Positions 1-64,000 of a stretch of DNA of 64,000 nucleotides are shown here, in pieces (positions within the stretch are counted from its first letter, which is position 1; each line of letters opens with the position of its first letter). The notes under the pieces are model-generated. The model had not been told where the DNA came from, made no database searches, and saw nothing but the letters and a program-made list of their open reading frames with translations. Origin of the DNA: Novosphingobium resinovorum (lineage in GTDB: Bacteria > Pseudomonadota > Alphaproteobacteria > Sphingomonadales > Sphingomonadaceae); the NCBI RefSeq assembly GCF_001742225.1, contig NZ_CP017075.1:2480001-2544000 (forward strand), written 5' to 3'. The translations under genes were made by a program, and so were the position numbers.

Positions 1-739
1 TGCAAAGCATCGCACCGGCCGCTACCGCCAGAATATCCACCGGCAGCAGAAACGTGTCGGACTTCAAAGCCACGGCCGCCCCGACAAGGTACGCCCCGCC
101 CAGTACCAATACGCGCGAAGCCGTTGCGCGCTCGACGAACGCCAGGACCTGGTCCTTCATGCGCACACCAGCGACAAAGAAAATCGCACAGCGCAGCATC
201 TTGGGCTGATGTGCGGACAGGTGCCCTTCGAACATAGTCCCCAGCACTGACAGCACTGCACAGAGCAGCAGCGCCGCCCAGACCGGCAGCGGCAAAGTGA
301 TCCTGGTCAGCAGGTAATACATGCCCAGCGCCAACAGGTACCATGACATGCGGGTCAGAAGCAGCACGGGCAGGAGGCGGTTATCCGCCGTCCATTCAAA
401 CCAGGACGCGGCCGGGTCCATCGGCACCAGGACCTGGTAAATCACGCCCCAGGCGAAGTAGAGGTAGAGCGGCCTCACCAACCGGCTGCGCTGCGTATCG
501 AGGCGCGGCCGCATGACCGACTCAGAAGCGAGAATCCCGGAGACAAGAAAGAACAGGGGCATACGCACCGGCCGGATGAAACCGTTCAAGACATGCCAAG
601 CCGCCGCCAGTTCCACATTGTTCGCCCATGGCATCAACGCAACCTGCTCACCCAGATGCATCATCACCACCAGCAAAATACATCCCGCCTTGGCAAAATT
701 GGGCCAGACAAGGTCCCTCTGGGAAACGTCCGTAATCAT
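1..739 (-). CDS. Acyltransferase family 3 membrane protein, 3' end outside window
   Basis: The reverse strand is open from an ATG at 739 to the window edge (246 codons, no stop). The N-terminus has the acyltransferase-3 pattern: a first membrane segment ending in VVMMHLGEQ, then RMPLFFLVSG, followed by several hydrophobic helices. The family transfers acyl groups, often O-acetyl, to cell-surface glycans in the inner membrane. The substrate cannot be told from the sequence. It diverges from gyrB, with about 290 bases between them that I could not assign. Family is likely; the specific function is unknown. Confidence 0.8.
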   Translation of the reverse strand, partial: MITDVSQRDLVWPNFAKAGCILLVVMMHLGEQVALMPWANNVELAAAWHVLNGFIRPVRMPLFFLVSGILASESVMRPRLDTQRSRLVRPLYLYFAWGVIYQVLVPMDPAASWFEWTADNRLLPVLLLTRMSWYLLALGMYYLLTRITLPLPVWAALLLCAVLSVLGTMFEGHLSAHQPKMLRCAIFFVAGVRMKDQVLAFVERATASRVLVLGGAYLVGAAVALKSDTFLLPVDILAVAAGAMLC

Positions 740-805
740 GCGCTCTAACCCCCTGTTCAGAGCAGGAAGCTAAGGAGATATATTTATTCCGACGTTAATC
801 ATTAG

Positions 806-3562
<2,757 letters not shown>

Positions 3563-3587
3563 TCCACGCACGGCGTTGATAATCAGA

Positions 3588-3625
3588 AAGGGCGGGAGCG
3601 CACTGGATGCACTCCCGCCCTTTTG
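3588..3625 (+). terminator. Rho-independent terminator after gyrB
   Basis: GGGCGGGAG pairs with CTCCCGCCC across a short loop and is followed by TTTT. The stem extends through flanking A/T pairs. It starts 25 bases after the gyrB stop. Confidence 0.9.
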
Positions 3626-3691
3626 CGTGGGCGCTCTTGTCTTGCGCGCTTGCTGAGGCATCATGCTGCAACTGCACAGCTGGAGCCGCCC

Positions 3692-4873
3692 ATGCCCGAC
3701 ACGCTTCCCCTTTCGCTTGACGACGACCTGAAGCACGACCTCGTCACCCGCGGCTACGACCGGCGCAGCTTCGGACGGATCGCCGTGCTGCTCGGCGGCG
3801 GGGTCGCGGCGGCGCAGGTCATGCCAGGCTTTGGGCCTGCCTTCGCGCAAGTGCCCAAGGCCGCGACAGGGACCGTCCGGATCGGCGCCAACGAGTGCTG
3901 GACCGGCCCCTTCCCCGCCGGGGTGCAGGCCGCGATGAAGGCGGTCACGCAAGGCAACCGCTACGAACCCGACGGCGAGATCCAGAAGCTGCGCGACACC
4001 GTCGCGATGGTCGAACGGGTGCCTGCAGATCGCGTCGTCGCCTGGCCGGGCTCGAGCGATCCGCTCGCCCGCATCGCCGTCACGTTTGCGTCCCCTACAC
4101 GCGGGATCGTCACCGCCGACCCGACCTTCGAGCCGATCTGGCAGGTGGGCGAATGGCTGGGGGCCAAGGTGTCGAAAGTCCCGCTCACACCGACCAACGG
4201 TCATGACGTGCGCGCGATGCTCTCCGCCGATCCGAACGCGGGGCTCTACTATATCTGCACGCCCAACAACCCCACCGGCACGCTGACCCCGCTTGCCGAC
4301 ATCGAGTGGCTGCTCGCCGCCAAGCCCAAGGACGCGGTGGTGCTGGTGGACGAAGCCTATCTCCACTTCGCCGGCGCCCCCAGCGCGATGCCGCTTGCCG
4401 CGACGCGCAGCGACGTGATCGTGATGCGGTCGTTCTCCAAGCTGTTCGGGATGGCGGGCATGCGCCTTGGCCTGACGGTGGCCGATCCTGCGCTGCACAA
4501 GCGGATGATGCGCTACGACGGCGATCTGGTGACGATGATGCTGCCGATCACGGCCGTCGCCTGCGGGACCGCCTCACTGACGCAGACGGGCGAGATCGCC
4601 GCACGGCGGAGCCAGATGGAGGCCGCGCGCGAGGAAACGCTGGCGAACGTCGCGAAACGGGGCCTGAAGGTTCTGCCGGGCAGCCGCGCCAATATGTTCC
4701 TTCTCGAATGGAACGACCGTTCGCCCAAACAGATGAGCGAGGCGTTTCTGGCGCAGGGCGTACAGATCGGCCGCTCATGGAGCGCCTATCCGCGGATGTC
4801 GCGGATCACCGTGGGTTCGGCCGAGGACATGGCGAAGTTTCGGCTGGCACTGGACCGTATCCTAACTGGGTGA
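3692..4873 (+). CDS. Tat-signal PLP-dependent aminotransferase, histidinol-phosphate aminotransferase-like
   Basis: Class I/II PLP-dependent aminotransferase of the HisC-like group, 393 residues from the ATG at 3692. The fold is shown by NNPTGT, the VLVDEAYLHF segment and the PLP-lysine motif SFSKLFGMAGMRLGL. Unusually for HisC, residues 24-50 carry a twin-arginine signal (RRSFGRIAV, then a Gly/Ala-rich hydrophobic stretch ending AFAQ), which predicts export of the folded holoenzyme to the periplasm. It stands alone with no his genes nearby, so a role in histidine synthesis is not supported. The substrate is unknown. Confidence 0.85.
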   Translation: MPDTLPLSLDDDLKHDLVTRGYDRRSFGRIAVLLGGGVAAAQVMPGFGPAFAQVPKAATGTVRIGANECWTGPFPAGVQAAMKAVTQGNRYEPDGEIQKLRDTVAMVERVPADRVVAWPGSSDPLARIAVTFASPTRGIVTADPTFEPIWQVGEWLGAKVSKVPLTPTNGHDVRAMLSADPNAGLYYICTPNNPTGTLTPLADIEWLLAAKPKDAVVLVDEAYLHFAGAPSAMPLAATRSDVIVMRSFSKLFGMAGMRLGLTVADPALHKRMMRYDGDLVTMMLPITAVACGTASLTQTGEIAARRSQMEAAREETLANVAKRGLKVLPGSRANMFLLEWNDRSPKQMSEAFLAQGVQIGRSWSAYPRMSRITVGSAEDMAKFRLALDRILTG

Positions 4874-5353
4874 GCTAACGCGTATCATCTCCGCCGAACG
4901 GGAACAGCCAGCCAGCATGGCCATTGGGTGTGGCCACGCCTGGTATCATCACGGTGCCGCCCTCACACGCAGACTGGATCATTTCGCTGGTGCGGCATAA
5001 TGCCGCTGGATCAAGCGGATTGTCGCTGCGGGCAAGAAGGATCGCTTGCGATGGCCAGCGACATTCATTTCAAGAATGGCTGGGTGATGCGGGCGCCGCT
5101 CCATGCCGGTGGCGCTCAGCGCATCATGGCGACGCAACGGAATGCCGGCCAGGAAATCGTTGGTTTGCTGAGATCACGATGGCGCGCCGTTCCTATCCGG
5201 CTGGGCCAAGGGTGCTGGTCGCAAACCGCTCTTCGCGAACGGAAGGCCCGGCCATCGATAATGAGCCGGCCAGAGCGGCCGATCCTGCGATCTCGCGCCT
5301 CAGTGCGGCAAGCGCGGCTGAGAGGACAGGGGATTACTGCAAGAGAGCTACAC
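4874..5353. other. Unassigned spacer of 480 bases
   Basis: Several frames are open here by GC bias, but none starts with a convincing ribosome site or shows a recognisable motif. I see no RNA gene or IS end. It may be decayed DNA. Confidence 0.5.
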
Positions 5354-6343
5354 TCAAGGCCGATATGGGCACTGAATGTTCGGAATTTCATCACGCATCA
5401 GCTGAACGCGCGCCTTGCGGGAGCGATGCGATGGGTCACGAAACAGTCGGAGCATGTCCTGCTCGTCACGTCGAAGCCAGAACTCCAATCCGGTCGAGGG
5501 GTCAAATCCCGCGCACGTGGCCAATCGCAGCCCCACACTATCCGCGCGATCCTCCATCCGCCTGCGTTCCGCAAGACTTCCCGCCGTCCCGTCGTGGTAG
5601 ATGACATGGCCCAATTCATGCCCGGCGACCAAAGCCAGTTCATCGTCGTTAACGGCAAATGCGATCAGCTTGCTGGATATCGCGACGTTACTGCCGTCAG
5701 AAAACGCGGTGATCCCCTCACCGGTCTTGATCACGAAGCGCGCTGCGCAAGTCAGTTGCGGCTGGATGTGAACCTCGAAGGCGTTACCGTCACGGCGCAA
5801 TCCGAGCTGGATCACCTTCGCTACAGGCTGCTGTGCCAAGCGCTGTTCTATCTCATCGGCGATCAGCGCAGCGTCAGGTGAAGCGGCGATTATCGCGCCA
5901 GCTGTTTCACCATTGACGGCCAGCAATTCGTCACCCACGCGGACACCCGCAAGGTCCGCAGGGCCACCTTTGACCACGGCAGCGATCTGGGGCTTATCAT
6001 TCATGCTCAGCAGCTGCGAGACGGCCGGCCGGTCACTTTCGGAATAAGCGCCGATGTAGTCGAGGCTCATTCCGGTACCGGCGACCTTGCTGGAGCACAA
6101 ATCCACAGCGGCCAGATTCAGTCTGTAGCCAACCGTGGTCAGTTTCGCCATTTGGACCCGCAAGGCGACGGGCCAGGGTTCGCTCGGCGGCGCCGCGAAA
6201 ACCGATGGGCTCGATAGCGCCCCTGCTGCAAGAGGCAGCAGGACGAGGGCCCATCGGCAAACCTGATGTTGCAACCGCCTCGGTGCAGCGACAGCGGTGC
6301 GATGCACCATGGAACTTCGAATGCCGGTGTTCATAAATCTCAT
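5354..6343 (-). CDS. Secreted PDZ-domain M48-like metalloprotease (paralogue 1)
   Basis: Predicted exported zinc protease of about 329 residues. Start choice is uncertain: ATGs at 6343, 6334 and 6310 all precede the signal-peptide-like segment WALVLLPLAAGALSSPSVFA. A central PDZ-like block (AAVVKGGPADLAGVRVGDELLAVNG) is followed by the zinc motif AGHELGHVIYHD and a downstream EDRADSVGLRLA, which provides the third zinc ligand in M48-type enzymes. The C-terminal block WLRRDEQDMLRLFRDPSHRS is shared with the protein at 60411-61346, so the two are paralogues. The substrate is unknown; envelope proteolysis is the likely role. Confidence 0.75.
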   Translation of the reverse strand: MRFMNTGIRSSMVHRTAVAAPRRLQHQVCRWALVLLPLAAGALSSPSVFAAPPSEPWPVALRVQMAKLTTVGYRLNLAAVDLCSSKVAGTGMSLDYIGAYSESDRPAVSQLLSMNDKPQIAAVVKGGPADLAGVRVGDELLAVNGETAGAIIAASPDAALIADEIEQRLAQQPVAKVIQLGLRRDGNAFEVHIQPQLTCAARFVIKTGEGITAFSDGSNVAISSKLIAFAVNDDELALVAGHELGHVIYHDGTAGSLAERRRMEDRADSVGLRLATCAGFDPSTGLEFWLRRDEQDMLRLFRDPSHRSRKARVQLMRDEIPNIQCPYRP

Positions 6344-6801
6344 TTTTACCGCAATAAGCTTACCGCCAGAAATGATAGCGCCCTTGCCGCATTGCGAGAA
6401 ACCGCAATTGGCAAAGCAGATACGGGCCACCCCTGCAATGGCTCGTGCCAGCGGCTTTCAAACGACCTTTTCCATTGGGCGACGTGGGCACACCTCGCAT
6501 CTTGCTTCGCAAAGCACTCTGCCATCAAGCATCGCGTATCATCAGAAGCGAGCGGCCGCGTGCGGCCAGAACCACGAAAATTCGGCCCAGACCGCTTAAG
6601 GAGGAAAAACGGGTCAGTACCGCTGTAATTCCGCCCCACTTCACATTTGCACCGGGGCAGCAAACGGGCACGGGAACATGAACCTGGATCGCCTGGTTTC
6701 ATTCCTGCCGGGGCTCGGATCGCGATGAGAGGTGTCGTTCGGTGCAGCCGGTATTGTCGCTGCCGAAGCGGTATCGCGGCAATGGCAACGCGGGCGCCCG
6801 T
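6344..6801. other. Unassigned spacer
   Basis: About 460 bases upstream of the protease. Open frames on both strands are short, Arg/Pro-rich and motif-free. I see no RNA gene or repeat here. Confidence 0.4.
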
Positions 6802-7083
6802 TCACGGCAGCAAGGTCAGAACCAGCGGTGATACGCCCTCGATGTACCATTTGACGGCAATGATCGCCGCCGCTGCGCTGCTTGCGTTGACGGCAAACCG
6901 GAGTTTGCTGGCACGGCGACCGCGATCATCGGCGCTGATCTCCATCACCGCGGCCATTGTCACGAAAATCACGACCTGCCAGCGCGTTTCAACATACTGG
7001 AACGTCGCGCGCGCGGCTGCCCCGCAAAGGGCGAATGCAATCGCCGTAACGAAAAAGCGCATTGATGATAGTAATTGCTGCAC
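6802..7083 (-). CDS. Small membrane protein, function unknown
   Basis: A 93-residue frame with GTG start at 7083 (an ATG at 7062 is possible). Two or three hydrophobic segments are visible: FFVTAIAFALCGAAA, WQVVIFVTMAAVMEI and NASSAAAAIIAVKW, separated by a basic stretch DDRGRRASKLR. This pattern suits a small inner-membrane protein. The ribosome site is weak and I recognise no family. Confidence 0.4.
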   Translation of the reverse strand: MQQLLSSMRFFVTAIAFALCGAAARATFQYVETRWQVVIFVTMAAVMEISADDRGRRASKLRFAVNASSAAAAIIAVKWYIEGVSPLVLTLLP

Positions 7084-7279
7084 CGCGGCATTCTAGGAAC
7101 TATGGGCCGGATACGCAACGCCGCTTATCGCGTCGCAGGCGATGGCCGCCCTATTGATAGCACCAAAACATTTACACCGATCGATCATGTTTGACGGGAC
7201 GCTCGTCGCTTTCTGGACCACAAAATCCGGCGCAGACATTGCGCGCTGTTGCGGTGCCAGCGAGGCGAGCAAGGCACCG

Positions 7280-7573
7280 CTAGTCCCGTTGGCTGAAAGC
7301 GCCAAACGTCACCGGGACGGCCAGCAGGAACGGCAGCTCGGGGGAGGCAATGCGCGATTCGCTTCCGTTCTCATGAATCAGCACGACCCGTCCGACCCCA
7401 GGTGTGGCGACCACCGCCGATACGGTATCAACCCACTGATGAAGAACCTCGCGAACCCGGGCCAACGCCTCAGCTTCGCGGGTTGTCGTGCCGGAAGCTT
7501 CCAGTTCAGCCTCGAGGTCGACGATACGGCTGGTAGCAGCATCGATACGGTCGGCGTCGTTCGGATCAGTCAT
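7280..7573 (-). CDS. Hypothetical protein, 97 residues
   Basis: Starts at an ATG preceded by a good AAGGAG ribosome site eight bases upstream. The N-terminal half is acidic and probably helical (IDAATSRIVDLEAELEASG), suggesting a short coiled coil. The C-terminal half has GVGRVVLIHENGSESRI, probably beta-strand. No family is recognised. It lies 25 bases downstream of the doubtful frame 7598-7867 on the same strand. Confidence 0.55.
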   Translation of the reverse strand: MTDPNDADRIDAATSRIVDLEAELEASGTTTREAEALARVREVLHQWVDTVSAVVATPGVGRVVLIHENGSESRIASPELPFLLAVPVTFGAFSQRD

Positions 7574-7597
7574 CGCAGCTCTCCTTGCGTCTCAGCC

Positions 7598-7867
7598 TTA
7601 GGAGCCCGGCGGCGCGCCCGACAAGCAAAGGGACGGCCCCATCGCTGCGGCGTTGATCTCATACGCCGCTCGAAGCGCGGATTGATCGGCCGGGGTCGCA
7701 CCCTGGGCAGTTGCGCCCTGCAGCGCTGACGTGCAGGCTTCACATATGGCGAAGCAAAAACTGGAAAAGCTCCGCCCGCGCAGTGTCACCGCACCAGTTC
7801 TGGCATTAACGCTTATAGCGGGCCGCATCAGCGGCCGTGCCATGCTGAATTGATCCAGCATGCTCAC
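7598..7867 (-). CDS. Possible small hypothetical protein
   Basis: An 89-residue frame starting GTG-AGC-ATG. It contains FCFAICEACTSALQG, a Cys-rich segment, and then an Ala-rich stretch. There is no clear ribosome site and no family match. It is included only because it sits tandem and close to the better-supported gene 7280-7573. Confidence 0.25.
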   Translation of the reverse strand: MSMLDQFSMARPLMRPAISVNARTGAVTLRGRSFSSFCFAICEACTSALQGATAQGATPADQSALRAAYEINAAAMGPSLCLSGAPPGS

Positions 7868-7915
7868 GGATGCAGCGCCGCTCGGCGGCCCATTCCCGCT
7901 CGCCAGGCATGCCTT

Positions 7916-9367
7916 TTACAGCGGGTTATCCAGCTGGATGATCGCCTCGTCGCTGGCACGCTGGGTGGTCTTGAGCTGGCGCGCGGCCTTGAAGCTGGCG
8001 AGCACCGGCGCGTCACGCTCGTAGATGTCGTTGAACGCCTGCAGCGTCCCGTCGATCGAACGGGCGAAGGTGAAGTAGGTGAGATAGACCGGGAAGGTCC
8101 GGGTCATCGCCACTTTCTTGTACTCGCCCGCGCGCGACAGTTCGGCGGCATCGGTGCCGGACATGCCGGCGCCCAGGATTGCCATCGTCATGCCCAGTTC
8201 CACCGCGCGCTCGGTGCGGATGCAGCCGTGGCTGAAGGCACGCACGTCGGAGTTGAAGTAGGACTTCGCGGGCGTGTCGTGCAGGTAGATCGCATGCGGG
8301 TTAGGCATGTCGATCTTCATGAGGCCAAGCGCATTGCTGGGACCGGGCTGCTGGACGACGGTGATCATCCCGTTCTCGGCCTTGTAGCCCTTGTAACCGT
8401 TGTTGGCGGCCCACTTCGGGTTGTTCATGACCTTGGCGCCCAGCCCTTCGCCCTTGACGATCGACTGCGGCACCGTCCAGGTCGGGTTGAACACGACCGC
8501 GCTGACCGTCTCGGCCAGCTGCGGGGTGGCGGTACGACCAGGCTTGCCCACCACCGTCTTGTAAGTGCGCAGGATCTTGTTCTTGACCACCAGGCGCAGC
8601 TGGAATTCCGGCACGTTGGTCATCAGGTAGACGGTCCCGAGATCGCGGGCGAGCCAGCGCCAGCGGTCCATGTTGGCCTGGATCAGCGCGCGGCGATCCT
8701 TCTGCGCCATCGGCGTGGCGTTGAGCGCATCCTTGAGCGCGGCATAATCCGGGTTGGTCGGCGCGAGCTTGGCGACGACACCGGCAACGTCATGGTCGGA
8801 CAGCGCCTGCGCCATGATCTGCTGGGTGGGCATGGTGTCCTGGTCGGGATCGACCGCGAACCACTGGACGCGCGCAGGCATCGGCGTGCGGCCGTCGCGC
8901 AGGTCCTCGATCAGCCAGGCGAAGACGCGGCTCGCGAGCGCGTCGAGCGCATCGCCCTCACCCTTGGCGATGGCGGCCTTGAGCGCCGCGGGCTGGTAGT
9001 CGGCCGGGATCAGGCCTTCCTTGCCGATGTAGCCGATCGTGGAGAGCAGCGCCTGCGCATCCGACACAGTCCAGGGCATGACGGGCTCGGCCAGCGTCAC
9101 TTCCTGCACGATGGGAGAGGAGACAGTCGGCGCCTGTACCGGCACGGCGCCCGGGGCAGAGGAGGGCTGCGCGGTCGGGACCGCTGCAGGACGCACCGGC
9201 CTCGCGGTCGCAGGAGCCGTCGGTGTCGGCATCGCGACGGTCGGCGGGAGCAGGTCCTCGGGCAACTTCTCGGTCTTGATCTTCTGCGCCTGAACCGGCT
9301 GCACGCCGACAGCCAGAAGCGTCAGCGCCGACACGACGCTGGAACCGAAGCGCTTGAAACTCACCAT
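7916..9367 (-). CDS. L,D-transpeptidase, YcbB/LdtD-like
   Basis: Periplasmic peptidoglycan cross-linking enzyme of 483 residues; it would form meso-DAP to meso-DAP cross-links or anchor lipoproteins. The start at 9367 gives a signal peptide (MVSFKRF, hydrophobic core, ending VQAQ). A Pro/Ala-rich linker follows, then a helical region, then the YkuD catalytic domain with FSHGCIRTERAVELG near residue 380. That motif carries the active-site Cys and the preceding His. Size and domain order match YcbB-type enzymes. It diverges from the transporter at 9543. Confidence 0.9.
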   Translation of the reverse strand: MVSFKRFGSSVVSALTLLAVGVQPVQAQKIKTEKLPEDLLPPTVAMPTPTAPATARPVRPAAVPTAQPSSAPGAVPVQAPTVSSPIVQEVTLAEPVMPWTVSDAQALLSTIGYIGKEGLIPADYQPAALKAAIAKGEGDALDALASRVFAWLIEDLRDGRTPMPARVQWFAVDPDQDTMPTQQIMAQALSDHDVAGVVAKLAPTNPDYAALKDALNATPMAQKDRRALIQANMDRWRWLARDLGTVYLMTNVPEFQLRLVVKNKILRTYKTVVGKPGRTATPQLAETVSAVVFNPTWTVPQSIVKGEGLGAKVMNNPKWAANNGYKGYKAENGMITVVQQPGPSNALGLMKIDMPNPHAIYLHDTPAKSYFNSDVRAFSHGCIRTERAVELGMTMAILGAGMSGTDAAELSRAGEYKKVAMTRTFPVYLTYFTFARSIDGTLQAFNDIYERDAPVLASFKAARQLKTTQRASDEAIIQLDNPL

Positions 9368-9542
9368 ATTGCCTTGAAACCTGCCCGATGGAGACCTTGG
9401 GGGGAAGACGCGCGGCGCTCTCCAAGGTTGCCGCCACGCCGCATAGATGTGCCCGTTTACGCGCCATTCTTCAAGGATGCGACATGTCCCGGCGATGAAT
9501 TGCTTGCGCACAACCTTGCGCCGGGCGAGAGGCGCAGGCCTT

Positions 9543-10442
9543 ATGCGTGCCGCTTTCACCCCCAACCCGCCTGCTTTGCCCGTGCTTGCCCCGGTCCTGG
9601 CCGTGGTCGCCGGGATCGCCGCATTCAGCGTCATGGATGCCGCGATGAAGGCCGCCTCGCTGGTTCTCGGCGTCGGCACGGCGCTGCTCCTGCGCAACCT
9701 GTTCGGAACGCTGCTGACGATCCCGCTGTGGCTGGCCAAGGGCCGCCCGACGCCGACCCGCAAGGTCGCACTGTTCCACTTCCAGCGCTCTTGCGTCACC
9801 TCGGTGATGGCGGCGCTGTTCTTCTACGGCCTCGTGCGCATCCCGATGGCCGAGGGCATGGCGATTTCGTTCTTCGCGCCGATCATCGCGCTCTATTTCG
9901 CGGCGCTGCTGCTGGGCGAGACGATCCGGCCGCGCGCTATCTTCGCCGCCCTGCTCGGCCTTGTCGGCATGGTGGTGATCGGTGCTGACCGCTTCGGAGC
10001 CGGGCAGTACGGGGCCGAAGCGGTCAAGGGCACCGCCGCCATCGTGCTCTCCGCGGTATTCTATGCACTCAACCTCGTCATGCAGCGCAAGCAGGCCCTG
10101 CTCGCAGGGCCCGTGGAGATCGCGCTGTTCCAGAATCTCAATGTCACGGTGCTGTTCGCCCTGTTCGCCCCGTTCTACTGGACCATGCCCGATGCCGCGA
10201 GCCTTGCATGGACGCTGCTCGGCGCCGTGCTCGCCACCATCGCGCTGCTGTTCCTGTCCTGGGGCTATGCGCGGGCCGAGGCGCAGGTGCTCGTGCCGGT
10301 CGAGTACACCGGGTTTCTCTGGGCCACGCTCATGGGCTGGATGGTGTTCGGCGAACGCCCCGGGCTCGGGATCGTCGCAGGTGCGGCATTGATCGTGACG
10401 GGTTGCTGGATCGGCACGCGCCCCGCCCAAAACAACACCTAA
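9543..10442 (+). CDS. DMT-superfamily (EamA) transporter
   Basis: Inner-membrane transporter of 299 residues with about ten hydrophobic helices in two EamA-like halves. Typical elements are PMAEGMAISFFAPIIALYFA followed by LLGETI in the first half and PVEYTGFLWATLMGWMVFGE in the second. The ATG at 9543 is preceded by a GAGAGGCG-type ribosome site. The family exports small metabolites; the substrate cannot be predicted. Confidence 0.85.
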   Translation: MRAAFTPNPPALPVLAPVLAVVAGIAAFSVMDAAMKAASLVLGVGTALLLRNLFGTLLTIPLWLAKGRPTPTRKVALFHFQRSCVTSVMAALFFYGLVRIPMAEGMAISFFAPIIALYFAALLLGETIRPRAIFAALLGLVGMVVIGADRFGAGQYGAEAVKGTAAIVLSAVFYALNLVMQRKQALLAGPVEIALFQNLNVTVLFALFAPFYWTMPDAASLAWTLLGAVLATIALLFLSWGYARAEAQVLVPVEYTGFLWATLMGWMVFGERPGLGIVAGAALIVTGCWIGTRPAQNNT

Positions 10443-10519
10443 GTCTAGCCTCGCGCACCCTTGACCTTGGGCCGCCGAGAGCCCACGTCCGGGACTAGAG
10501 ATTTCCGCCTGTCGCACTG

Positions 10520-10544
10520 CAACACGACGCAGCAAATCGTGTTG
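10520..10544 (+). promoter_or_regulatory. Small inverted repeat upstream of acnA
   Basis: CAACACGA and TCGTGTTG form an 8-bp perfect inverted repeat with a 9-base loop, 42 bases before the acnA start. It could be an operator or a leader hairpin. No T-run follows, so it is not an obvious terminator for the upstream transporter gene. Confidence 0.3.
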
Positions 10545-10585
10545 TCCCCGAGGCAGGCTCTACACAAAAGGGGATAAAGCCCACC

Positions 10586-13261
<2,676 letters not shown>

Positions 13262-13290
13262 TCCGACGCGGCGCGTCGGATGCCGAAACG

Positions 13291-13325
13291 AAAACCCCGC
13301 CTGGCGCGATCCAGGCGGGGTTTTC
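13291..13325 (+). terminator. Rho-independent terminator after acnA
   Basis: AAAACCCCGCCTGG pairs with CCAGGCGGGGTTTT around a short loop. The symmetry allows it to serve the converging gene at 13345-13797 as well. Confidence 0.92.
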
Positions 13326-13344
13326 TATGCTGCCTCGCAGCACC

Positions 13345-13797
13345 TCAAAAATAGATATCGATGTAATCCGTCAGGCTGTCACACCATTCGAATTCGCGCA
13401 GCCGGTAATACCTGCGATTCTGTGTTATCGCAAAATGCCAGATTTTCGCCTTATCGCACTGGCGTCCGGCATCGGGCGTATCGGTGATGGCGATGCGGCC
13501 CTCGAAAGTGAAATAGTCTGCGCCAATCTCGGAGATGGTGCCGTCGAGGAACAGACGCCCCGCCCCGCCCGCTTCGGCCTGTGCACCGCGCAGCTTCCAG
13601 ACGCCATCGTCCTGCCGCACCACTGCCGTGCCGCGCGTGTTCCAGTCGATCCACTGCAGCGCCAGTCCCTTGTTCGCCGCTAACCGCTGCGCGCTCTTCG
13701 CGTCGAGGATGCGGGTGGGCTGCGGCGTACTTTGGGCGGAAATGGACGGACCGAGCGGGATCAGCAGGCCGGCGAGCAGAAGGGAGCGAATACGCAT
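13345..13797 (-). CDS. Secreted hypothetical protein
   Basis: A 150-residue protein with a clear signal peptide (MRIRSLLLAGLLIPLG, ending SISAQ). The mature part has strand-rich character and two cysteines near the C-terminus (RQCDKAKIWHF and FEWCDSL), which could form a disulfide. It converges with acnA. I recognise no family. Confidence 0.7.
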   Translation of the reverse strand: MRIRSLLLAGLLIPLGPSISAQSTPQPTRILDAKSAQRLAANKGLALQWIDWNTRGTAVVRQDDGVWKLRGAQAEAGGAGRLFLDGTISEIGADYFTFEGRIAITDTPDAGRQCDKAKIWHFAITQNRRYYRLREFEWCDSLTDYIDIYF

Positions 13798-13956
13798 CGC
13801 GTGACATTACGGGGCTCAGCGCCGACATGGAAGACCTTGCGCTTGCACGCTTGGCCACGGGCGGTTCGTCGCAAGTCATTCCCGTCCGGCATTCGGGGTC
13901 AGAGGTGCACGAAGCGGCCGCTCGCGCCGATCACAAGGCACGCATCCTCGCTTCAG

Positions 13957-14816
13957 TTACACAGGATGGGTAACACAGTCGCTTCCGAGAAAAGCGTCCG
14001 GATTGTCGAGATCGAAAGCATCGATCGGCGATTCCTCGCCCGCAAGGTCGATCTGGTAAATCCGGTATCCTGAATCCCGAAAGAACTGGAAAATTGCTGC
14101 CGCCTTCTCGCGATTGGCCGCGGCAACATCCTTATCGATGGCTTCCCGATCGTCGCCCATATAATTCGGCAATACCTCAACGAAGCAGATCGGCCGGGCG
14201 CGTGCGATCGTTTCGGACAAGCCCCGGAATACGCTCAGTTGGGCACCTTCGACATCGACCTTGATAATGGCCGGCGCGAGCATGTTCAGATCCTGCAACG
14301 CCCCGTCCCCTTTGCGCGCCGGAACGAACTGGGGCGGCACAGTGTCAACATACCGCGCCCTCGATTGCACATCGAGCGTCCCCATTTCATCGTAAGAACC
14401 CTCCGCGTAGAACGGCAGGAGGCAATCACTGTCGCTGAGCGCAACGCCGACCACCGTCGCGTCACGAAGGGCGTTGTCCTTGATGAAAAGCTGAGCGAGC
14501 GCGCAACATGCAGACTGCGGCTCGAATCCGACATTCTCTCTGTCCGCGTCGATCGACAGGATGCGCAGCAACGTCTGCCCCTCGTTCACTCCGACATCAA
14601 CGATCGGTCCAGCCTGCGAAGCCATCGCGGCGCCCAGGGCTTGGCAAGGTACGGCTCGTGCCCCATGTCGACGGCAAACTGGCTTGGAAGGTAGCCCTTC
14701 ACGCGGTAGCGACGGGTACCGATGGAAACCGGACTGCCGAGTTCCCGAGCAAGGCGCGCAAAATGAAAACGCAAGCTTTGCAACTTCATCAGCTCTGATG
14801 CCGGGAAATTGTTCAT
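13957..14816 (-). pseudogene. FkbM-family methyltransferase, frameshifted
   Basis: SAM-dependent methyltransferase of the FkbM type, probably acting on a glycan. The C-terminal part (14625 to 13957) carries GPIVDVGVNEGQTLLRIL, the SAM-binding motif I, and IIKVDVEGAQLSVFRGL. The N-terminal part lies in another frame, from MNNFPASELM (14816) through GYLPSQFAVDMGHEPYLAK. Moving from one frame to the other near 14640 restores a normal FkbM order, and the first frame stops at 14586. One missing base explains this. It is a pseudogene unless the shift is a sequencing error. Confidence 0.7.
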
Positions 14817-15076
14817 CCGGCCCGCTGGATACCAGCCCTGAAAATGACCGGGTACTGGGACAATCAACCGCGCTGTTACTGCCGTTTTGCGACCGTAGCG
14901 CGGGCTCATCGCATTATCACCAGTGTGTATATTGGTGACATGATAACTGACGATGATGACCGTTGTCGTAAATCGAATGTCATCCAGTCAGCGGCTTCGC
15001 ACTGCGGCGCCTGCGCGTTGCGAAGCTCCGGGACAGCAGCCTCCCTTGCGCAAGAGCGCGTCGCCAGCACGCCTTG

Positions 15077-15547
15077 TCAAGCTGCCGCCCAGTGCCTGAT
15101 CTCCTCCGCCAGCCCACGCGGCATGTGCTGCGGCAAGTCATCCAGGGCGAAGAAGCACGCCTCAACGATTTCGCGCCCATCGGCGCGCGGCTCGCCGCGG
15201 GCGGCCCCGCGCACGACCCGCACAACATTGCGGCTGCCGTGCAGTTCCTCGGTGCTCACTGTCAGCAAGCGCGCGCCAACGAGTGCGCAGCCGGTCTCCT
15301 CCAGAGTTTCACGCACCGCAGCGGCGACCGGGTCCTCGCCGGATTTGAGGCCGCCTCCAGGCGGCATCCATTTGTCTGAGCCATAGGAATGGCGTACCAG
15401 CAGGATGCGCTCATCCGCATCGAGCGCCAGTATGCGCACCCCGTCGAGGCGCGGACGCCATACGCGCCAGACCTTCACGCGTATCGCATGCGCCGCCCGG
15501 TAGAGCGCCCGGTGCAGCGGCGCGGGCAAACGGATCAGCAGAAGCAA
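15077..15547 (-). CDS. Nudix hydrolase
   Basis: A 156-residue Nudix protein that would hydrolyse a nucleoside diphosphate linked to another group. The Nudix box reads GGGLKSGEDPVAAAVRETLE followed by ETGC, matching G-x5-E-x7-R-E-x2-E-E-x-G. A basic N-terminal segment precedes the fold. It overlaps the 3' end of the 6-phosphogluconolactonase gene by 13 bases, so the two are likely co-transcribed. The substrate is not predictable. Confidence 0.88.
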   Translation of the reverse strand: MLLLIRLPAPLHRALYRAAHAIRVKVWRVWRPRLDGVRILALDADERILLVRHSYGSDKWMPPGGGLKSGEDPVAAAVRETLEETGCALVGARLLTVSTEELHGSRNVVRVVRGAARGEPRADGREIVEACFFALDDLPQHMPRGLAEEIRHWAAA

Positions 15548-16152
15548 GTGACTTTCGCGCTAGTCGTACGCAGCAGGCGGGCGACGGGCAGGTCATGCTC
15601 CCCGGCAATCGCCGCGTCGAATACCGCGCGCTTGTCGGCACCCCGGATGACGAACACGATCTCGTCGCTATCGATGAGCGAGGGGATGGTGAGGCTCACC
15701 CGATCAAACGGCGCCTCGGGAGGGAGCGGATCGGGGGTTAGCCGACGAACCGGCAGCACATCATCGACCTGGGGGTCGGTATTAGGGAACAGCGAGGCGA
15801 TATGACCATCGCCGCCCATCCCCAGCCATGCGATGGCGAAATGCGGCGGCGTCGCATCCTCGGTCAGCGGGACGATCCTCGCGCCGGCGGGCTCGAGCCG
15901 GGCGCGGATCTTGCCAACGTTGCTGGCGGGATGGTCCTCGGCAACGATGCGGTCGTCGCCCGGCCACACCGCAATGCGCGGCCACGGGAGATCCTCGGCC
16001 GCAAGCCGCTCGAAGATCGGGAAAGGCGTGGAGCCGCCCGGCGCGGTCACGGCGATCTCGGTAGATATAGCCAGCGCACTGCGCAGGCGCGCGGCGAACC
16101 AGGTGGCGATGGCAGCGTCGTCGGCGCCTTCGATCATTTCGACGTTGAGCAT
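15535..16152 (-). CDS. pgl: 6-phosphogluconolactonase
   Basis: Cytosolic enzyme hydrolysing 6-phosphogluconolactone in the pentose-phosphate and Entner-Doudoroff routes. At 205 residues it is slightly short for the family. The start at 16152 gives MLNVEMIEGADDAAIA. The sugar-phosphate-isomerase-like fold shows PGGSTPFPIF, WPGDDRIV and GMGGDGHIASLFPNT, the last containing the catalytic His region. No zwf or edd lies next to it here. It leads a two-gene operon with the Nudix gene. Confidence 0.88.
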   Translation of the reverse strand: MLNVEMIEGADDAAIATWFAARLRSALAISTEIAVTAPGGSTPFPIFERLAAEDLPWPRIAVWPGDDRIVAEDHPASNVGKIRARLEPAGARIVPLTEDATPPHFAIAWLGMGGDGHIASLFPNTDPQVDDVLPVRRLTPDPLPPEAPFDRVSLTIPSLIDSDEIVFVIRGADKRAVFDAAIAGEHDLPVARLLRTTSAKVTCFC

Positions 16153-16196
16153 AGGGAGCGCCCTAGCACTCCGCCGCTCGCTGCGGAATGGGCCAA

Positions 16197-16298
16197 GCGA
16201 GATTCTCGCGCACGAACCGGGCGCGCTGCTCGGCTTGGTCGGCCCGGTCGTCGATAATACCGTCAGTGGCGTTATCGCCGGCTTCTCCGGCCGATTGG
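16197..16298 (-). pseudogene. Decayed C-terminal fragment of a dps gene
   Basis: The reverse strand reads SAGEAGDNATDGIIDDRADQ and on to VRENLA. This matches the last 33 residues of the intact Dps at 29616-30074 at 27 of 33 positions. No further Dps sequence is visible upstream, and the frame continues past the normal stop. It is the tail of a second dps copy, lost by deletion. Confidence 0.8.
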
Positions 16299-16630
16299 CT
16301 TCTCCCGCCCTTCCTGAATCCCTTGCAAGCCGCGCGGCACCCTTGCGAAGCTCCCGACATCTGGTTGCCTGTGCGGCTTGATCGGATCCGGCCTGGCACA
16401 GTTCGTTGTATCGCTTACCCGTAGGGATCATGCATCGCCTCGCCGCCCCAGCTACGAGCTCCCGCGCCACGTGATGCTCCGGCAATCGTCAGGACCAAGG
16501 TTTCCCCTCCTGACGTCGTCATGCTATCGTCTCATTGCCAGACGACGGAGTTTTTGTGGCCGCCAAGTTCGCGCGATCAGGCACGAGCGGCAATGCGGCC
16601 TTTAGCCGTACGCGCGCCAGGACGAAAAGC
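16299..16630. other. Spacer without a recognised gene
   Basis: Between the dps remnant and the DUF6429-like gene I see only short unconvincing frames. It probably contains a junction of accessory DNA. Confidence 0.4.
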
Positions 16631-16891
16631 ATGGAGATTGCCAAGGACAAGGTGGATGAAGCCATACTCGCATTGCTTTGGCTCAACCAGCACGTAACGG
16701 GCGTGGCGTGGAAAGGCTTCGACTGGGCAACGATGAACCGCCTTCACGAGCGCGGGCTCATTTCCGACCCCGCACGGCGACGCAAGTCGGTGTGGTTCAC
16801 CGAGGAGGGTGATGCCGCTGCGGAAAAAGCGTTCAGATCGCTGTTCAGCTCTGGAAATGACGAAACTTCCGGGTCAGAAACGACGCCGTAG
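16631..16891 (+). CDS. DUF6429-like small protein
   Basis: An 86-residue protein from the ATG at 16631, with AGGA nine bases upstream. MEIAKDKVDEAILALLWLN, WKGFDWATMNRLHERGLISD and SVWFTEEGDAAAEKAFRSLF fit the DUF6429 pattern. That family resembles a short winged-helix-like domain and is common next to mobile DNA. Function is unknown. It begins a run of three same-strand genes. Confidence 0.7.
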   Translation: MEIAKDKVDEAILALLWLNQHVTGVAWKGFDWATMNRLHERGLISDPARRRKSVWFTEEGDAAAEKAFRSLFSSGNDETSGSETTP

Positions 16892-16908
16892 TCGAGGAAA
16901 GGCACCCA

Positions 16909-17706
16909 GTGGCGGCTTTGGAGACCGAGAGCGAGGTCATCGCAGTGACCGGCTATGCGGCAGTGCGGGAGGCTTTCAACGATGTTCTTGACTTGTGTGT
17001 CGTCAAACTGACGCAGGCTGATCGCAGGTTCGCGTGGGAGGTCCTCGATCTCGCCGGCCTCGATGAAGATGACACGGCGGCCATAGAAATGCTGAGCGAC
17101 ACCGCTCTGTTCTCGCGGCGCGACCCGCTACGCGCGCGCCGCGCTATCGACAGGATCGCCGGCAAGCTGCCGGTCAAGCGCGATCCGCTCAAATCCGCGA
17201 TCGCTGCGCGCCTGCCTGCAGCCATTTTCTCGATCTTTCGCGTGATCGGTCGTCACAAGGACGGGGGTGTACACGCACTGGATTTGCTGGATCGCCAGCG
17301 CCCCATCCATATCATGGATCATGCGCTAGCCCAGCAGGTACAAGTGATTGGCGAAGTGCTGATAGCGGGTCGCTTCGTGGACCTTGGCCCCTGGTATGTC
17401 GGCTTCGGGATCGTCGTTCCTTTGCGCAAAAGTGAAAGCCTTGCGATCATGCTCGCACTTTCCGCAAGTGATGGCGGTCCCGACGAGATCGAGGAGAAGC
17501 GTCACGATCTGCATGAACTGATTTACCAGTCGCACCTGATGGGTGAGGATCTGGTCATGCGCGCCGTTGAACCCATGATCTCCGCCATCGCGATGGGCAT
17601 CGACATGGAAGAGGATTTCGACGCGGCGATGAAATCCCTGGCACCGGTCTTCCCTTCGCGGCGCACCGGTGGGCAGGCCGACAATAAGAACGCCAACGAC
17701 AGGTGA
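16909..17706 (+). CDS. Hypothetical protein of unknown family
   Basis: A 265-residue protein, mainly helical and rich in Ala, Leu and Asp. There is no signal peptide and no catalytic motif I recognise. The middle contains RRAIDRIAGKLPVKRDPLKS, and the end has repeated acidic helices before a basic tail. It is 17 bases after the DUF6429-like gene and 6 bases before the next, so the three are probably one operon. Confidence 0.65.
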   Translation: MAALETESEVIAVTGYAAVREAFNDVLDLCVVKLTQADRRFAWEVLDLAGLDEDDTAAIEMLSDTALFSRRDPLRARRAIDRIAGKLPVKRDPLKSAIAARLPAAIFSIFRVIGRHKDGGVHALDLLDRQRPIHIMDHALAQQVQVIGEVLIAGRFVDLGPWYVGFGIVVPLRKSESLAIMLALSASDGGPDEIEEKRHDLHELIYQSHLMGEDLVMRAVEPMISAIAMGIDMEEDFDAAMKSLAPVFPSRRTGGQADNKNANDR

Positions 17707-17712
17707 ACCCGC

Positions 17713-19230
17713 TTGAGCAGCGATATCAGGACCGAGCTCGAGAGGCTCAGCCACGCAGCACTGATTGACCTCATTGACGGCCATGCACGCGACGACGACC
17801 GGTTCAAGACCTGGCTCGCGACGCAACTGGCTATCCAGAACGCGCTGAATGACGGTGCCGGGCTGGATCCGGCACCATTCGAAGCGCGGATTGCCGCATT
17901 GCTCGCGCCACCGTTTGTAGGGTTCCGAGGAGGCTATCGGCACGATACCCTGTTCGAAGTCGACTACGAAGCACTCGATGAACTGGTTGCGCAGGCGAAC
18001 ACATTGCTTACCGCGAAAGACGGTGTCAGTGCGCTGGCGATCCTGATCCCTCTGGCGCGAGGGCTTGCCGAGGTTGCAGGCAATTGCGACGAGCGCGATG
18101 GCTGCTTCGAGGACCTGCTGGCGATTCTCAACGAGCGGATTGCGGTTGCCGTTCTTCTCGAGAGCGTCACCCGGGAGTCCTGCGACGATGCCTGCGACTC
18201 GCTCAGCCGCTGCCAGCACGAAATTGCCAAATACAGCGATAGCGGTGCATTCGAACTGGCCATCGCCGCCGCTTCGCGCCGATGGGATGACCCCGGCCTC
18301 GAGGATCTCCTGGCCGGTCGTGGCTCGACCTGGCCGCTGATCGGCAGCAGCGATGCCGATGAGGAGCGGCTTACCGCAGCCCGGCTGTCGGCGCTGGACG
18401 TGATGGATCGCCATCAGGAGTTCCTGCGTTTTTCATTCGCCGCGAAGCATTTCCCAGCGCATGCAGGAATGCTGGTACGCCTTGACCGGATCGAGGACGC
18501 CATGGACGTTGCCAGAACCCATTTGCGCGCGCCCGAAGATGTTCTCGGACTTGCCAAGGCCGTGTGGGACACCGGGCGGTGTGACGTCGCGCTCGATCTT
18601 GGCGGCTGGGGCATATCGATGCCGCCTGATCCCGATACGGCGGTCCACACAAGCGCTCACGCATGGCTGACGCTGTGTCGCTGGGTGCGAGATCGGGCGG
18701 CGTTCGCAGGTCAGCCCGCAAAGGCGCTGTCAGCCGCCATCGGCGCGTTTGAAACGAGCCTGGCCCGCGAGGATTTTAGAGCGGCTGCGAAAATCTGCGA
18801 GCCCCATCAGTGGGACATAGTGCGAGAAGAACTGCTCGGTCGCCTGATCGCCGCCGCTTACGCCGTCGACCGCATCGACATCCTGCTTGATGAAGGTAGG
18901 CTCGATGACGCGATCGCAAGCATCGAACACGCCCATCCACGATTGCATTATGCCCGCGACGAGGCGCTCGTCAGGCTAACCAATGCCGCGCTCAAGGCCC
19001 GCCCTGAATGGGCTGCCGGTTTTGCGGTGAAGATGGCGTCCCCCATCATCGAGAGCGGGCGCTCGAGCCGATACGACCTTGCCGCTTTCTGGCTCGAGCG
19101 GGCTGCGTGCGGGTTCATAACGCTCGGCAGAACCGCCGAGTGGCATCACTATCTCGACGAGTTGATGACGACGCATCGACGCAAGCACAGGCTGATGGGC
19201 TTTCTCAGATCCTTACGCTCGCGTTCGTGA
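17713..19230 (+). CDS. Alpha-helical repeat protein, resembling the C-terminal part of SWIM zinc-finger proteins
   Basis: A 505-residue protein starting with TTG; AGGTGA lies at ribosome-site distance. It is built of consecutive helical pairs (for example LERLSHAALIDLIDGHARDD, LTAARLSALDVMDRHQEFLR and ARDEALVRLTNAALKARPEW), like TPR/HEAT arrays. The N-terminal helix resembles the helical region found C-terminal to SWIM fingers in larger proteins, but no CxC..CxH finger is present here. It may be a scaffold. The SWIM link is an impression only. Confidence 0.55.
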   Translation: MSSDIRTELERLSHAALIDLIDGHARDDDRFKTWLATQLAIQNALNDGAGLDPAPFEARIAALLAPPFVGFRGGYRHDTLFEVDYEALDELVAQANTLLTAKDGVSALAILIPLARGLAEVAGNCDERDGCFEDLLAILNERIAVAVLLESVTRESCDDACDSLSRCQHEIAKYSDSGAFELAIAAASRRWDDPGLEDLLAGRGSTWPLIGSSDADEERLTAARLSALDVMDRHQEFLRFSFAAKHFPAHAGMLVRLDRIEDAMDVARTHLRAPEDVLGLAKAVWDTGRCDVALDLGGWGISMPPDPDTAVHTSAHAWLTLCRWVRDRAAFAGQPAKALSAAIGAFETSLAREDFRAAAKICEPHQWDIVREELLGRLIAAAYAVDRIDILLDEGRLDDAIASIEHAHPRLHYARDEALVRLTNAALKARPEWAAGFAVKMASPIIESGRSSRYDLAAFWLERAACGFITLGRTAEWHHYLDELMTTHRRKHRLMGFLRSLRSRS

Positions 19231-19478
19231 AGCGCCGCGGGCCGAGCCAACTCCGTCGAGCGTGCGGATCAGACTTGCTGCCCCGGCGTCGGGCATTGAA
19301 AGGTGCGGCGGGGATCGTCTGGGAGGCAAAGTGCGCCTCGCCCCAACTGATCTTGGCGTACCCCATTGGGCGGATATTGCCTGCGCGGCGATGTTGATGT
19401 CCAGCTCCTTTACCATAGCGGCGCGGGGGCCGTCAGGCAGAGGCGCGTCACTGGCCGGGAAGCCCATCAGATCCTAAG
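19231..19478. other. Spacer at the edge of the mobile-element region
   Basis: Short open frames on both strands; none shows a domain. I see no RNA gene. The decayed IS110 copy begins right after it. Confidence 0.35.
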
Positions 19479-19746
19479 CTGTTGGCGGATGTGATCCGCA
19501 AACGCGCACCCGATGCCGCGAGGGTCGCATTTGAGACCGGCCCCTATCGACCTGGTACTATCAGGAGCGCACAGCGGTCGGCATTCCGGCGATCTGTATC
19601 GATATGCGTCAAGCCAAAAGAGGCTGGATAGGGCGCGCAACAAGACCGACGCGATCGTTGCTGACGGTCTAGCTCATCTTGCCGAGGCCGCCTTTTGGTA
19701 AAGGCCTTTGACAGCATGCTCGTACGCACTCTGGTGGCCGGCCTCA
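19479..19746 (+). pseudogene. IS110-family transposase fragment
   Basis: The reading jumps between frames but keeps the IS110 order: LLADVIRKRAPDAARVAFET, then after a shift LSTWYYQERTAVGIPAICID, then after another shift NKTDAIVADGLAHLAEAAFW, a stop, and KAFDSMLVRTLVAG. These correspond to the N-terminal DEDD domain. Several frameshifts and a stop make it dead. Its 3' side is cut by an IS21-type terminus. Confidence 0.75.
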
Positions 19747-19748
19747 GC

Positions 19749-19805
19749 CCGGAATGGTCGCCGGCTTCGCGTCGGAATCCATGGCCGGCTTCAATTGGAA
19801 TTCGC
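19749..19805. repeat. IS21-type terminal repeat remnant
   Basis: Two consecutive units of 23-24 bases, CCGGAATGGTCGCCGGCTTC and TCGGAATCCATGGCCGGCTT plus a few bases each, resemble the three 23-bp units at 41486-41554. IS21-family elements carry such repeated transposase-binding sites at their ends. The rest of that element is gone. Confidence 0.6.
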
Positions 19806-19810
19806 AGAGG

Positions 19811-19849
19811 GTCGAGGGCGTGGAGGTTCGAGTGTTCTCCTGGGCACCA
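19811..19849 (+). other. tRNA-Leu 3'-end fragment, probable integrase attachment site
   Basis: GGCGTGGAGGTTCGAGT followed by TCTCCTGGGCACCA resembles the variable arm, T-arm and acceptor end with CCA of an alphaproteobacterial tRNA-Leu. Two bases of the T-stem (GT in place of CC) differ from what pairing requires, and the 5' half of the tRNA is missing, replaced by IS21-type repeats. It lies 165 bases upstream of a P4-type integrase in the same orientation, the usual arrangement for tRNA-targeting integrases. Confidence 0.6.
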
Positions 19850-19859
19850 TTTGTTCTCC

Positions 19860-19883
19860 CGCGGACGTCCACAGACGTCCGCG
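19860..19883. repeat. 10-bp inverted repeat beside the attachment site
   Basis: CGCGGACGTC and GACGTCCGCG are perfect inverted copies separated by 4 bases. No T-run follows. It could be an arm-binding site or a remnant tRNA-processing/termination hairpin. Confidence 0.5.
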
Positions 19884-19976
19884 GAGAGGCTGAAAAACCT
19901 CACTTTTTGTGTTATGATCGTCCGCTCAAATCCGGGCGAATTCGGCACCAATCGGGAACAATGCGGGTATATCCGA

Positions 19977-20012
19977 GGGTATCGATCTTCGTCCTTTGCT
20001 AGGACGATACCC
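19977..20012 (+). promoter_or_regulatory. Hairpin immediately upstream of the integrase start
   Basis: GGGTAT and ATACCC, with inner CGTCC and GGACG, form a two-part stem that ends two bases before the ATG at 20015. It would occlude ribosome access and may limit integrase expression. Confidence 0.45.
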
Positions 20013-20014
20013 CC

Positions 20015-21256
20015 ATGGCCACCCTTTTTGCCACTACCGTCGCCAGCGCCAAACCGCGCGAGCGGGACTATAAGCTGTCTGATGGCGGTGGTCTCTATCT
20101 TCTTGTCCGTCCCAATGGCACGAAACTCTGGCGTCTCAATTACCGCTATCTTGAAAAGCACCGTACGCTTGCATTCGGGGCGTGGCCCGAGGTCAGCCTC
20201 GCTGATGCGCGGGATCGGCGAGACGATGCCCGACGCCTGCTCGCTGCCGGGACCGACCCTTCGCATCAACAGAAAGTTGATGCCGCTCGTGCCCGCGTCG
20301 AGGAGAACGACACATTCAAGCTCGTGGCCGAGGAGTGGGTGGCGAAGAACGAGCGGGAAGGTTTGGCCGAGGTCACGCTTAGAAAACTGCGCTGGCTCCT
20401 GGACAAGGCCTACGCCCGGATCGGTGATCGCCCGGTGGCAAAGATCACTGCGCAGGAGGTTCTGGCCGTTCTGCGCGCCGTCGAGGCAACGGGTCGGCAT
20501 GAGAGCGCGCGGCGCATGCGCAGCGTACTCAGCCGGGTCTTCCGTTACGCCATTGCAACGACGCGGGCCGAGCGAGATCCAGCGAGCGACCTTCGCGGCG
20601 CATTGACCGTTCCAAAGGCCAAGCACCTCGCCGCGATCACCACCGAGGATCGGGCGGGACACCTCATGCGAGCGATCGAAGGCTATTCCGGTCATGCCAT
20701 CACGCTTTTCGCCTTGAAACTGTCAGCCCATCTGTTCGTGCGTCCCGGTGAACTGCGACAGGCTGAGTGGGCGGAGTTCAACTTCGATCGCAGCGTCTGG
20801 AACATTCCTGCTGAGAAGATGAAGATGCGGCGGCCGCATCGCGTGCCCCTCTCGGCTCAGGTCGTGGGGCTATTCGAAGAGCTATGGGACCTCACAGGGA
20901 GCGGACGCTATTGCTTCCCTTCCTTCCGGACAGGCCAGCGCCCTATGTCTGAGAATACCGTCAATGCGGCGCTCAGGGCTCTTGGCTTTGGTCAGGAGGA
21001 GATGACTGCGCATGGGTTTCGGGCGATGGCCGCCACGCTCCTCAACGAGACCGGGCAATTCAATCCCGATGCGATTGAACGTCAGCTTGCACACATGGAA
21101 AACAATGGAGTGCGCCGCGCGTACACGCGCGGTGAATATTGGAACGAGCGAGTCGCGCTGATGCAGTTTTGGTCTGACGAGCTAGAACGTCTTCGCGTTG
21201 GAGCCAACATCCTCGAGCCCCACTTTGCAGCACGGAAGCGTCCAAGCGCGGACTGA
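20015..21256 (+). CDS. P4-type tyrosine recombinase/integrase
   Basis: Site-specific recombinase of 413 residues that would integrate and excise a genomic island at a tRNA 3' end. The N-terminal DUF4102-type domain shows KLSDGGGLYLLVRPNGTKLW, followed by a SAM-like core-binding domain (residues 95-190). The catalytic residues are Arg in VRPGELRQAEW (about 243), His-x-x-Arg in HGFRAMAATLLN (about 333) and Tyr in RRAYTRGEYW (about 370). It appears intact. The partner att site was not found in the window. Confidence 0.93.
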   Translation: MATLFATTVASAKPRERDYKLSDGGGLYLLVRPNGTKLWRLNYRYLEKHRTLAFGAWPEVSLADARDRRDDARRLLAAGTDPSHQQKVDAARARVEENDTFKLVAEEWVAKNEREGLAEVTLRKLRWLLDKAYARIGDRPVAKITAQEVLAVLRAVEATGRHESARRMRSVLSRVFRYAIATTRAERDPASDLRGALTVPKAKHLAAITTEDRAGHLMRAIEGYSGHAITLFALKLSAHLFVRPGELRQAEWAEFNFDRSVWNIPAEKMKMRRPHRVPLSAQVVGLFEELWDLTGSGRYCFPSFRTGQRPMSENTVNAALRALGFGQEEMTAHGFRAMAATLLNETGQFNPDAIERQLAHMENNGVRRAYTRGEYWNERVALMQFWSDELERLRVGANILEPHFAARKRPSAD

Positions 21257-21318
21257 CATGACTAAGAGGTTTACCATAGATTATAACCTAAATGACTGAC
21301 CGGCTGACGACGGTAGGA

Positions 21319-21447
21319 TCATGGGGCGGGGCTGAAGCCATCCTTGTGGGCATGTTCATCGAGATACCGCATGATGATGTCATCGGTGATGTTGCCGGAG
21401 GTGGTCGAGAAATAGCCCCTTTGCCTGAAGCGCTGTCCCCAATACCG
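21319..21447 (-). pseudogene. IS200/IS605-type TnpA C-terminal fragment
   Basis: The reverse strand ends in RGYFSTTSGNITDDIIMRYL followed by DEHAHKDGFSPAP and a stop. This matches the C-terminus of Y1-type transposases of the IS200/IS605 family. The catalytic HUH and Tyr parts are absent. It abuts the IS256-type fragment. Confidence 0.6.
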
Positions 21448-21504
21448 GGAGTGTCATGATTTCCGTGTCTGGGCGGGCATAACGGGTAAAAAGGGAGTCC
21501 CACT

Positions 21505-22206
21505 ATGTCACGACGCAAAGAGCCTGCCATACCGAATGAGCTTCTCGATCAGCTTTTGGCGGGCGGCGCTGCCAGCGCCGCCTTCGAGCAGGGCGGTCTG
21601 CTCGATTCGCTGAAGAAGGCGCTGACAGAGTGTGCCCTGAATGCGGAGATGGAACACTACCTCGCTGGCGAAGACGGCGCCGGCGACATGCGCAACGGCT
21701 ACGGTCGGAAGACGGTGATGACCGACACTGGCAAGTTGGCGATCGACGTGCCGCGCGACCGCCAGTCGAGCTTCGACCCACAGTTGATCGCCAAGTATCA
21801 ACGCCGCTTTCCTGGCTTCGACGACAAGATCGTGTCGATGTACGCGCGCGGCATGAGCACCCGCGAGATCACCAGGCATCTGCTGGCCGAAGTGGTGGGT
21901 GAACAGGTTGCCGCCGAGAACGCCAAGGCCACCACCAAGGTGCAGCGCGGCATCGTGCGCGATTGTCTTTCCGGGACTAACGGACGGGTAAAGCGCGATA
22001 GCTGGGTGCCGCGCTGGATGGCTTTCCCGGCATCGAGCTACACGGACCGGGGCGGAGTCGGCAGCGCCGAGCGCGCACAGCGGCTGGCGGCGCAGCTGGC
22101 GATGGGGCAAGAGCCGGAGGAGGTCGAGCCGGATGACCCTGTCAATACCGATGCGGAGGATACTCCCGTCGTCGAGGGTGAGAATGGGATGCTACAGGCG
22201 GCGTAA
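21505..22206 (+). pseudogene. Chimeric frame: IS256-type transposase N-terminus fused to the C-terminus of an accessory protein
   Basis: Residues 1 to about 128 are an IS256-family transposase N-terminus, with MRNGYGRKTVMTDTGKLAID, RDRQSSFDPQLIAKYQRRFP and SMYARGMSTREITRHL. The frame then continues without a break into VGEQVAAENAKATTKVQRGI and WMAFPASSYTDRGGVGSAER. This is the C-terminal tail of a plasmid or ICE protein, perhaps ParB-like (unsure). Both partners are truncated. The catalytic DDE part of the transposase is missing, so it is non-functional for transposition. Confidence 0.65.
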
Positions 22207-22555
22207 CTCCGATTGCTGGACCGGCGGCATGAGGCGTGTCGCCGGTTCTTCGTTGTGCTGTCGCACGTCGCTTCCGCTGCGCGTCGCGAGGTCGGGATGC
22301 GGGGCATCCCTCCGGCGGTCGCCGCGCTGGCGCGCGGCGGCGTTGGGCCTGATCGGCTCCAGGGTGACGGGGGGCGTCGCTGCCCTGTAGCCCCGCCTCG
22401 GCGGGCCGCAACCCGTCCGCTGCGCGACCGCGTCTTCCACTTCGTTGCAGCCCTTCGGGTGCCCCCCGCCTCACCCGGCGGGGCTGTCGGTCCGCTCCTG
22501 CCGCCCCCCGCCACCCTGGCGCCGGTCGATGGCGGTTGAGGAAAGGAAGACCAAG
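22207..22555. other. Non-coding spacer before ardC
   Basis: A very GC-rich stretch of about 350 bases with short inverted GC motifs. The last part contains GAGGAAAGGAAG, the ribosome site for ardC. No gene is seen. Confidence 0.5.
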
Positions 22556-23896
22556 ATGAGCAGGACCGAACGCGGAAGCCTCTATGCGCAAGTCACCGCC
22601 AAGATCATCGCCGAACTGAAAGAGGGCCGGTTGCCATGGGCGCAGCCATGGGATGCCTCGCGGTGTCCCTGCGCCATGCCGCACAACGGGGTGACCGGAA
22701 GGCCGTATTCCGGAATAAACGTGCTGATCCTGTGGGCCGAAGGTGTGGGCGGGGGCTACAGTTCCCAGCGCTGGCTTACCTATCGGCAGGCGGCGGCAGC
22801 GGGCGGCAATGTCCGGCGCGGGGAGAAGGGAACGGTTGTATGCTATGCCGACCGCTTCATTCCCAAGGCCGAAGCCGAGCGGGTAGCGGGCAAGGATCGG
22901 GACGCAAGGACCGTCGCCTTCCTCAAGCGCTTCGTGGTGTTCAACGTCGATCAATGCGAGGGGCTAGCGGAAGACCTAACCGCCGCCGCGATCCTCCCCG
23001 ATCCGGTCATGGCCATCGCCGACGCCGACCGCGTCATTGCCGCATCGGGGGCGGATTTTCGGATCGGCGGGAGCAAGGCCTTCTATTCGCCGACGCAGCA
23101 CTATGTGCAGGTGCCGCCGCAGGCGGCGTTCCATCATCCGGTGAACTGGTATCGCACCGCGCTCCACGAACTGGGGCATTTCGCCGGAGGCAAAGGGCGG
23201 CTGGAACGGGATCAGACCGGGCGGTTCGGTTCGGCTTCGTACGCCCGGGAAGAACTGGTTGTGCGCCGTGTCGGCGCGAATAAAGGAGTGAAGACATGTC
23301 TTCTGGATAGCTGGGAAAATCCATGCGTCCCCGACTTACCGGTGCCGGTGATGAGCCGGCTGAAATCCCGAAAGGGAAACGGGACCATAGCATGTCGGGA
23401 AAAGGCCCAAACTGCCGAAACCATCGTAGGTCGGGCGGGTCATCGCAAGGTGCGTACGGCGAAAGCTACACTGCCTGAACTCCAGTCCTCAGGGTTTTAT
23501 CCTCGACAGCGGCGCAGCGATGGTTGCAACACCGCACCGCGCAGAGATCGGTTGCCACAAGGCACTCCACGCCGGACAACTCAAACCGCTCGACAGCGGC
23601 GACATGCAAGCACGGAGAGCCGGATGATGGGAAACTATCACGTCCGGTTCGGTGGGCGGGAGAGGCGTGTCCTCATCGAGGCACGACCGTCCCGACCCAA
23701 TGCCGAGATGACGGCGGCTTTCGCCTGCGCTGCGCTTGGTATCCAGCCCACCGTTCGCCACGCCGATTACATCGGGGCATGGTTGGAGGTGCTACGCGCC
23801 GACGACAAGGCGATCTTCCGCGCGGCAAGCGCCGCGAGCAAGGGCGCCGACTATCTCCTCAAAGGCGCCGAGGGAGGCGAGCAGGGGCAAGCCTGA
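22556..23896 (+). CDS. ardC: ArdC-type antirestriction/ssDNA-binding zincin, split by a group II intron
   Basis: Exon 1 (22556-23260, 235 codons) and exon 2 (23702-23896, 64 codons plus stop) join to a 299-residue ArdC, the normal length. The N-terminal ssDNA-binding domain shows PWAQPWD and GRPYSGINVLILW; the metallopeptidase domain has TALHELGHFAGGKGRLERD. At the junction, ASYAREELV joins AEMTAAFACAALG exactly as in uninterrupted ArdC proteins. The unspliced gene stays open, giving a 446-residue protein with 147 foreign residues after the HELGH region. ArdC proteins of conjugative plasmids protect incoming DNA from restriction, so this gene marks the region as conjugative or plasmid-derived. 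An ATG at 22529 is a less likely start. Confidence 0.85.
   Translation: MSRTERGSLYAQVTAKIIAELKEGRLPWAQPWDASRCPCAMPHNGVTGRPYSGINVLILWAEGVGGGYSSQRWLTYRQAAAAGGNVRRGEKGTVVCYADRFIPKAEAERVAGKDRDARTVAFLKRFVVFNVDQCEGLAEDLTAAAILPDPVMAIADADRVIAASGADFRIGGSKAFYSPTQHYVQVPPQAAFHHPVNWYRTALHELGHFAGGKGRLERDQTGRFGSASYAREELVVRRVGANKGVKTCLLDSWENPCVPDLPVPVMSRLKSRKGNGTIACREKAQTAETIVGRAGHRKVRTAKATLPELQSSGFYPRQRRSDGCNTAPRRDRLPQGTPRRTTQTARQRRHASTESRMMGNYHVRFGGRERRVLIEARPSRPNAEMTAAFACAALGIQPTVRHADYIGAWLEVLRADDKAIFRAASAASKGADYLLKGAEGGEQGQA
23261..23701 (+). ncRNA. Group II intron without a maturase ORF, 441 nt, inside ardC
   Basis: The 5' end is GTGCGCC. Domain V (23617-23650) is complete at 34 nt: an AGC triad in the lower stem (GAGCCGGA with TCCGGTTC), a 2-nt CG bulge, and an upper stem capped by GAAA. 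Domain VI follows, with GGGCGGGA pairing to TCCCG-CCC and a bulged A at 23695, seven nucleotides from the 3' end. The intron ends CCCAAT. AACCA at 23419-23423 could be EBS1 for TGGTT at the end of exon 1. There is no reverse transcriptase, so mobility would need a maturase in trans. Intron subclass was not determined. Confidence 0.9.
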
Positions 23897-24703
23897 TCCC
23901 TTTGCAACGATGCAGGCGCGGACCGTGGCGTCGCTGGTGGGCTCCCCGTGGAGCGCCGGTCTGCCTAAGTCCTCTCCGCACCTATAAACGCCGGAACCGG
24001 GCGAGGCGCGTCAAGCCCAAAGTCACCTTTGTCATCGCACGCCGCGCGACACATCATGCGCTCGGCGAAGAGGAGCTGACCTCGCTTGTTGCCTGCCTCG
24101 AGGAACTGGGACAAGCGTGCCCATCACCGGCATGTGGCATCCCGCGACGTGCGCGGCGGTTGCGGAACTGGCGGGTCGTGCCTGAAGCTTCATCGATCCG
24201 GGTGCCCCGGACGGAAGCTTTCTTCCCCCTATCATCCATCGTGAAGCCCTGCATCAACAGGAAGGGGGCCAGCGTACTCGCTGGCCCTTTTCGCGCTTCC
24301 GGCGCTTCAGATCGAATCGGCGTTCTCAGAGAACATCGATGGTGCCCGCCGAATCGAGAATTCGGGGGGCGCATTCGCACGCTCACGCGAAGGCCGGACG
24401 CACGCCCGAGGGCGTTTTGTAATGCACCCCACGCACGGGTGCTGCTTCGCATAACAGGCTGATATCGCGAGGTTATGTCGCGGCACAGAGCGGCTGCCGA
24501 GCTGGCACAGATCGTCTGCCGCGGCAGCCAGAGCGTCGCGTCGATCACATCAAGCCGCTGTCTTCGTTTGGCATTTTCCGGCTGCCGGTGGCAGTTCGCG
24601 GCGGTCGGCCGTCGGACATGTCAGCCAGCGATTTACGCAGGCTGGCGGACAGCGTAGAACAGCGTCGCTTCACCACGTGCTGGCGTCCGAATTAGGACTT
24701 TCT
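23897..24703. other. About 800 bases between ardC and the RHH gene
   Basis: No convincing gene. The plus strand near 24024 reads ATHHALGEEELTSLVACLEE and may be a decayed coding fragment. Just before 24700 a short frame ends DLRRLADSVEQRRFTTCWRP-N, again fragment-like. A terminator lies at 24266-24291. Confidence 0.4.
24266..24291 (+). terminator. Rho-independent terminator
   Basis: GGGCCAGCG, loop TACT, CGCTGGCCC, then TTTT. A strong, perfect 9-bp stem. The gene it serves is not clear; it could be the decayed frame upstream or ardC read-through. Confidence 0.85.
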
Positions 24704-25036
24704 ATGGCACGAATATCCCTGCGTCTCGAAGACGGCCTGCACGATCAGTTGCTCCGGCAGGCTCGCCGCTACAACATCACCCTTTCCGATCTCGTCCGCC
24801 CCACGCTCGAGCGTCTGGCGTACCCCGGCCGTGTTTCCGATGCCGCCAGCCAGCAGGCCCAGCTCGGCATCATGGCCTGCACGCTTTCGCTCCTCCTGCT
24901 AGACATAGAGGCACGCGCACCGCACCTCCTCGAGCCGGGTACCCAAGCCGCCCGCGATCTCTTCCGCGGTTGGGGGCTTCCCGAGGAACTGGTCAGCCAT
25001 ATCCTTGCGGGATTGGAGCATCGTCATGGCGCATAG
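24704..25036 (+). CDS. Ribbon-helix-helix-like DNA-binding protein
   Basis: A 110-residue protein starting MARISLRLEDGLHDQLLRQA. The beta-strand followed by two helices (RRYNITLSDLVRPTLERLA) is the MetJ/Arc/CopG fold used by relaxosome accessory factors and antitoxins. The C-terminal half is helical (IMACTLSLLLLDIEARAPHL), perhaps for oligomerisation. It overlaps the next gene by 11 bases, so translation is probably coupled. The site it binds is not known. Confidence 0.65.
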   Translation: MARISLRLEDGLHDQLLRQARRYNITLSDLVRPTLERLAYPGRVSDAASQQAQLGIMACTLSLLLLDIEARAPHLLEPGTQAARDLFRGWGLPEELVSHILAGLEHRHGA

Positions 25037-25307
25037 GCCGAGCCCGCCCCGGGACAACGCCAGCTCCCACACGCAGGCGAAAGATCCGGGGACCCCGGCG
25101 CACGAATTGCCGATGGAGCCGCTCACGGTCCGCATCCCCACCGCGGTAAAGCTCACCGGCATCGGACGCTCTCGTCTCTACGAGCTCATCGCTTCCGGAG
25201 ACCTCGAAATCGTGAAGATCGGCTCCATGACCCTTATACCCGTCAGCAGCCTGCGCGCGCTCATCGGAAGGGCGCGGGGGAACGAAACCCGTCATGACCC
25301 GCGATGA
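25026..25307 (+). CDS. Excisionase-like helix-turn-helix protein
   Basis: A 93-residue protein. After a disordered N-terminus, PLTVRIPTAVKLTGIGRSRL and YELIASGDLEIVKIGSMTLI form the winged-helix pattern of excisionase/AlpA-type DNA-binding domains. Such proteins act as recombination-directionality factors or as regulators of islands. It overlaps both neighbours (11 bases upstream, 14 downstream), so the three genes form a tight operon. Confidence 0.7.
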   Translation: MAHRPSPPRDNASSHTQAKDPGTPAHELPMEPLTVRIPTAVKLTGIGRSRLYELIASGDLEIVKIGSMTLIPVSSLRALIGRARGNETRHDPR

Positions 25308-26187
25308 AGATCGGGCGATGCCGGGCGTCCGGGAGCAACCGTCGCCCGGCGAACGACAGCATGACCTGCTGACCGCCGACTTCGCGGCATCCGGCATTGA
25401 TACGCGCCGGTTCGGATTCTACGACCAGTCGGCATTCCTCGCTCGGGAGAGTGCCAACCCTTCCTATCTCGCCCAATACGGGGAATGGGTCATGACGCGC
25501 CCGATCTCCGCGGAGTACGAGGCCCATGTCAGGCCGACAGTCCCGAAGCTGACGCGTCTGCTCGCGAAGGCGTTCGCCCGTTACGATGCACGGGGCCGGT
25601 GCGTTTCCGCATCCTGCATGATGACGCGCATGCTCGATCGCCTCGGGGTCTGGAGTTTCGGTGTCTGTGGGTCGGTGATCCTTGAGGCCCCCGCGCTCGG
25701 ATTGCGGCGGGAGATGCAGACCATCGCTCTGAAGCCCGGTCCACTCAAGATTACAGGCCATGCCTGGACCTGTGCGCCGCCTTTTCTCATCGTCGATCCA
25801 TCCCTGGCGTTTCAGCACTGCGATCCGGCGTTCGCCCGCCTCCTACCCGAGACTGTTCTGGCCGAAGCCTCTGCTCGCCGATTTTATCCCTCCGTGGAGG
25901 ACTGCGTCAGCGAACCGGTCAGGGCCCTTTTCGCTTCGGCGGAGGGCTGGAGAGATCCCTGTCTTCATCATCGACTGGACCCGGGGCTGGCGGGTCTCTG
26001 GCGAACATTCCCGCCACGGGAGTTCACCGCGTCCGGGTTGCGGATGCGCTTCGTTCCGGTCGCCATCCGGCAACCTGCTCAGAGCCTCGCCCATATTGAA
26101 CTGGATGCGGAAGGTCGCACCGGAATGACGGTCTGGAACAGCGTCGTCGCGCCCGCCTTCGGCATGGCGCCGCTGTCCTACGAATAA
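25294..26187 (+). CDS. Putative transglutaminase/papain-like protein of unknown function
   Basis: A 297-residue protein. A possible Cys-His-Asp triad is present in the right order for the transglutaminase-like fold: Cys in GRCVSASCMMTRML (near 108), His in KITGHAWTCAPPFL (near 156) and Asp in LIVDPSLAF (near 168). There is no signal peptide, so a cytosolic peptidase, amidase or cross-linking role is possible. It is the third gene of the coupled operon with the RHH and HTH genes. The functional call is an inference from spacing and motif shape; no family was recognised outright. Confidence 0.5.
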   Translation: MTRDEDRAMPGVREQPSPGERQHDLLTADFAASGIDTRRFGFYDQSAFLARESANPSYLAQYGEWVMTRPISAEYEAHVRPTVPKLTRLLAKAFARYDARGRCVSASCMMTRMLDRLGVWSFGVCGSVILEAPALGLRREMQTIALKPGPLKITGHAWTCAPPFLIVDPSLAFQHCDPAFARLLPETVLAEASARRFYPSVEDCVSEPVRALFASAEGWRDPCLHHRLDPGLAGLWRTFPPREFTASGLRMRFVPVAIRQPAQSLAHIELDAEGRTGMTVWNSVVAPAFGMAPLSYE

Positions 26188-26516
26188 TTATGAGAACGCC
26201 GTATGCAGCTTGCCCGACAGCACCAGTGGCGCTTGGACAAGGTCGTGCCAGCCCCAATGATAAGTTCGTGTTCTAGGCAGGTGGGGAGCATTGCGTCGAG
26301 TGCCGCGTCGATGGCGAGCAAGGTATCGCGCAGACAGTTCTGCACCTCCGCGACGGGTATCTTCAGTTGCCTGCCAATCTCGTCGTAGCCAAGCTCGTCC
26401 ACCCGATGCAGCAGGAACACGCTCCGCTTCAAGGGCGGGAGCCGATATACCGCCTCTGTGTACACGGCTCTGCACTCGGTGCAGATTTCTGCGTCGGCGG
26501 TTCGCTTACGACGCAC
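26178..26516 (-). CDS. Sigma-70 region-4-like protein
   Basis: A 112-residue protein with a GTG start at 26516. EAVYRLPPLKRSVFLLHRVD followed by ELGYDEIGRQLKIPVAEVQN is a sigma-factor region 4 helix-turn-helix; regions 1-2 are absent. The start overlaps the end of the HEPN gene by 11 bases, indicating coupled translation. It also overlaps the converging transglutaminase-like gene by 10 bases at the other end. A stand-alone sigma4-like protein could be a regulator of the HEPN partner. Confidence 0.6.
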   Translation of the reverse strand: MRRKRTADAEICTECRAVYTEAVYRLPPLKRSVFLLHRVDELGYDEIGRQLKIPVAEVQNCLRDTLLAIDAALDAMLPTCLEHELIIGAGTTLSKRHWCCRASCIRRSHNYS

Positions 26517-27432
26517 GGCATAGCTCGTCACTGGCGGGCGTCGGAAGCTCCAGCTCCGCGCCGCAGTGTGCGGCCACCAGCGCGTGAAGGGTTCTGGTAC
26601 GATCCATCGCCCATGCCAGTTCCTCCCGACTGATGCGGTAGCGGCGCCCATAGCGCACCTCGACATAGGCCCGGCGGATGCAGCCGAAAGCGCGCCGCTC
26701 GAACGGCGTTTCGCGGGGCCATGCTTCGCGCAATCGGCCGACCAGCATCTCCGCGCTCTCGCGCAGTTCGTCCAGCGCGTGGGTGCGTGGCCCGTGCAGA
26801 GTGAGCGACCATAGTATACACTGATAGGAATGCTCGCACGCCTGATGCAGGAGCAGCGCAGCCATCGGCGCATTCCCCTGCCATTGATAGAAAGCTGCGC
26901 CGTTCAGGAAGTCGGTGGCACGCGCGTACCAATGGGCATATTCCGCGCGTCCAGCGGCAATGCGATCCGGGGCGGGCATTCTGTGCGGCGACTGCAAGCG
27001 CAATCCCTCTGACTGATACAGCGCGATGCCCTGACTGGCGATGCTAACGAAATGCGGCACGCCCTCGGCAAGAGCAGCGTTGATCCGCTCCAGACTTTCG
27101 ACGTCGAGGCGTACTTGGTGGGTGATCTCGCCGAGCTCCCAAGCGCGACGCAGTCGGTCGCGCACGTGCCGCCAGTCGCGATCGCTGCGCGCCAGCCGAG
27201 GGTAATTGACGATCACCAGCAAGCGGAATGCTTCTCCCGGCGCGACCTCACCCCAATCCGTCCCGGCATGGGGGCGGTGGAGGACCAGCGCGAGGACGCG
27301 GCCCGCCCTGAGATGTTTGGAGCATCGGCCTTTAGTTGTTTCCTCGAATTCCTCAAACAGGATCGTGGCGACGCGAAGAAGCTCCTTGTGGACCGGAGCG
27401 GGTATGTGATCGGCGTCGGCGCGCAACATCAT
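26506..27432 (-). CDS. HEPN-domain protein with degenerate nucleotidyltransferase N-terminus
   Basis: A 308-residue protein starting MMLRADADHIPAPVHKELLR, with AGGGGA upstream. The N-terminal half follows the layout of MNT-type nucleotidyltransferases (LALVLHRPHAGTDWGEV, then FRLLVIVNYPRLARSDRDW), but the G-S motif and D-x-D metal ligands are not there. The C-terminal half is a HEPN domain (APMAALLLHQACEHSYQCIL, RAYVEVRYGRRYRISREELA) ending in RTRTLH, an R-x4-H motif typical of HEPN ribonucleases. An active MNT/HEPN fusion would normally control the RNase; here the transferase seems inactive. Confidence 0.75.
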   Translation of the reverse strand: MMLRADADHIPAPVHKELLRVATILFEEFEETTKGRCSKHLRAGRVLALVLHRPHAGTDWGEVAPGEAFRLLVIVNYPRLARSDRDWRHVRDRLRRAWELGEITHQVRLDVESLERINAALAEGVPHFVSIASQGIALYQSEGLRLQSPHRMPAPDRIAAGRAEYAHWYARATDFLNGAAFYQWQGNAPMAALLLHQACEHSYQCILWSLTLHGPRTHALDELRESAEMLVGRLREAWPRETPFERRAFGCIRRAYVEVRYGRRYRISREELAWAMDRTRTLHALVAAHCGAELELPTPASDELCRAS

Positions 27433-27686
27433 GCCAATTTCCCCTAACGGCTGCGCTGGGGCCACGTTAGGCACGAAGAACTAATCGCTTCATCCACGCG
27501 GTCCAGCGGGGCACGATCAGGTGGAGTGATCGCGGTAGGTACTAAGCTTACCCTATAGACGCCATGCATGGGGACAGAGACCAATGCGCAGCGCGATGTG
27601 CTGAACTGCGAATCATAGGAGACCAAGCGTGTCATCAGGCTGCCTTCCTTGAGCCACCCGGAAAGAGCCGCGGGCTGCGCCGCAGC
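27433..27686. other. Intergenic region with a doubtful minus-strand frame
   Basis: A minus-strand frame (MTRLVSYDSQFSTSRCALVS and onwards, ending 27444) has no ribosome site or domain, and overlaps the HEPN promoter. I regard it as non-coding. Confidence 0.4.
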
Positions 27687-27750
27687 ATAACCGGCACCGC
27701 TTATAGCACTGCAGAAGGAAAAGTGCAATAAGCGGTGCCGGTTATTGCAC
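27687..27750. promoter_or_regulatory. Palindromic operator array upstream of an RHH gene
   Basis: A 24-bp inverted repeat with one mismatch (27687-27710 and 27722-27745, beginning ATAACCGGCACCGCTTAT) overlaps a second repeat made of GTGCAATAA (27723-27731) and TTATTGCAC (27742-27750). The decamer AGTGCAATAA thus occurs three times in alternating orientation, 41 bases before the RHH start. This is the expected layout for cooperative RHH dimer binding. Confidence 0.65.
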
Positions 27751-27790
27751 TTCCAGTTGAACCGGCGTCATGCCGAGTTACGACGACTGC

Positions 27791-27958
27791 ATGGGAAGAC
27801 CGCCGCTCAACTTGAAATCAACCAATCTCCGTTTGCCTGTCGGATTGGGAGAACGGATCGACAAGCTAGTCGGTCGGCAGAGGCGTGCTGCCTTCATTCG
27901 GGATGTTCTTGAACGCGAGGTCTCGCGATTGGAATCGGCGCAAAGCAAGAACGGATAA
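27791..27958 (+). CDS. Small ribbon-helix-helix protein
   Basis: A 55-residue protein from the ATG at 27791 (an in-frame ATG at 27770 would add seven residues). STNLRLPVGLGERIDKLVGR followed by QRRAAFIRDVLEREVSRLES is the beta-strand plus two helices of RHH repressors. No toxin gene follows within the next 390 bases. It probably binds the palindromes just upstream and represses itself. Confidence 0.65.
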   Translation: MGRPPLNLKSTNLRLPVGLGERIDKLVGRQRRAAFIRDVLEREVSRLESAQSKNG

Positions 27959-28347
27959 CACGAAAGGTCCCGGCGAAGAGCTGCGAAACGTTAGTGTCGG
28001 ACACGTTACACTTGGGTGCGTTCCGAAAAATCCGCCGAGATGCTATTCCTGATGGCAGTATTATGGTCTGTTTAAAATCAAACAGTTATGCCGAAAATCG
28101 ACTCTCTTGCGGCAGTAAGACTGGAACAGTTGTGCACTTGGCGCCCAGCAGCTCAACCATATCCTGTCGGTGATCCTCGCTGACCAGTGGGTGCGCGTAG
28201 ATCAGAAGTGGCCCGGCTCGTCAGAACAGCCTTTGACGTTTGATAAGTGGATCGTCTGCGGGTTGGTTGTTCAAGCTGCCGCCTGCGGGGCGTCATGGAG
28301 GTCGAGCGTAGCCCGGCCGGAGTGACGCCCCGCAAGTCGCGGCCAAT
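27959..28347. other. Spacer upstream of the IS3 element's right side
   Basis: No gene is recognised. Near 28142 the plus strand reads AQQLNHILSVILADQWVRVD, possibly a fragment. One end of the IS3-type element should lie here, but I could not pair its inverted repeat by eye. Confidence 0.35.
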
Positions 28348-29175
28348 TCACGCTGCCACGGCCTGTGGCAGATTGTCAAAGTAGGTCTGATCGGGCGGAC
28401 GCCCACCGAGGCTCGAGTGAGGTCTCCGGGCGTTATAGAAACCCAGATATCGGCCGATCGCGTTGCGCGCTTCGCTGACCGAAGCGTAGGCGTGCAGGTA
28501 GACTTCTTCGTACTTCACCGAGCGCCACAGCCGCTCGACCACGACATTGTCGCGCCAGGCGCCGCGGCCGTCCATGCTAATCTCGATACCCTCGCGCCGG
28601 AGCACGCCGGTGAAGGCTTGGCTCGTGAATTGGCTCCCTCGATCTGTATTGGAAATCTCCGGCTTGCCATAGCGCGCCAGGGCTTCCTCGAGCGCTTCCA
28701 CGCAGAAGTCGGCCTCCAGCGTGATCGAAATCCGATGGCTGAGAACCTTGCGGCTGAACCAGTCGACGATGGCCACGAGATAAACGAAGCCCCGCGCCAT
28801 GGGGATGTAACTGATGTCTGTCGCCCAGACTTGATTGGGCCTCACGATCGGAAGCTTGCGCAGGAGATAGGGGTAGATCTTGTGCCCTGGCGCCGGCTTC
28901 GAGGTGCTGGGACGTCGATAGACCGCCTCGATCGCCATCTTCTTCATCAGGCTCGCGACATGGCAGCGGCCAATCTCGATACTTTCCTGGCGCAGGAAAT
29001 CACGTAGCATTCGGCTTCCCGCGAACGGAAACTCCAGGTGCAACGCATCGATGCGCCGCATGATCGCGAGATTCTTCGACGAAACCGGCCGGGGCAGATA
29101 ATAGACACTGCCCCGGCTGATCCCGAGTTCCTTCGCCTGACGCTTCACCGGTAAGGTGTGCGTTCGGTCGATCAT
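28348..29175 (-). CDS. IS3-family transposase OrfB
   Basis: A 275-residue integrase-core protein. The HTH_21 segment (IMRRIDALHLEFPFAGSRML) precedes the DDE domain: first Asp in VWATDISYIPM, second in SNTDRGSQFTS and Glu in WRDNVVVERLWRSVKYEEVY. The C-terminal LGFYNARRPHSSLGGRPP is the IS3 signature. All catalytic residues are present. It is normally made as an OrfAB fusion. Confidence 0.9.
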   Translation of the reverse strand: MIDRTHTLPVKRQAKELGISRGSVYYLPRPVSSKNLAIMRRIDALHLEFPFAGSRMLRDFLRQESIEIGRCHVASLMKKMAIEAVYRRPSTSKPAPGHKIYPYLLRKLPIVRPNQVWATDISYIPMARGFVYLVAIVDWFSRKVLSHRISITLEADFCVEALEEALARYGKPEISNTDRGSQFTSQAFTGVLRREGIEISMDGRGAWRDNVVVERLWRSVKYEEVYLHAYASVSEARNAIGRYLGFYNARRPHSSLGGRPPDQTYFDNLPQAVAA

Positions 29176-29480
29176 CGCTTTGCGCTCGGCAACAGTCTTG
29201 CCTTGCCGAGCGCGCCTTCCAAAAAATCATTCGCCAACGTCAACTCGCCTATCTTGGCATGCAGCGTCTTCACGTCGACGGCGGGCTCGTCCGAGGACTT
29301 CTCCGACCCGAATACGCCGGCCGCTCCTTCGAGCAACTGCGTGCGCCCCGTCGTGATCTGGTTGGGATGCAAGTCATAGTCCTGCGCCCGCTCTCCCAGC
29401 GTCTTCTCGCCCTTGATCGCGGCAAGTGCTACCTTCGCCTTGAATGCCGGGCTGTGGTTGCGCCGGGGTCGTCTGCTCAT
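29172..29480 (-). CDS. IS3-family transposase OrfA
   Basis: A 102-residue HTH protein beginning MSRRPRRNHSPAFKAKVALA. KGEKTLGERAQDYDLHPNQI is the DNA-binding helix-turn-helix, and the C-terminal part (VKTLHAKIGELTLANDFLEG) is a leucine-zipper-like helix. Its stop overlaps the OrfB start as ATGA. Confidence 0.88.
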   Translation of the reverse strand: MSRRPRRNHSPAFKAKVALAAIKGEKTLGERAQDYDLHPNQITTGRTQLLEGAAGVFGSEKSSDEPAVDVKTLHAKIGELTLANDFLEGALGKARLLPSAKR

Positions 29481-29615
29481 TCTCTGCTCCTGTCTCGCAG
29501 CCTTACTGGCTGCTCTCAGGCAGAAAATCCAATTATCTCAGTGCGCAGATTCCCCAGGCCACCTCTGTCATTGATGATCCGATAGAGCTAGTCTCGGTGC
29601 CCACTGCGGAATGAG

Positions 29616-30074
29616 TCAGGCGAGAATCTCGCGCAGGAACCAGGCGCGCTGCTCGGCCTGGTCAGTCCAGTCGTCGATGATCCCGTCCGTGGCGTTGTCG
29701 CCAGCTTCACCGGCCAGTTCCTTGGTCGCCTTCAGGGTCGCGACATAGGCGGTGTTGTCCTCGAACAGGGCCTTGACCATTGCCATCGCGTCGAGGCTGG
29801 TGTCGTCTTCGTCCTTGATGCTGGTCTTCGCGCCGATCGCACCGATCGAGGTCAGGGTCTTGCCGCCCAGCTTGCGCACACGCTCGGCGATGAGGTCGGT
29901 CAGGCCGAAGATCTCGGTCGCATGCGCGTCGAACAGCAGGTGCAGGTCATGGAACTGCGGCCCCCGGACGTGCCAGTGGAAGTTCTTGGTCTTCACGTAG
30001 AGCGCGAAAGTGTCCGCCAAAAGCCCGTTGAGGCTATCGATGAGCGCGGCCTGCGAGTTGTCCTTGGAAGTCAT
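29616..30074 (-). CDS. dps: Dps/ferritin-like DNA-binding protein
   Basis: A 152-residue starvation-protection protein that stores iron and detoxifies peroxide as a dodecamer. The ferroxidase ligands are visible in KTKNFHWHVRGPQFHDLHLL and FDAHATEIFGLTDLIAERVR. The C-terminus WTDQAEQRAWFLREILA is normal for the family. The start at 30074 follows a purine-rich stretch (GAGGGAATCC). A decayed copy of its last 33 codons lies at 16197-16298. Confidence 0.93.
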   Translation of the reverse strand: MTSKDNSQAALIDSLNGLLADTFALYVKTKNFHWHVRGPQFHDLHLLFDAHATEIFGLTDLIAERVRKLGGKTLTSIGAIGAKTSIKDEDDTSLDAMAMVKALFEDNTAYVATLKATKELAGEAGDNATDGIIDDWTDQAEQRAWFLREILA

Positions 30075-30162
30075 GAGCGGATTCCCTCGATTTGTCGTGT
30101 TGTGAACATAACTAAGCCCAAGCAACGCGATTGGAAAGCATAGGTTCGATTGCAAAAATCGA

Positions 30163-30720
30163 TCACAGAATGCCGATTTGCCGGAGGAACACGGTGATCG
30201 CCGTGACCAGCAGTACGACGCCGACCACCCGGCGCATCCAGCGCTCCACCGGCGTCGCCAGAAGCTCGGGCCTCGCCCAAGCAAAAGCGACAAGCACCGT
30301 ACCTCCTATAGCTCCGGCGGCTCCTGCCGGCCATGGACCGGCAAGTCCCACACCCATGCCAAAAACGAGAAAACGCGGCGCATCCGTGACCTGGTGCGCC
30401 AGCAATACCAGTGCGAGTGCACCAAGCGAGCTGGTCGGCTCGCGCGGATCGCGGCGGGGCGCCAGCACCATGGATTCTAGCCCGGCCATGCCGAGGGCGA
30501 TGGCCGCGAAAATGGTGCGCGCGGGCGGCGGCAACTGGACGAGCATAAGCGCAGCTGCATAGGCCGCCAGCGTCGCTGTCGCGATGCTGGTGAGGATTGC
30601 CACGACCAGCACGGCCGGACGCCGTCCCTGACCGAGCGCGAGCCCGGCGATCGTGACTTGATCACGCGCGCCGAGCCCCGCCAGCAGGACGGCCAGAAAG
30701 GTGAGGTAGAAAGCGGGCAT
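30163..30720 (-). CDS. Multi-helix membrane protein, GDT1/TMEM165-like
   Basis: A 185-residue inner-membrane protein with about six helices in two similar halves. The first half has LLAGLGARDQVTIAGLALGQ at the position of the E-x-G-D-(K/R)-(S/T) cation motif of the GDT1/UPF0016 family, but the Glu is replaced by Leu. The second half has ALVLLAHQVTDAPRFLVFGM. The ion-transport assignment is therefore tentative. It is 44 bases downstream of the HAD enzyme gene and may be in one operon with it. Confidence 0.5.
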   Translation of the reverse strand: MPAFYLTFLAVLLAGLGARDQVTIAGLALGQGRRPAVLVVAILTSIATATLAAYAAALMLVQLPPPARTIFAAIALGMAGLESMVLAPRRDPREPTSSLGALALVLLAHQVTDAPRFLVFGMGVGLAGPWPAGAAGAIGGTVLVAFAWARPELLATPVERWMRRVVGVVLLVTAITVFLRQIGIL

Positions 30721-30764
30721 CAGGCCTGCACCATGTCCGCTTCCGGCACTCCGGGCGCGCCCTC

Positions 30765-31517
30765 TCAGCTCGCCTTCTGGCAGGCGACGATCGCGGTGAT
30801 CACATTGGCGGTATCGGCAGGATCGCGCACGCAGACGGTGTCGAGGCCCATGGCCTTGGCCGGATAGTCGTTGCCGCCCGGAAAGATCGCATCGCCGATG
30901 AACAGCATGTCCGCTTCCGCCACCCCGCTGCGCTCGGCCAGTCGGCGAAGGCCCCAAGCCTTGTCGACGCCCGGCTGCGTGACGTCCACCGAAGTCGCGC
31001 CGCCGAGGTTGATCGAAACGCCCGGAAGGCGCTTGACGAGATCGGCCTGGATAACCTTGCGCTTGGCGAAGTCCGGATCCCAGTGCTCCTTGGCCTCGAG
31101 CGGCGCCTGCTGGCCGAGCGCCGAGAAGGTGATCTGGCTGCCGCGATCCTCGATGCGCTCACCCCAGGTCTCCTCGGGCGTGAACCCGGTGGCGGCGAGC
31201 GAGGCGTCGAACGCGTCGAGGATTTCCTGCTTCTGCTCCTCGGTGAACAGTTCCGCATAGACCGGCGACCACGCGCCTTCGCCATGCAGGTAGAGCTTGG
31301 CGCCGCTGGTCGGCATCATCCACAAGCGCGAGAGATCGGCATGCGCGGGGAGACGACTGGCGACCTGCTTGTCGAACTGCGGCCAGTCACCGCCCGAAAT
31401 GACGGCCACCTGCGCGACCGTGAGCAACTGCGCGAGAAGCTCCGCCATCTCCTCCGTCAGCGGCTGCTTGCTCAGCGCCAGCGTACCGTCGAGATCGAAC
31501 GCAACGATTTTCTTCAT
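30765..31517 (-). CDS. HAD-IIB enzyme, phosphomannomutase-like (eukaryotic PMM type)
   Basis: A 250-residue HAD-superfamily protein. Motif I is FDLDGTLALSKQPL; the cap contains GSQITFSALGQQAP, the equivalent of the substrate-binding loop in eukaryotic PMM; motif IV is IGDAIFPGGNDYPAKAMGL. These features fit PMM2-like phosphomannomutase, which makes mannose-1-phosphate from mannose-6-phosphate. The next upstream gene is manC, which uses that product, supporting the call. AAGGATG precedes the start. Phosphatase activity instead of mutase activity cannot be excluded. Confidence 0.75.
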   Translation of the reverse strand: MKKIVAFDLDGTLALSKQPLTEEMAELLAQLLTVAQVAVISGGDWPQFDKQVASRLPAHADLSRLWMMPTSGAKLYLHGEGAWSPVYAELFTEEQKQEILDAFDASLAATGFTPEETWGERIEDRGSQITFSALGQQAPLEAKEHWDPDFAKRKVIQADLVKRLPGVSINLGGATSVDVTQPGVDKAWGLRRLAERSGVAEADMLFIGDAIFPGGNDYPAKAMGLDTVCVRDPADTANVITAIVACQKAS

Positions 31518-31683
31518 TCCACATCCTTCAAGAATCGGCGAGAAACCCGATGATCAGAAAGTCCATAAATCGGTTCCCGTGTTAGCGAAGAAGCCGACCT
31601 TGTGATGACCAATCGCCCGTACACTCACATGCCCGGCCATTGGGAAAGATTTACGTCAGGCACAAGCGCCTTTCGGTCAACGT

Positions 31684-32730
31684 CTACTGGTTGACCGCAC
31701 CGGCGAGCGTGCCGACCTTCTGCACGCCCGCAACCGTGGTGATCATGATATCGTCGCCGTCGACGACGACGATGACGTCTTCCAGCCCGATCACCGAGAC
31801 GCGCGGACCGTCGCTGTCGACCAGCACACCCCGGCAATCGACCATCTCGACCGTGCCCGAACCGCGCACCGAATTGCCGTCCGCATCGGTCTCAAGCGCC
31901 TCGTGCAGCGCCTGCCAGTTGCCGATGTCGGACCAATCCATGTCGGCGGGCACCATCGCCGCGCGGGTGGTGTTCTCCATCACCGCGTAGTCGACCGAGA
32001 CGCCGGGCACCTCGGCGAAGGTTGCCGCGTCCGGATGGAAGCGCTGGCCATCCTCGGCGCCCTTCGCCACCGCATCGGCGACGCTGGCGGCAACGTCCGG
32101 CCGATGCGCGGTCAGTTCGGCCAGGAAATCCTTCACCCGGAACGCGAAGATGCCGCCGTTCCAGGCGTAGATTCCCTCGGCAAGGAAAGCCTTGGCGCGC
32201 TCCAGATCCGGCTTCTCGACGAACTGCGCGGTGCGAAAACCGCCGTGCTCGGGGATCGCATCGCCGCGCTTGAGGTAGCCAAAGCCGGTCTCGGGCCGGG
32301 TCGCCTCGATGCCGAAGGACACCAGCCAGCCCTGCTGCGCCAGCTTCGCGGCGGCGGCCGCAGCGACGGCGAAAGCCTCGGTATTGCCGATGTGGTGGTC
32401 GCTCGGACACACGAGCATCACCGCATCTTCGGGCAGGCGGCAGGCGGCGAGTGCGATGGCGGCAGCGGTATTGCGCGCCGAGGGCTCGACGATCACCTGC
32501 GCCCCCTCGACCGCGCCGAGCTGCGCCTCGACATGGGCGAGGTGCTTGTGGCCGGTCACCACGACCGGGGCTGCAAAGCCTCCGGCGCCCGGGCAGCGGG
32601 CCAGCGCCGCTTCGAACAGGGTGCTGTCGCCGACCAGCGGCAGGAACGGCTTGGGCATCGCGGCCCGGCTGCGCGGCCACAGCCGCGTGCCGCTACCGCC
32701 GCAAAGGATCACCGGTACGATTATAGACAT
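31684..32730 (-). CDS. manC: Mannose-1-phosphate guanylyltransferase
   Basis: A 348-residue nucleotidyltransferase that forms GDP-mannose. The N-terminal pyrophosphorylase motif is ILCGGSGTRLWPRSRAAMPK, the sugar-binding motif is FVEKPDLERAKAF, and GFGYLKRGDAI and WSDIGNWQALHEAL are also typical. It lacks the C-terminal isomerase domain of long bifunctional enzymes. Together with the PMM-like enzyme it would supply gmd at 44365-45492. An upstream GTG at 32748 is possible, but the ATG at 32730 fits the family better. Confidence 0.92.
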   Translation of the reverse strand: MSIIVPVILCGGSGTRLWPRSRAAMPKPFLPLVGDSTLFEAALARCPGAGGFAAPVVVTGHKHLAHVEAQLGAVEGAQVIVEPSARNTAAAIALAACRLPEDAVMLVCPSDHHIGNTEAFAVAAAAAAKLAQQGWLVSFGIEATRPETGFGYLKRGDAIPEHGGFRTAQFVEKPDLERAKAFLAEGIYAWNGGIFAFRVKDFLAELTAHRPDVAASVADAVAKGAEDGQRFHPDAATFAEVPGVSVDYAVMENTTRAAMVPADMDWSDIGNWQALHEALETDADGNSVRGSGTVEMVDCRGVLVDSDGPRVSVIGLEDVIVVVDGDDIMITTVAGVQKVGTLAGAVNQ

Positions 32731-32958
32731 GGCCGAAAGGTCACTCACGGATGCGGGGTACTTTGGGAAAACCGGTAATACCTGTCACGTGCTGCGATGC
32801 AACAGGAACGTGCTAAATAACTCCTGCGCCGCCATGTCGGACTGGAACAGAACGGCTTGTTGTCCGTTGACCGGTGAGCAATTGCGGCGCAGCATGTGAT
32901 TGAACCATCTGGCAGCCCTTTGAGAAGGGCATGAACTTGGTGCAAGGCTGAAATATAA

Positions 32959-33783
32959 ATGACCAATTCGAGCGACGGTCCGTCACAGGCGGCGCATCGA
33001 GACTGTTTTTTCACCACAGATACTGTCCTCGGCCGGCCTCCATGCCTGTGCCTTTCGCAATCGACGGCCCTTTTCCTCGATTTCGACGGAACCCTGGTCG
33101 AAATCGCCGATCACCCGCACGACGTCGTCGTTTCGGAATTCCTGCCTCCGCTTCTCGTGCAGCTTTCCCGTAAGCTCGACGGCCGTCTGGCGATCGTCAC
33201 CGGCCGGTCTATCGCTGCGCTCGAGGCTTTGCTGGGGCCGATCAGCTTAGCTATCGCAGGATCGCACGGCGGCGAATTCCGGCCCGCCGCAGATGCCGAG
33301 ATCGAGCCCCTCGCCGCCCCGCTGCCCGGCGCAGTTGTTGACGAGCTCAACCGCTTCGCCCGGGCAAGCGGCGGGCTTCTGGTTGAACCCAAGCCATTCA
33401 GCGCGGCAATCCATTACCGCCATCATCCTGAAGTGCTGCCTAATCTTCGTGCCTGCACAGAAAGCCTGGCTGCCGAATTCGGCCTGGCCATCAAGCACGG
33501 CAAAAAGGTGATCGAAGTGACGATGCCCGGGTCGGACAAAGGTTCGGCCGTAGAGCGCTTCATGGCCCTTCCGGCGTTCGATGGCGCCATCCCGATCTTC
33601 ATAGGAGACGACGTGACCGACGAGGACGCATTTGCGGCCGTGCGCCGGTACGATGGCGAGGGCGTGCTGGTTGGCGCCCCTCGACCCACCGCAGCTACTT
33701 CTCGCCTCGACGGCGTCGCCGAAGTGCACAGATGGCTGGAAGCCGGCCTCGAGGCCGTTCATAAAGGAGATTTCCGCCCATGA
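32959..33783 (+). CDS. otsB: Trehalose-6-phosphate phosphatase
   Basis: A 274-residue HAD phosphatase that releases trehalose. Motif I is LFLDFDGTLVEIADHP, motif II IVTGRS and motif IV FIGDDVTDEDAFAAV; KHGKKVIEV with SDKGSAVERFM is the OtsB pattern. The start gives a short N-terminal extension. The stop overlaps the ATG of the GH15 gene (ATGA), so the operon is translationally coupled. Trehalose acts as an osmoprotectant. Confidence 0.93.
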   Translation: MTNSSDGPSQAAHRDCFFTTDTVLGRPPCLCLSQSTALFLDFDGTLVEIADHPHDVVVSEFLPPLLVQLSRKLDGRLAIVTGRSIAALEALLGPISLAIAGSHGGEFRPAADAEIEPLAAPLPGAVVDELNRFARASGGLLVEPKPFSAAIHYRHHPEVLPNLRACTESLAAEFGLAIKHGKKVIEVTMPGSDKGSAVERFMALPAFDGAIPIFIGDDVTDEDAFAAVRRYDGEGVLVGAPRPTAATSRLDGVAEVHRWLEAGLEAVHKGDFRP

Positions 33784-35594
33784 CGTCGCCCGTACCGACT
33801 TCGCTGGAACTCTGGCCGATCGGCAACTGCCAGGTCAGCGCTCTCATCGACGTGTCCGGCGCCATCGTCTGGGGCTGCGTTCCGCGCGTCGACGGAGATC
33901 CCACTTTCTGTGCCCTGCTTCGCGGAGACGGGGGGCAGGATGCTGGCACTTGGCGCTTTGAACTGGAGAACCAAGTCTCCGTCCAGCAACACTATCTGCG
34001 CAATACACCCATCCTCGTGACCCGGCTTGAAGACGCGAGCGGAGGGGCGGTGGAAATCTACGATTTCGCGCCCCGCTTCGAACGATCTGGCCGCATGTAC
34101 CGCCCGGTGGCCTTCGCGCGCATCGTCCGGCCCGTATCCGGAGCCCCGCGCATTCGCACTATCCTCACGCCGATGAGCGGATATGGCGCGAAACTCGCCC
34201 CGATCACACAGGGTTCGAACCACATTCGTTATCTGGTGGAGCGCAATTCCCTGCGCCTGACTACCGATGCGCCGGTCGGCTACGTGCTCGACGAGCGCTG
34301 GTTCCGCCTAGAAAAGCCGCTGCACTTCTTCCTTGGCCCGGATGAGCCATTTGCCGGAAACGTCGAGCATGATCTTGAGACGATGCTCCAGCGGACCGGC
34401 AATTACTGGCGCCTGTGGGTGCGCGGCCTTGCCACTCCGCTCGACTGGCAGGATGCGGTAATCCGGGCAGCCATCACGCTTAAGCTGTGCCAGCACGAGG
34501 AAACCGGCGCGATCGTCGCGGCCTTGACGACCTCCATCCCCGAAGCGCCGGGCAGCCAGCGGAACTGGGACTACCGGTATTGCTGGATACGCGATGCCTA
34601 CTACACCGTTCAGGCCCTCAACCATCTTGGTGCCCTGGACGTCCTTGAGAAGTACCTTGCCTATCTGCGCAACATCGTTGCCGATGCACCTGACGGGGTC
34701 ATCCAGCCCCTCTATGCGGTCAGCGGCGGCAAGGAGATCATCGAGTGGGAGGCCGCCGACCTACCGGGCTACCGCAACACCGGGCCCGTCCGCGTCGGCA
34801 ACGCGGCCTATTACCAGGTGCAGAACGACTGCTACGGCCAGATCGTGCTGCCTTCGATCCAAAGCTTCCTCGACCAGCGCCTGCTGCGCATCGCCAACGA
34901 GGACGATTTTCGCAGCCTCGAGCAGGTCGGCGAAATGGCATGGAAGACTCACGATATGCCCGACGCCGGCCTGTGGGAATTGCGCACCCGAACTGCGGTC
35001 CACACCTATTCCAGCGTCATGAGCTGGGCCGCGTGCGACCGCTTGTCCAACGCCGCGCAGTATCTCGGTCTGGACGATCGCGCTGCCTTCTGGCGCGACC
35101 GGGCGGACACCATACGTGCCAACATTGACGCGGGTGCGTGGCACGAAGTGGAAGGTCATGACGCAGGCGGTCATTACGCGGCCAGTTTCGGCGGGTCGCA
35201 ACTCGACGCGAGCCTGCTGCAGATGGTGGAACTTCGCTATCTGCCTCCCGAAGATCCACGGTTCCGCGCAACCCTGAAAGCCGTTCAGAAGGCCTTGCGC
35301 CGAGGCGAGCACATGCTTCGCTATGACAGCGAAGACGATTTCGGGCTTCCCGAGACAGCTTTCAACATCTGCACCTTCTGGTTGATCGAGGCGCTTCACC
35401 GCAGCGGAGAGGATGAGGAGGCCCGGCGCCTCTTCGAAGCGATGCTGGCTCACCGCACGCGCTCCGGCCTCTTGTCCGAGGATATGGATTTCGAAACCTC
35501 AGAGCTTTGGGGGAACTTTCCCCAAACCTACTCGCTGGTAGGTATCATAAATTGCGCCGGGCAATTGTCCCGGTCGTGGCGGGACTGGCGTTAA
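33780..35594 (+). CDS. Glycoside hydrolase family 15 (glucoamylase/trehalase-like)
   Basis: A 604-residue GH15 protein. An N-terminal beta domain (ALIDVSGAIVWGCVPRVDGD) precedes the (alpha/alpha)6 barrel. NWDYRYCWIRDAYYTVQALN is the family signature, and the catalytic glutamates fall in EIIEWEAADLPGY and SEDMDFETSELWGNFPQ. There is no signal peptide, so it is cytosolic. Bacterial GH15 proteins between otsB and otsA are usually thought to act on trehalose or glucans; the substrate here is not proven. Confidence 0.9.
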   Translation: MTSPVPTSLELWPIGNCQVSALIDVSGAIVWGCVPRVDGDPTFCALLRGDGGQDAGTWRFELENQVSVQQHYLRNTPILVTRLEDASGGAVEIYDFAPRFERSGRMYRPVAFARIVRPVSGAPRIRTILTPMSGYGAKLAPITQGSNHIRYLVERNSLRLTTDAPVGYVLDERWFRLEKPLHFFLGPDEPFAGNVEHDLETMLQRTGNYWRLWVRGLATPLDWQDAVIRAAITLKLCQHEETGAIVAALTTSIPEAPGSQRNWDYRYCWIRDAYYTVQALNHLGALDVLEKYLAYLRNIVADAPDGVIQPLYAVSGGKEIIEWEAADLPGYRNTGPVRVGNAAYYQVQNDCYGQIVLPSIQSFLDQRLLRIANEDDFRSLEQVGEMAWKTHDMPDAGLWELRTRTAVHTYSSVMSWAACDRLSNAAQYLGLDDRAAFWRDRADTIRANIDAGAWHEVEGHDAGGHYAASFGGSQLDASLLQMVELRYLPPEDPRFRATLKAVQKALRRGEHMLRYDSEDDFGLPETAFNICTFWLIEALHRSGEDEEARRLFEAMLAHRTRSGLLSEDMDFETSELWGNFPQTYSLVGIINCAGQLSRSWRDWR

Positions 35595-35683
35595 CGCGCA
35601 CAAACTACCCGCAGCTGCTGCGAGCCCTCAAGCGTTCGATGGGAACGTGTGAAAGGTGCGACGCGTAATACGAAGGACAGAAC

Positions 35684-37174
35684 ATGGGCCGATTGATCGT
35701 CATCTCGAACCGCGTAAGCGTGCCAAGCGCCGCGGGCGCGGCGGGGGCGCAAGGTGGTCTTGCTGTCGCCTTGAATTCGGCGCTTCGCGAACATGGCGGC
35801 ATCTGGTTTGGCTGGTCCGGTCAGGAAACAGAGGAATTTACGGGCCACCTCGATATGCAACGCAATGAGGGCGTGACAACCGCGACAATCGACCTCGAAG
35901 CACAAGATGTGGAAGAGTACTACAATGGCTACGCCAACAGAACTCTTTGGCCGTTATTTCACTACCGAATTGATCTAACAGAATATGATCGCAATTTCGG
36001 TGAAGGTTATGAGCGCGTCAATGAGCGATTTGCGGATTCGGTCTACCCTTTGATCGCAGACGATGATCTCGTCTGGGTGCATGACTACCATCTGCTTCCG
36101 CTGGGCTCAATCTTGCGCCGCAAGGGCATCAAGAACCGCATCGGCCTGTTCCTGCACACCCCGTGGCCGCCAACCCGGCTTTTGGCGTCGCTGCCCTTCC
36201 ATGAGCGCCTCGTCGCATCGATGCTCGAATACGACGTGATTGGCCTGCAAACGACCGAATGGCTGGAAAGCTTCCTTCATTATGTCCAGAAGGAGATGGG
36301 CCTGACGGTCAACCTCGACAATTCGATCGAATACCAGGGCCGGCGCGTGATCGCCCGCGCCTTTCCCATCGGGATCGACTACGCCGAATTCTCGCAAGCC
36401 GCGAAGAGCGAGGTTGCCAAGGAAGCGCACCAGCGGCTCAGGGATAGCGTCAGAGGCCGGAAAATTCTCATCGGCGTGGATAGACTGGACTATTCCAAGG
36501 GGCTGGGTGAGCGCTTCGAGAGTTTCAGCCGTTTTCTTTCCGATCACCCCGATATGGCGGGAAAGGCAGTCCTGCTCCAGATCGCGCCGCCAAGTCGGGG
36601 CGACGTTGAAAGCTATCAGCAGATTCGCGAGGACCTCGAGCGAAAGACAGGGCACATCAACGGCGCTCATGCCAATGTCGATTTCGTACCCATCCGGTAC
36701 GTTAACCGGGGCTATCCCCGGGCTGAACTTGCAGGGTTCTATCGCGCGGCAAATGTCGGGTTGGTGACCCCACTGCGCGACGGCATGAACCTTGTGGCAA
36801 AGGAATACGTGGCCGCCCAGGATCCGGAGGATCCCGGCGTGCTGATCCTTTCACAGTTTGCCGGCGCGGCCACCCAACTCAAGGACGCCCTGCTGGTCAA
36901 CCCGCACTCGGTGGAACATGTCGCCGAGACGATCAGCCGCGCCCTGGATATGCCGCTGAAGGAACGTAAGCGCCGGCATGCTGCGCTGCTCGCTTCCGTG
37001 AAGGAAATGGACGTCCTGCACTGGCTGAAGCAGTACGTTCTTGCATTGTCCGGCGTGGAAAAGGGCAGCAGTGCGCTTAAGTCGGACGGCGGACCGAGTG
37101 CCGCTGACCCAGAACTCGCCGCGCAGGAGGAATCGGCCAAGTTAGGTGCCACCGAGATAGCAGGAAGTCATTAA
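35684..37174 (+). CDS. otsA: Trehalose-6-phosphate synthase
   Basis: A 496-residue GT20 enzyme joining UDP-glucose and glucose-6-phosphate. Motifs present: MGRLIVISNRV, VWVHDYHLLPLGSILRRKGI, RIGLFLHTPWPP, VDRLDYSKGLGERFESF and LRDGMNLVAKEYVAAQ. The C-terminal tail beyond residue 460 is Ser/Ala/Glu-rich and disordered-looking. It is 89 bases after the GH15 gene and completes the trehalose operon. Confidence 0.95.
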   Translation: MGRLIVISNRVSVPSAAGAAGAQGGLAVALNSALREHGGIWFGWSGQETEEFTGHLDMQRNEGVTTATIDLEAQDVEEYYNGYANRTLWPLFHYRIDLTEYDRNFGEGYERVNERFADSVYPLIADDDLVWVHDYHLLPLGSILRRKGIKNRIGLFLHTPWPPTRLLASLPFHERLVASMLEYDVIGLQTTEWLESFLHYVQKEMGLTVNLDNSIEYQGRRVIARAFPIGIDYAEFSQAAKSEVAKEAHQRLRDSVRGRKILIGVDRLDYSKGLGERFESFSRFLSDHPDMAGKAVLLQIAPPSRGDVESYQQIREDLERKTGHINGAHANVDFVPIRYVNRGYPRAELAGFYRAANVGLVTPLRDGMNLVAKEYVAAQDPEDPGVLILSQFAGAATQLKDALLVNPHSVEHVAETISRALDMPLKERKRRHAALLASVKEMDVLHWLKQYVLALSGVEKGSSALKSDGGPSAADPELAAQEESAKLGATEIAGSH

Positions 37175-37436
37175 CCAGAGCTCGACGGGGTACGGTCAAT
37201 CGGCGAAGGATGTGACTGAGCGATTGGTACGCCGGGCGACACTGGTGAGCGCAGGTGTCGTTAAAGCGCTGGGAATAGTCAATGGGCTGGACACGGTCCA
37301 AACGGCTTTGCCCGGAATGCGACGCTTTTTACATCTCACTGGAGATGAGCAGGCTGAGAACGGTGGAGCAATATTCCACCACGGTAGCGGCGGGAGAGTC
37401 CCGCTGCTGGCGACGTATAATACCAAGACTCTCTGA
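37175..37436. other. Spacer between otsA and the IS21-type element
   Basis: A plus-strand frame beginning MTERLVRRATLVSAGVVKAL has no family match or ribosome site. The inner boundary of the truncated IS21-type element lies near 37536, so part of what follows is also unassigned. Confidence 0.35.
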
Positions 37437-38192
37437 TCATGACCCATGCGCCCATTTGCGTAACCCGATGGACATGATGCACCATGGCTGATCGATGAGG
37501 CGGTTCCAAGCGTGGCAGCAGTGGTCCACGACGCAGGCTTCGACCTTGGCCTTGTCCCGCGGCTTGCGCGGCCGCGTCGGCAGGATCGCCGTACCGTAAT
37601 GCCGCGCCATGTCGGTGTAGCTTCGGTTCACCTGAGGATCGAAGTGACAGGCCTTGATCACCGCCACCTTGGCGTTGTCGGGCACCAGCAACTGGGGAAC
37701 GCCGCGGAAGAAGGCGAAGGCGGCGTTGTTGCCCGCGATCCAATCGGGAAACTGCTCGGTCCATGTCGCCAGCGCAAACGACAGGCTCGATCCGCCCATT
37801 ACGGCAACGAAGATGTGGGCACCGCGGACTTCCCCGGTCCTGCGGTCCACCACGACCGGCACCGTGTCGCCAGCGTAGTCGAGGAACAGCTTTTCGCCTC
37901 CGGCATGGTTCTGGCGCAGGACCAGCGGCAGGCGGCCTTCCCACCGGCGGAACAGATCACAGAATCTCGAGTATCGATACCCGTCCGGATGCTCGGCGCG
38001 GTATTCCTCCCAGAGCACCTGCAGCGTCACGTGTTTGCGCTTCAGTTCGCGCGCCACCACCGGCCAGTCCGGCTCGGGCAGCTTACGCCGCCCAGGTTTG
38101 ACCCCAGAGGCGCCATACAGACGTCCCTCCAGATCTATGTCGCCAAGCTCGGATGGAACCGGCCACTCCAACCCCGACCGGTGGAAGCGCAC

Positions 38193-38200
38193 GATCATGT
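38193..38200. repeat. IS66 target-site duplication, left copy
   Basis: GATCATGT directly precedes the IS66 end. The same 8 bases follow the other end at 41277-41284. IS66 elements generate 8-bp duplications. Confidence 0.93.
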
Positions 38201-38279
38201 GTAACCGCTGCTTCGACCCCACGTATTCTGGTTGATTTTTGAGGGGTAGATCTGCGCGAGACGTTGAGGAGCTCGGGCA

Positions 38280-38705
38280 GTGGTTGAGGAAATTGATGGG
38301 GTGCCAAACGTTGGTTTGACGTGTGCGTCGCACAGTGCAAGTTCGCGTTTGACGGTTAGTTTGGAGGCAGTCCGGCGTCGGCACGAGCGATGGCCGGATG
38401 ATGAGCGCGATCGTATTCTTGCGGAAAGCTTCACCTCCGGAAAAACGGTAGCGCAGGTTTCGCGGGATAACGGCGTCGGCCTTGGCCTGCTGCATTATTG
38501 GCGCCGGCAGGCGCGAGCGGCGGGGACCGTTGAAGAACTGCGGCTTGTGCCAGTCACGGTGGTTCGTGAGGAGCAAGCGCAAATGCCGGCCATCCCGGCA
38601 TCGCCACCCAGCATGGAATTGACGGTGCGCGATGTGACAGTTCGTATTTGCGGCGCGGTCGAGTCGGAGCACTTGCGCACCGTTCTGGCGGCGATCCGGG
38701 AATGA
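38280..38705 (+). CDS. tnpA: IS66 TnpA (OrfA) HTH protein
   Basis: Up to 141 residues from a GTG at 38280; the true start may be further in. WPDDERDRILAESFTSGKTV and VSRDNGVGLGLLHYWRRQAR form the HTH_Tnp_1-type DNA-binding domain found in IS66 OrfA. The stop overlaps the tnpB start by 4 bases, the usual coupled arrangement in IS66. Confidence 0.85.
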   Translation: MVEEIDGVPNVGLTCASHSASSRLTVSLEAVRRRHERWPDDERDRILAESFTSGKTVAQVSRDNGVGLGLLHYWRRQARAAGTVEELRLVPVTVVREEQAQMPAIPASPPSMELTVRDVTVRICGAVESEHLRTVLAAIRE

Positions 38706-39055
38706 TCCCGATCGATGGAAGCGTGCGGATTTATGTGGCGACGCAGCCCATCGACTTCAGGGCCGGGATCAACCGGCTGATGGGACTGGTGACACATGTT
38801 CTAGGCCATGATGCCTGCGCCGGTGATGTGTTTGTCTTCCGCAATAAGGCTGCTGACAAAATCAAGTTGGTCCGTCATGACGGCTCCGGCGCGGTTATGG
38901 CGACAAAATGGCTCGACCATGGGAAGTTTTATTGGCCTGCAGTGCAAGGCGGCACTCTTGCTCTGACCGGAGCTCAATGTGTGGCCCTTCTGTCAGGCCT
39001 GGATTGGCACAAACTGCCATTCCAGGCGGCGCGGCGGCCCGCTATTTTTGGCTGA
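38702..39055 (+). CDS. tnpB: IS66 TnpB (OrfB) accessory protein
   Basis: A 117-residue protein with the standard IS66 OrfB sequence: IYVATQPIDFRAGINRLMGL, VFVFRNKAADKIKLVRHDGS and WPAVQGGTLALTGAQCVALL. It is required with TnpA for IS66 transposition; its biochemical role is unclear. Its ATG overlaps the tnpA stop. Confidence 0.93.
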   Translation: MIPIDGSVRIYVATQPIDFRAGINRLMGLVTHVLGHDACAGDVFVFRNKAADKIKLVRHDGSGAVMATKWLDHGKFYWPAVQGGTLALTGAQCVALLSGLDWHKLPFQAARRPAIFG

Positions 39056-39104
39056 ATTCTGCGGTTTTTTGTAGTATAATGAGGGCTGTGTGGTATAGTC
39101 ACGC

Positions 39105-40658
39105 ATGCCTGCCGAAGCCGATAATCTTCCTGACAATCTCGAGCAGATGGCCGCCCTTGTGCGGGAACTCCGGGCTGAAAACGCTCAACTGCGCTCGCTC
39201 CTCAAAGGCATGGCCCAACAAGCATTCGGCAATCGATCGGAACGCGCCAGCGTCATTCTGGGAGATCAGGGGCAACTGGATCTGGGCGATCTTGTGAGCA
39301 CGCCGACGGTCGCGGCCAATGACGATGAAGCGCCAGAAGACAAGCCTGTGATCAAGCGCCCGCGCGCGAAGCGCGGCATAATGGCGCTGCCCGCCCATCT
39401 TGAGCGGGTAGAGCAGGTGATCGATCCGCAGACATTGGATTGCCCTTGCTGCGCAGGCAAACTCCACAAAATCGGAGAGGATGCCAGTGAGGCCCTCGAC
39501 TGGGTTCCGGCCATCGTACGCGTCATTCGTACCGTTCGCCCTCGCTATGCCTGCCGCAATTGCCGTGAGGGGGTTATTCAGGCACCAGCGCCCCGGCGTG
39601 CGATCCCGGGCTCGATGGTTACCACCTCGACGCTGGCCTGGATGGCCACAGCGCGATTTGCATGGTCAATCCCTCTCAACCGGCAGCTTCAGATGCTGGC
39701 CGGACAGGGCGCCATCCTCGATCGCGCCCTACCAAGCCGCTGGATGCGCAAGATCGCATGGTGGCTGAGATCTCTGTATGAATTGCAACTCGCGTACATC
39801 CACGCGCAATCGCGGATTTTCTGTGACGGGACGCGAATGCCGGTCCTTGAGAAAGGAAGAAAACGAACCCGGATCACGCAGTTCTGGGCACATGCCTGCG
39901 ATGATGGTCCCTGGTCAGGCCCGGCGCGACCGGCGGTGGCATACATTCACGCGCGCGGCCGCGGGCATGCCGAAGCGCGCCAGCAGCTAGCCGGCTATCG
40001 GGGCATCCTCCAGGTCGACGGCTATGGCGCCTACAAGGCGCTGGTCCGCAAGGGGGCGGAAGGGATCGTGCTGGTCTTTTGTCTTGCCCATGCCCGTCGC
40101 AAGTTCGTGGACGCCTACCGTAAATCCCCGTCGCCGGTGGCCGCCGCGATCATCGGCCTGATCGGCGAGGTCTACGCGATCGAGGCCCGGGTGCGCGCCA
40201 GCAATGCCGCAGATCGGTTAGCGGCCCGCCAGGCGGAAACCTGTAAGGTGATGGCTACGATCAAAACGCAGATCGACGACATGCTGCCCAGGCTCTCACC
40301 CAAATCCGATCTGGCAAAGGCGATGCGCTACACCCTCAACCACTGGAAGGGCCTGACGCTATTCCTGGAAGACGGGCGTGTCGAGGTCGATACCAACACC
40401 GTCGAGCGAGGGATGAGAAATGTTGCCCAAGGTAGAAAGTCGAGCCTTTTTGCGGGGAGCGAGGAAGGAGCCCGGACCTGGGCGGTGCTTGCCTCGCTTC
40501 TCCAGACTGCTCGCCTCAATGGCCTCGATCCCTACACCTGGCTCAACGATGTGCTCGAGCGGATCGTGAATGAGGAGGTGATGATCAACGATCTGCACAG
40601 CCTGTTGGCATGGAACTGGCGCCCTGCGACTGATCGGCTAGAAGCGCTGGCAGCATGA
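39105..40658 (+). CDS. tnpC: IS66 TnpC transposase
   Basis: A 517-residue DDE transposase. It has an N-terminal coiled coil (LVRELRAENAQLRSLLKGMA), a zinc-finger region (LDCPCCAGKLHKIGED and YACRNC), and the catalytic core with CDGTRMPVL, LQVDGYGAYKAL and the final Glu in TNTVERGMRNVAQGRKSSLF. The length is normal for IS66. The last 4 bases overlap the passenger gene. Confidence 0.95.
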   Translation: MPAEADNLPDNLEQMAALVRELRAENAQLRSLLKGMAQQAFGNRSERASVILGDQGQLDLGDLVSTPTVAANDDEAPEDKPVIKRPRAKRGIMALPAHLERVEQVIDPQTLDCPCCAGKLHKIGEDASEALDWVPAIVRVIRTVRPRYACRNCREGVIQAPAPRRAIPGSMVTTSTLAWMATARFAWSIPLNRQLQMLAGQGAILDRALPSRWMRKIAWWLRSLYELQLAYIHAQSRIFCDGTRMPVLEKGRKRTRITQFWAHACDDGPWSGPARPAVAYIHARGRGHAEARQQLAGYRGILQVDGYGAYKALVRKGAEGIVLVFCLAHARRKFVDAYRKSPSPVAAAIIGLIGEVYAIEARVRASNAADRLAARQAETCKVMATIKTQIDDMLPRLSPKSDLAKAMRYTLNHWKGLTLFLEDGRVEVDTNTVERGMRNVAQGRKSSLFAGSEEGARTWAVLASLLQTARLNGLDPYTWLNDVLERIVNEEVMINDLHSLLAWNWRPATDRLEALAA

Positions 40659-41236
40659 GCTTCAAACGTCAAACCGCATCCGGCAGAACGCTCTCATTAG
40701 AGCAGCTCGAAATCTGGCTCGATACGCTTGATCCGCCGGTCGCCGGTGTCTCCTCGATCGATGGCTTCCTCGCGGCGTTGGCTGCCGGCCCGTCCATCAT
40801 CAATCCGGACATATGGCTCAAGAGCATCCTGCGCGAACACGTCCAAAGCGCCCGATCGGCACCCGCGCGCCGAACGATCCTTAAGCGCTACAACCAGATC
40901 TGCATCGAGCTTGCCGAGTGCCCTGAGGTCTATGCGCCGATCTATATGCGGACCGAGGACGGCGAGGTCCTGCTGGAAGACTTTGCCAATGGCTTCTTCA
41001 CCGCAATGCATCTGGACATGGACGCATGGAAGCCCTTCGTGTCTGATCGAGACTTCGGCCTGCCGCTTGCAGCTATCCTTGGCCAAAGCACGATCATCGA
41101 TGGCATATCATGGATCGACCAGCTCCAGGATCCTCTCGCAAATCAGGCTCTTGCAGATACCTGGCGGATGATCCCCCAGATCATCTCCTTCATCCATGAC
41201 CAGTGTGCCTTTGCAAGAACTTTGACCGTACACTGA
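40655..41236 (+). CDS. UPF0149 (YecA-like) passenger gene in IS66
   Basis: A 193-residue helical protein starting at an ATG that overlaps the tnpC stop. LEIWLDTLDPPVAGVSSIDG and FLAALAAGPSIINPDIWLKS, then DFANGFFTAMHLDMDAWKPF, fit the UPF0149 family. There is no SEC-C zinc motif at the C-terminus, unlike full YecA proteins. It is translationally coupled to the transposase, so it may assist or regulate transposition. Function is unknown. Confidence 0.75.
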   Translation: MSFKRQTASGRTLSLEQLEIWLDTLDPPVAGVSSIDGFLAALAAGPSIINPDIWLKSILREHVQSARSAPARRTILKRYNQICIELAECPEVYAPIYMRTEDGEVLLEDFANGFFTAMHLDMDAWKPFVSDRDFGLPLAAILGQSTIIDGISWIDQLQDPLANQALADTWRMIPQIISFIHDQCAFARTLTVH

Positions 41237-41276
41237 AGCCTCTCCACATCCCACGTGGGGTCGAAGCAGCGGTTAC

Positions 41277-41284
41277 GATCATGT
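41277..41284. repeat. IS66 target-site duplication, right copy
   Basis: GATCATGT, the second copy of the 8-bp duplication flanking the IS66 element. Confidence 0.93.
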
Positions 41285-41485
41285 CGCGCACTGTAGATCG
41301 AGCAAGGCCGGTCAGTCGGGCGATCTCGCGCATCGGGACGCAAGCCTCCCGATGCATTCTCAGTACTTCGCGCACATGGCGCATCTTTGGCCTCCTCGTC
41401 GGCATCTCCATCCTCCGGCTGCTGCGCCGATGGGATGGACCCAACGATCGGACTTCTCACTCCCTCCCGGGTGGCCGGGAATTGC

Positions 41486-41565
41486 TCGGAATGGTGGCCG
41501 GCATCATCTCGGAATCCCGGCCGGGATCAAATCGGAATGGTGGCCGGGATGACCCCGGAATCCGC
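41486..41565. repeat. Tandem 23-bp repeats of an IS21-family terminus
   Basis: Three contiguous 23-bp units at 41486, 41509 and 41532, each starting TCGGAAT and containing GGCCGG, and a partial fourth (CCGGAATCCGC). They lie between an istB tail and the istA start. Such repeats are transposase-binding sites of IS21-type ends. Similar units occur at 19749-19805. Confidence 0.75.
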
Positions 41566-41582
41566 AGGAAGGGGTTTGGGGC

Positions 41583-41697
41583 TCAGTTTCGGTTTTTGAA
41601 CCGCCAGCTGTCGTTGCCTGTCTCGATGATGTCGCAATGGTGGGTGATGCGATCGAGAAGCGCGGTGGTCATCTTGGCGTCGTGGAAGACGTTCGGA
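41583..41697 (-). pseudogene. IstB C-terminal fragment
   Basis: The reverse strand reads [20 protein letters not shown] and [19 protein letters not shown] then stop, the usual end of the IS21-family IstB ATPase. Everything upstream, including the Walker motifs, is missing. It lies upstream of istA, so it belongs to a different copy that abutted this one. Confidence 0.8.
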
Positions 41698-42075
41698 ATC
41701 CGCAGCACGCCGCACGAAAAGGTCTGACAGAAGCGCGCGCTCGATCACTCCCTTCGCAGAACAGAATCATCTTGCACTACGGGCGGCAACCACAGAAGGC
41801 GTCCACCTTTGATGGCCCAGGGGGCTGCCTGCTGCTCACCAACCGCGCGAGGGCATGGACAGAGGTCCAGCCGACGACCAGGCAGCCGGAGATTGTGTCA
41901 CCAGCCGCCGATACGGCAGCCCTAAAAGCGGTGATCGATGCGATCCGAACCGCGCTTTCCACAATCGGCCTGACATCCTGACGCCGGAGCACTGCGGCGA
42001 TGCCGGGGCATTCAAGCCCCGACTAGCTTTTGCCGCAAGTCGATTGAACCAACACACCGCGCCATGTAAATTCGT
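41698..42075. other. Spacer with a doubtful fragment
   Basis: A plus-strand frame ends in PAADTAALKAVIDAIRTALS-TIGLTS at 41981. This resembles the end of some phage structural proteins, but there is no start signal, and its beginning overlaps the istB fragment. Probably a remnant. Confidence 0.3.
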
Positions 42076-43302
42076 TCAAGATGGTGCGACGACAGCCCGA
42101 AGGCTCGCTTCGAAAGCTTCGAGGATGGCCGACCGGCTCCAGCGCGTGACCGCTCGCTGCCTGGCAGCCGATCCCGCCGCGACCCGCATGGCCGGGTCAT
42201 CCAGCATAGCGACAAGCGTGTCGCTGAAAGTGGCGGCATCGCCGGGAGGCGCGATGCAGCCACACCCTTTGACTTCATCGGCAAGTCCGGTGCCAGGCAA
42301 GGCTGTGGCCAGAACTGGTCGCCCGGATGCCAGCATGTTGGTGAGCTTGGAGGGAAGCAACAGGTCAGCCGCCTCGGCGATTTGGGGCAACAAGTGGACC
42401 GTTGCGATGCCCAGCAGTTCCGACAGCCGCTCGCGCGGCTGGAGATCGTGAAACCGGATGTTGTCGAGGTCCCCGGCCTGGCGCAGCAGTCTTTCACGAT
42501 TCGGCCCGTTGCCGCAGACCACGAACATCAGATCCATGCGATGCGCCAGCCGCCGGGCTGCTTCGACCACCAGTTCGATGCCCTGCTTGTTGGCGATGTT
42601 GCCGGAATACAGGGCTACATGGGGGCGGTCGATCTGCCACTCGGCCAAGTATGGGGAAGGTTCCTCCAACGGCTGGATTTCGTCGATGTTCGCCCAGTTG
42701 CGGAACTCCACGACACGCGCTTCGGTTATGCCCTTTTCCTGCAGTTTCGCGCACATCTGGGGAGAAATAGTGCTGACTACATCAGCCTGGATCGCCCATT
42801 TCTCGAAGTTCAGGGCTGCCGTTGCTAGCTTGCCGCCATCCTTCAGCAGCCCTGTCGCGAATGCGGCCTCGACTTCGAAATCCTGGATGTGCAGCCAGAA
42901 TTTCGCCCCGGTCTTTTGCGCGGCACGGCGGGCCGCCACCATCGAGATGAGCGAAGGGGCAATGCCGATGACCACATTGGGCCGCATTCGCCGGATCTCG
43001 GCCCGCATCGCAAGTTCCGCGCGCGCCGCGAAACTCATGTGATGCAGGATGCGCCGTTTTGCATCGGGCACTTCGGGCGTGTAGATTGGCACCCGAACCA
43101 CCCGCACGCCGCGTTCCGTGTCTATTCGTACACCCCCGCCCCGGAACGCAGGCTCCACCTTCCACTGGGGATAGTAAGGCTTACCGCATATCACCGTCAC
43201 ATGATGGCCCGCGCTTGCCAGATGTTCCGCCATTCCCGCCGTATAGGGACCGATGCCCACCATTTCGGGAGCATAGTTGATTCCGAAGACGAGGATATTC
43301 AT
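42076..43302 (-). CDS. WcaI-like glycosyltransferase (GT4)
   Basis: A 408-residue glycosyltransferase. The start MNILVFGINYAPEMVGIGPY is the typical opening of WcaI-type transferases; VALYSGNIANKQGIELVVEA and LPSKLTNMLASGRPVLATAL belong to the GT-B C-terminal domain. It would add a sugar, perhaps fucose or glucose, to a lipid-linked EPS precursor at the inner membrane. It is the last gene of the ugd-gmd-fcl-GT minus-strand run, 88 bases after fcl. Confidence 0.85.
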   Translation of the reverse strand: MNILVFGINYAPEMVGIGPYTAGMAEHLASAGHHVTVICGKPYYPQWKVEPAFRGGGVRIDTERGVRVVRVPIYTPEVPDAKRRILHHMSFAARAELAMRAEIRRMRPNVVIGIAPSLISMVAARRAAQKTGAKFWLHIQDFEVEAAFATGLLKDGGKLATAALNFEKWAIQADVVSTISPQMCAKLQEKGITEARVVEFRNWANIDEIQPLEEPSPYLAEWQIDRPHVALYSGNIANKQGIELVVEAARRLAHRMDLMFVVCGNGPNRERLLRQAGDLDNIRFHDLQPRERLSELLGIATVHLLPQIAEAADLLLPSKLTNMLASGRPVLATALPGTGLADEVKGCGCIAPPGDAATFSDTLVAMLDDPAMRVAAGSAARQRAVTRWSRSAILEAFEASLRAVVAPS

Positions 43303-43390
43303 GCTGTTCGGATTCCCGACATAACAATTCGCGCGGCCAATCGGCCTGCAAACCGAGATCGGGCTGCAAGTCGAGAATGGACGGTTGGTT

Positions 43391-44347
43391 TCAGACCTCT
43401 GCGGCTTGCACCACGTTGGCGCAGAACCATTGATAGGTTTCCGCAATACCTTCTTCGAGGGCGACCGAAGGCCTCCATCCCATTGCGTTCAGGCGGCTGG
43501 AATCCATGAGCTTGCGCATAGTGCCGTCGGGCTTCGAGGCGTCGAATACGATCTCGCCGGTAAAGCCGGTTACCTTTGCGACGAGATGCGCCAGTTCCGC
43601 AATCGAGACATCCTCGCCGTAACCAACGTTAATGTGGCTGAGCATGGGCTGGGTATTTGCCTCGTACTGCGCAGACGGCAGGTCTAGCACGAAGATCGAC
43701 GCATCCGCCATGTCATCGACGTGAAGGAATTCGCGCATCGGCGTGCCCGATCCCCATATCGCGACCGTATCGATGCCGTCGCGAACCGACTCGTGGAAGC
43801 GGCGGATCAGGGCCGGCATGACATGCGAGTTTTCCAGATGAAAATTGTCGCCCGGGCCGTAAAGGTTGGTGGGCATGACGCTGCGATAGTCAGTACCGTA
43901 CTGGCGATTGTAGCTCTCGCACAACTTGATGCCGGCGATCTTGGCGATCGCATACGGTTCGTTCGTAGGCTCAAGGACGCCGGTCAGCAGCGCATCCTCG
44001 CGCATCGGCTGTGCCACGGCCCGCGGGTAGATGCACGAGGAGCCGAGGAACAGCAGCTTGGTGACGCCCACGGCATAGGCCTGGTGCACGACATTGGCCT
44101 CGATCATCATGTTTTCGTAGATGAATTGGGCCGGATACGTATTGTTGGCATGAATGCCGCCGACCTTGGCCGCAGCCAGAACTACCGCGTCGACTTTTTC
44201 AGACGCGAAGAAGTTCCGCACTGCGGCCTGATCGGTGAGATCCAGCTGTGCGTGCGTGCGGGTCACGACTTCATCACCGCGCTCCGCCAGCTTGCGGCTG
44301 ATGGCTCCGCCGACCATGCCACGATGACCTGCTACATAGACACGCAT
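43391..44347 (-). CDS. fcl: GDP-L-fucose synthase
   Basis: A 318-residue SDR-family epimerase/reductase that converts GDP-4-keto-6-deoxymannose to GDP-L-fucose. The Rossmann motif is [12 protein letters not shown]; the catalytic Ser lies in [15 protein letters not shown] and the Tyr-x3-Lys in [32 protein letters not shown] is also typical. It lies 17 bases downstream of gmd, so the two are in one operon. Confidence 0.95.
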
Positions 44348-44364
44348 AATCTGGGCTCTCCTGC

Positions 44365-45492
44365 TCAGGATTCGAGCGACACCGGCAATTCAAACCCGTG
44401 CTCCTTGAGCAGGGCGTGGCGCTTCGCGACCTTGAGGTCTTCCGCGACCATTTCCTCGCACATTTCCTGCACAGTGATTTCCGGCACCCAGCCCAGCTTT
44501 TCCTTCGCCTTTGCAGGATCGCCCAACAGGGTCTCGACTTCGGCGGGACGGAAGTAACGCGGATCGATACGCACGATCACGTCGCCTTCCGCGACAGAGG
44601 GGGCGTTCGCACCGGTGACGGCGTCAACGATGCCAACTTCGTCGACACCTTCGCCTTCAAAGCGCAGGGTGATGCCTAGGTGGGCGGCCGACCACGTGAT
44701 GAACTCGCGCACCGAATACTGAACGCCGGTCGCAATCACGAAATCCTCGGGATTGTCCTGCTGCAGCATCATCCACTGCATGCGGATATAATCCTTAGCG
44801 TGACCCCAGTCGCGCAGCGAGTCAATATTGCCCATGTAAAGGCAGGGCTCCAGCCCCTGCGCGATGTTGGCAAGACCGCGCGTGATCTTGCGCGTTACGA
44901 AAGTCTCGCCGCGGCGCGGGCTCTCGTGGTTGAAGAGGACGCCGTTGCAGGCATACATACCGTAGGATTCACGGTAGTTGACCGTGATCCAGTACGCGTA
45001 GAGCTTGGCCACGGCATAGGGCGAACGCGGATAGAACGGCGTCGTCTCCCGCTGCGGGATTTCCTGGACCAGACCGTAAAGCTCGGAGGTCGATGCCTGG
45101 TAGAATTTGGTCTTTTTTTCCAAGCCAAGGAAACGAATGGCCTCAAGCAGGCGCAGGGTGCCGATGGCGTCGACATCCGCGGTATATTCCGGCGCCTCGA
45201 AGCTTACAGCGACGTGGCTCTGGGCGCCCAGATTGTAGACCTCGTCCGGCCGGATCTCCTGAATGATGCGCGTCAGGTTCGACGTGTCCGACAAGTCGCC
45301 GTAGTGCAGCTTGAGATCCGGCGAGGGCGCATGCGGATCCTGATAGATATGGTCGATGCGCTGCGTGTTGAACAAGGAGGCGCGACGCTTGATACCGTGG
45401 ACCTCGTAGCCCTTTTCTAGCAGGAATTCCGCAAGGTAGGAGCCATCTTGCCCGGTAACGCCAGTGATTAGCGCTACTTTTTTCTTACTCAA
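44365..45492 (-). CDS. gmd: GDP-mannose 4,6-dehydratase
   Basis: A 375-residue SDR enzyme making GDP-4-keto-6-deoxy-D-mannose from GDP-mannose. The NADP-binding motif is [39 protein letters not shown] is the family signature; the catalytic region is [20 protein letters not shown] with Tyr-x3-Lys in [12 protein letters not shown]. Its substrate would come from manC at 31684-32730. It precedes fcl in the operon. Confidence 0.96.
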
Positions 45493-45537
45493 TTTCGCTT
45501 CCTTTCACAATCGGCGTAATGATTGCGGAGTTACGCT

Positions 45538-46704
45538 TCAGTTTGATCCAAAAATATCGCGCGTAAATACTTTTTCCTGAACACATTCCAGTTCCGACGT
45601 CATGCGGTTCGCGACGATGACGTCGCAATTTTCCCGGAACTTCTCCAGACTGCGCACAACTTTCGACCCGAAAAATTCATCTTCCTTCATAGCCGGCTCG
45701 TAGATTTCGACTTCGATGCCCTTGGCCTTAATCCGTTTCATGATCCCCTGGATCGAGGATTGCCTGAAATTGTCCGATCCGGACTTCATCACCAGGCGAA
45801 ACACGCCAACCCTCTTTGGCTTGCGTGCGATGATCCTGGCGGCAAGGAAATCCTTCCGGGTCCGGTTCGCATCGACGATGGCGCGGATCAGGTTTTGCGG
45901 CACGTCGGAGTAGTTCGCCAGCAACTGTTTGGTATCCTTGGGCAGACAATAGCCACCATAGCCGAAACTGGGATTGTTGTAATGGCTGCCGATCCGCGGA
46001 TCGAGGCAAACCCCATCGATGATCTGCCGCGTGTCCATCCCGCCGGCGATGGCGTAGCTGTCCAGTTCGTTGAAGAACGCCACGCGCATGGCGAGGTAGG
46101 TGTTCGCAAAAAGCTTGATCGCCTCGGCTTCTCGCGAATCCGTGAACAGGACGGGGACGTCCTTCGACACTGCGCCCTGGACAAGCAGGTCGGCGAACTG
46201 CTTAGCCCGGTCCGAATGTTCGCCGACGACGATACGCGATGGATGCAAATTGTCGTACAGCGCGCTGCCTTCGCGCAGAAATTCGGGGCTGAAAACGACT
46301 TGGTCGGTTTCGAGGCGGGCTCGTACGTCATCGACGAATCCGACCGGAATGGTCGATTTAACGACGATCATGGCGTCCTTGTTTACGGCGATCGTCGTGC
46401 GGATTACTGATTCGACCGAGGATGTATCGAACTTGTCGGTATCGACATCGTAGTTCGTCGGTGTCGCGATGATCACAAAGGACGCATCCGCCAGCGCGTG
46501 CGTTGCATCGGTGGTCGCCGTCAGGTCAAGCGTCTTGTCCGCGAGGTAGTGTTCAAGCTCGGCATCAATGATGGGCGACCGCCTCGCGTTGAGGAGATCG
46601 ACGCGCTCCTGGGATACGTCGACCGCGACGACCTGATTGCGTTGGCCCAGAAGAACGGCGTTGGACAACCCAACATAGCCCAGGCCGAACACGGCAATCT
46701 TCAT
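45538..46704 (-). CDS. ugd: UDP-glucose 6-dehydrogenase
   Basis: A 388-residue enzyme oxidising UDP-glucose to UDP-glucuronate. The NAD motif is [13 protein letters not shown]; the catalytic Cys is in [14 protein letters not shown]; the family features [20 protein letters not shown] and [20 protein letters not shown] are present. It starts the minus-strand operon, 45 bases before gmd. UDP-glucuronate would give the polymer an acidic sugar. Confidence 0.95.
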
Positions 46705-46840
46705 CTCAACTCGCTTTCACAGCTTTTCAGCTTGGTTTTGCGGAAATTGCCCTCGAACAGAAATCATCGAAAAATGATCCAGGACGGAACTTCCTTTTGC
46801 CTGCTATCAAGATGTACGAGGCGATAGTCAATCCGATTAT

Positions 46841-46856
46841 GCTGCAACTGCACATT
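46841..46856 (-). promoter_or_regulatory. Possible shared EPS promoter motif upstream of ugd
   Basis: The reverse strand reads AATGTGCAGTTGCAGC, 137 bases before the ugd start. It resembles ATTGTGCA-N-TGCG sites found near 54381-54402, 61384-61404 and (weaker) 48443-48459. It is the weakest of the four. Confidence 0.25.
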
Positions 46857-46981
46857 GATTTCGGTCGTTTCCCCCGGGGGGTGCAGGAAGGTTTCCCTAA
46901 GAGCCCGTTTGAGAATGGGTTGATGCGGCAACGCGGGCGTGATTCAAGCTTGGCATGTGGAGCCGAGCGAGCCGTAGCCGG

Positions 46982-47470
46982 ATGGCAGGATTTGAAAAGC
47001 GATCGAAGCGCTACCCGACCGATCTGACGGACGAAGAATGGCTGTTCATTCAGCCGTTTCTGCCGCCCGTGGCCAAGCGCGGTCGCAAGCCAGAAACGGA
47101 CCTGCGTGATGTCCTCGATGCGTTGCGCTATCTGGCCCGAACAGGTGGTGGATGGCGAATGTTGCCGAACGACTTCCCGCCCTGGCAGACGGTGTATTGG
47201 TGGTTTCGCCGTTTCGTGCGCCGACTGCTGTTCCGCACGATCCACGACGTTACCCTCATGCTGGACCGTGAACGCGAAGGGCGTGAGCAAAGCCCGACGG
47301 CGGCCGTCGTGGATAGCCAGTCGATCAAGGCGCCAGCGGCAGAAAAACGGGGCTTTGATGCAGGCAAGAAGGTCCTCGGTCGTAAACGGCACATTGCCGT
47401 CGATACCGATGGCCGATTGCTCATGGTCAATCTGACCACTGCCGACATCTCCGGCAGCGCTGGCGCTCAA
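46982..47470 (+). pseudogene. IS5-family transposase, truncated
   Basis: The ATG at 46982 begins MAGFEKRSKRYPTDLTDEEW, followed by RDVLDALRYLARTGGGWRML and QSPTAAVVDSQSIKAPAAEK. These are the N-terminal and first-Asp parts of an IS5-group transposase. After LTTADISGSAGAQ the sequence switches to an IS256 fragment. The left IS end probably starts at GAGCCCGTTTGAGAATGGG (46901). Confidence 0.75.
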
Positions 47471-47487
47471 AGAGCGCGATGGCGGAC

Positions 47488-47906
47488 GGATTGTCTCGAC
47501 TGCGGCGATAATCGCGGTGGGCGTCAATACCGATGGCCGGCGCGAGGTTCTGGGTGTCGCCACCGGCCCACCGGAAGCCGAACCCTTCTGGAAAGCTTTC
47601 CTACGCTCTCTCGCGGCCCGGGGTTGCGCGGTGTGAAGCTGGGATCGCCGACGATCACAAAAGGCTGCGCGCCGCCGCCAGCAAGATACTTGCCGCAACC
47701 CAGCAGCGCTGCCGGATGCACTGGATGCGCAACGCGTTTGCCCATGCCGCGGCCGAACAAAGGCCCGCTGTCATTGCCATGATCAAGACCACCTTCGCGC
47801 AGGAAACGGTCGAGGCGGCACATCAGCAGTGGGAGCGTATTGCTGATGCCCTGCGTGAGAAGTTTCCAAAGCTGGCTGATATGACGGAAGCATCACGTGA
47901 GGATAG
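47488..47906 (+). pseudogene. IS256-family transposase internal fragment
   Basis: Frames read GGRIVSTAAIIAVGVNTDGR, REVLGVATGPPEAEPFWKAF, then after a shift IADDHKRLRAAASKILAATQ and RCRMHWMRNAFAHAAAEQRP. This is the catalytic middle of a Mutator-type (IS256) transposase. Both ends are missing, and it is fused directly to the IS5 fragment. Confidence 0.75.
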
Positions 47907-47944
47907 CGAAATCCCAGAAGCGCGAACCGACAGGATTCAGTAGA

Positions 47945-48684
47945 TTTTCGGAACCCAGTACTTATCCATATGATCCGGGCCTGATCATCGCCTGCTCGCG
48001 CTTTTCGCCTCTAGCCAAGCCGACCTTTCCTTCGCGTTTTCCCACAGCCTCAGAGGTAGCGTTTCTGCCCGGAACCAACCGATTTTCCGATGCGTCGGCC
48101 AATTCGACCCGTCTCCTGACAAGCGGGACACGCTTGCCAGGTCGAGCCGCCGTGCAATACAGCGGCGCGCTGACGCGAGGCGGGTATGCGCCGAATCGCT
48201 CCCCCCTTTCGACAGCCCGCAACGGACCCTGACGGCCGACGACACAAAGCAAATCCGACGCACTGCGATCGCCCTTCACCCTGCCGGCAAATCGCGACAT
48301 CGAGTTCACCGCGTCAACTATTGCGACTTACGGCGCCCTATGCTGGCCGCGTGCATTACCGACGGATCGAAAAACACTTCGATTGCGCTGCCGCCAACAT
48401 TCGCAGCTTGACCCAATACCGGAAAATCCCGTAACCGGGCAAATGTTGCAGTGCGTCAATTCTGTGGCGCCTAACGTGGTGTTCGCTGCGCCCCCACTCG
48501 TGGAGTGTCGATTGTTGTAACACTGCGTCAGGCCCAATAAGGTGAGTGCTGTTCATGAAGCGGGATTCCGTTCGTAATGGCCGAAGTTTCGCGGCAAATC
48601 GGTTGGGGGCAGTGGAATTGCGGTCAATTGCAGCTAGCATGTTTCGCTTCCACCATTCAGAATATATGCGCGCAGGAGCGTCCG
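47945..48684. other. Spacer of about 740 bases before the fucosyltransferase gene
   Basis: No gene is recognised. A minus-strand frame (48309-47962) is open but has no start signal or motif. The promoter of the plus-strand pair beginning at 48685 should lie here; TTGCAGTGCG at 48446 may be a weak version of the shared EPS motif. Confidence 0.4.
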
Positions 48685-49608
48685 ATGCCCGATAACGCGA
48701 AACCCGCGTATGTATACCCGCGCCTCAGTTCGCAGCTGGATCTCGGCGCGGTCCGAATCGCCGGGGCGGGGCTTGGCAACTCCATGCTGAACTACTTCGA
48801 AGCCTATCTTCATGCACGGGCGATCGGGGCGCAGTTGATCGCACCGGCATGGCTGTCGGTGAAGATCGGTCCGATCATCCGCCGCGAACAGTCATACAGA
48901 TTGTACAACGGCCTTTTCCAAGTCCCTGCTGACGAATTGCAGGGGTTGGCGAAGATGTTTGCCCTGCGCCACAAATTGACCGGCCCCTGGACACGCCATC
49001 GGTTGTCGTCGAGCGCCGATCTGGAAAGCAATGGCAAGATAGACGTCGTTAAGACCCGCAAATACATCTTCGAGAACATTTATCCCCACAAGGACGTGGT
49101 TCGCGAAAGGCTACAGAAGATGTCGTGCGCTCCGATCGCCAGCGGCGATTGGGGCAACGGCGATTACATCGCCGTGCATGTCCGTCTGGGTGATTTCCAG
49201 GCGGTGTCTGAAGCGGATCTGCAAAAGGGCGTCCGAAACAACCTGCGGATACCTTTGAACTGGTATCGTCGGATGATTCTCGAACTGCGCCGGCTGGCCC
49301 CGCAGTACCGTATCGATGTCTTTTCGGACGGTCGGGAAGCCGAACTTGCCGAACTGCTGAACATCGAAGGCGTGGCGCTAAAGCGCGGCGGCAGCGATCT
49401 CGAAGACATGCTGGGACTGGCCAAATGTCGCCTGCTCGTCGGTTCCCTGTCGACGTTCTCCTATTGGGGTGCCTATCTCGGCGATCAGCCCTCGATTTGG
49501 TACGAGACGGCCAGCCGGGTCGAGCCGCTCAACTCCGACCCCAGCAAGCAGATCGTTATCGGTGATAACGTCAGCGCACTGGCAGCGGTCGCGAATCTCC
49601 TGAAATGA
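48685..49608 (+). CDS. Alpha-1,2-fucosyltransferase-like protein (GT11-like)
   Basis: A 307-residue protein; CAGGAG precedes the ATG at 48685. The N-terminus GAGLGNSMLNYFEAYLHARA resembles the acceptor region of GT11 enzymes (GLGNQMFQYA type), and YIAVHVRLGDFQ near residue 165 fits the H-x-R-x-G-D nucleotide-fucose motif. The end LVGSLSTFSYWGAYLGD also fits. GDP-fucose would come from gmd and fcl in the same locus. Its stop overlaps the flippase start (ATGA). Confidence 0.65.
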   Translation: MPDNAKPAYVYPRLSSQLDLGAVRIAGAGLGNSMLNYFEAYLHARAIGAQLIAPAWLSVKIGPIIRREQSYRLYNGLFQVPADELQGLAKMFALRHKLTGPWTRHRLSSSADLESNGKIDVVKTRKYIFENIYPHKDVVRERLQKMSCAPIASGDWGNGDYIAVHVRLGDFQAVSEADLQKGVRNNLRIPLNWYRRMILELRRLAPQYRIDVFSDGREAELAELLNIEGVALKRGGSDLEDMLGLAKCRLLVGSLSTFSYWGAYLGDQPSIWYETASRVEPLNSDPSKQIVIGDNVSALAAVANLLK

Positions 49609-50879
49609 AGCGAATCCGTTTCGACGGCCGCGCTAAGCTCGTTCTGTCGCTGATCCTGAATCTGGCGTCGCGGGCCCCCGGAGCGCTCAGCCTCGTCGTC
49701 CTGCTGCCGATGATTCAGAAGGGCCTGGGCAACGCGGACTATGCAACGCTGCTGGCGCTCATGTCGCTGGGCGCATTGCTTTCGCTACCACAGGGCGGCG
49801 CCAATACGATCGTGCGGCGCCGCATCGGCCGCGCGCATGCAACCGGCGATGAGCGGGCCGAGGCCAATGCCCTGGCGGACGCACTGGTGACCAAGGGCCT
49901 GTTCGCTTTCGGTGCGTGCGCGATCGCCGTCGCCTACATCTTTTACAGAGGGATGCCGACCGAGCTAGTCATCCTGCCCGCGGTCGGGGTCGTGAGCGCT
50001 CTTGCCGCCACGTTCGATAACGCCCGCGCCGCCTATAACGAACATTACTGGACCGCGACGCTGCAGATCATCTTCCAGACCCTGGCGGTCGGGGTTGCCC
50101 TGCTGGTGCCGGCTACCCGGACCAACATCGTGCTGGCGTCACTGTGTCTGCAACTGCACATGCCGCTGGCCAGTCTTGCGACCGGCTTCCAGATGATCCG
50201 CGCCCGCCCCTATCTTCTGCGTGGCAGGTCCGAGGAAATCGCGACCACGATCAAGGACGGCCTGCTGCTGTCGATTTCCGATGGGCTGCTGCTGGCTGTG
50301 CTGAACTCCTCGGTGGTGTTGATGGAAGCGACGGCACGCGCAGAATTTGCGGCATGGTATGGAACGCTGGTGCGCTTCTTCCAGACACTGCTTGCACCGG
50401 TGCTGCTGGTCGTACTTCCCGTGGCTAGCTTCGTCGCGTTGAAATGGGCCAACTGGGAGACCAGGCGGCGCCAGTTCATGATGCGCGCCATTCGTCTGGG
50501 CGCTCTGGGTTACGGGCTGCTCGCGGCCCTAGCACTTTACGTCCTCGACGTGGCCTTCATTCGCCCCACGATGTCCTTCGAGTTCCGGATCGAGCCGGTT
50601 TACGCGATTCCGCTGTACGTCCAGTTCGGAGCCATCATCGGCTACAGGGCGTTTTCCTCGATCTATTTCGTCATTTACCGGGGACCACGGCTGGCTTGGC
50701 GAGTGTCGATCGCGGCTCTGGTCGCCATCGGATTCGGCGCCCTGGTCCAGATGTTCGCAACGCCTCTCGCTGCACTGGCCAGCGTGGCGATCTGCCTGAC
50801 TCTGACTCTGGCGCTGGCGAACATGATCTCCATCGAGAAACTGATGCACGACCCGACGGCCTCGCCGGCGGCGGGCTGA
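49605..50879 (+). CDS. Polysaccharide flippase-like membrane protein (Wzx-type)
   Basis: A 424-residue inner-membrane protein with about twelve helices. Features are the N-terminal LILNLASRAPGALSLVVLLP, Gly-rich LLSLPQGGANTIVRRRIGRA, and paired helices throughout. Such proteins of the MOP superfamily flip undecaprenyl-linked repeat units outward. The gene is coupled to the fucosyltransferase by a 4-base overlap. Wzx proteins have low sequence identity, so the call is by topology and context. Confidence 0.7.
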   Translation: MKRIRFDGRAKLVLSLILNLASRAPGALSLVVLLPMIQKGLGNADYATLLALMSLGALLSLPQGGANTIVRRRIGRAHATGDERAEANALADALVTKGLFAFGACAIAVAYIFYRGMPTELVILPAVGVVSALAATFDNARAAYNEHYWTATLQIIFQTLAVGVALLVPATRTNIVLASLCLQLHMPLASLATGFQMIRARPYLLRGRSEEIATTIKDGLLLSISDGLLLAVLNSSVVLMEATARAEFAAWYGTLVRFFQTLLAPVLLVVLPVASFVALKWANWETRRRQFMMRAIRLGALGYGLLAALALYVLDVAFIRPTMSFEFRIEPVYAIPLYVQFGAIIGYRAFSSIYFVIYRGPRLAWRVSIAALVAIGFGALVQMFATPLAALASVAICLTLTLALANMISIEKLMHDPTASPAAG

Positions 50880-51536
50880 TTCCAAGGCGCGCTTGGCGAA
50901 TTCGCAGGGACGCGGCCAGTTAGGCCAGGCACCCTTCCCCCCCAAATTATTCGGCAGCGTCAGGTGTCGAACAGTCCGGGTTCGAGTAGCATCAGCGCCT
51001 GAGCGAGAATAAGGGTCTTGGCGTCGGTCAACCCCCCCTTTTTGTGCACCAGGCCCGCCAGAGCACGGCAGAAAATCTCGCATATCGTGATATTTTCATG
51101 CTCGCCGGCCGTGCTGTAGCTTTCGCCAAGCATATCGTCGGCTGCACAAGGGGCAAGGAACAGCGCGATCCTTTCAGTAGATACAGGCGGCAGAGACCAG
51201 ATGTTGGCGACTGGAATCAATTCGCCGATCCGTATCCGGCGTTCTTTCATCGCCTCTTCCCGGATGCGGTCTTTCGCCGACGCCGCGTCGAGGTTTTCGG
51301 CCACGGCTTCGAGCAGGGGAGGCTCCCGCCCCGCAAGCGGTCTCGCTCTGGGCTGGGTGATCAGGATCACAGTGCGGCGTTCGCGATCGTAAAGGAGGGC
51401 GGCGGCGGCCGACCCGTTGCCAGCAGATGCCGCTCGACGGCAGCGCCGTCCGGCATCAGGATGCGCAGGCGTTCAAGCCGATACCAACCGTCGTAGACCA
51501 CTTCGCGATCGACGATACATGCTTCTTGTAAACTGC

Positions 51537-51540
51537 AGCT
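51537..51540. repeat. IS5 target duplication, left copy
   Basis: AGCT before the IS5 end; the same four bases follow the other end at 54225-54228. Confidence 0.7.
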
Positions 51541-52209
51541 GGAGACCCGCAAAAACCGATAGCGTTTGGACGGCGATGATGATTCATAGAGGGCGCGCGA
51601 TCACGGAGGCCAGCTATGGATCCCAAGTCCCTGTTCAGTTTGAGCGATCACCTTGAGGCATTGAGCGAGGAGGGCGATCCGCTTGAGGTTTTGCAGGAGG
51701 CGGTGGATTTCGAGTATTTCCGGGTGTGGCTGGTCGAAGGGTTTGGTTATGGCGCTGGAGCCAAAGGCGGGCGCCCACCCTCCGATCCGGTGATGATGTT
51801 CAAGGCCCTGATCCTGCAGGCGCAGCATCATCTGTCAGACGCCCAGATGGAGTTCATGATCCGCGATCGGCTGAGTTGGCTGCGGTTTCTGGTACTGTCG
51901 CTTGGGGACCGGACGCTGGATGAGAACACGATCCGGCATTTTCGCAGTCGCCTGACCGAGACGGGAACGCTCAAGCGGGTGATGAAGGCCTTTGACTGGC
52001 AACTCCAGAAGAAAGGCTACATTCCAATGTCCGGGCAACTCGTGGACGCCTCGCTGGTGCCTGCACCAAGACAGCGGAACACCGAGGGCGAACGCGAAGC
52101 GATAAAATCGGGCAAGGGCGCCAGAGATATCTGGCCGGACGAGCCGAACAAGGCAGCACAGAAAAATACCGACGCCCGCTGGACCCTCAAGATCGGCGGG
52201 AAAGTCCTG

Positions 52210-53591
52210 TGTGGATGGCTCCCGCGTTGCAAGTGGCGATTTGACGATCTGGCGTATTGGTCGGGTGCAGTCTTGTGTCCGGCCTGTTGGTGCAGCCGTT
52301 TCGTGACTGCTGGCCCTGATGGTATCCGCGAGCTAGGTCCCACTCTGCTATGCAGGCTATGATGCCTTGGACTTTCGGCGGGGTGTCCCGGCTCCCGGTC
52401 GACCGGTAACGCCATCACTTCTCTTCGCTCTCACAACCTCCTGAAGCCGCTCGGTGTCGAGCTGCTAATCCGTCATGCTGCCACGCCGATCGGCGCACGG
52501 TACGTGCCGCCACGCGCCATGATCGCCCAGGCGACCCTCGCCGTGCGATTGGCAGCGGCAACGGTTACGACCCGCGCGGGTTTGCGCGCCAGCATGGCAG
52601 CGATGCGCGGATCGACCGAGTCCGGTTTGGCCCGGGCGCGGCGCACCAGTGAGGTCATGCCGATAACCAGCAGGCGCCGCAGGTATCGATCGCCCATGCG
52701 CGAGATCCGACCCATCCGTTCCTTGCCGCCACTCGAGTTCTGAAGCGGTGTCAGGCCAAGCGAGGCGGCAAACTGCCGACCCGAGCGAAACCGCCCTGGG
52801 TCGGTTACCGACGCGGCAAGCGCAGTCGCGGAGATCAAGCCGACACCCGGGATCGTACCGAGGCGCTGCGACAGTTCGTTGGACCGGTGCCAAGTGAGCA
52901 ACTCCTTTTCCAACGCCGCAAGCCGAACCTGCACGTCGCCGATCTGTCCGGCCAAGCCAGTGATCACGCGCACGGCGAGATCAGGAACCTCGGGCGCATC
53001 GCCCTTGGCGATCCGCGCGGCCAGTTCGATCGCGTGATGCAGCCCACGTACGATCTCGATGCCAAACTCTGCGAGCAGGCCACGGATCATGTTCACGAGC
53101 TGAGTACGCTGCTTGACCAACAGGTCGCGCGTCCGGTGCAGCGCCAGCGCCGCCTGCTGTTCCGGCGACTTCGCGGGCACGAACCGCATCGTTGGGCGCG
53201 TCACTGCCTCGCAGATCGCCTCTGCGTCATTCGCGTCCGTCTTGCCGCGCTTCACATACGGCTTAACGTACGCAGGCGGCATCAATCGAACCTCGTGCCC
53301 GAGTTTTGCCAGAGCGCGTGCCCAATGATGAGAGGTGCCGCACGCTTCGATGCCGACCAGGCACCGCGGCAACTTCGTGAAGAACGGCACCACCTGCGAT
53401 CGACGCAATGCCTTGCGGACGACGACGGTGCCCGCAGCATCAACTGCATGAACCTGGAAAATGCTCTTGGCCAAATCGAGGCCGATGGTGGTAATCTCCA
53501 TGTGGGTGGCTCCTATTTGCTCGTGATCGCCTGACAGCAATCACATCTTGGCACCTCGATGCCGTGAGCGGGAGCCATCCACCCCATCTGG
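52210..53591 (-). mobile_element. IS110-family element (IS1111-like), about 1.38 kb
   Basis: Subterminal inverted repeats GTGGATGGCTCCCGC (52211-52225) and GCGGGAGCCATCCAC (53568-53582) surround one transposase gene. No target duplication, as expected for IS110. The ends were inferred from the repaired IS5 transposase frame; the exact base is uncertain by one. Confidence 0.88.
52473..53501 (-). CDS. IS110-family (IS1111 group) transposase
   Basis: A 342-residue DEDD transposase starting MEITTIGLDLAKSIFQVHAV. The acidic residues are in GLDLAKS, LVGIEACGTSHHWA and RGKTDANDAEAICEAV; the C-terminal Transposase_20 domain has GTIPGVGLISATALAA and LGLTPLQNSSGGKERMGRIS with the serine used in recombination. 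It is complete. These elements depend on a bridge RNA from a non-coding end; the candidate stretch is the roughly 250 bases at 52226-52472. Confidence 0.93.
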   Translation of the reverse strand: MEITTIGLDLAKSIFQVHAVDAAGTVVVRKALRRSQVVPFFTKLPRCLVGIEACGTSHHWARALAKLGHEVRLMPPAYVKPYVKRGKTDANDAEAICEAVTRPTMRFVPAKSPEQQAALALHRTRDLLVKQRTQLVNMIRGLLAEFGIEIVRGLHHAIELAARIAKGDAPEVPDLAVRVITGLAGQIGDVQVRLAALEKELLTWHRSNELSQRLGTIPGVGLISATALAASVTDPGRFRSGRQFAASLGLTPLQNSSGGKERMGRISRMGDRYLRRLLVIGMTSLVRRARAKPDSVDPRIAAMLARKPARVVTVAAANRTARVAWAIMARGGTYRAPIGVAA

Positions 53592-54224
53592 TATCGGGCG
53601 GATGGAACGCCGCTCCCCATGATCGCCCTGCCCGTCTTCGGCTACAAATCCCACATCAGCATCGACCGACGCTTCGGCTTCATCCGAGGCATGGCGGTGA
53701 CTTCGGCGTCAGCGGCGGACGGGCGCCTTCTCCGGCAGGTCGTCAGCACGGACAATACCAGTTCCGAGGTCTATGCTGACAGTGCCTATCGATCCAGGCG
53801 CAACGAGAAGTGGTTGTCGGATCAGATGCTCACGTCCCGCATTCATCGGCGCAAACCCACGGGCAAGCCGATGTCGAGGGCAACCGCGCGCGCCAATGCC
53901 GCCAAATCCTCGATCCGTGCGCATGTCGAGCATGTCTTCGCGCATCAGAAGAACCGGTTCAATCTGTTCATCCGCACCATCGGCCTGGCCCGCGCTGAGG
54001 CGAAACTGACCCTTTGCAACCTGGCCTACAACTTCAACCGCCTGATCTTCCACGAGCGTCGGGGAACCGCAGGCTGACTCTGTCTGCAAGCCGGCCAAAC
54101 CGGCGAAATCAACGCCGGGCATCATGGAAATCGGTCCGAACGATGCCCCTTGGTGCGCCCCGAAGCCTCGACGTCATCAAGCCAGCCCGCTTCGCCAGAA
54201 ATTACCCGGTTTTTGCGGGTCTCC

Positions 54225-54228
54225 AGCT
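54225..54228. repeat. IS5 target duplication, right copy
   Basis: AGCT immediately after the IS5 right end, matching 51537-51540. Confidence 0.7.
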
Positions 54229-54380
54229 GGTGTCCATCATGCGTCGATATCCGTGTTATGCGCGCGGACCGTGTTGTTCGGCATGAAAGCAAAGGTCGCG
54301 AAAACAGCGCGGGGGCTGCGTCGGCGTTTTTCAAACCGTGCCAGTATCGCGCCTCAGCCTAATCCCTTTGCCGCAGCATA

Positions 54381-54402
54381 GCGTCATTTCGCACTGCACA
54401 AT
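54381..54402 (-). promoter_or_regulatory. Candidate EPS promoter motif
   Basis: The reverse strand carries ATTGTGCAGTGCG followed by AAATGACG. It matches 61384-61404 at 17 of 21 positions. It lies about 90 bases before the GT4 gene at 54491. Similar orientation-independent sites would suit a dimeric regulator. Confidence 0.4.
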
Positions 54403-54490
54403 ACGCTTCACCTTTTCCTAGGCGGGCGTTAAAACACTTCGAGAATGGATAAAATGCGGACGTACCGATGTCTGGTATCCGCACAAGCAG

Positions 54491-55660
54491 ATGAGAAAGC
54501 AAAGCTCCTCTATGCCATCGCATGTCAGTCCGCTTAAGGTTGCGGTTATTTATCACTTTTGGCCGCACTACCGCGAGGCAGTAATGACGGCCATGGATCG
54601 CACTCGCAGCATCGAGTACGATTTTTACGGCAGCGGTACGCCCATGGCCGGGATCAAGCATTCGAATGTGAAGGCGGTGCGCAATTTCGTAGTTGCCCCG
54701 TTCCGCGTCAAGCGCGGCATTACCTGGCAATCCGGTGCCATCGCCGCCGTGCGCAAGGGCGACTACGATGCCGTGATCTTTCTGGCCGATCCGAATTTCG
54801 CCTCGACCTGGATCGCGTCTCTGCTGGCGCGCCTCAAGGGGATTCCGGTGCTGTTCTGGGGGCATGGCTGGCTGAAGAGGGAAAGCAGGCTAAAGTCGTA
54901 TAGCCGCCGCGCCTTCTTCCAGCTTGCCGACCGTTTCATGACGTATTCCGAGCGAGGCATGGCGCTGGGTATCCAGGCCGGTTACCCGGAAAAGAAGCTC
55001 TCGGTCATCTATAACAGCCTCGATGTCGTGAAGGCCGATGCAGTCGTAGGCCGTATCGAAGCAGGCGAACTAGCCTCGCTCAGGCCGCAGTCCTTCTTCG
55101 CCCATCCGCACCGGCCGGTCCTGATCTGCTCGGCCCGGCTCACCGAAAAGTGCCGGTTCGATCTGCTGATCGATGCGGCCGCACTGCTGTCGGAAAACGG
55201 CATGCCGGTCAACGTCGTACTGGTGGGTGATGGTCCGCAGCGCCAGGCACTTGAAGATCAGGCCAAACGTCTGGGCGTGGCAACGCATTTCGTCGGCGCC
55301 TGTTACGACGAAGATATCACCGGCCAACTGATCTACCACGCCGACGTCACCGTTTCGCCCGGCAAGATCGGTCTGACGGCGATGCACAGCCTGATGTACG
55401 GCACCCCCGCCATCACCCACAACGACCTTGATGAGCAGATGCCTGAAGTGGAGGCTATCGAGGACGGCCGCACGGGGCTGCTGTTTCGACGCAATGACCC
55501 AACGGGTCTTGCCAAGGCCATTCAGGAATGGCTGGGTTCGGAACGCAGCCGCGCATCCGTGCGCGAAGAATGCCGCTCAGTGATCAGGGAAAAGTGGAAC
55601 CCTGAAAATCAGGCGCGGCTGATCGAGAAGGCCGTTCTGGCGGTAGCCGATCGTGGGTAA
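54491..55660 (+). CDS. Glycosyltransferase, GT4-type
   Basis: Up to 389 residues; an in-frame ATG at 54512 would give MPSHVSPLKVAVIYHFWPHY. The GT-B fold is indicated by VLFWGHGWLKRESRLKSYSR, RPVLICSARLTEKCRFDLLI, VNVVLVGDGPQRQALEDQAK and the E-x7-E-like end HSLMYGTPAITHNDLDEQMP. It would transfer a sugar to the EPS intermediate. It overlaps the next gene by 8 bases. Confidence 0.85.
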   Translation: MRKQSSSMPSHVSPLKVAVIYHFWPHYREAVMTAMDRTRSIEYDFYGSGTPMAGIKHSNVKAVRNFVVAPFRVKRGITWQSGAIAAVRKGDYDAVIFLADPNFASTWIASLLARLKGIPVLFWGHGWLKRESRLKSYSRRAFFQLADRFMTYSERGMALGIQAGYPEKKLSVIYNSLDVVKADAVVGRIEAGELASLRPQSFFAHPHRPVLICSARLTEKCRFDLLIDAAALLSENGMPVNVVLVGDGPQRQALEDQAKRLGVATHFVGACYDEDITGQLIYHADVTVSPGKIGLTAMHSLMYGTPAITHNDLDEQMPEVEAIEDGRTGLLFRRNDPTGLAKAIQEWLGSERSRASVREECRSVIREKWNPENQARLIEKAVLAVADRG

Positions 55661-56288
55661 GCGCCGCAATGAAGCGCAGGCGATGACCCTGCCCGAGCCG
55701 GAACGCGCCAACGATGTCATAATCGCGCGCTGCCGTCAGGAAATCGAAGGTCGCCTCAAGGCGAAGGTACGCGCGATGTTGCTGCCATACTGGAAGCGCA
55801 AGTACCGGCTCGCTGAACTTGGCGAAGGCTTCCACAACCCCAGGCACAGCGACATGATCCTTGGCGCAGGCAGCCGAATAGGGCGCTATGCCTATATTGG
55901 CATGGGTTTCAGATCCCAGGGCCCGATCGTCGTTGGCGACTTGGCGATGCTTGCATCCGGCATAGAGATCGTCGGGGCCGATCATTTATACGACATCGTC
56001 GGAACGCCGACGCGGTTGGGTTTTCCTTCGGCGGCAAGGCCCGTGACCGTTTTCGGCCTGGACGCGTGGATCGGTTCGCGTGTCACGATCATGGAAGGCG
56101 TCAGGATCGGTGCCGGGGCGGTGGTCGGTTCCGGCTCGCTTGTGACGCGCGATGTCGAACCTTACACGATCGTGGGCGGCGTTCCGGCAAAGCTGATCCG
56201 CAGGCGGCTGGATGAGCGTGGCGAAGCAAGCCACATCGGCATGGTCGAATCTGCCTTGGTCTCAGCCGATCCGGCAGGTAACCAGTGA
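55653..56288 (+). CDS. Hexapeptide-repeat acyltransferase
   Basis: A 211-residue left-handed beta-helix acyltransferase with GTG start at 55653 (ATG at 55683 also possible). Hexapeptide repeats run through ILGAGSRIGRYAYIGMGFRS, WIGSRVTIMEGVRIGAGAVV and GSGSLVTRDVEPYTIVGGVP. It would O-acetylate a sugar of the polymer. It sits between two glycosyltransferase genes and overlaps both. Confidence 0.85.
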   Translation: MGKRRNEAQAMTLPEPERANDVIIARCRQEIEGRLKAKVRAMLLPYWKRKYRLAELGEGFHNPRHSDMILGAGSRIGRYAYIGMGFRSQGPIVVGDLAMLASGIEIVGADHLYDIVGTPTRLGFPSAARPVTVFGLDAWIGSRVTIMEGVRIGAGAVVGSGSLVTRDVEPYTIVGGVPAKLIRRRLDERGEASHIGMVESALVSADPAGNQ

Positions 56289-57223
56289 CTGCCGAAGGCC
56301 ACGGACAAGCGTTCGGGATCACCTGCGTCATCCTCACATATAACGAAGAAACCCATATCGAACGGGCGATCGCGAGCGTGCGGGGCGTCGCCGACGATAT
56401 CCTTGTGATCGATTCCTTCTCAACCGACCGGACCGTTACGTTGGCCCAAGCCGCAGGCGCCCGGGTGCTGCAGCATGCCTTCGTCAATCATGCGGCCCAG
56501 TTCAACTGGGGCCTAGACAACGGCGATATCCGCACAAGCTGGATCTTCCGCCTCGACGCCGACGAATATATCGGCGCGGATCTTGCCTCAAGGATGCGCG
56601 ACGAGCTTGCCGCGATGCCATCGGATGTGGCTGGCGTGCTCCTCAGTCGGCGGCATATCTGGATGGGTCGCTGGGTCCGCCATGGCGGACGCTACCCGCT
56701 GCACATGCTGCGCATCTGGCGCAACGGACAGGGTCGGGTGGAGAACCGCTGGATGGATGAACACGTCATCGTCGAAGGTGGTCGCACGGTTCATATGCAG
56801 GGCGAATTTGCCGATGCCTGCGAACGTGACATCACCTTCTTCGTGACCAAGCACAACGGATATGCGACCCGCGAGGCGTTCGAGGTACTGAACACAAACT
56901 ACGGGCTGATAACCCTCGGCGCCGAAGATTCGGACAAGCTATCTCGGCAGGCGAAGATGAAGCGTTTCATCAAGAAGAACATCTATTCCCGAATTCCGTT
57001 CGGGATCGGGCCGATTTTCTATTTCCTTTTCCGTTATATCGTCCAGCTGGGGTTCCTGGATGGCCGATCCGGGTTTATATACCATTTCATGCAGGGACTG
57101 TGGTATCGGCTTCTAGTCGAAAGCAAGGTCTATGAATTCGAGCTTTCCCTGAAAGACTGCCCGGACAATGCCGCGCGTATCGCCCGCCTTCAGGATCTGA
57201 CAGGGCTCAGGTTCATGGCCTGA
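56285..57223 (+). CDS. Family 2 glycosyltransferase
   Basis: A 312-residue GT2 with GTG start overlapping the previous stop (GTGA). The GT-A fold shows TCVILTYNEETHIERAIASV, ILVIDSFSTDRTVTLAQAAG and the DxD-type FRLDADEYI; RWMDEHVIVEG is also seen in WcaE/WaaE-like enzymes. A C-terminal hydrophobic patch (IPFGIGPIFYFLFRYIVQLG) suggests membrane association. It closes the three-gene plus-strand operon. Confidence 0.88.
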   Translation: MTAEGHGQAFGITCVILTYNEETHIERAIASVRGVADDILVIDSFSTDRTVTLAQAAGARVLQHAFVNHAAQFNWGLDNGDIRTSWIFRLDADEYIGADLASRMRDELAAMPSDVAGVLLSRRHIWMGRWVRHGGRYPLHMLRIWRNGQGRVENRWMDEHVIVEGGRTVHMQGEFADACERDITFFVTKHNGYATREAFEVLNTNYGLITLGAEDSDKLSRQAKMKRFIKKNIYSRIPFGIGPIFYFLFRYIVQLGFLDGRSGFIYHFMQGLWYRLLVESKVYEFELSLKDCPDNAARIARLQDLTGLRFMA

Positions 57224-57232
57224 CGGACGGGG

Positions 57233-57826
57233 TTATGCCTGCGGGTCCAGCGTGCGCTGGCTGATATGCCGCGCAGGATTGCCACCGACGATGGCCCAGG
57301 GGGCAACGTCACGAATGGCGACTGCCCGAGCGGCGATGATCGCGCCTTCCCCGATGGTGACACCGGGACCCACGAAGGCTTCGGCGCAAACCCAGGCGTG
57401 GTTCTCGATGCGGATCGGCTGAGAGATCAGTGGCCGGGCCAGCGTGCGGATATCGTGTGATGCGGTGCACAGGAAGCTGCGCTGGCTGACGGTTGAATAG
57501 TCACCCATGCTGATCGGGCTTTGCGTGTAGCAGTCGACTCCGTCGCCAAGGCAAGCATAGGCGCCCATAGTGAGGTTCCAGGGCGCCCATATGAAGCAAG
57601 TCGGTGCGATGCGCGATCCATACCCGATCTTCGCGCCGAAGCAGCGCAGCAGGAAGCGGCGCCACCCCTCACAGGCGAAGCGCGGTGTGGGGCGGAACAG
57701 GAAGGTGTAGACACAACCCCATATCAGCCGCTTTGCGCGCAGCTTTTTGGGCATGGTGTCTACATAGACACGCTGACCGGACCGGGCGACCTGGGGCTGG
57801 TTTGGCATTATGCTAATTCCATTCAT
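57233..57826 (-). CDS. WcaF-like putative colanic-acid acetyltransferase
   Basis: A 197-residue hexapeptide transferase (start at 57826; ATG at 57808 possible). It has the WcaF layout: LIWGCVYTFLFRPTPRFACE, then RFLLRCFGAKIGYGSRIAPT, then repeats with CLGDGVDCYTQSPISMGDYS and the end GAIIAARAVAIRDVAPWAIV followed by GGNPA. It is 4 bases after the MurB-like gene, so they are co-transcribed. A second O-acetylation of the polymer is likely. Confidence 0.88.
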   Translation of the reverse strand: MNGISIMPNQPQVARSGQRVYVDTMPKKLRAKRLIWGCVYTFLFRPTPRFACEGWRRFLLRCFGAKIGYGSRIAPTCFIWAPWNLTMGAYACLGDGVDCYTQSPISMGDYSTVSQRSFLCTASHDIRTLARPLISQPIRIENHAWVCAEAFVGPGVTIGEGAIIAARAVAIRDVAPWAIVGGNPARHISQRTLDPQA

Positions 57827-57830
57827 CCGA

Positions 57831-58841
57831 TCAGAACGGCTCAACAATCTCGTTCTCAAGCGGAATTTCACCCTGCGCCATATGCTCTAGATCCCGAATG
57901 AACTTGATCATGGCATCGGTACCCTGCCCGCGGTTCACAAGGCAGTTGAGCGTCTTGTCCGAGAATGGCTGGATCTCGTAGCGCAGCACCGGAAAGCGGG
58001 CCATCGCCAGATTATTCAGCCAGCGGCGATTGATCGGCGATTCCTTGTGGAAGACCTTCAGCTTGTAGCGGAACAGAAAGTAGATCGCCGACCTGATGCG
58101 ATAGATATTGTCCCTGCGGCCCAGCACGCGGTAAGGCGATCCGGAGAAGATGCTACCAAGATTGGGGTACATGAAGTCCTGATACTTGTGCCGCTTGGCG
58201 TGGTACAGTTCCATGCGCGAAAAAATCTTGTCGCGATCGCCGGGCTTGCCCTTGAAGAACAGCCGCGTCACGATGCTCCCCGCCTTTTCCTGGCGCAGCA
58301 CCGAAGTGCGGTGCGCCAGAGCCAGCTGCTGGGTAGTGAACTGCTCGATAGAACCGTCGGGATGGACCAGTTCGGCATGAGTCAGCACGTCCTTCAACTC
58401 GTAACCATAGGCTCCGGCATTCATAAACAGGCCGCCAGCCACGGTGCCGGGAATACCTTCGAGACCTTCAAACCCGGAAGTGCTGGCGTATAAAGCTTGA
58501 CGCGCCAATTCGGGCATCATCACGCCGGCCTGTGCGGCGAATACTCCAGACTGCGGATCATGGCTGACCGCGTCCATCTTCATGATACTGATCAAGAAAG
58601 TGTAGTCCTGGCCGTCTTCGAACAGGAGGTTCGAGGTATTGCCGATGACCTTGTAAGGGAGACCGGAGTGCGCAATCATGGCGAAGATCGCGACGACGTC
58701 CTCGGTCGACCGGGGATAGGCAACCAGCCGCGCGCGACCACCTGTACGCAGATAGGTGTGAGTCGAGAGATCCAGATTCTCGCAATATTCTATGCCGGCG
58801 CTCCGAAGGGCCTCAGTGACCGTCGCCATCGTATCTTTCAT
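57831..58841 (-). CDS. MurB-like FAD-dependent reductase in an EPS cluster
   Basis: A 336-residue homologue of UDP-N-acetylenolpyruvoylglucosamine reductase. The FAD-binding part has NLDLSTHTYLRTGGRARLVA, VIGNTSNLLF and GFEGLEGIPGTVAGGLFMNA; the MurB C-terminal domain retains the Ser motif in PNLGSIFSGSP and a final Glu in PLENEIVEPF. It is surrounded by pyruvyl- and acetyl-transferase genes, not by mur genes. An extra segment (YFLFRYKLKVFHKESPINRR) interrupts the C-terminal domain. It probably acts on another enolpyruvyl or sugar nucleotide; this is inference. Confidence 0.8.
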   Translation of the reverse strand: MKDTMATVTEALRSAGIEYCENLDLSTHTYLRTGGRARLVAYPRSTEDVVAIFAMIAHSGLPYKVIGNTSNLLFEDGQDYTFLISIMKMDAVSHDPQSGVFAAQAGVMMPELARQALYASTSGFEGLEGIPGTVAGGLFMNAGAYGYELKDVLTHAELVHPDGSIEQFTTQQLALAHRTSVLRQEKAGSIVTRLFFKGKPGDRDKIFSRMELYHAKRHKYQDFMYPNLGSIFSGSPYRVLGRRDNIYRIRSAIYFLFRYKLKVFHKESPINRRWLNNLAMARFPVLRYEIQPFSDKTLNCLVNRGQGTDAMIKFIRDLEHMAQGEIPLENEIVEPF

Positions 58842-58977
58842 CGAAGTCTCCGTTTGCGGCTTGGACGGGCTAATTGGCCGCCGTTACCTAGCGCCAGCGA
58901 GCCATGCTGGTCCGGCAAGGCATTGCCCAAAGACAACGCGCCACCTGCGCTCAAAGGGTTTTCGCATATGCTCGAGG

Positions 58978-60165
58978 TCACACGAACGAATCCTGTCGGT
59001 TCGTCCGCATCAACTCGGCTTTCAGGAAGTTGCGTCCGTCGTCCTGAAGCTTCTGCAGTAGCGGGGCCACCGCGTCCCAATCGATCGGCTCGTCCATCAG
59101 CCTTGTGGCCATTGCCGGCTCTTCACCAGGTACGAAGCGATGCGACAGCCCGACGGTTTCGAGCAGATTCCTCGCACGCTCGTTCATTCCCGCGCGCTTG
59201 CCAGTTAGGCCGACGGTCAGGAAAGGCTTGCGCAGCAGGATGCTGAACACCGTGCCGTGGAAGGAGTTCGTCACCACGAATCCAGCCTGTGCGATGTGCG
59301 CCACCCATCCCCCCGGAGAAGGCTTGATCGTCCTGCCGATTTCGGCCCAGCGCCGGTGCGGATTGTAAGGAGAGAGCACTTCGGTGCCGAAGCGTCGGGA
59401 TACCATCGATGCCACGTCGCGGATGCCCTCGCTCGATCGCAGGGCATAGCAGAATATGTGGCCCTGCGACACCGGCTCAGCCGGATCATGGGCAAGCGCG
59501 CCGTAATCGCCCAGCAGGATCGTCGGGTCAGGCACCACGCTCGCGCTGCGGCCCGAAATCCGCTCGACGATGGCCGCACCGCTGCGTTCACGCACCGAAA
59601 TGCTGTCGAAGCGCGCGAGGTAACGCGCCGCCTCGTCGCGATAACCCTCATCCAGTTGAGCCTTGCCGAAGCTGGGGGCATAGGAAACAATCCGGGCGCC
59701 TTGCGCCCCGCCAGGGAAGGCGAGATAGTAGACAGGATCGATACCGAACTGCAGCGACGGCGCCCACACCTGATCGCTGCCGCAGATCAGGATGTCGAAC
59801 TTGCCGGCCGGCGTGCGCAGAAAGGCATCGACATCGGCCAGCGTCTTGAGCACCGGGCCGTCAACGCCCAGCTTCTCGGCCTGAAACCGCTGAAACATGC
59901 GGTACTGCGCCTTGTCCTCAAACAGCGCCTGCTTCGCCGCCATCAGCTTCAGGAACATCACCTTGGCGTTGGCCTTGGCGTTGGCGGGAGAAAGGATATT
60001 GCGCAGGGCGCCACCGCCTTCCACGTAATCAGGGCGATAGTTGACGAATTTTGCGTCCGCGCCCTGCTGGCGCAGCCAAGTTCGCAACCCGTAAGCTTGC
60101 ATCAGGGCGCCGACGTTCTCACTGAATTGATAGGTGAGAATGCCGATACGCGGCGCGCCGCTCAT
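58978..60165 (-). CDS. Polysaccharide pyruvyl transferase family protein
   Basis: A 395-residue protein with AGGAGG before the ATG at 60165. GILTYQFSENVGALMQAYGL at the N-terminus, FDILICGSDQVWAP in the middle and VTNSFHGTVFSILLRKPFLT near the C-terminus are the family hallmarks. It would transfer pyruvate from phosphoenolpyruvate to make a ketal on a sugar, adding negative charge to the polymer. It lies upstream of the MurB-like gene on the same strand, 136 bases apart. Confidence 0.9.
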   Translation of the reverse strand: MSGAPRIGILTYQFSENVGALMQAYGLRTWLRQQGADAKFVNYRPDYVEGGGALRNILSPANAKANAKVMFLKLMAAKQALFEDKAQYRMFQRFQAEKLGVDGPVLKTLADVDAFLRTPAGKFDILICGSDQVWAPSLQFGIDPVYYLAFPGGAQGARIVSYAPSFGKAQLDEGYRDEAARYLARFDSISVRERSGAAIVERISGRSASVVPDPTILLGDYGALAHDPAEPVSQGHIFCYALRSSEGIRDVASMVSRRFGTEVLSPYNPHRRWAEIGRTIKPSPGGWVAHIAQAGFVVTNSFHGTVFSILLRKPFLTVGLTGKRAGMNERARNLLETVGLSHRFVPGEEPAMATRLMDEPIDWDAVAPLLQKLQDDGRNFLKAELMRTNRQDSFV

Positions 60166-60410
60166 GATTGCCTCCTGCACTGTAAGAGAAAAGCCAAGCT
60201 GGCTTTCGATTATCCCGATCGTCGATATTCCCGTAAGTATAAACCGCAGGTCATTCAACATATTTTGCAAAGCAGCAGCGAATAGACGCCGTATCGCCAT
60301 AAAACTTGAGAATCCGTGACTTTACGCGCTGCCGCACATGCGAACAGCCAGCCAGAACCAACCGCGAACTGGCTGGCAGCCTTCGCCGCGCCAACAGGCG
60401 TCCGAGCGTG
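60166..60410. other. Intergenic region, divergence not resolved
   Basis: About 245 AT-richer bases upstream of the pyruvyl transferase gene and downstream of the PDZ-M48 gene. It should contain the pyruvyl transferase promoter. No RNA gene is seen. Confidence 0.4.
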
Positions 60411-61346
60411 TCAGCTAGCGCTACGCAGCCCTGCTGGCCTAGATGCAGGGGCAAGAGGGCAAGGGGGGGCGGGCATCGCCTCAAGCGTGCGGATACGCGT
60501 CTTCAGCGAGCCATGAGTAGGGTCGCCGAGCCATCTGAAGAAATTCTTGTCGTCGGAGCGGCGCCATCCGGCAAGCACCGCCTTGCGATCGTATCCCGCG
60601 CAAATCGCCAGATTCATGCCGAGCAGATCGGCGTCGTTTTCCCATTGCAGGCGTTCGCGCAGACCACTGGCCTTAACGTCGCCGTTGAGGACATGAGCCA
60701 ATTCGTGACCGGCAAACATCGCAATTTCGTCATCAGATTGCGACCGCTCGATCACGCCGGATGTGACGACGGCGCGCGTACCGTCGGACCAGCCTTGGAA
60801 GCCCGGATTGACCTCCATGACCACCGGCAAGCCGCAAAGCGGCTGCGCCGTCAGTATGTAAGATATCTCCGCAGATCCGCGTCGCACGGTGACCTTCATG
60901 GCCGGGCCGAGTGGAGCGCGCGCCATCCAGACGGCAAGCCAGTCATAAAGCGGCGAACCTTTGGGCGCGTCCTGGGCGATGCGATCAATGGTAATGCCAC
61001 CCATAGCGAGAACCTCGTCACCCGGCTTCAAGCCGGCCCGATCCGCTGGCGACCCCGTCGCGACGAAGGATATCTGCGGCACATCTCGCAACCGCAGCAC
61101 GCGGGTCACCATGGCGCGCTCGCCCTCGGGGTAAGCTTCGATATCGTCGAAGCTAAGACCGAATCCGGCGACCGGAGCCCGGCAAAGCGCTGCCGCCGCC
61201 TGCCTGATTCGCCAATCCACTGCTCCGACATGATTTCGAGCCTCTCTAAGGGCTTTTGGCCAAGGAGTTGGTGCGACGGCTGACAGCGCAGCCGAGTTGA
61301 ACCCGACGCATACCGCAATGATTGTCGGCAGAATTGCGCGCTTCAT
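60411..61346 (-). CDS. Secreted PDZ-domain M48-like metalloprotease (paralogue 2)
   Basis: A 311-residue protein starting MKRAILPTIIAVCVGFNSAA (signal peptide). A PDZ block (ISFVATGSPADRAGLKPGDE) precedes the zinc site MFAGHELAHVLNGDV and ENDADLLGMNLAICAGYD. The end WLGDPTHGSLKTRIRTLEAM parallels the protease at 5354-6343. Domain order and spacing are the same, so they are paralogues. Its place between EPS genes suggests maturation or control of envelope components, which is only inference. Confidence 0.8.
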   Translation of the reverse strand: MKRAILPTIIAVCVGFNSAALSAVAPTPWPKALREARNHVGAVDWRIRQAAAALCRAPVAGFGLSFDDIEAYPEGERAMVTRVLRLRDVPQISFVATGSPADRAGLKPGDEVLAMGGITIDRIAQDAPKGSPLYDWLAVWMARAPLGPAMKVTVRRGSAEISYILTAQPLCGLPVVMEVNPGFQGWSDGTRAVVTSGVIERSQSDDEIAMFAGHELAHVLNGDVKASGLRERLQWENDADLLGMNLAICAGYDRKAVLAGWRRSDDKNFFRWLGDPTHGSLKTRIRTLEAMPAPPCPLAPASRPAGLRSAS

Positions 61347-61383
61347 TCCGAAATGCGTGCAAACACTTAAAGTGTTGTGTCTC

Positions 61384-61404
61384 ATTGTGCACTGCGTTAT
61401 AACG
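61384..61404 (+). promoter_or_regulatory. Candidate EPS promoter motif, divergent region
   Basis: ATTGTGCACTGCGTTATAAC, shared with 54381-54402 at 17 of 21 positions. It lies 41 bases before the small secreted protein gene and 38 bases upstream of the divergent protease. Confidence 0.4.
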
Positions 61405-61444
61405 ATAAGAATACGTAGTCCACTAGGATGAAAGGATTGACGGC

Positions 61445-61708
61445 ATGAAAATTGGAAAGGCGTTGGTGAGCCTCGCTGCCGCTGGCATGGCGATCTCGCC
61501 GATCGCGGCTTCGGCTGGTACTTCGGCGGCGAAGTCGATTCCGGTGTTCACCGGCAAGGCGCAGTACGCTTCGCCCCCGGTGGCGAAGTCGAACAAGGCT
61601 GCAGGAAGCGTCGTGCTTCCGATCCTCGCCATTGGTGCGCTGGGTCTCGGCATCTGGGCCATCGCCGACAAAGGAAACGATTGCGCCTCGGCCGGTACGG
61701 ACTGCTGA
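61445..61708 (+). CDS. Small secreted or membrane-anchored protein
   Basis: An 87-residue protein with a signal peptide (MKIGKALVSLAAAGMAISPI, then AASAG) and one transmembrane-like segment (SVVLPILAIGALGLGIWAIA). Two Cys lie in the last ten residues (NDCASAGTDC). A terminator follows, so it is monocistronic. I do not know its function; its position suggests a link with EPS. Confidence 0.75.
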   Translation: MKIGKALVSLAAAGMAISPIAASAGTSAAKSIPVFTGKAQYASPPVAKSNKAAGSVVLPILAIGALGLGIWAIADKGNDCASAGTDC

Positions 61709-61733
61709 CTAACGTCGCAGGATGGTACAATTT

Positions 61734-61767
61734 GGGGTCCGGATCTACTTGTAGGCCGGGCCCCTTT
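61734..61767 (+). terminator. Rho-independent terminator
   Basis: GGGGTCCGG and CCGGGCCCC pair with one G-T wobble across 13 bases, followed by TTT. It ends the small secreted protein transcript. Confidence 0.85.
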
Positions 61768-61797
61768 CTATTGCAGCTGGGCGCTCGTTGAAGAGGC

Positions 61798-63240
61798 GTG
61801 AAGCAGGATGCCGAATATGAGGGATGCGTGAGCAGATTGAGCCGATCGCATGGCATGGGTGCGCAGCTTCTTGTATTTTTGCTTATTTCGATCCTTTTCG
61901 GCGGTGGCGGCGTAAATGCCGCATGGCAGAATCTGCTGGTCCAACTTGCCGGCCTTGCTCTTCTTGCCATCAATTTCGCGGCAGTTCGCCGCTTTGCCCT
62001 TCAGGCGCCGCACACATTGCGTGTCTTGGCGATATGCCTTCTTGCCGTTCCTCTGATCCAGCTCATACCGCTGCCGCCATCCATCTGGAAGCAGTTGCCC
62101 GGTCGCGACCTGTTGATTACTTCGCTCGAACTTGTCGGGCATGAAGATGATTTTCGTCCGATCACTGTGTCAGTCGCCCGCACATCGCTCAGCTTGATCG
62201 GACTGATCCCGCTGATGGCCGCCTTGGTAGTGGGCTATTCGTTTCAGCGCGAAAGCCGGGACCGCCTGCTTCAGCTTCTGGTCGTGATGGGCTGGGTGCA
62301 GCTTGCCTTCGGCGCGATCAGCCTCGCCACCGGCGCCAACACCACCCTTTTCGAATCGGATCATGCCTCCGGAATGTTGCGCGGGCTCTTCGCGAACAAG
62401 AACTCGACCGGCCTGTTCTTGGATGTCGCACTGATCGGCGCGATGGGCCTGTTGTTCGCAAAGGCGGGGGCTCGTCATTCCTGGGGCTACGCCGCCTGGG
62501 TCAGCGTTATCATTTTCCCCGTGGCAATCATTCTTACGGTATCGCGCTCGGCGATGGTTCTGCTGGCGGTCGTCGCGGTTGCAGGACTTGGGCTGGCTTT
62601 CGTCAGGGCGGCACGCAAGACCGAGCCCGGCGGAATTTCCGCCGGGCGCTTGAAGGCGCTGATTGGAGGAGTCGTGCTGGCGTGCACGATCGGGGGTCTG
62701 GTCGTGACAGCCGGAATGGGTCAGGGCAGAATCGAAAGGTCGCTCGTGCGCTTTGCCGATCTGCAAGACGGGCGGGCGGGAATCTGGGCAGACGCCCTGA
62801 CGAGCGCAAGCCACTTCTGGCCGGTCGGCGCCGGGATGGGAACCTTCGACGAGGTCTTCCAAGTCGATGAATCGCTTGAAAGAGTGCGCGCAGGCCGCGC
62901 CGGCCGCGCGCACAACGAGTATCTGGAAATCGCGATCGAAACTGGTGTTATCGGCATCGGAGCAATTTTGTACTTCGCGGCGCTACATCTCATCGCCTGC
63001 ATCAAGGCTATTCGTCACCGAAACGCAATATACGCGGTTGCTGCATTTGCAGGCCTCTTGTGCATTGCAGCACAAAGCGTCTTGGACTATCCGATGAGGT
63101 CAGCGGCGATGCTCCCCGTCGCCGGATTACTTTTGGCGCTCTTTTGGGGAGCTGTGCCTGATCGAAATATAGTCCGGCGTCCCCTCACGAACACGGATCA
63201 AGACAGCGCTCGACGTCCTACATTACGCACCTTGCCTTAG
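61798..63240 (+). CDS. O-antigen ligase / polymerase family membrane protein (Wzy_C)
   Basis: A 480-residue inner-membrane protein with about eleven helices, starting at a GTG. The periplasmic Wzy_C region has SGMLRGLFANKNSTGLFLDV, VSRSAMVLLAVVAVAG and RAHNEYLEIAIETGVIGIGA, the last being the conserved loop of O-antigen ligases. It would polymerise or ligate EPS repeat units. It stands directly before the chain-length determinant gene. Confidence 0.85.
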   Translation: MKQDAEYEGCVSRLSRSHGMGAQLLVFLLISILFGGGGVNAAWQNLLVQLAGLALLAINFAAVRRFALQAPHTLRVLAICLLAVPLIQLIPLPPSIWKQLPGRDLLITSLELVGHEDDFRPITVSVARTSLSLIGLIPLMAALVVGYSFQRESRDRLLQLLVVMGWVQLAFGAISLATGANTTLFESDHASGMLRGLFANKNSTGLFLDVALIGAMGLLFAKAGARHSWGYAAWVSVIIFPVAIILTVSRSAMVLLAVVAVAGLGLAFVRAARKTEPGGISAGRLKALIGGVVLACTIGGLVVTAGMGQGRIERSLVRFADLQDGRAGIWADALTSASHFWPVGAGMGTFDEVFQVDESLERVRAGRAGRAHNEYLEIAIETGVIGIGAILYFAALHLIACIKAIRHRNAIYAVAAFAGLLCIAAQSVLDYPMRSAAMLPVAGLLLALFWGAVPDRNIVRRPLTNTDQDSARRPTLRTLP

Positions 63241-63353
63241 TGAGGCGACTTGCTAACACGAGTGTGGAACGAGAAATTTCGGCCTAGGTTAGTCCAAAAA
63301 TGCCGCGCTGGGGTATCGGACGCCCAAGGTCAACCAGATGGGAATGAACGAAT

Positions 63354-64000
63354 ATGGCGACTGTACACCCGGCAGAAGAAAGCCAGTGGGAGGGTGAAGG
63401 TCACACTCGACAGGGCACAGCTGTCGTCGAGGAAAACGGCATTTTGGGTATCGACCTGCAGCGCGTCGTCGTTCTGATTCGTCGCAATATCGTTGTCATC
63501 GGCGCGATCGTTGTGGGCTGCCTGATCCTTGGCATCATCGCGACCTTGCTGCGCTCACCGCTCTATACCACGAACAGTTCGGTGCTTGTCGAAGACAGTG
63601 CTGCACCGATCATCCAGAATTCCGATCTGCAACCGGTGAACAGCGCCTCCGACACCGAGCGCTTCATCCAGACGCAGATTGAAGTCATCAGCAGCCGCCA
63701 GCTCGCCCTTCAGGTCGTCGATCGCCTCAAGCTAGCGGACAACGAAGGTCTTTACGAGAACGTCGGAGCGGGCATGCCACAGCTCGACGACTTACCGGGC
63801 CGTCCCGACAAGAAGGCGCTGAGTAAGCATCGCAGGGAAGCCGCCGCGACGTTGCTAAGCAAGAGCCTCGTCGTCATGTCGCCCGCCGACACCCGCGTGA
63901 TCAACATCAGCTTCACCAGCCGGTCTCCGGCATTTTCGGCCGAAGTTGCAGATGCTTTCGCCGAAGCGTTCATGCAGTCCGGGCTGGATCGCAAGTTCCA
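63354..64000 (+). CDS. Wzz/GumC-type chain-length determinant, N-terminal part
   Basis: The ATG at 63354 opens a frame that runs off the window (215 codons). It begins MATVHPAEESQWEGEGHTRQ, then LGIDLQRVVVLIRRNIVVIG, a membrane helix, then the periplasmic domain (LRSPLYTTNSSVLVEDSAAP, DTERFIQTQIEVISSRQLAL). This is the Wzz pattern; many such proteins end in a tyrosine kinase domain, which would lie beyond 64000. It controls the length of the exported polymer. Confidence 0.88.
   Translation, partial: MATVHPAEESQWEGEGHTRQGTAVVEENGILGIDLQRVVVLIRRNIVVIGAIVVGCLILGIIATLLRSPLYTTNSSVLVEDSAAPIIQNSDLQPVNSASDTERFIQTQIEVISSRQLALQVVDRLKLADNEGLYENVGAGMPQLDDLPGRPDKKALSKHRREAAATLLSKSLVVMSPADTRVINISFTSRSPAFSAEVADAFAEAFMQSGLDRKF

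Follow-up and report, generated by a model that had tools for sequence, protein, structure and literature searches.

The ardC gene of the window (the whole 64-kb stretch of Novosphingobium DNA analyzed here) contains an in-frame insert with the ends of a group II intron. The locus raises the question of whether this insert is a small working intron, as a preliminary description proposed, or the remains of a larger one. The group II intron sequence spans positions 23261–23701 (441 nt, 147 codons), and its GTGCG 5′ end at 23261 is confirmed. A covariance-model search with Rfam matched domains V and VI at 23615–23701 (RF00029, 63.8 bits, gathering score 40), the only match above a gathering score in the 64-kb window. 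This match bears out the domain V, the domain VI and the bulged A seven nucleotides from the 3′ end that had previously been recognized from the sequence alone (Table 1).

The 5′ GUGCG and 3′ AY intron ends are present at a boundary that can be set independently by an intronless ArdC, P0029. The length of this protein is exactly that of the two exon products end to end (235 + 64 = 299 aa), which fixes the empty site and upholds the earlier proposal that the flanking exons join to a normal ArdC. Residues 1–235 of P0029 are 90.2% identical to the 5′ exon product, and identity to the 3′ exon product is 98.4% over 63 of its 64 aa. ORF 22445–23896 runs through exon, insert and exon without a stop, as described before; the insert has no stop in frame 0 versus seven and three in the other two frames. 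The insert is a group II intron by descent, in frame in ardC and with exact boundaries. At E ≤ 1, Rfam identified no domain I–IV family even in an intact relative (the YBL2 intron described below) and so is unable to settle which domains are missing. One domain V pattern gave no matches in viral contigs.

The ardC gene and its product

The window ArdC frame matches the ArdcN (126.7 bits) and MPTase-PolyVal (146.1 bits) Pfam domains. R388 ArdC (PDB 6i89 and 6sna) has the same two domains and aligns over both exons (PMC7213743). Compared with R388 ArdC, the window frame is 147 residues longer, and the extra stretch follows EELV, two residues past the equivalent of E229, which is among the metal ligands reported for R388 ArdC (PMC7213743). 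The glutamate helix of the gluzincin fold is split by the insert in the window ArdC and does not occur there in uninterrupted form. R388 ArdC carrying E229A is reported to have remained able to support conjugation into P. putida (PMC7213743), and an ArdC without protease activity may therefore still be of use.

An AlphaFold2 model of the 446-aa ArdC (33 sequences) was weak overall (mean pLDDT 61.3, pTM 0.44). Block means were 78–96 at residues 41–210, below 50 at residues 224–327 and 329–373, and about 60–70 in the C-terminal helices. The gene would appear to be either dead or the source of, at most, one 446-aa protein. The genome contains ten ArdcN loci in all, nine besides the window ardC.

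Just upstream of ardC, at 20015–22206, the window encodes a tyrosine-type integrase and then a Mutator-family transposase that matches only the first 139 of 379 model positions; by its gene content this looks to be a partly decayed mobile region. A 322-aa HEPN-domain protein (28 bits, cut-off 22) is encoded on the reverse strand at 26506–27474.

Table 1. Features of the interrupted ardC gene, its insert and the open host frame of intact relatives (window positions unless a locus is named).
Feature	Position	Strand	Basis
ardC 5′ exon (ArdcN and start of MPTase-PolyVal), ends ...REELV	22556–23260	+	PF08401, PF18818
ardC 3′ exon (AEMTAAF...) with stop codon	23702–23896	+	98.4% identity to P0029 over 63 aa
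Continuous 446-aa frame: ArdC 235 aa, 147-aa insert, 64 aa	22556–23896	+	
Kept 5′ intron part, nt 1–291 (5′ part of domain I)	23261–23551	+	285/291 identical to G497, 281/291 to YBL2
Candidate EBS2 (TCCTCG), kept	23500–23505	+	Exon-pairing scan
Remnant of IEP C-terminus (YBL2 IEP residues 605–630)	23547–23624	+	92% identity; YBL2 DNA match from 23553
Putative deletion junction, about 2131 nt gone; TT common to both break points if the ancestor was G497-like	23552–23553	+	
Domain V, intact, 34 nt	23617–23650	+	RF00029 and plastid group II D5 families
Domain VI and intron 3′ end, branch-point-like A at 23695 (−7 from 3′ end)	23651–23701	+	RF00029 alignment
Host frame through domains I–III to TGATG	L008:5001–5641; L064:1258–1899; L065:1241–1882; L044 (reverse complement) 1275–1916		

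Intact relatives and the internal deletion

A blastn search of plasmids identified a 2569-nt intron at the same ArdC codon in plasmid 2pYBL2-2 of Sphingobium sp. YBL2 (NZ_CP010956.1). The YBL2 intron has the same domain V as the window copy and matches it at 281/291 nt (96.6%) in the 5′ part and 143/149 nt (96.0%) at the 3′ end. The 2.1 kb between these two ends comprises the rest of the ribozyme and an intron-encoded protein (IEP), a 630-aa reverse transcriptase/maturase/HNH protein (Pfam RVT_1, Intron_maturas2 (PF01348) and an AI2M-like HNH). The YBL2 intron thus has a full set of domains I–III (about 600 nt) and an IEP, whereas the window copy has neither. A second genome of the same genus (G497) carries the intron as two identical copies of 2572 nt, one in each of two ArdC loci on different contigs (285/291 and 145/149 nt identical to the window copy), which suggests recent mobility.

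A further copy occupies the same ArdC codon in Candidatus Symbiopectobacterium NZEC151 (L044). The IEP of this copy (reverse complement, 1880–3773) is split near residue 456 into two tblastn pieces in different frames, an apparent frameshift, and the copy may itself be decaying. The plasmid records examined numbered 10 of 605 in one search and 2 of 39 in another. We used eight of 15 related loci, omitting three that end just before domain V (L039, L045 and L050), three without a 5′ end in the stretch (L040, L047 and L048) and one that consists of the last 262 nt only (L043).

Relative to the intact introns, the window copy has an internal deletion of about 2.13 kb; what it keeps is nt 1–291 and some 149 nt at the 3′ end. 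The 3′ part of domain I is gone, neither domain II nor domain III remains, and the IEP is reduced to its last 26 codons. With nt 1–640 of the YBL2 intron as query, G497 matches over nt 1–640 and the window genome over nt 1–291 only (best two candidates per genome). An alignment of nt 1–640 of 20 relatives contains about 300 nt of conserved sequence between nt 291 and the IEP start, and the stretch from nt 292 to about 600, including domains II and III, is absent from the window copy. In our own assignment of domain names to YBL2 positions, the closing helix of domain I pairs nt 6–11 with nt 428–433, domain II spans nt 436–471 and domain III spans nt 476–597; the window copy does not contain a complete domain I with its closing helix.

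RNAalifold predicted 119 consensus pairs in domains I–III of 21 relatives (G497 added), 79 of which have at least one both-side change. A break at nt 291 keeps 40 of these pairs, deprives 38 (six helices) of their 3′ strand and deletes 41 entirely. Among the 38 break-spanning pairs, 97.6% of 793 cells are paired, versus 32–46% when the register is slid, and both-side changes occur in 128 cells, versus a shuffled mean of 41.9 (0 of 500 shuffles as high). Compared with shuffled sequence, the kept 3′ part offers no clearly better complement to the 5′ strands left without a partner.

The junction reads CGG-TT-GCCA, and the left and right break points in G497 read CGGTT/TGCG and CCTT/GCCA, respectively. 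Assuming that the ancestor's sequence was like that of G497, a single 2131-nt deletion at a 2-nt repeat is all that would be needed. Substitutions of the window copy's own flank the junction (6/291 and 4/149 nt versus G497).

An exon-pairing scan of 21 copies (the window copy and 20 relatives) places the best 5′-exon-pairing (EBS1) column at about nt 290–300, at the junction (z 6.5). Meso pairs at 6/6 positions in this column (CCATAA/TTATGG), CFD2 and Poly form five Watson–Crick pairs and one wobble, and Sclo pairs at 6/6 positions three columns further on (TGTCTT/AAGACA). At least 5/6 positions are paired in six of the 21 copies, or in eight if two copies are allowed a three-column shift; the other 13, including all four of the window's own lineage, fall below 5/6. 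Within the ArdC-site lineage, Symbiopectobacterium pairs best (5/6, one column away) and YBL2 pairs poorly. The EBS1 hairpin region, as placed via these more distant relatives, therefore appears to be deleted in the window copy.

The candidate EBS2 pairs at 6/6 positions in YBL2 and in Symbiopectobacterium (in the latter with a compensating change) and at 5/6 in a deltaproteobacterial copy, while the window's own IBS2 (GGAAGA) pairs with it at only 4/6. A 5-bp match between nt 159–163 and the window's 5′ exon is probably due to chance. The hairpin CCTGAA..TCAGG (nt ~213–233) was considered as a candidate EBS1 and rejected, because its loop stays conserved among introns whose targets differ.

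Splicing, exonization and other readings of the insert

These comparisons indicate that the window insert is not the complete ORF-less intron of the preliminary description: only the extremities of the ribozyme remain, and its middle, which includes the probable EBS1 hairpin region, the remainder of domain I and domains II–III, is missing. The two halves align to the YBL2 intron on either side of its IEP, and we considered the copy as a neat natural ΔORF intron. We rejected this reading because the EBS1 scan peaks at the junction and about 300 nt of conserved ribozyme are missing.

The insert is very probably a splicing-dead internal-deletion derivative of a mobile group II intron located at the ardC codon EEL[V/I]↓AE, in the glutamate helix. 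One deletion, perhaps at the 2-nt TT microhomology, would have removed 2131 nt and left an RNA unable to fold the domain I scaffold or to dock the 5′ exon, and hence unable to splice. Neither choice of the 5′ splice site nor attack on it is expected, because the domain I closing helices and the EBS1-type hairpin region are gone; in the Clostridium tetani intron C.te.I1, disruption of EBS1 or IBS1 is reported to have blocked self-splicing (PMC3919590). The loss of domains II–III alone is a weaker argument, because a review calls these domains dispensable for catalysis (PMC3073962). If the gene is expressed, its sole product would be a 446-aa ArdC with an untouched ssDNA-binding domain and a metalloprotease helix split by a 147-aa, probably disordered insert.

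A functional ORF-less mini-intron, spliced with a maturase acting in trans or spliced partially to yield both spliced and unspliced ArdC, would account for the perfect domain V, the domain VI, the intron ends and the exons. ORF-less bacterial introns are believed to depend on an IEP supplied in trans (PMC4424553), and the genome contains two other IEPs. However, a search with the YBL2 IEP (11 of 11 candidates scored) identified no cognate IEP in the genome; its only matches were the 26 C-terminal residues left in the window copy and two reverse transcriptases, which are just 36–38% identical over part of their length. These two match PF08388, not PF01348 and the HNH family matched by the cognate protein. 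The IEP-carrying relative for which the preliminary description proposed a search was not among the results. Of the intron-encoded reverse transcriptase/maturase typical of mobile introns, the window copy has residues 605–630 only, and the closely related IEP elsewhere in the genome that is typical of trans-helped ORF-less introns was not found. The genome has at least three other RF00029 matches (C1:1273753–1274149, C3:250049–250561 and C3:468308; 150 of 343 candidates scored), two of which adjoin GIIM-type IEPs and one of which has no GIIM match nearby. ORF-less bacterial introns (PMC4424553), including C.te.I1 (PMC3919590), likewise have no IEP of their own. Unlike the window copy, they are described as splicing-only introns with a working ribozyme and nearly always a related IEP in the genome, and C.te.I1 self-splices in vitro without an IEP (PMC3919590). 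With the middle of the ribozyme lost, splicing by a trans-acting maturase seems very unlikely, as does partial splicing into two ArdC forms, and we consider a working mini-intron a distant prospect.

Intact ends and an intact domain V would also be expected of a split intron whose domain I–III piece is transcribed elsewhere, as in the tripartite psaA intron 1 of Chlamydomonas; natural tripartite introns do exist in organelles (PMC4424553). Yet a search of the genome (five contigs, 6.9 Mb) with the deleted 2.13 kb (2129 nt as searched) gave no match among the 40 of 84 candidates that were scored. The only control for this search, covering nt 1–640, is the YBL2 query that finds the whole of this stretch in G497 and nt 1–291 alone in the window genome (best two candidates per genome). 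The authors of PMC3919590 knew of no natural bacterial trans-splicing intron, and we regard this arrangement as extremely improbable. It is also highly improbable that the 2.13-kb deletion is an assembly or sequencing artefact in a strain with an intact intron. The deletion's single occurrence and short-microhomology junction would fit such an artefact, but the genome assembly (G000) consists of five contigs, no intact copy was found in it, and the copy's own substitutions lie on both sides of the junction.

Selection could instead have exonized the intron, the in-frame deletion being kept as the 446-aa ArdC works and its ssDNA-binding domain is enough. Of all the internal deletions that could occur, only 0.69% in YBL2 and 1.6% in G497 would result in an open in-frame insert; for G497 the share is 0.85% when the deletion must spare at least 250 nt on the 5′ side and 87 nt on the 3′ side. 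By chance, 76 of 4000 dinucleotide shuffles of the window insert are open. The conjugation supported by R388 ArdC with E229 mutated (PMC7213743) is consistent with this account, as is a predicted structure in which residues 41–210, and not the insert, are modelled with confidence. The open frame is suggestive, but it is a post hoc observation on one case (n = 1), and no second example of this form appeared in the protein and genome searches made. Moreover, the nine other ArdcN loci may make the window ardC dispensable, and six differences in 291 nt are too few for a selection test. We therefore hold exonization under selection to be unlikely.

Protein-level conservation of the insert was rejected, because differences to the relatives show no excess at third codon positions. 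Differences at codon positions 1/2/3 are 3/6/1 between the window and YBL2, 3/1/2 between the window and G497, 10/16/15 between the window and Symbiopectobacterium, 29/47/36 between YBL2 and Symbiopectobacterium, and 11/15/10 between G497 and YBL2. The conserved part of the insert appears to be conserved as RNA rather than as protein. Searching with the translated insert identified 28 proteins. In 27 of them the match is to the insert's first part (30 to about 104 residues, no more than 71% of the 147), since they have the same intron at the same ArdC site; one shares the last part and none spans both halves. For ArdC homologues that conserve the insert, which the preliminary description had named as evidence against an intron, the outcome is mixed: they exist for the first part, by way of the same-site intron, but no protein covers the whole.

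As a truncated group II intron, the window feature shares the outcome of many bacterial introns: truncated and inactivated copies are reported to form the majority of bacterial group II introns and, as a class, are likewise partial, inactive and near other mobile DNA (PMC4424553). It is unusual in that it keeps both ends, with an internal loss in frame with the host gene. A related intron on a Mesorhizobium amorphae plasmid (L043, oriented, 2730–2991) is represented by its last 262 nt only (91% identical to L028) and is apparently a 5′-truncated copy, unlike the internal deletion of the window copy. Even where domain V is perfect and the ends and exons are clean, an intron need not work, as most of the ribozyme may be absent between them; ORF-less calls made from domain V therefore need a check of domains I–III.

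The host frame in intact relatives

The 27 proteins that share the first part of the insert are read-throughs at EEL(V/I/C/L) of ArdC. Twenty-three end 212–215 residues past the insertion, and the other four end 141–168 residues past it, possibly at contig ends. P0028 seems to leave and re-enter the frame, yet it is 213 long. This protein set is biased, in that copies whose frame stops within roughly the first 25 codons escape the search, just where other relatives stop, and only copies found by DNA search are free of this bias.

That the open frame is meaningful is better supported for this lineage than for the window copy by itself. All three distinct full-length introns found at the ArdC codon by DNA search (YBL2, G497 and Symbiopectobacterium) leave the host frame open through the ribozyme for 636–639 nt, to a stop at nt 637–640. 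Equally open frames occur in 3 of 5000 dinucleotide shuffles for YBL2 and 0 of 5000 for Symbiopectobacterium. The stop is a TGA within TGCTGATG and overlaps the apparent ATG of the IEP (TGATG, or UGAUG in the RNA). We used this ATG as the start of the IEP. Among 11 relatives with a deposited annotation, the annotated start is the corresponding one in six and another in five; in YBL2, one of the five, it lies 36 nt further upstream in the same frame.

In all 20 relatives examined, the IEP frame begins at a stop-start overlap (TGATG or TAATG). In the 18 relatives that are not at the ArdC codon, the frame that ends at this overlap is closed inside the intron. The host frame, taken as the longest upstream open frame (by length rather than gene by gene), stops at nt 9–31 in 11 of 11 relatives at other sites with an identifiable host frame; the remaining seven of the 18 (Afab, Rmet, Rhiz, Mcam, Rdic, TKS and RW1) have no upstream frame open for at least 300 nt and were omitted. 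Given the codon-position counts above, what is kept in the ArdC-site lineage seems to be an absence of stops, not a peptide.

These observations raise the possibility, about which we are almost evenly divided, that the window relic belongs to an intron lineage specialized for the metal-ligand codons of ardC, whose maturase is expressed through translational coupling. Ribosomes on unspliced ArdC RNA would read 636–639 nt of domains I–III in the host frame, stop at the UGA that overlaps the maturase AUG and restart there, tying intron activity to translation of the host gene. The in-frame window relic would then be a by-product of a permanently open host frame. According to one review, bacterial IEPs have their own expression signals, organellar IEPs are fused to the 5′ exon, most group I introns have a stop just inside the intron, and ribosomes that enter an intron can hinder its folding (PMC3073962). 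The intact relatives resemble the organellar 5′-exon-fused ORFs (PMC3073962) in that the host frame continues into the intron; they differ in being bacterial and in having a frame that is not fused and ends in a UGA overlapping the apparent IEP AUG. The arrangement would be a third case beside own-signal and 5′-exon-fused IEPs. Literature searches on ArdC with introns and on bacterial group II IEPs and host translation listed no description of this arrangement, most subscription papers lying outside their reach. A lineage that seemingly keeps its ribozyme free of host-frame stops offers a testable case of coupled translation, splicing and maturase expression, and this part is more interesting than the window relic and worth pursuing.

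Related introns also occur at other targets. A copy in a deltaproteobacterial MAG (L046:2236–4822) lies in an unrelated, non-ArdC frame at EEQI↓AEL, an apparent off-target insertion in which the target mimics the ArdC site. Related introns of Sphingobium sp. CFD-2, Polymorphobacter and Sinorhizobium medicae (L031:2394, L035:2394 and L036:2392) appear to be placed at a second conserved ArdC site, VFN↓D, and ArdC seems to be a target of repeated insertion by this intron clade. Within domain I of the window copy, nt 62–139 (23322–23399) are about 90% identical (69–70 of 77–78) to introns of Rhizorhabdus and Sphingobium plasmids (L029, L030 and L037), while flanking segments match at 63–87% of ungapped columns with many gaps. 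This pattern looks mosaic, as if segments had been exchanged between introns.
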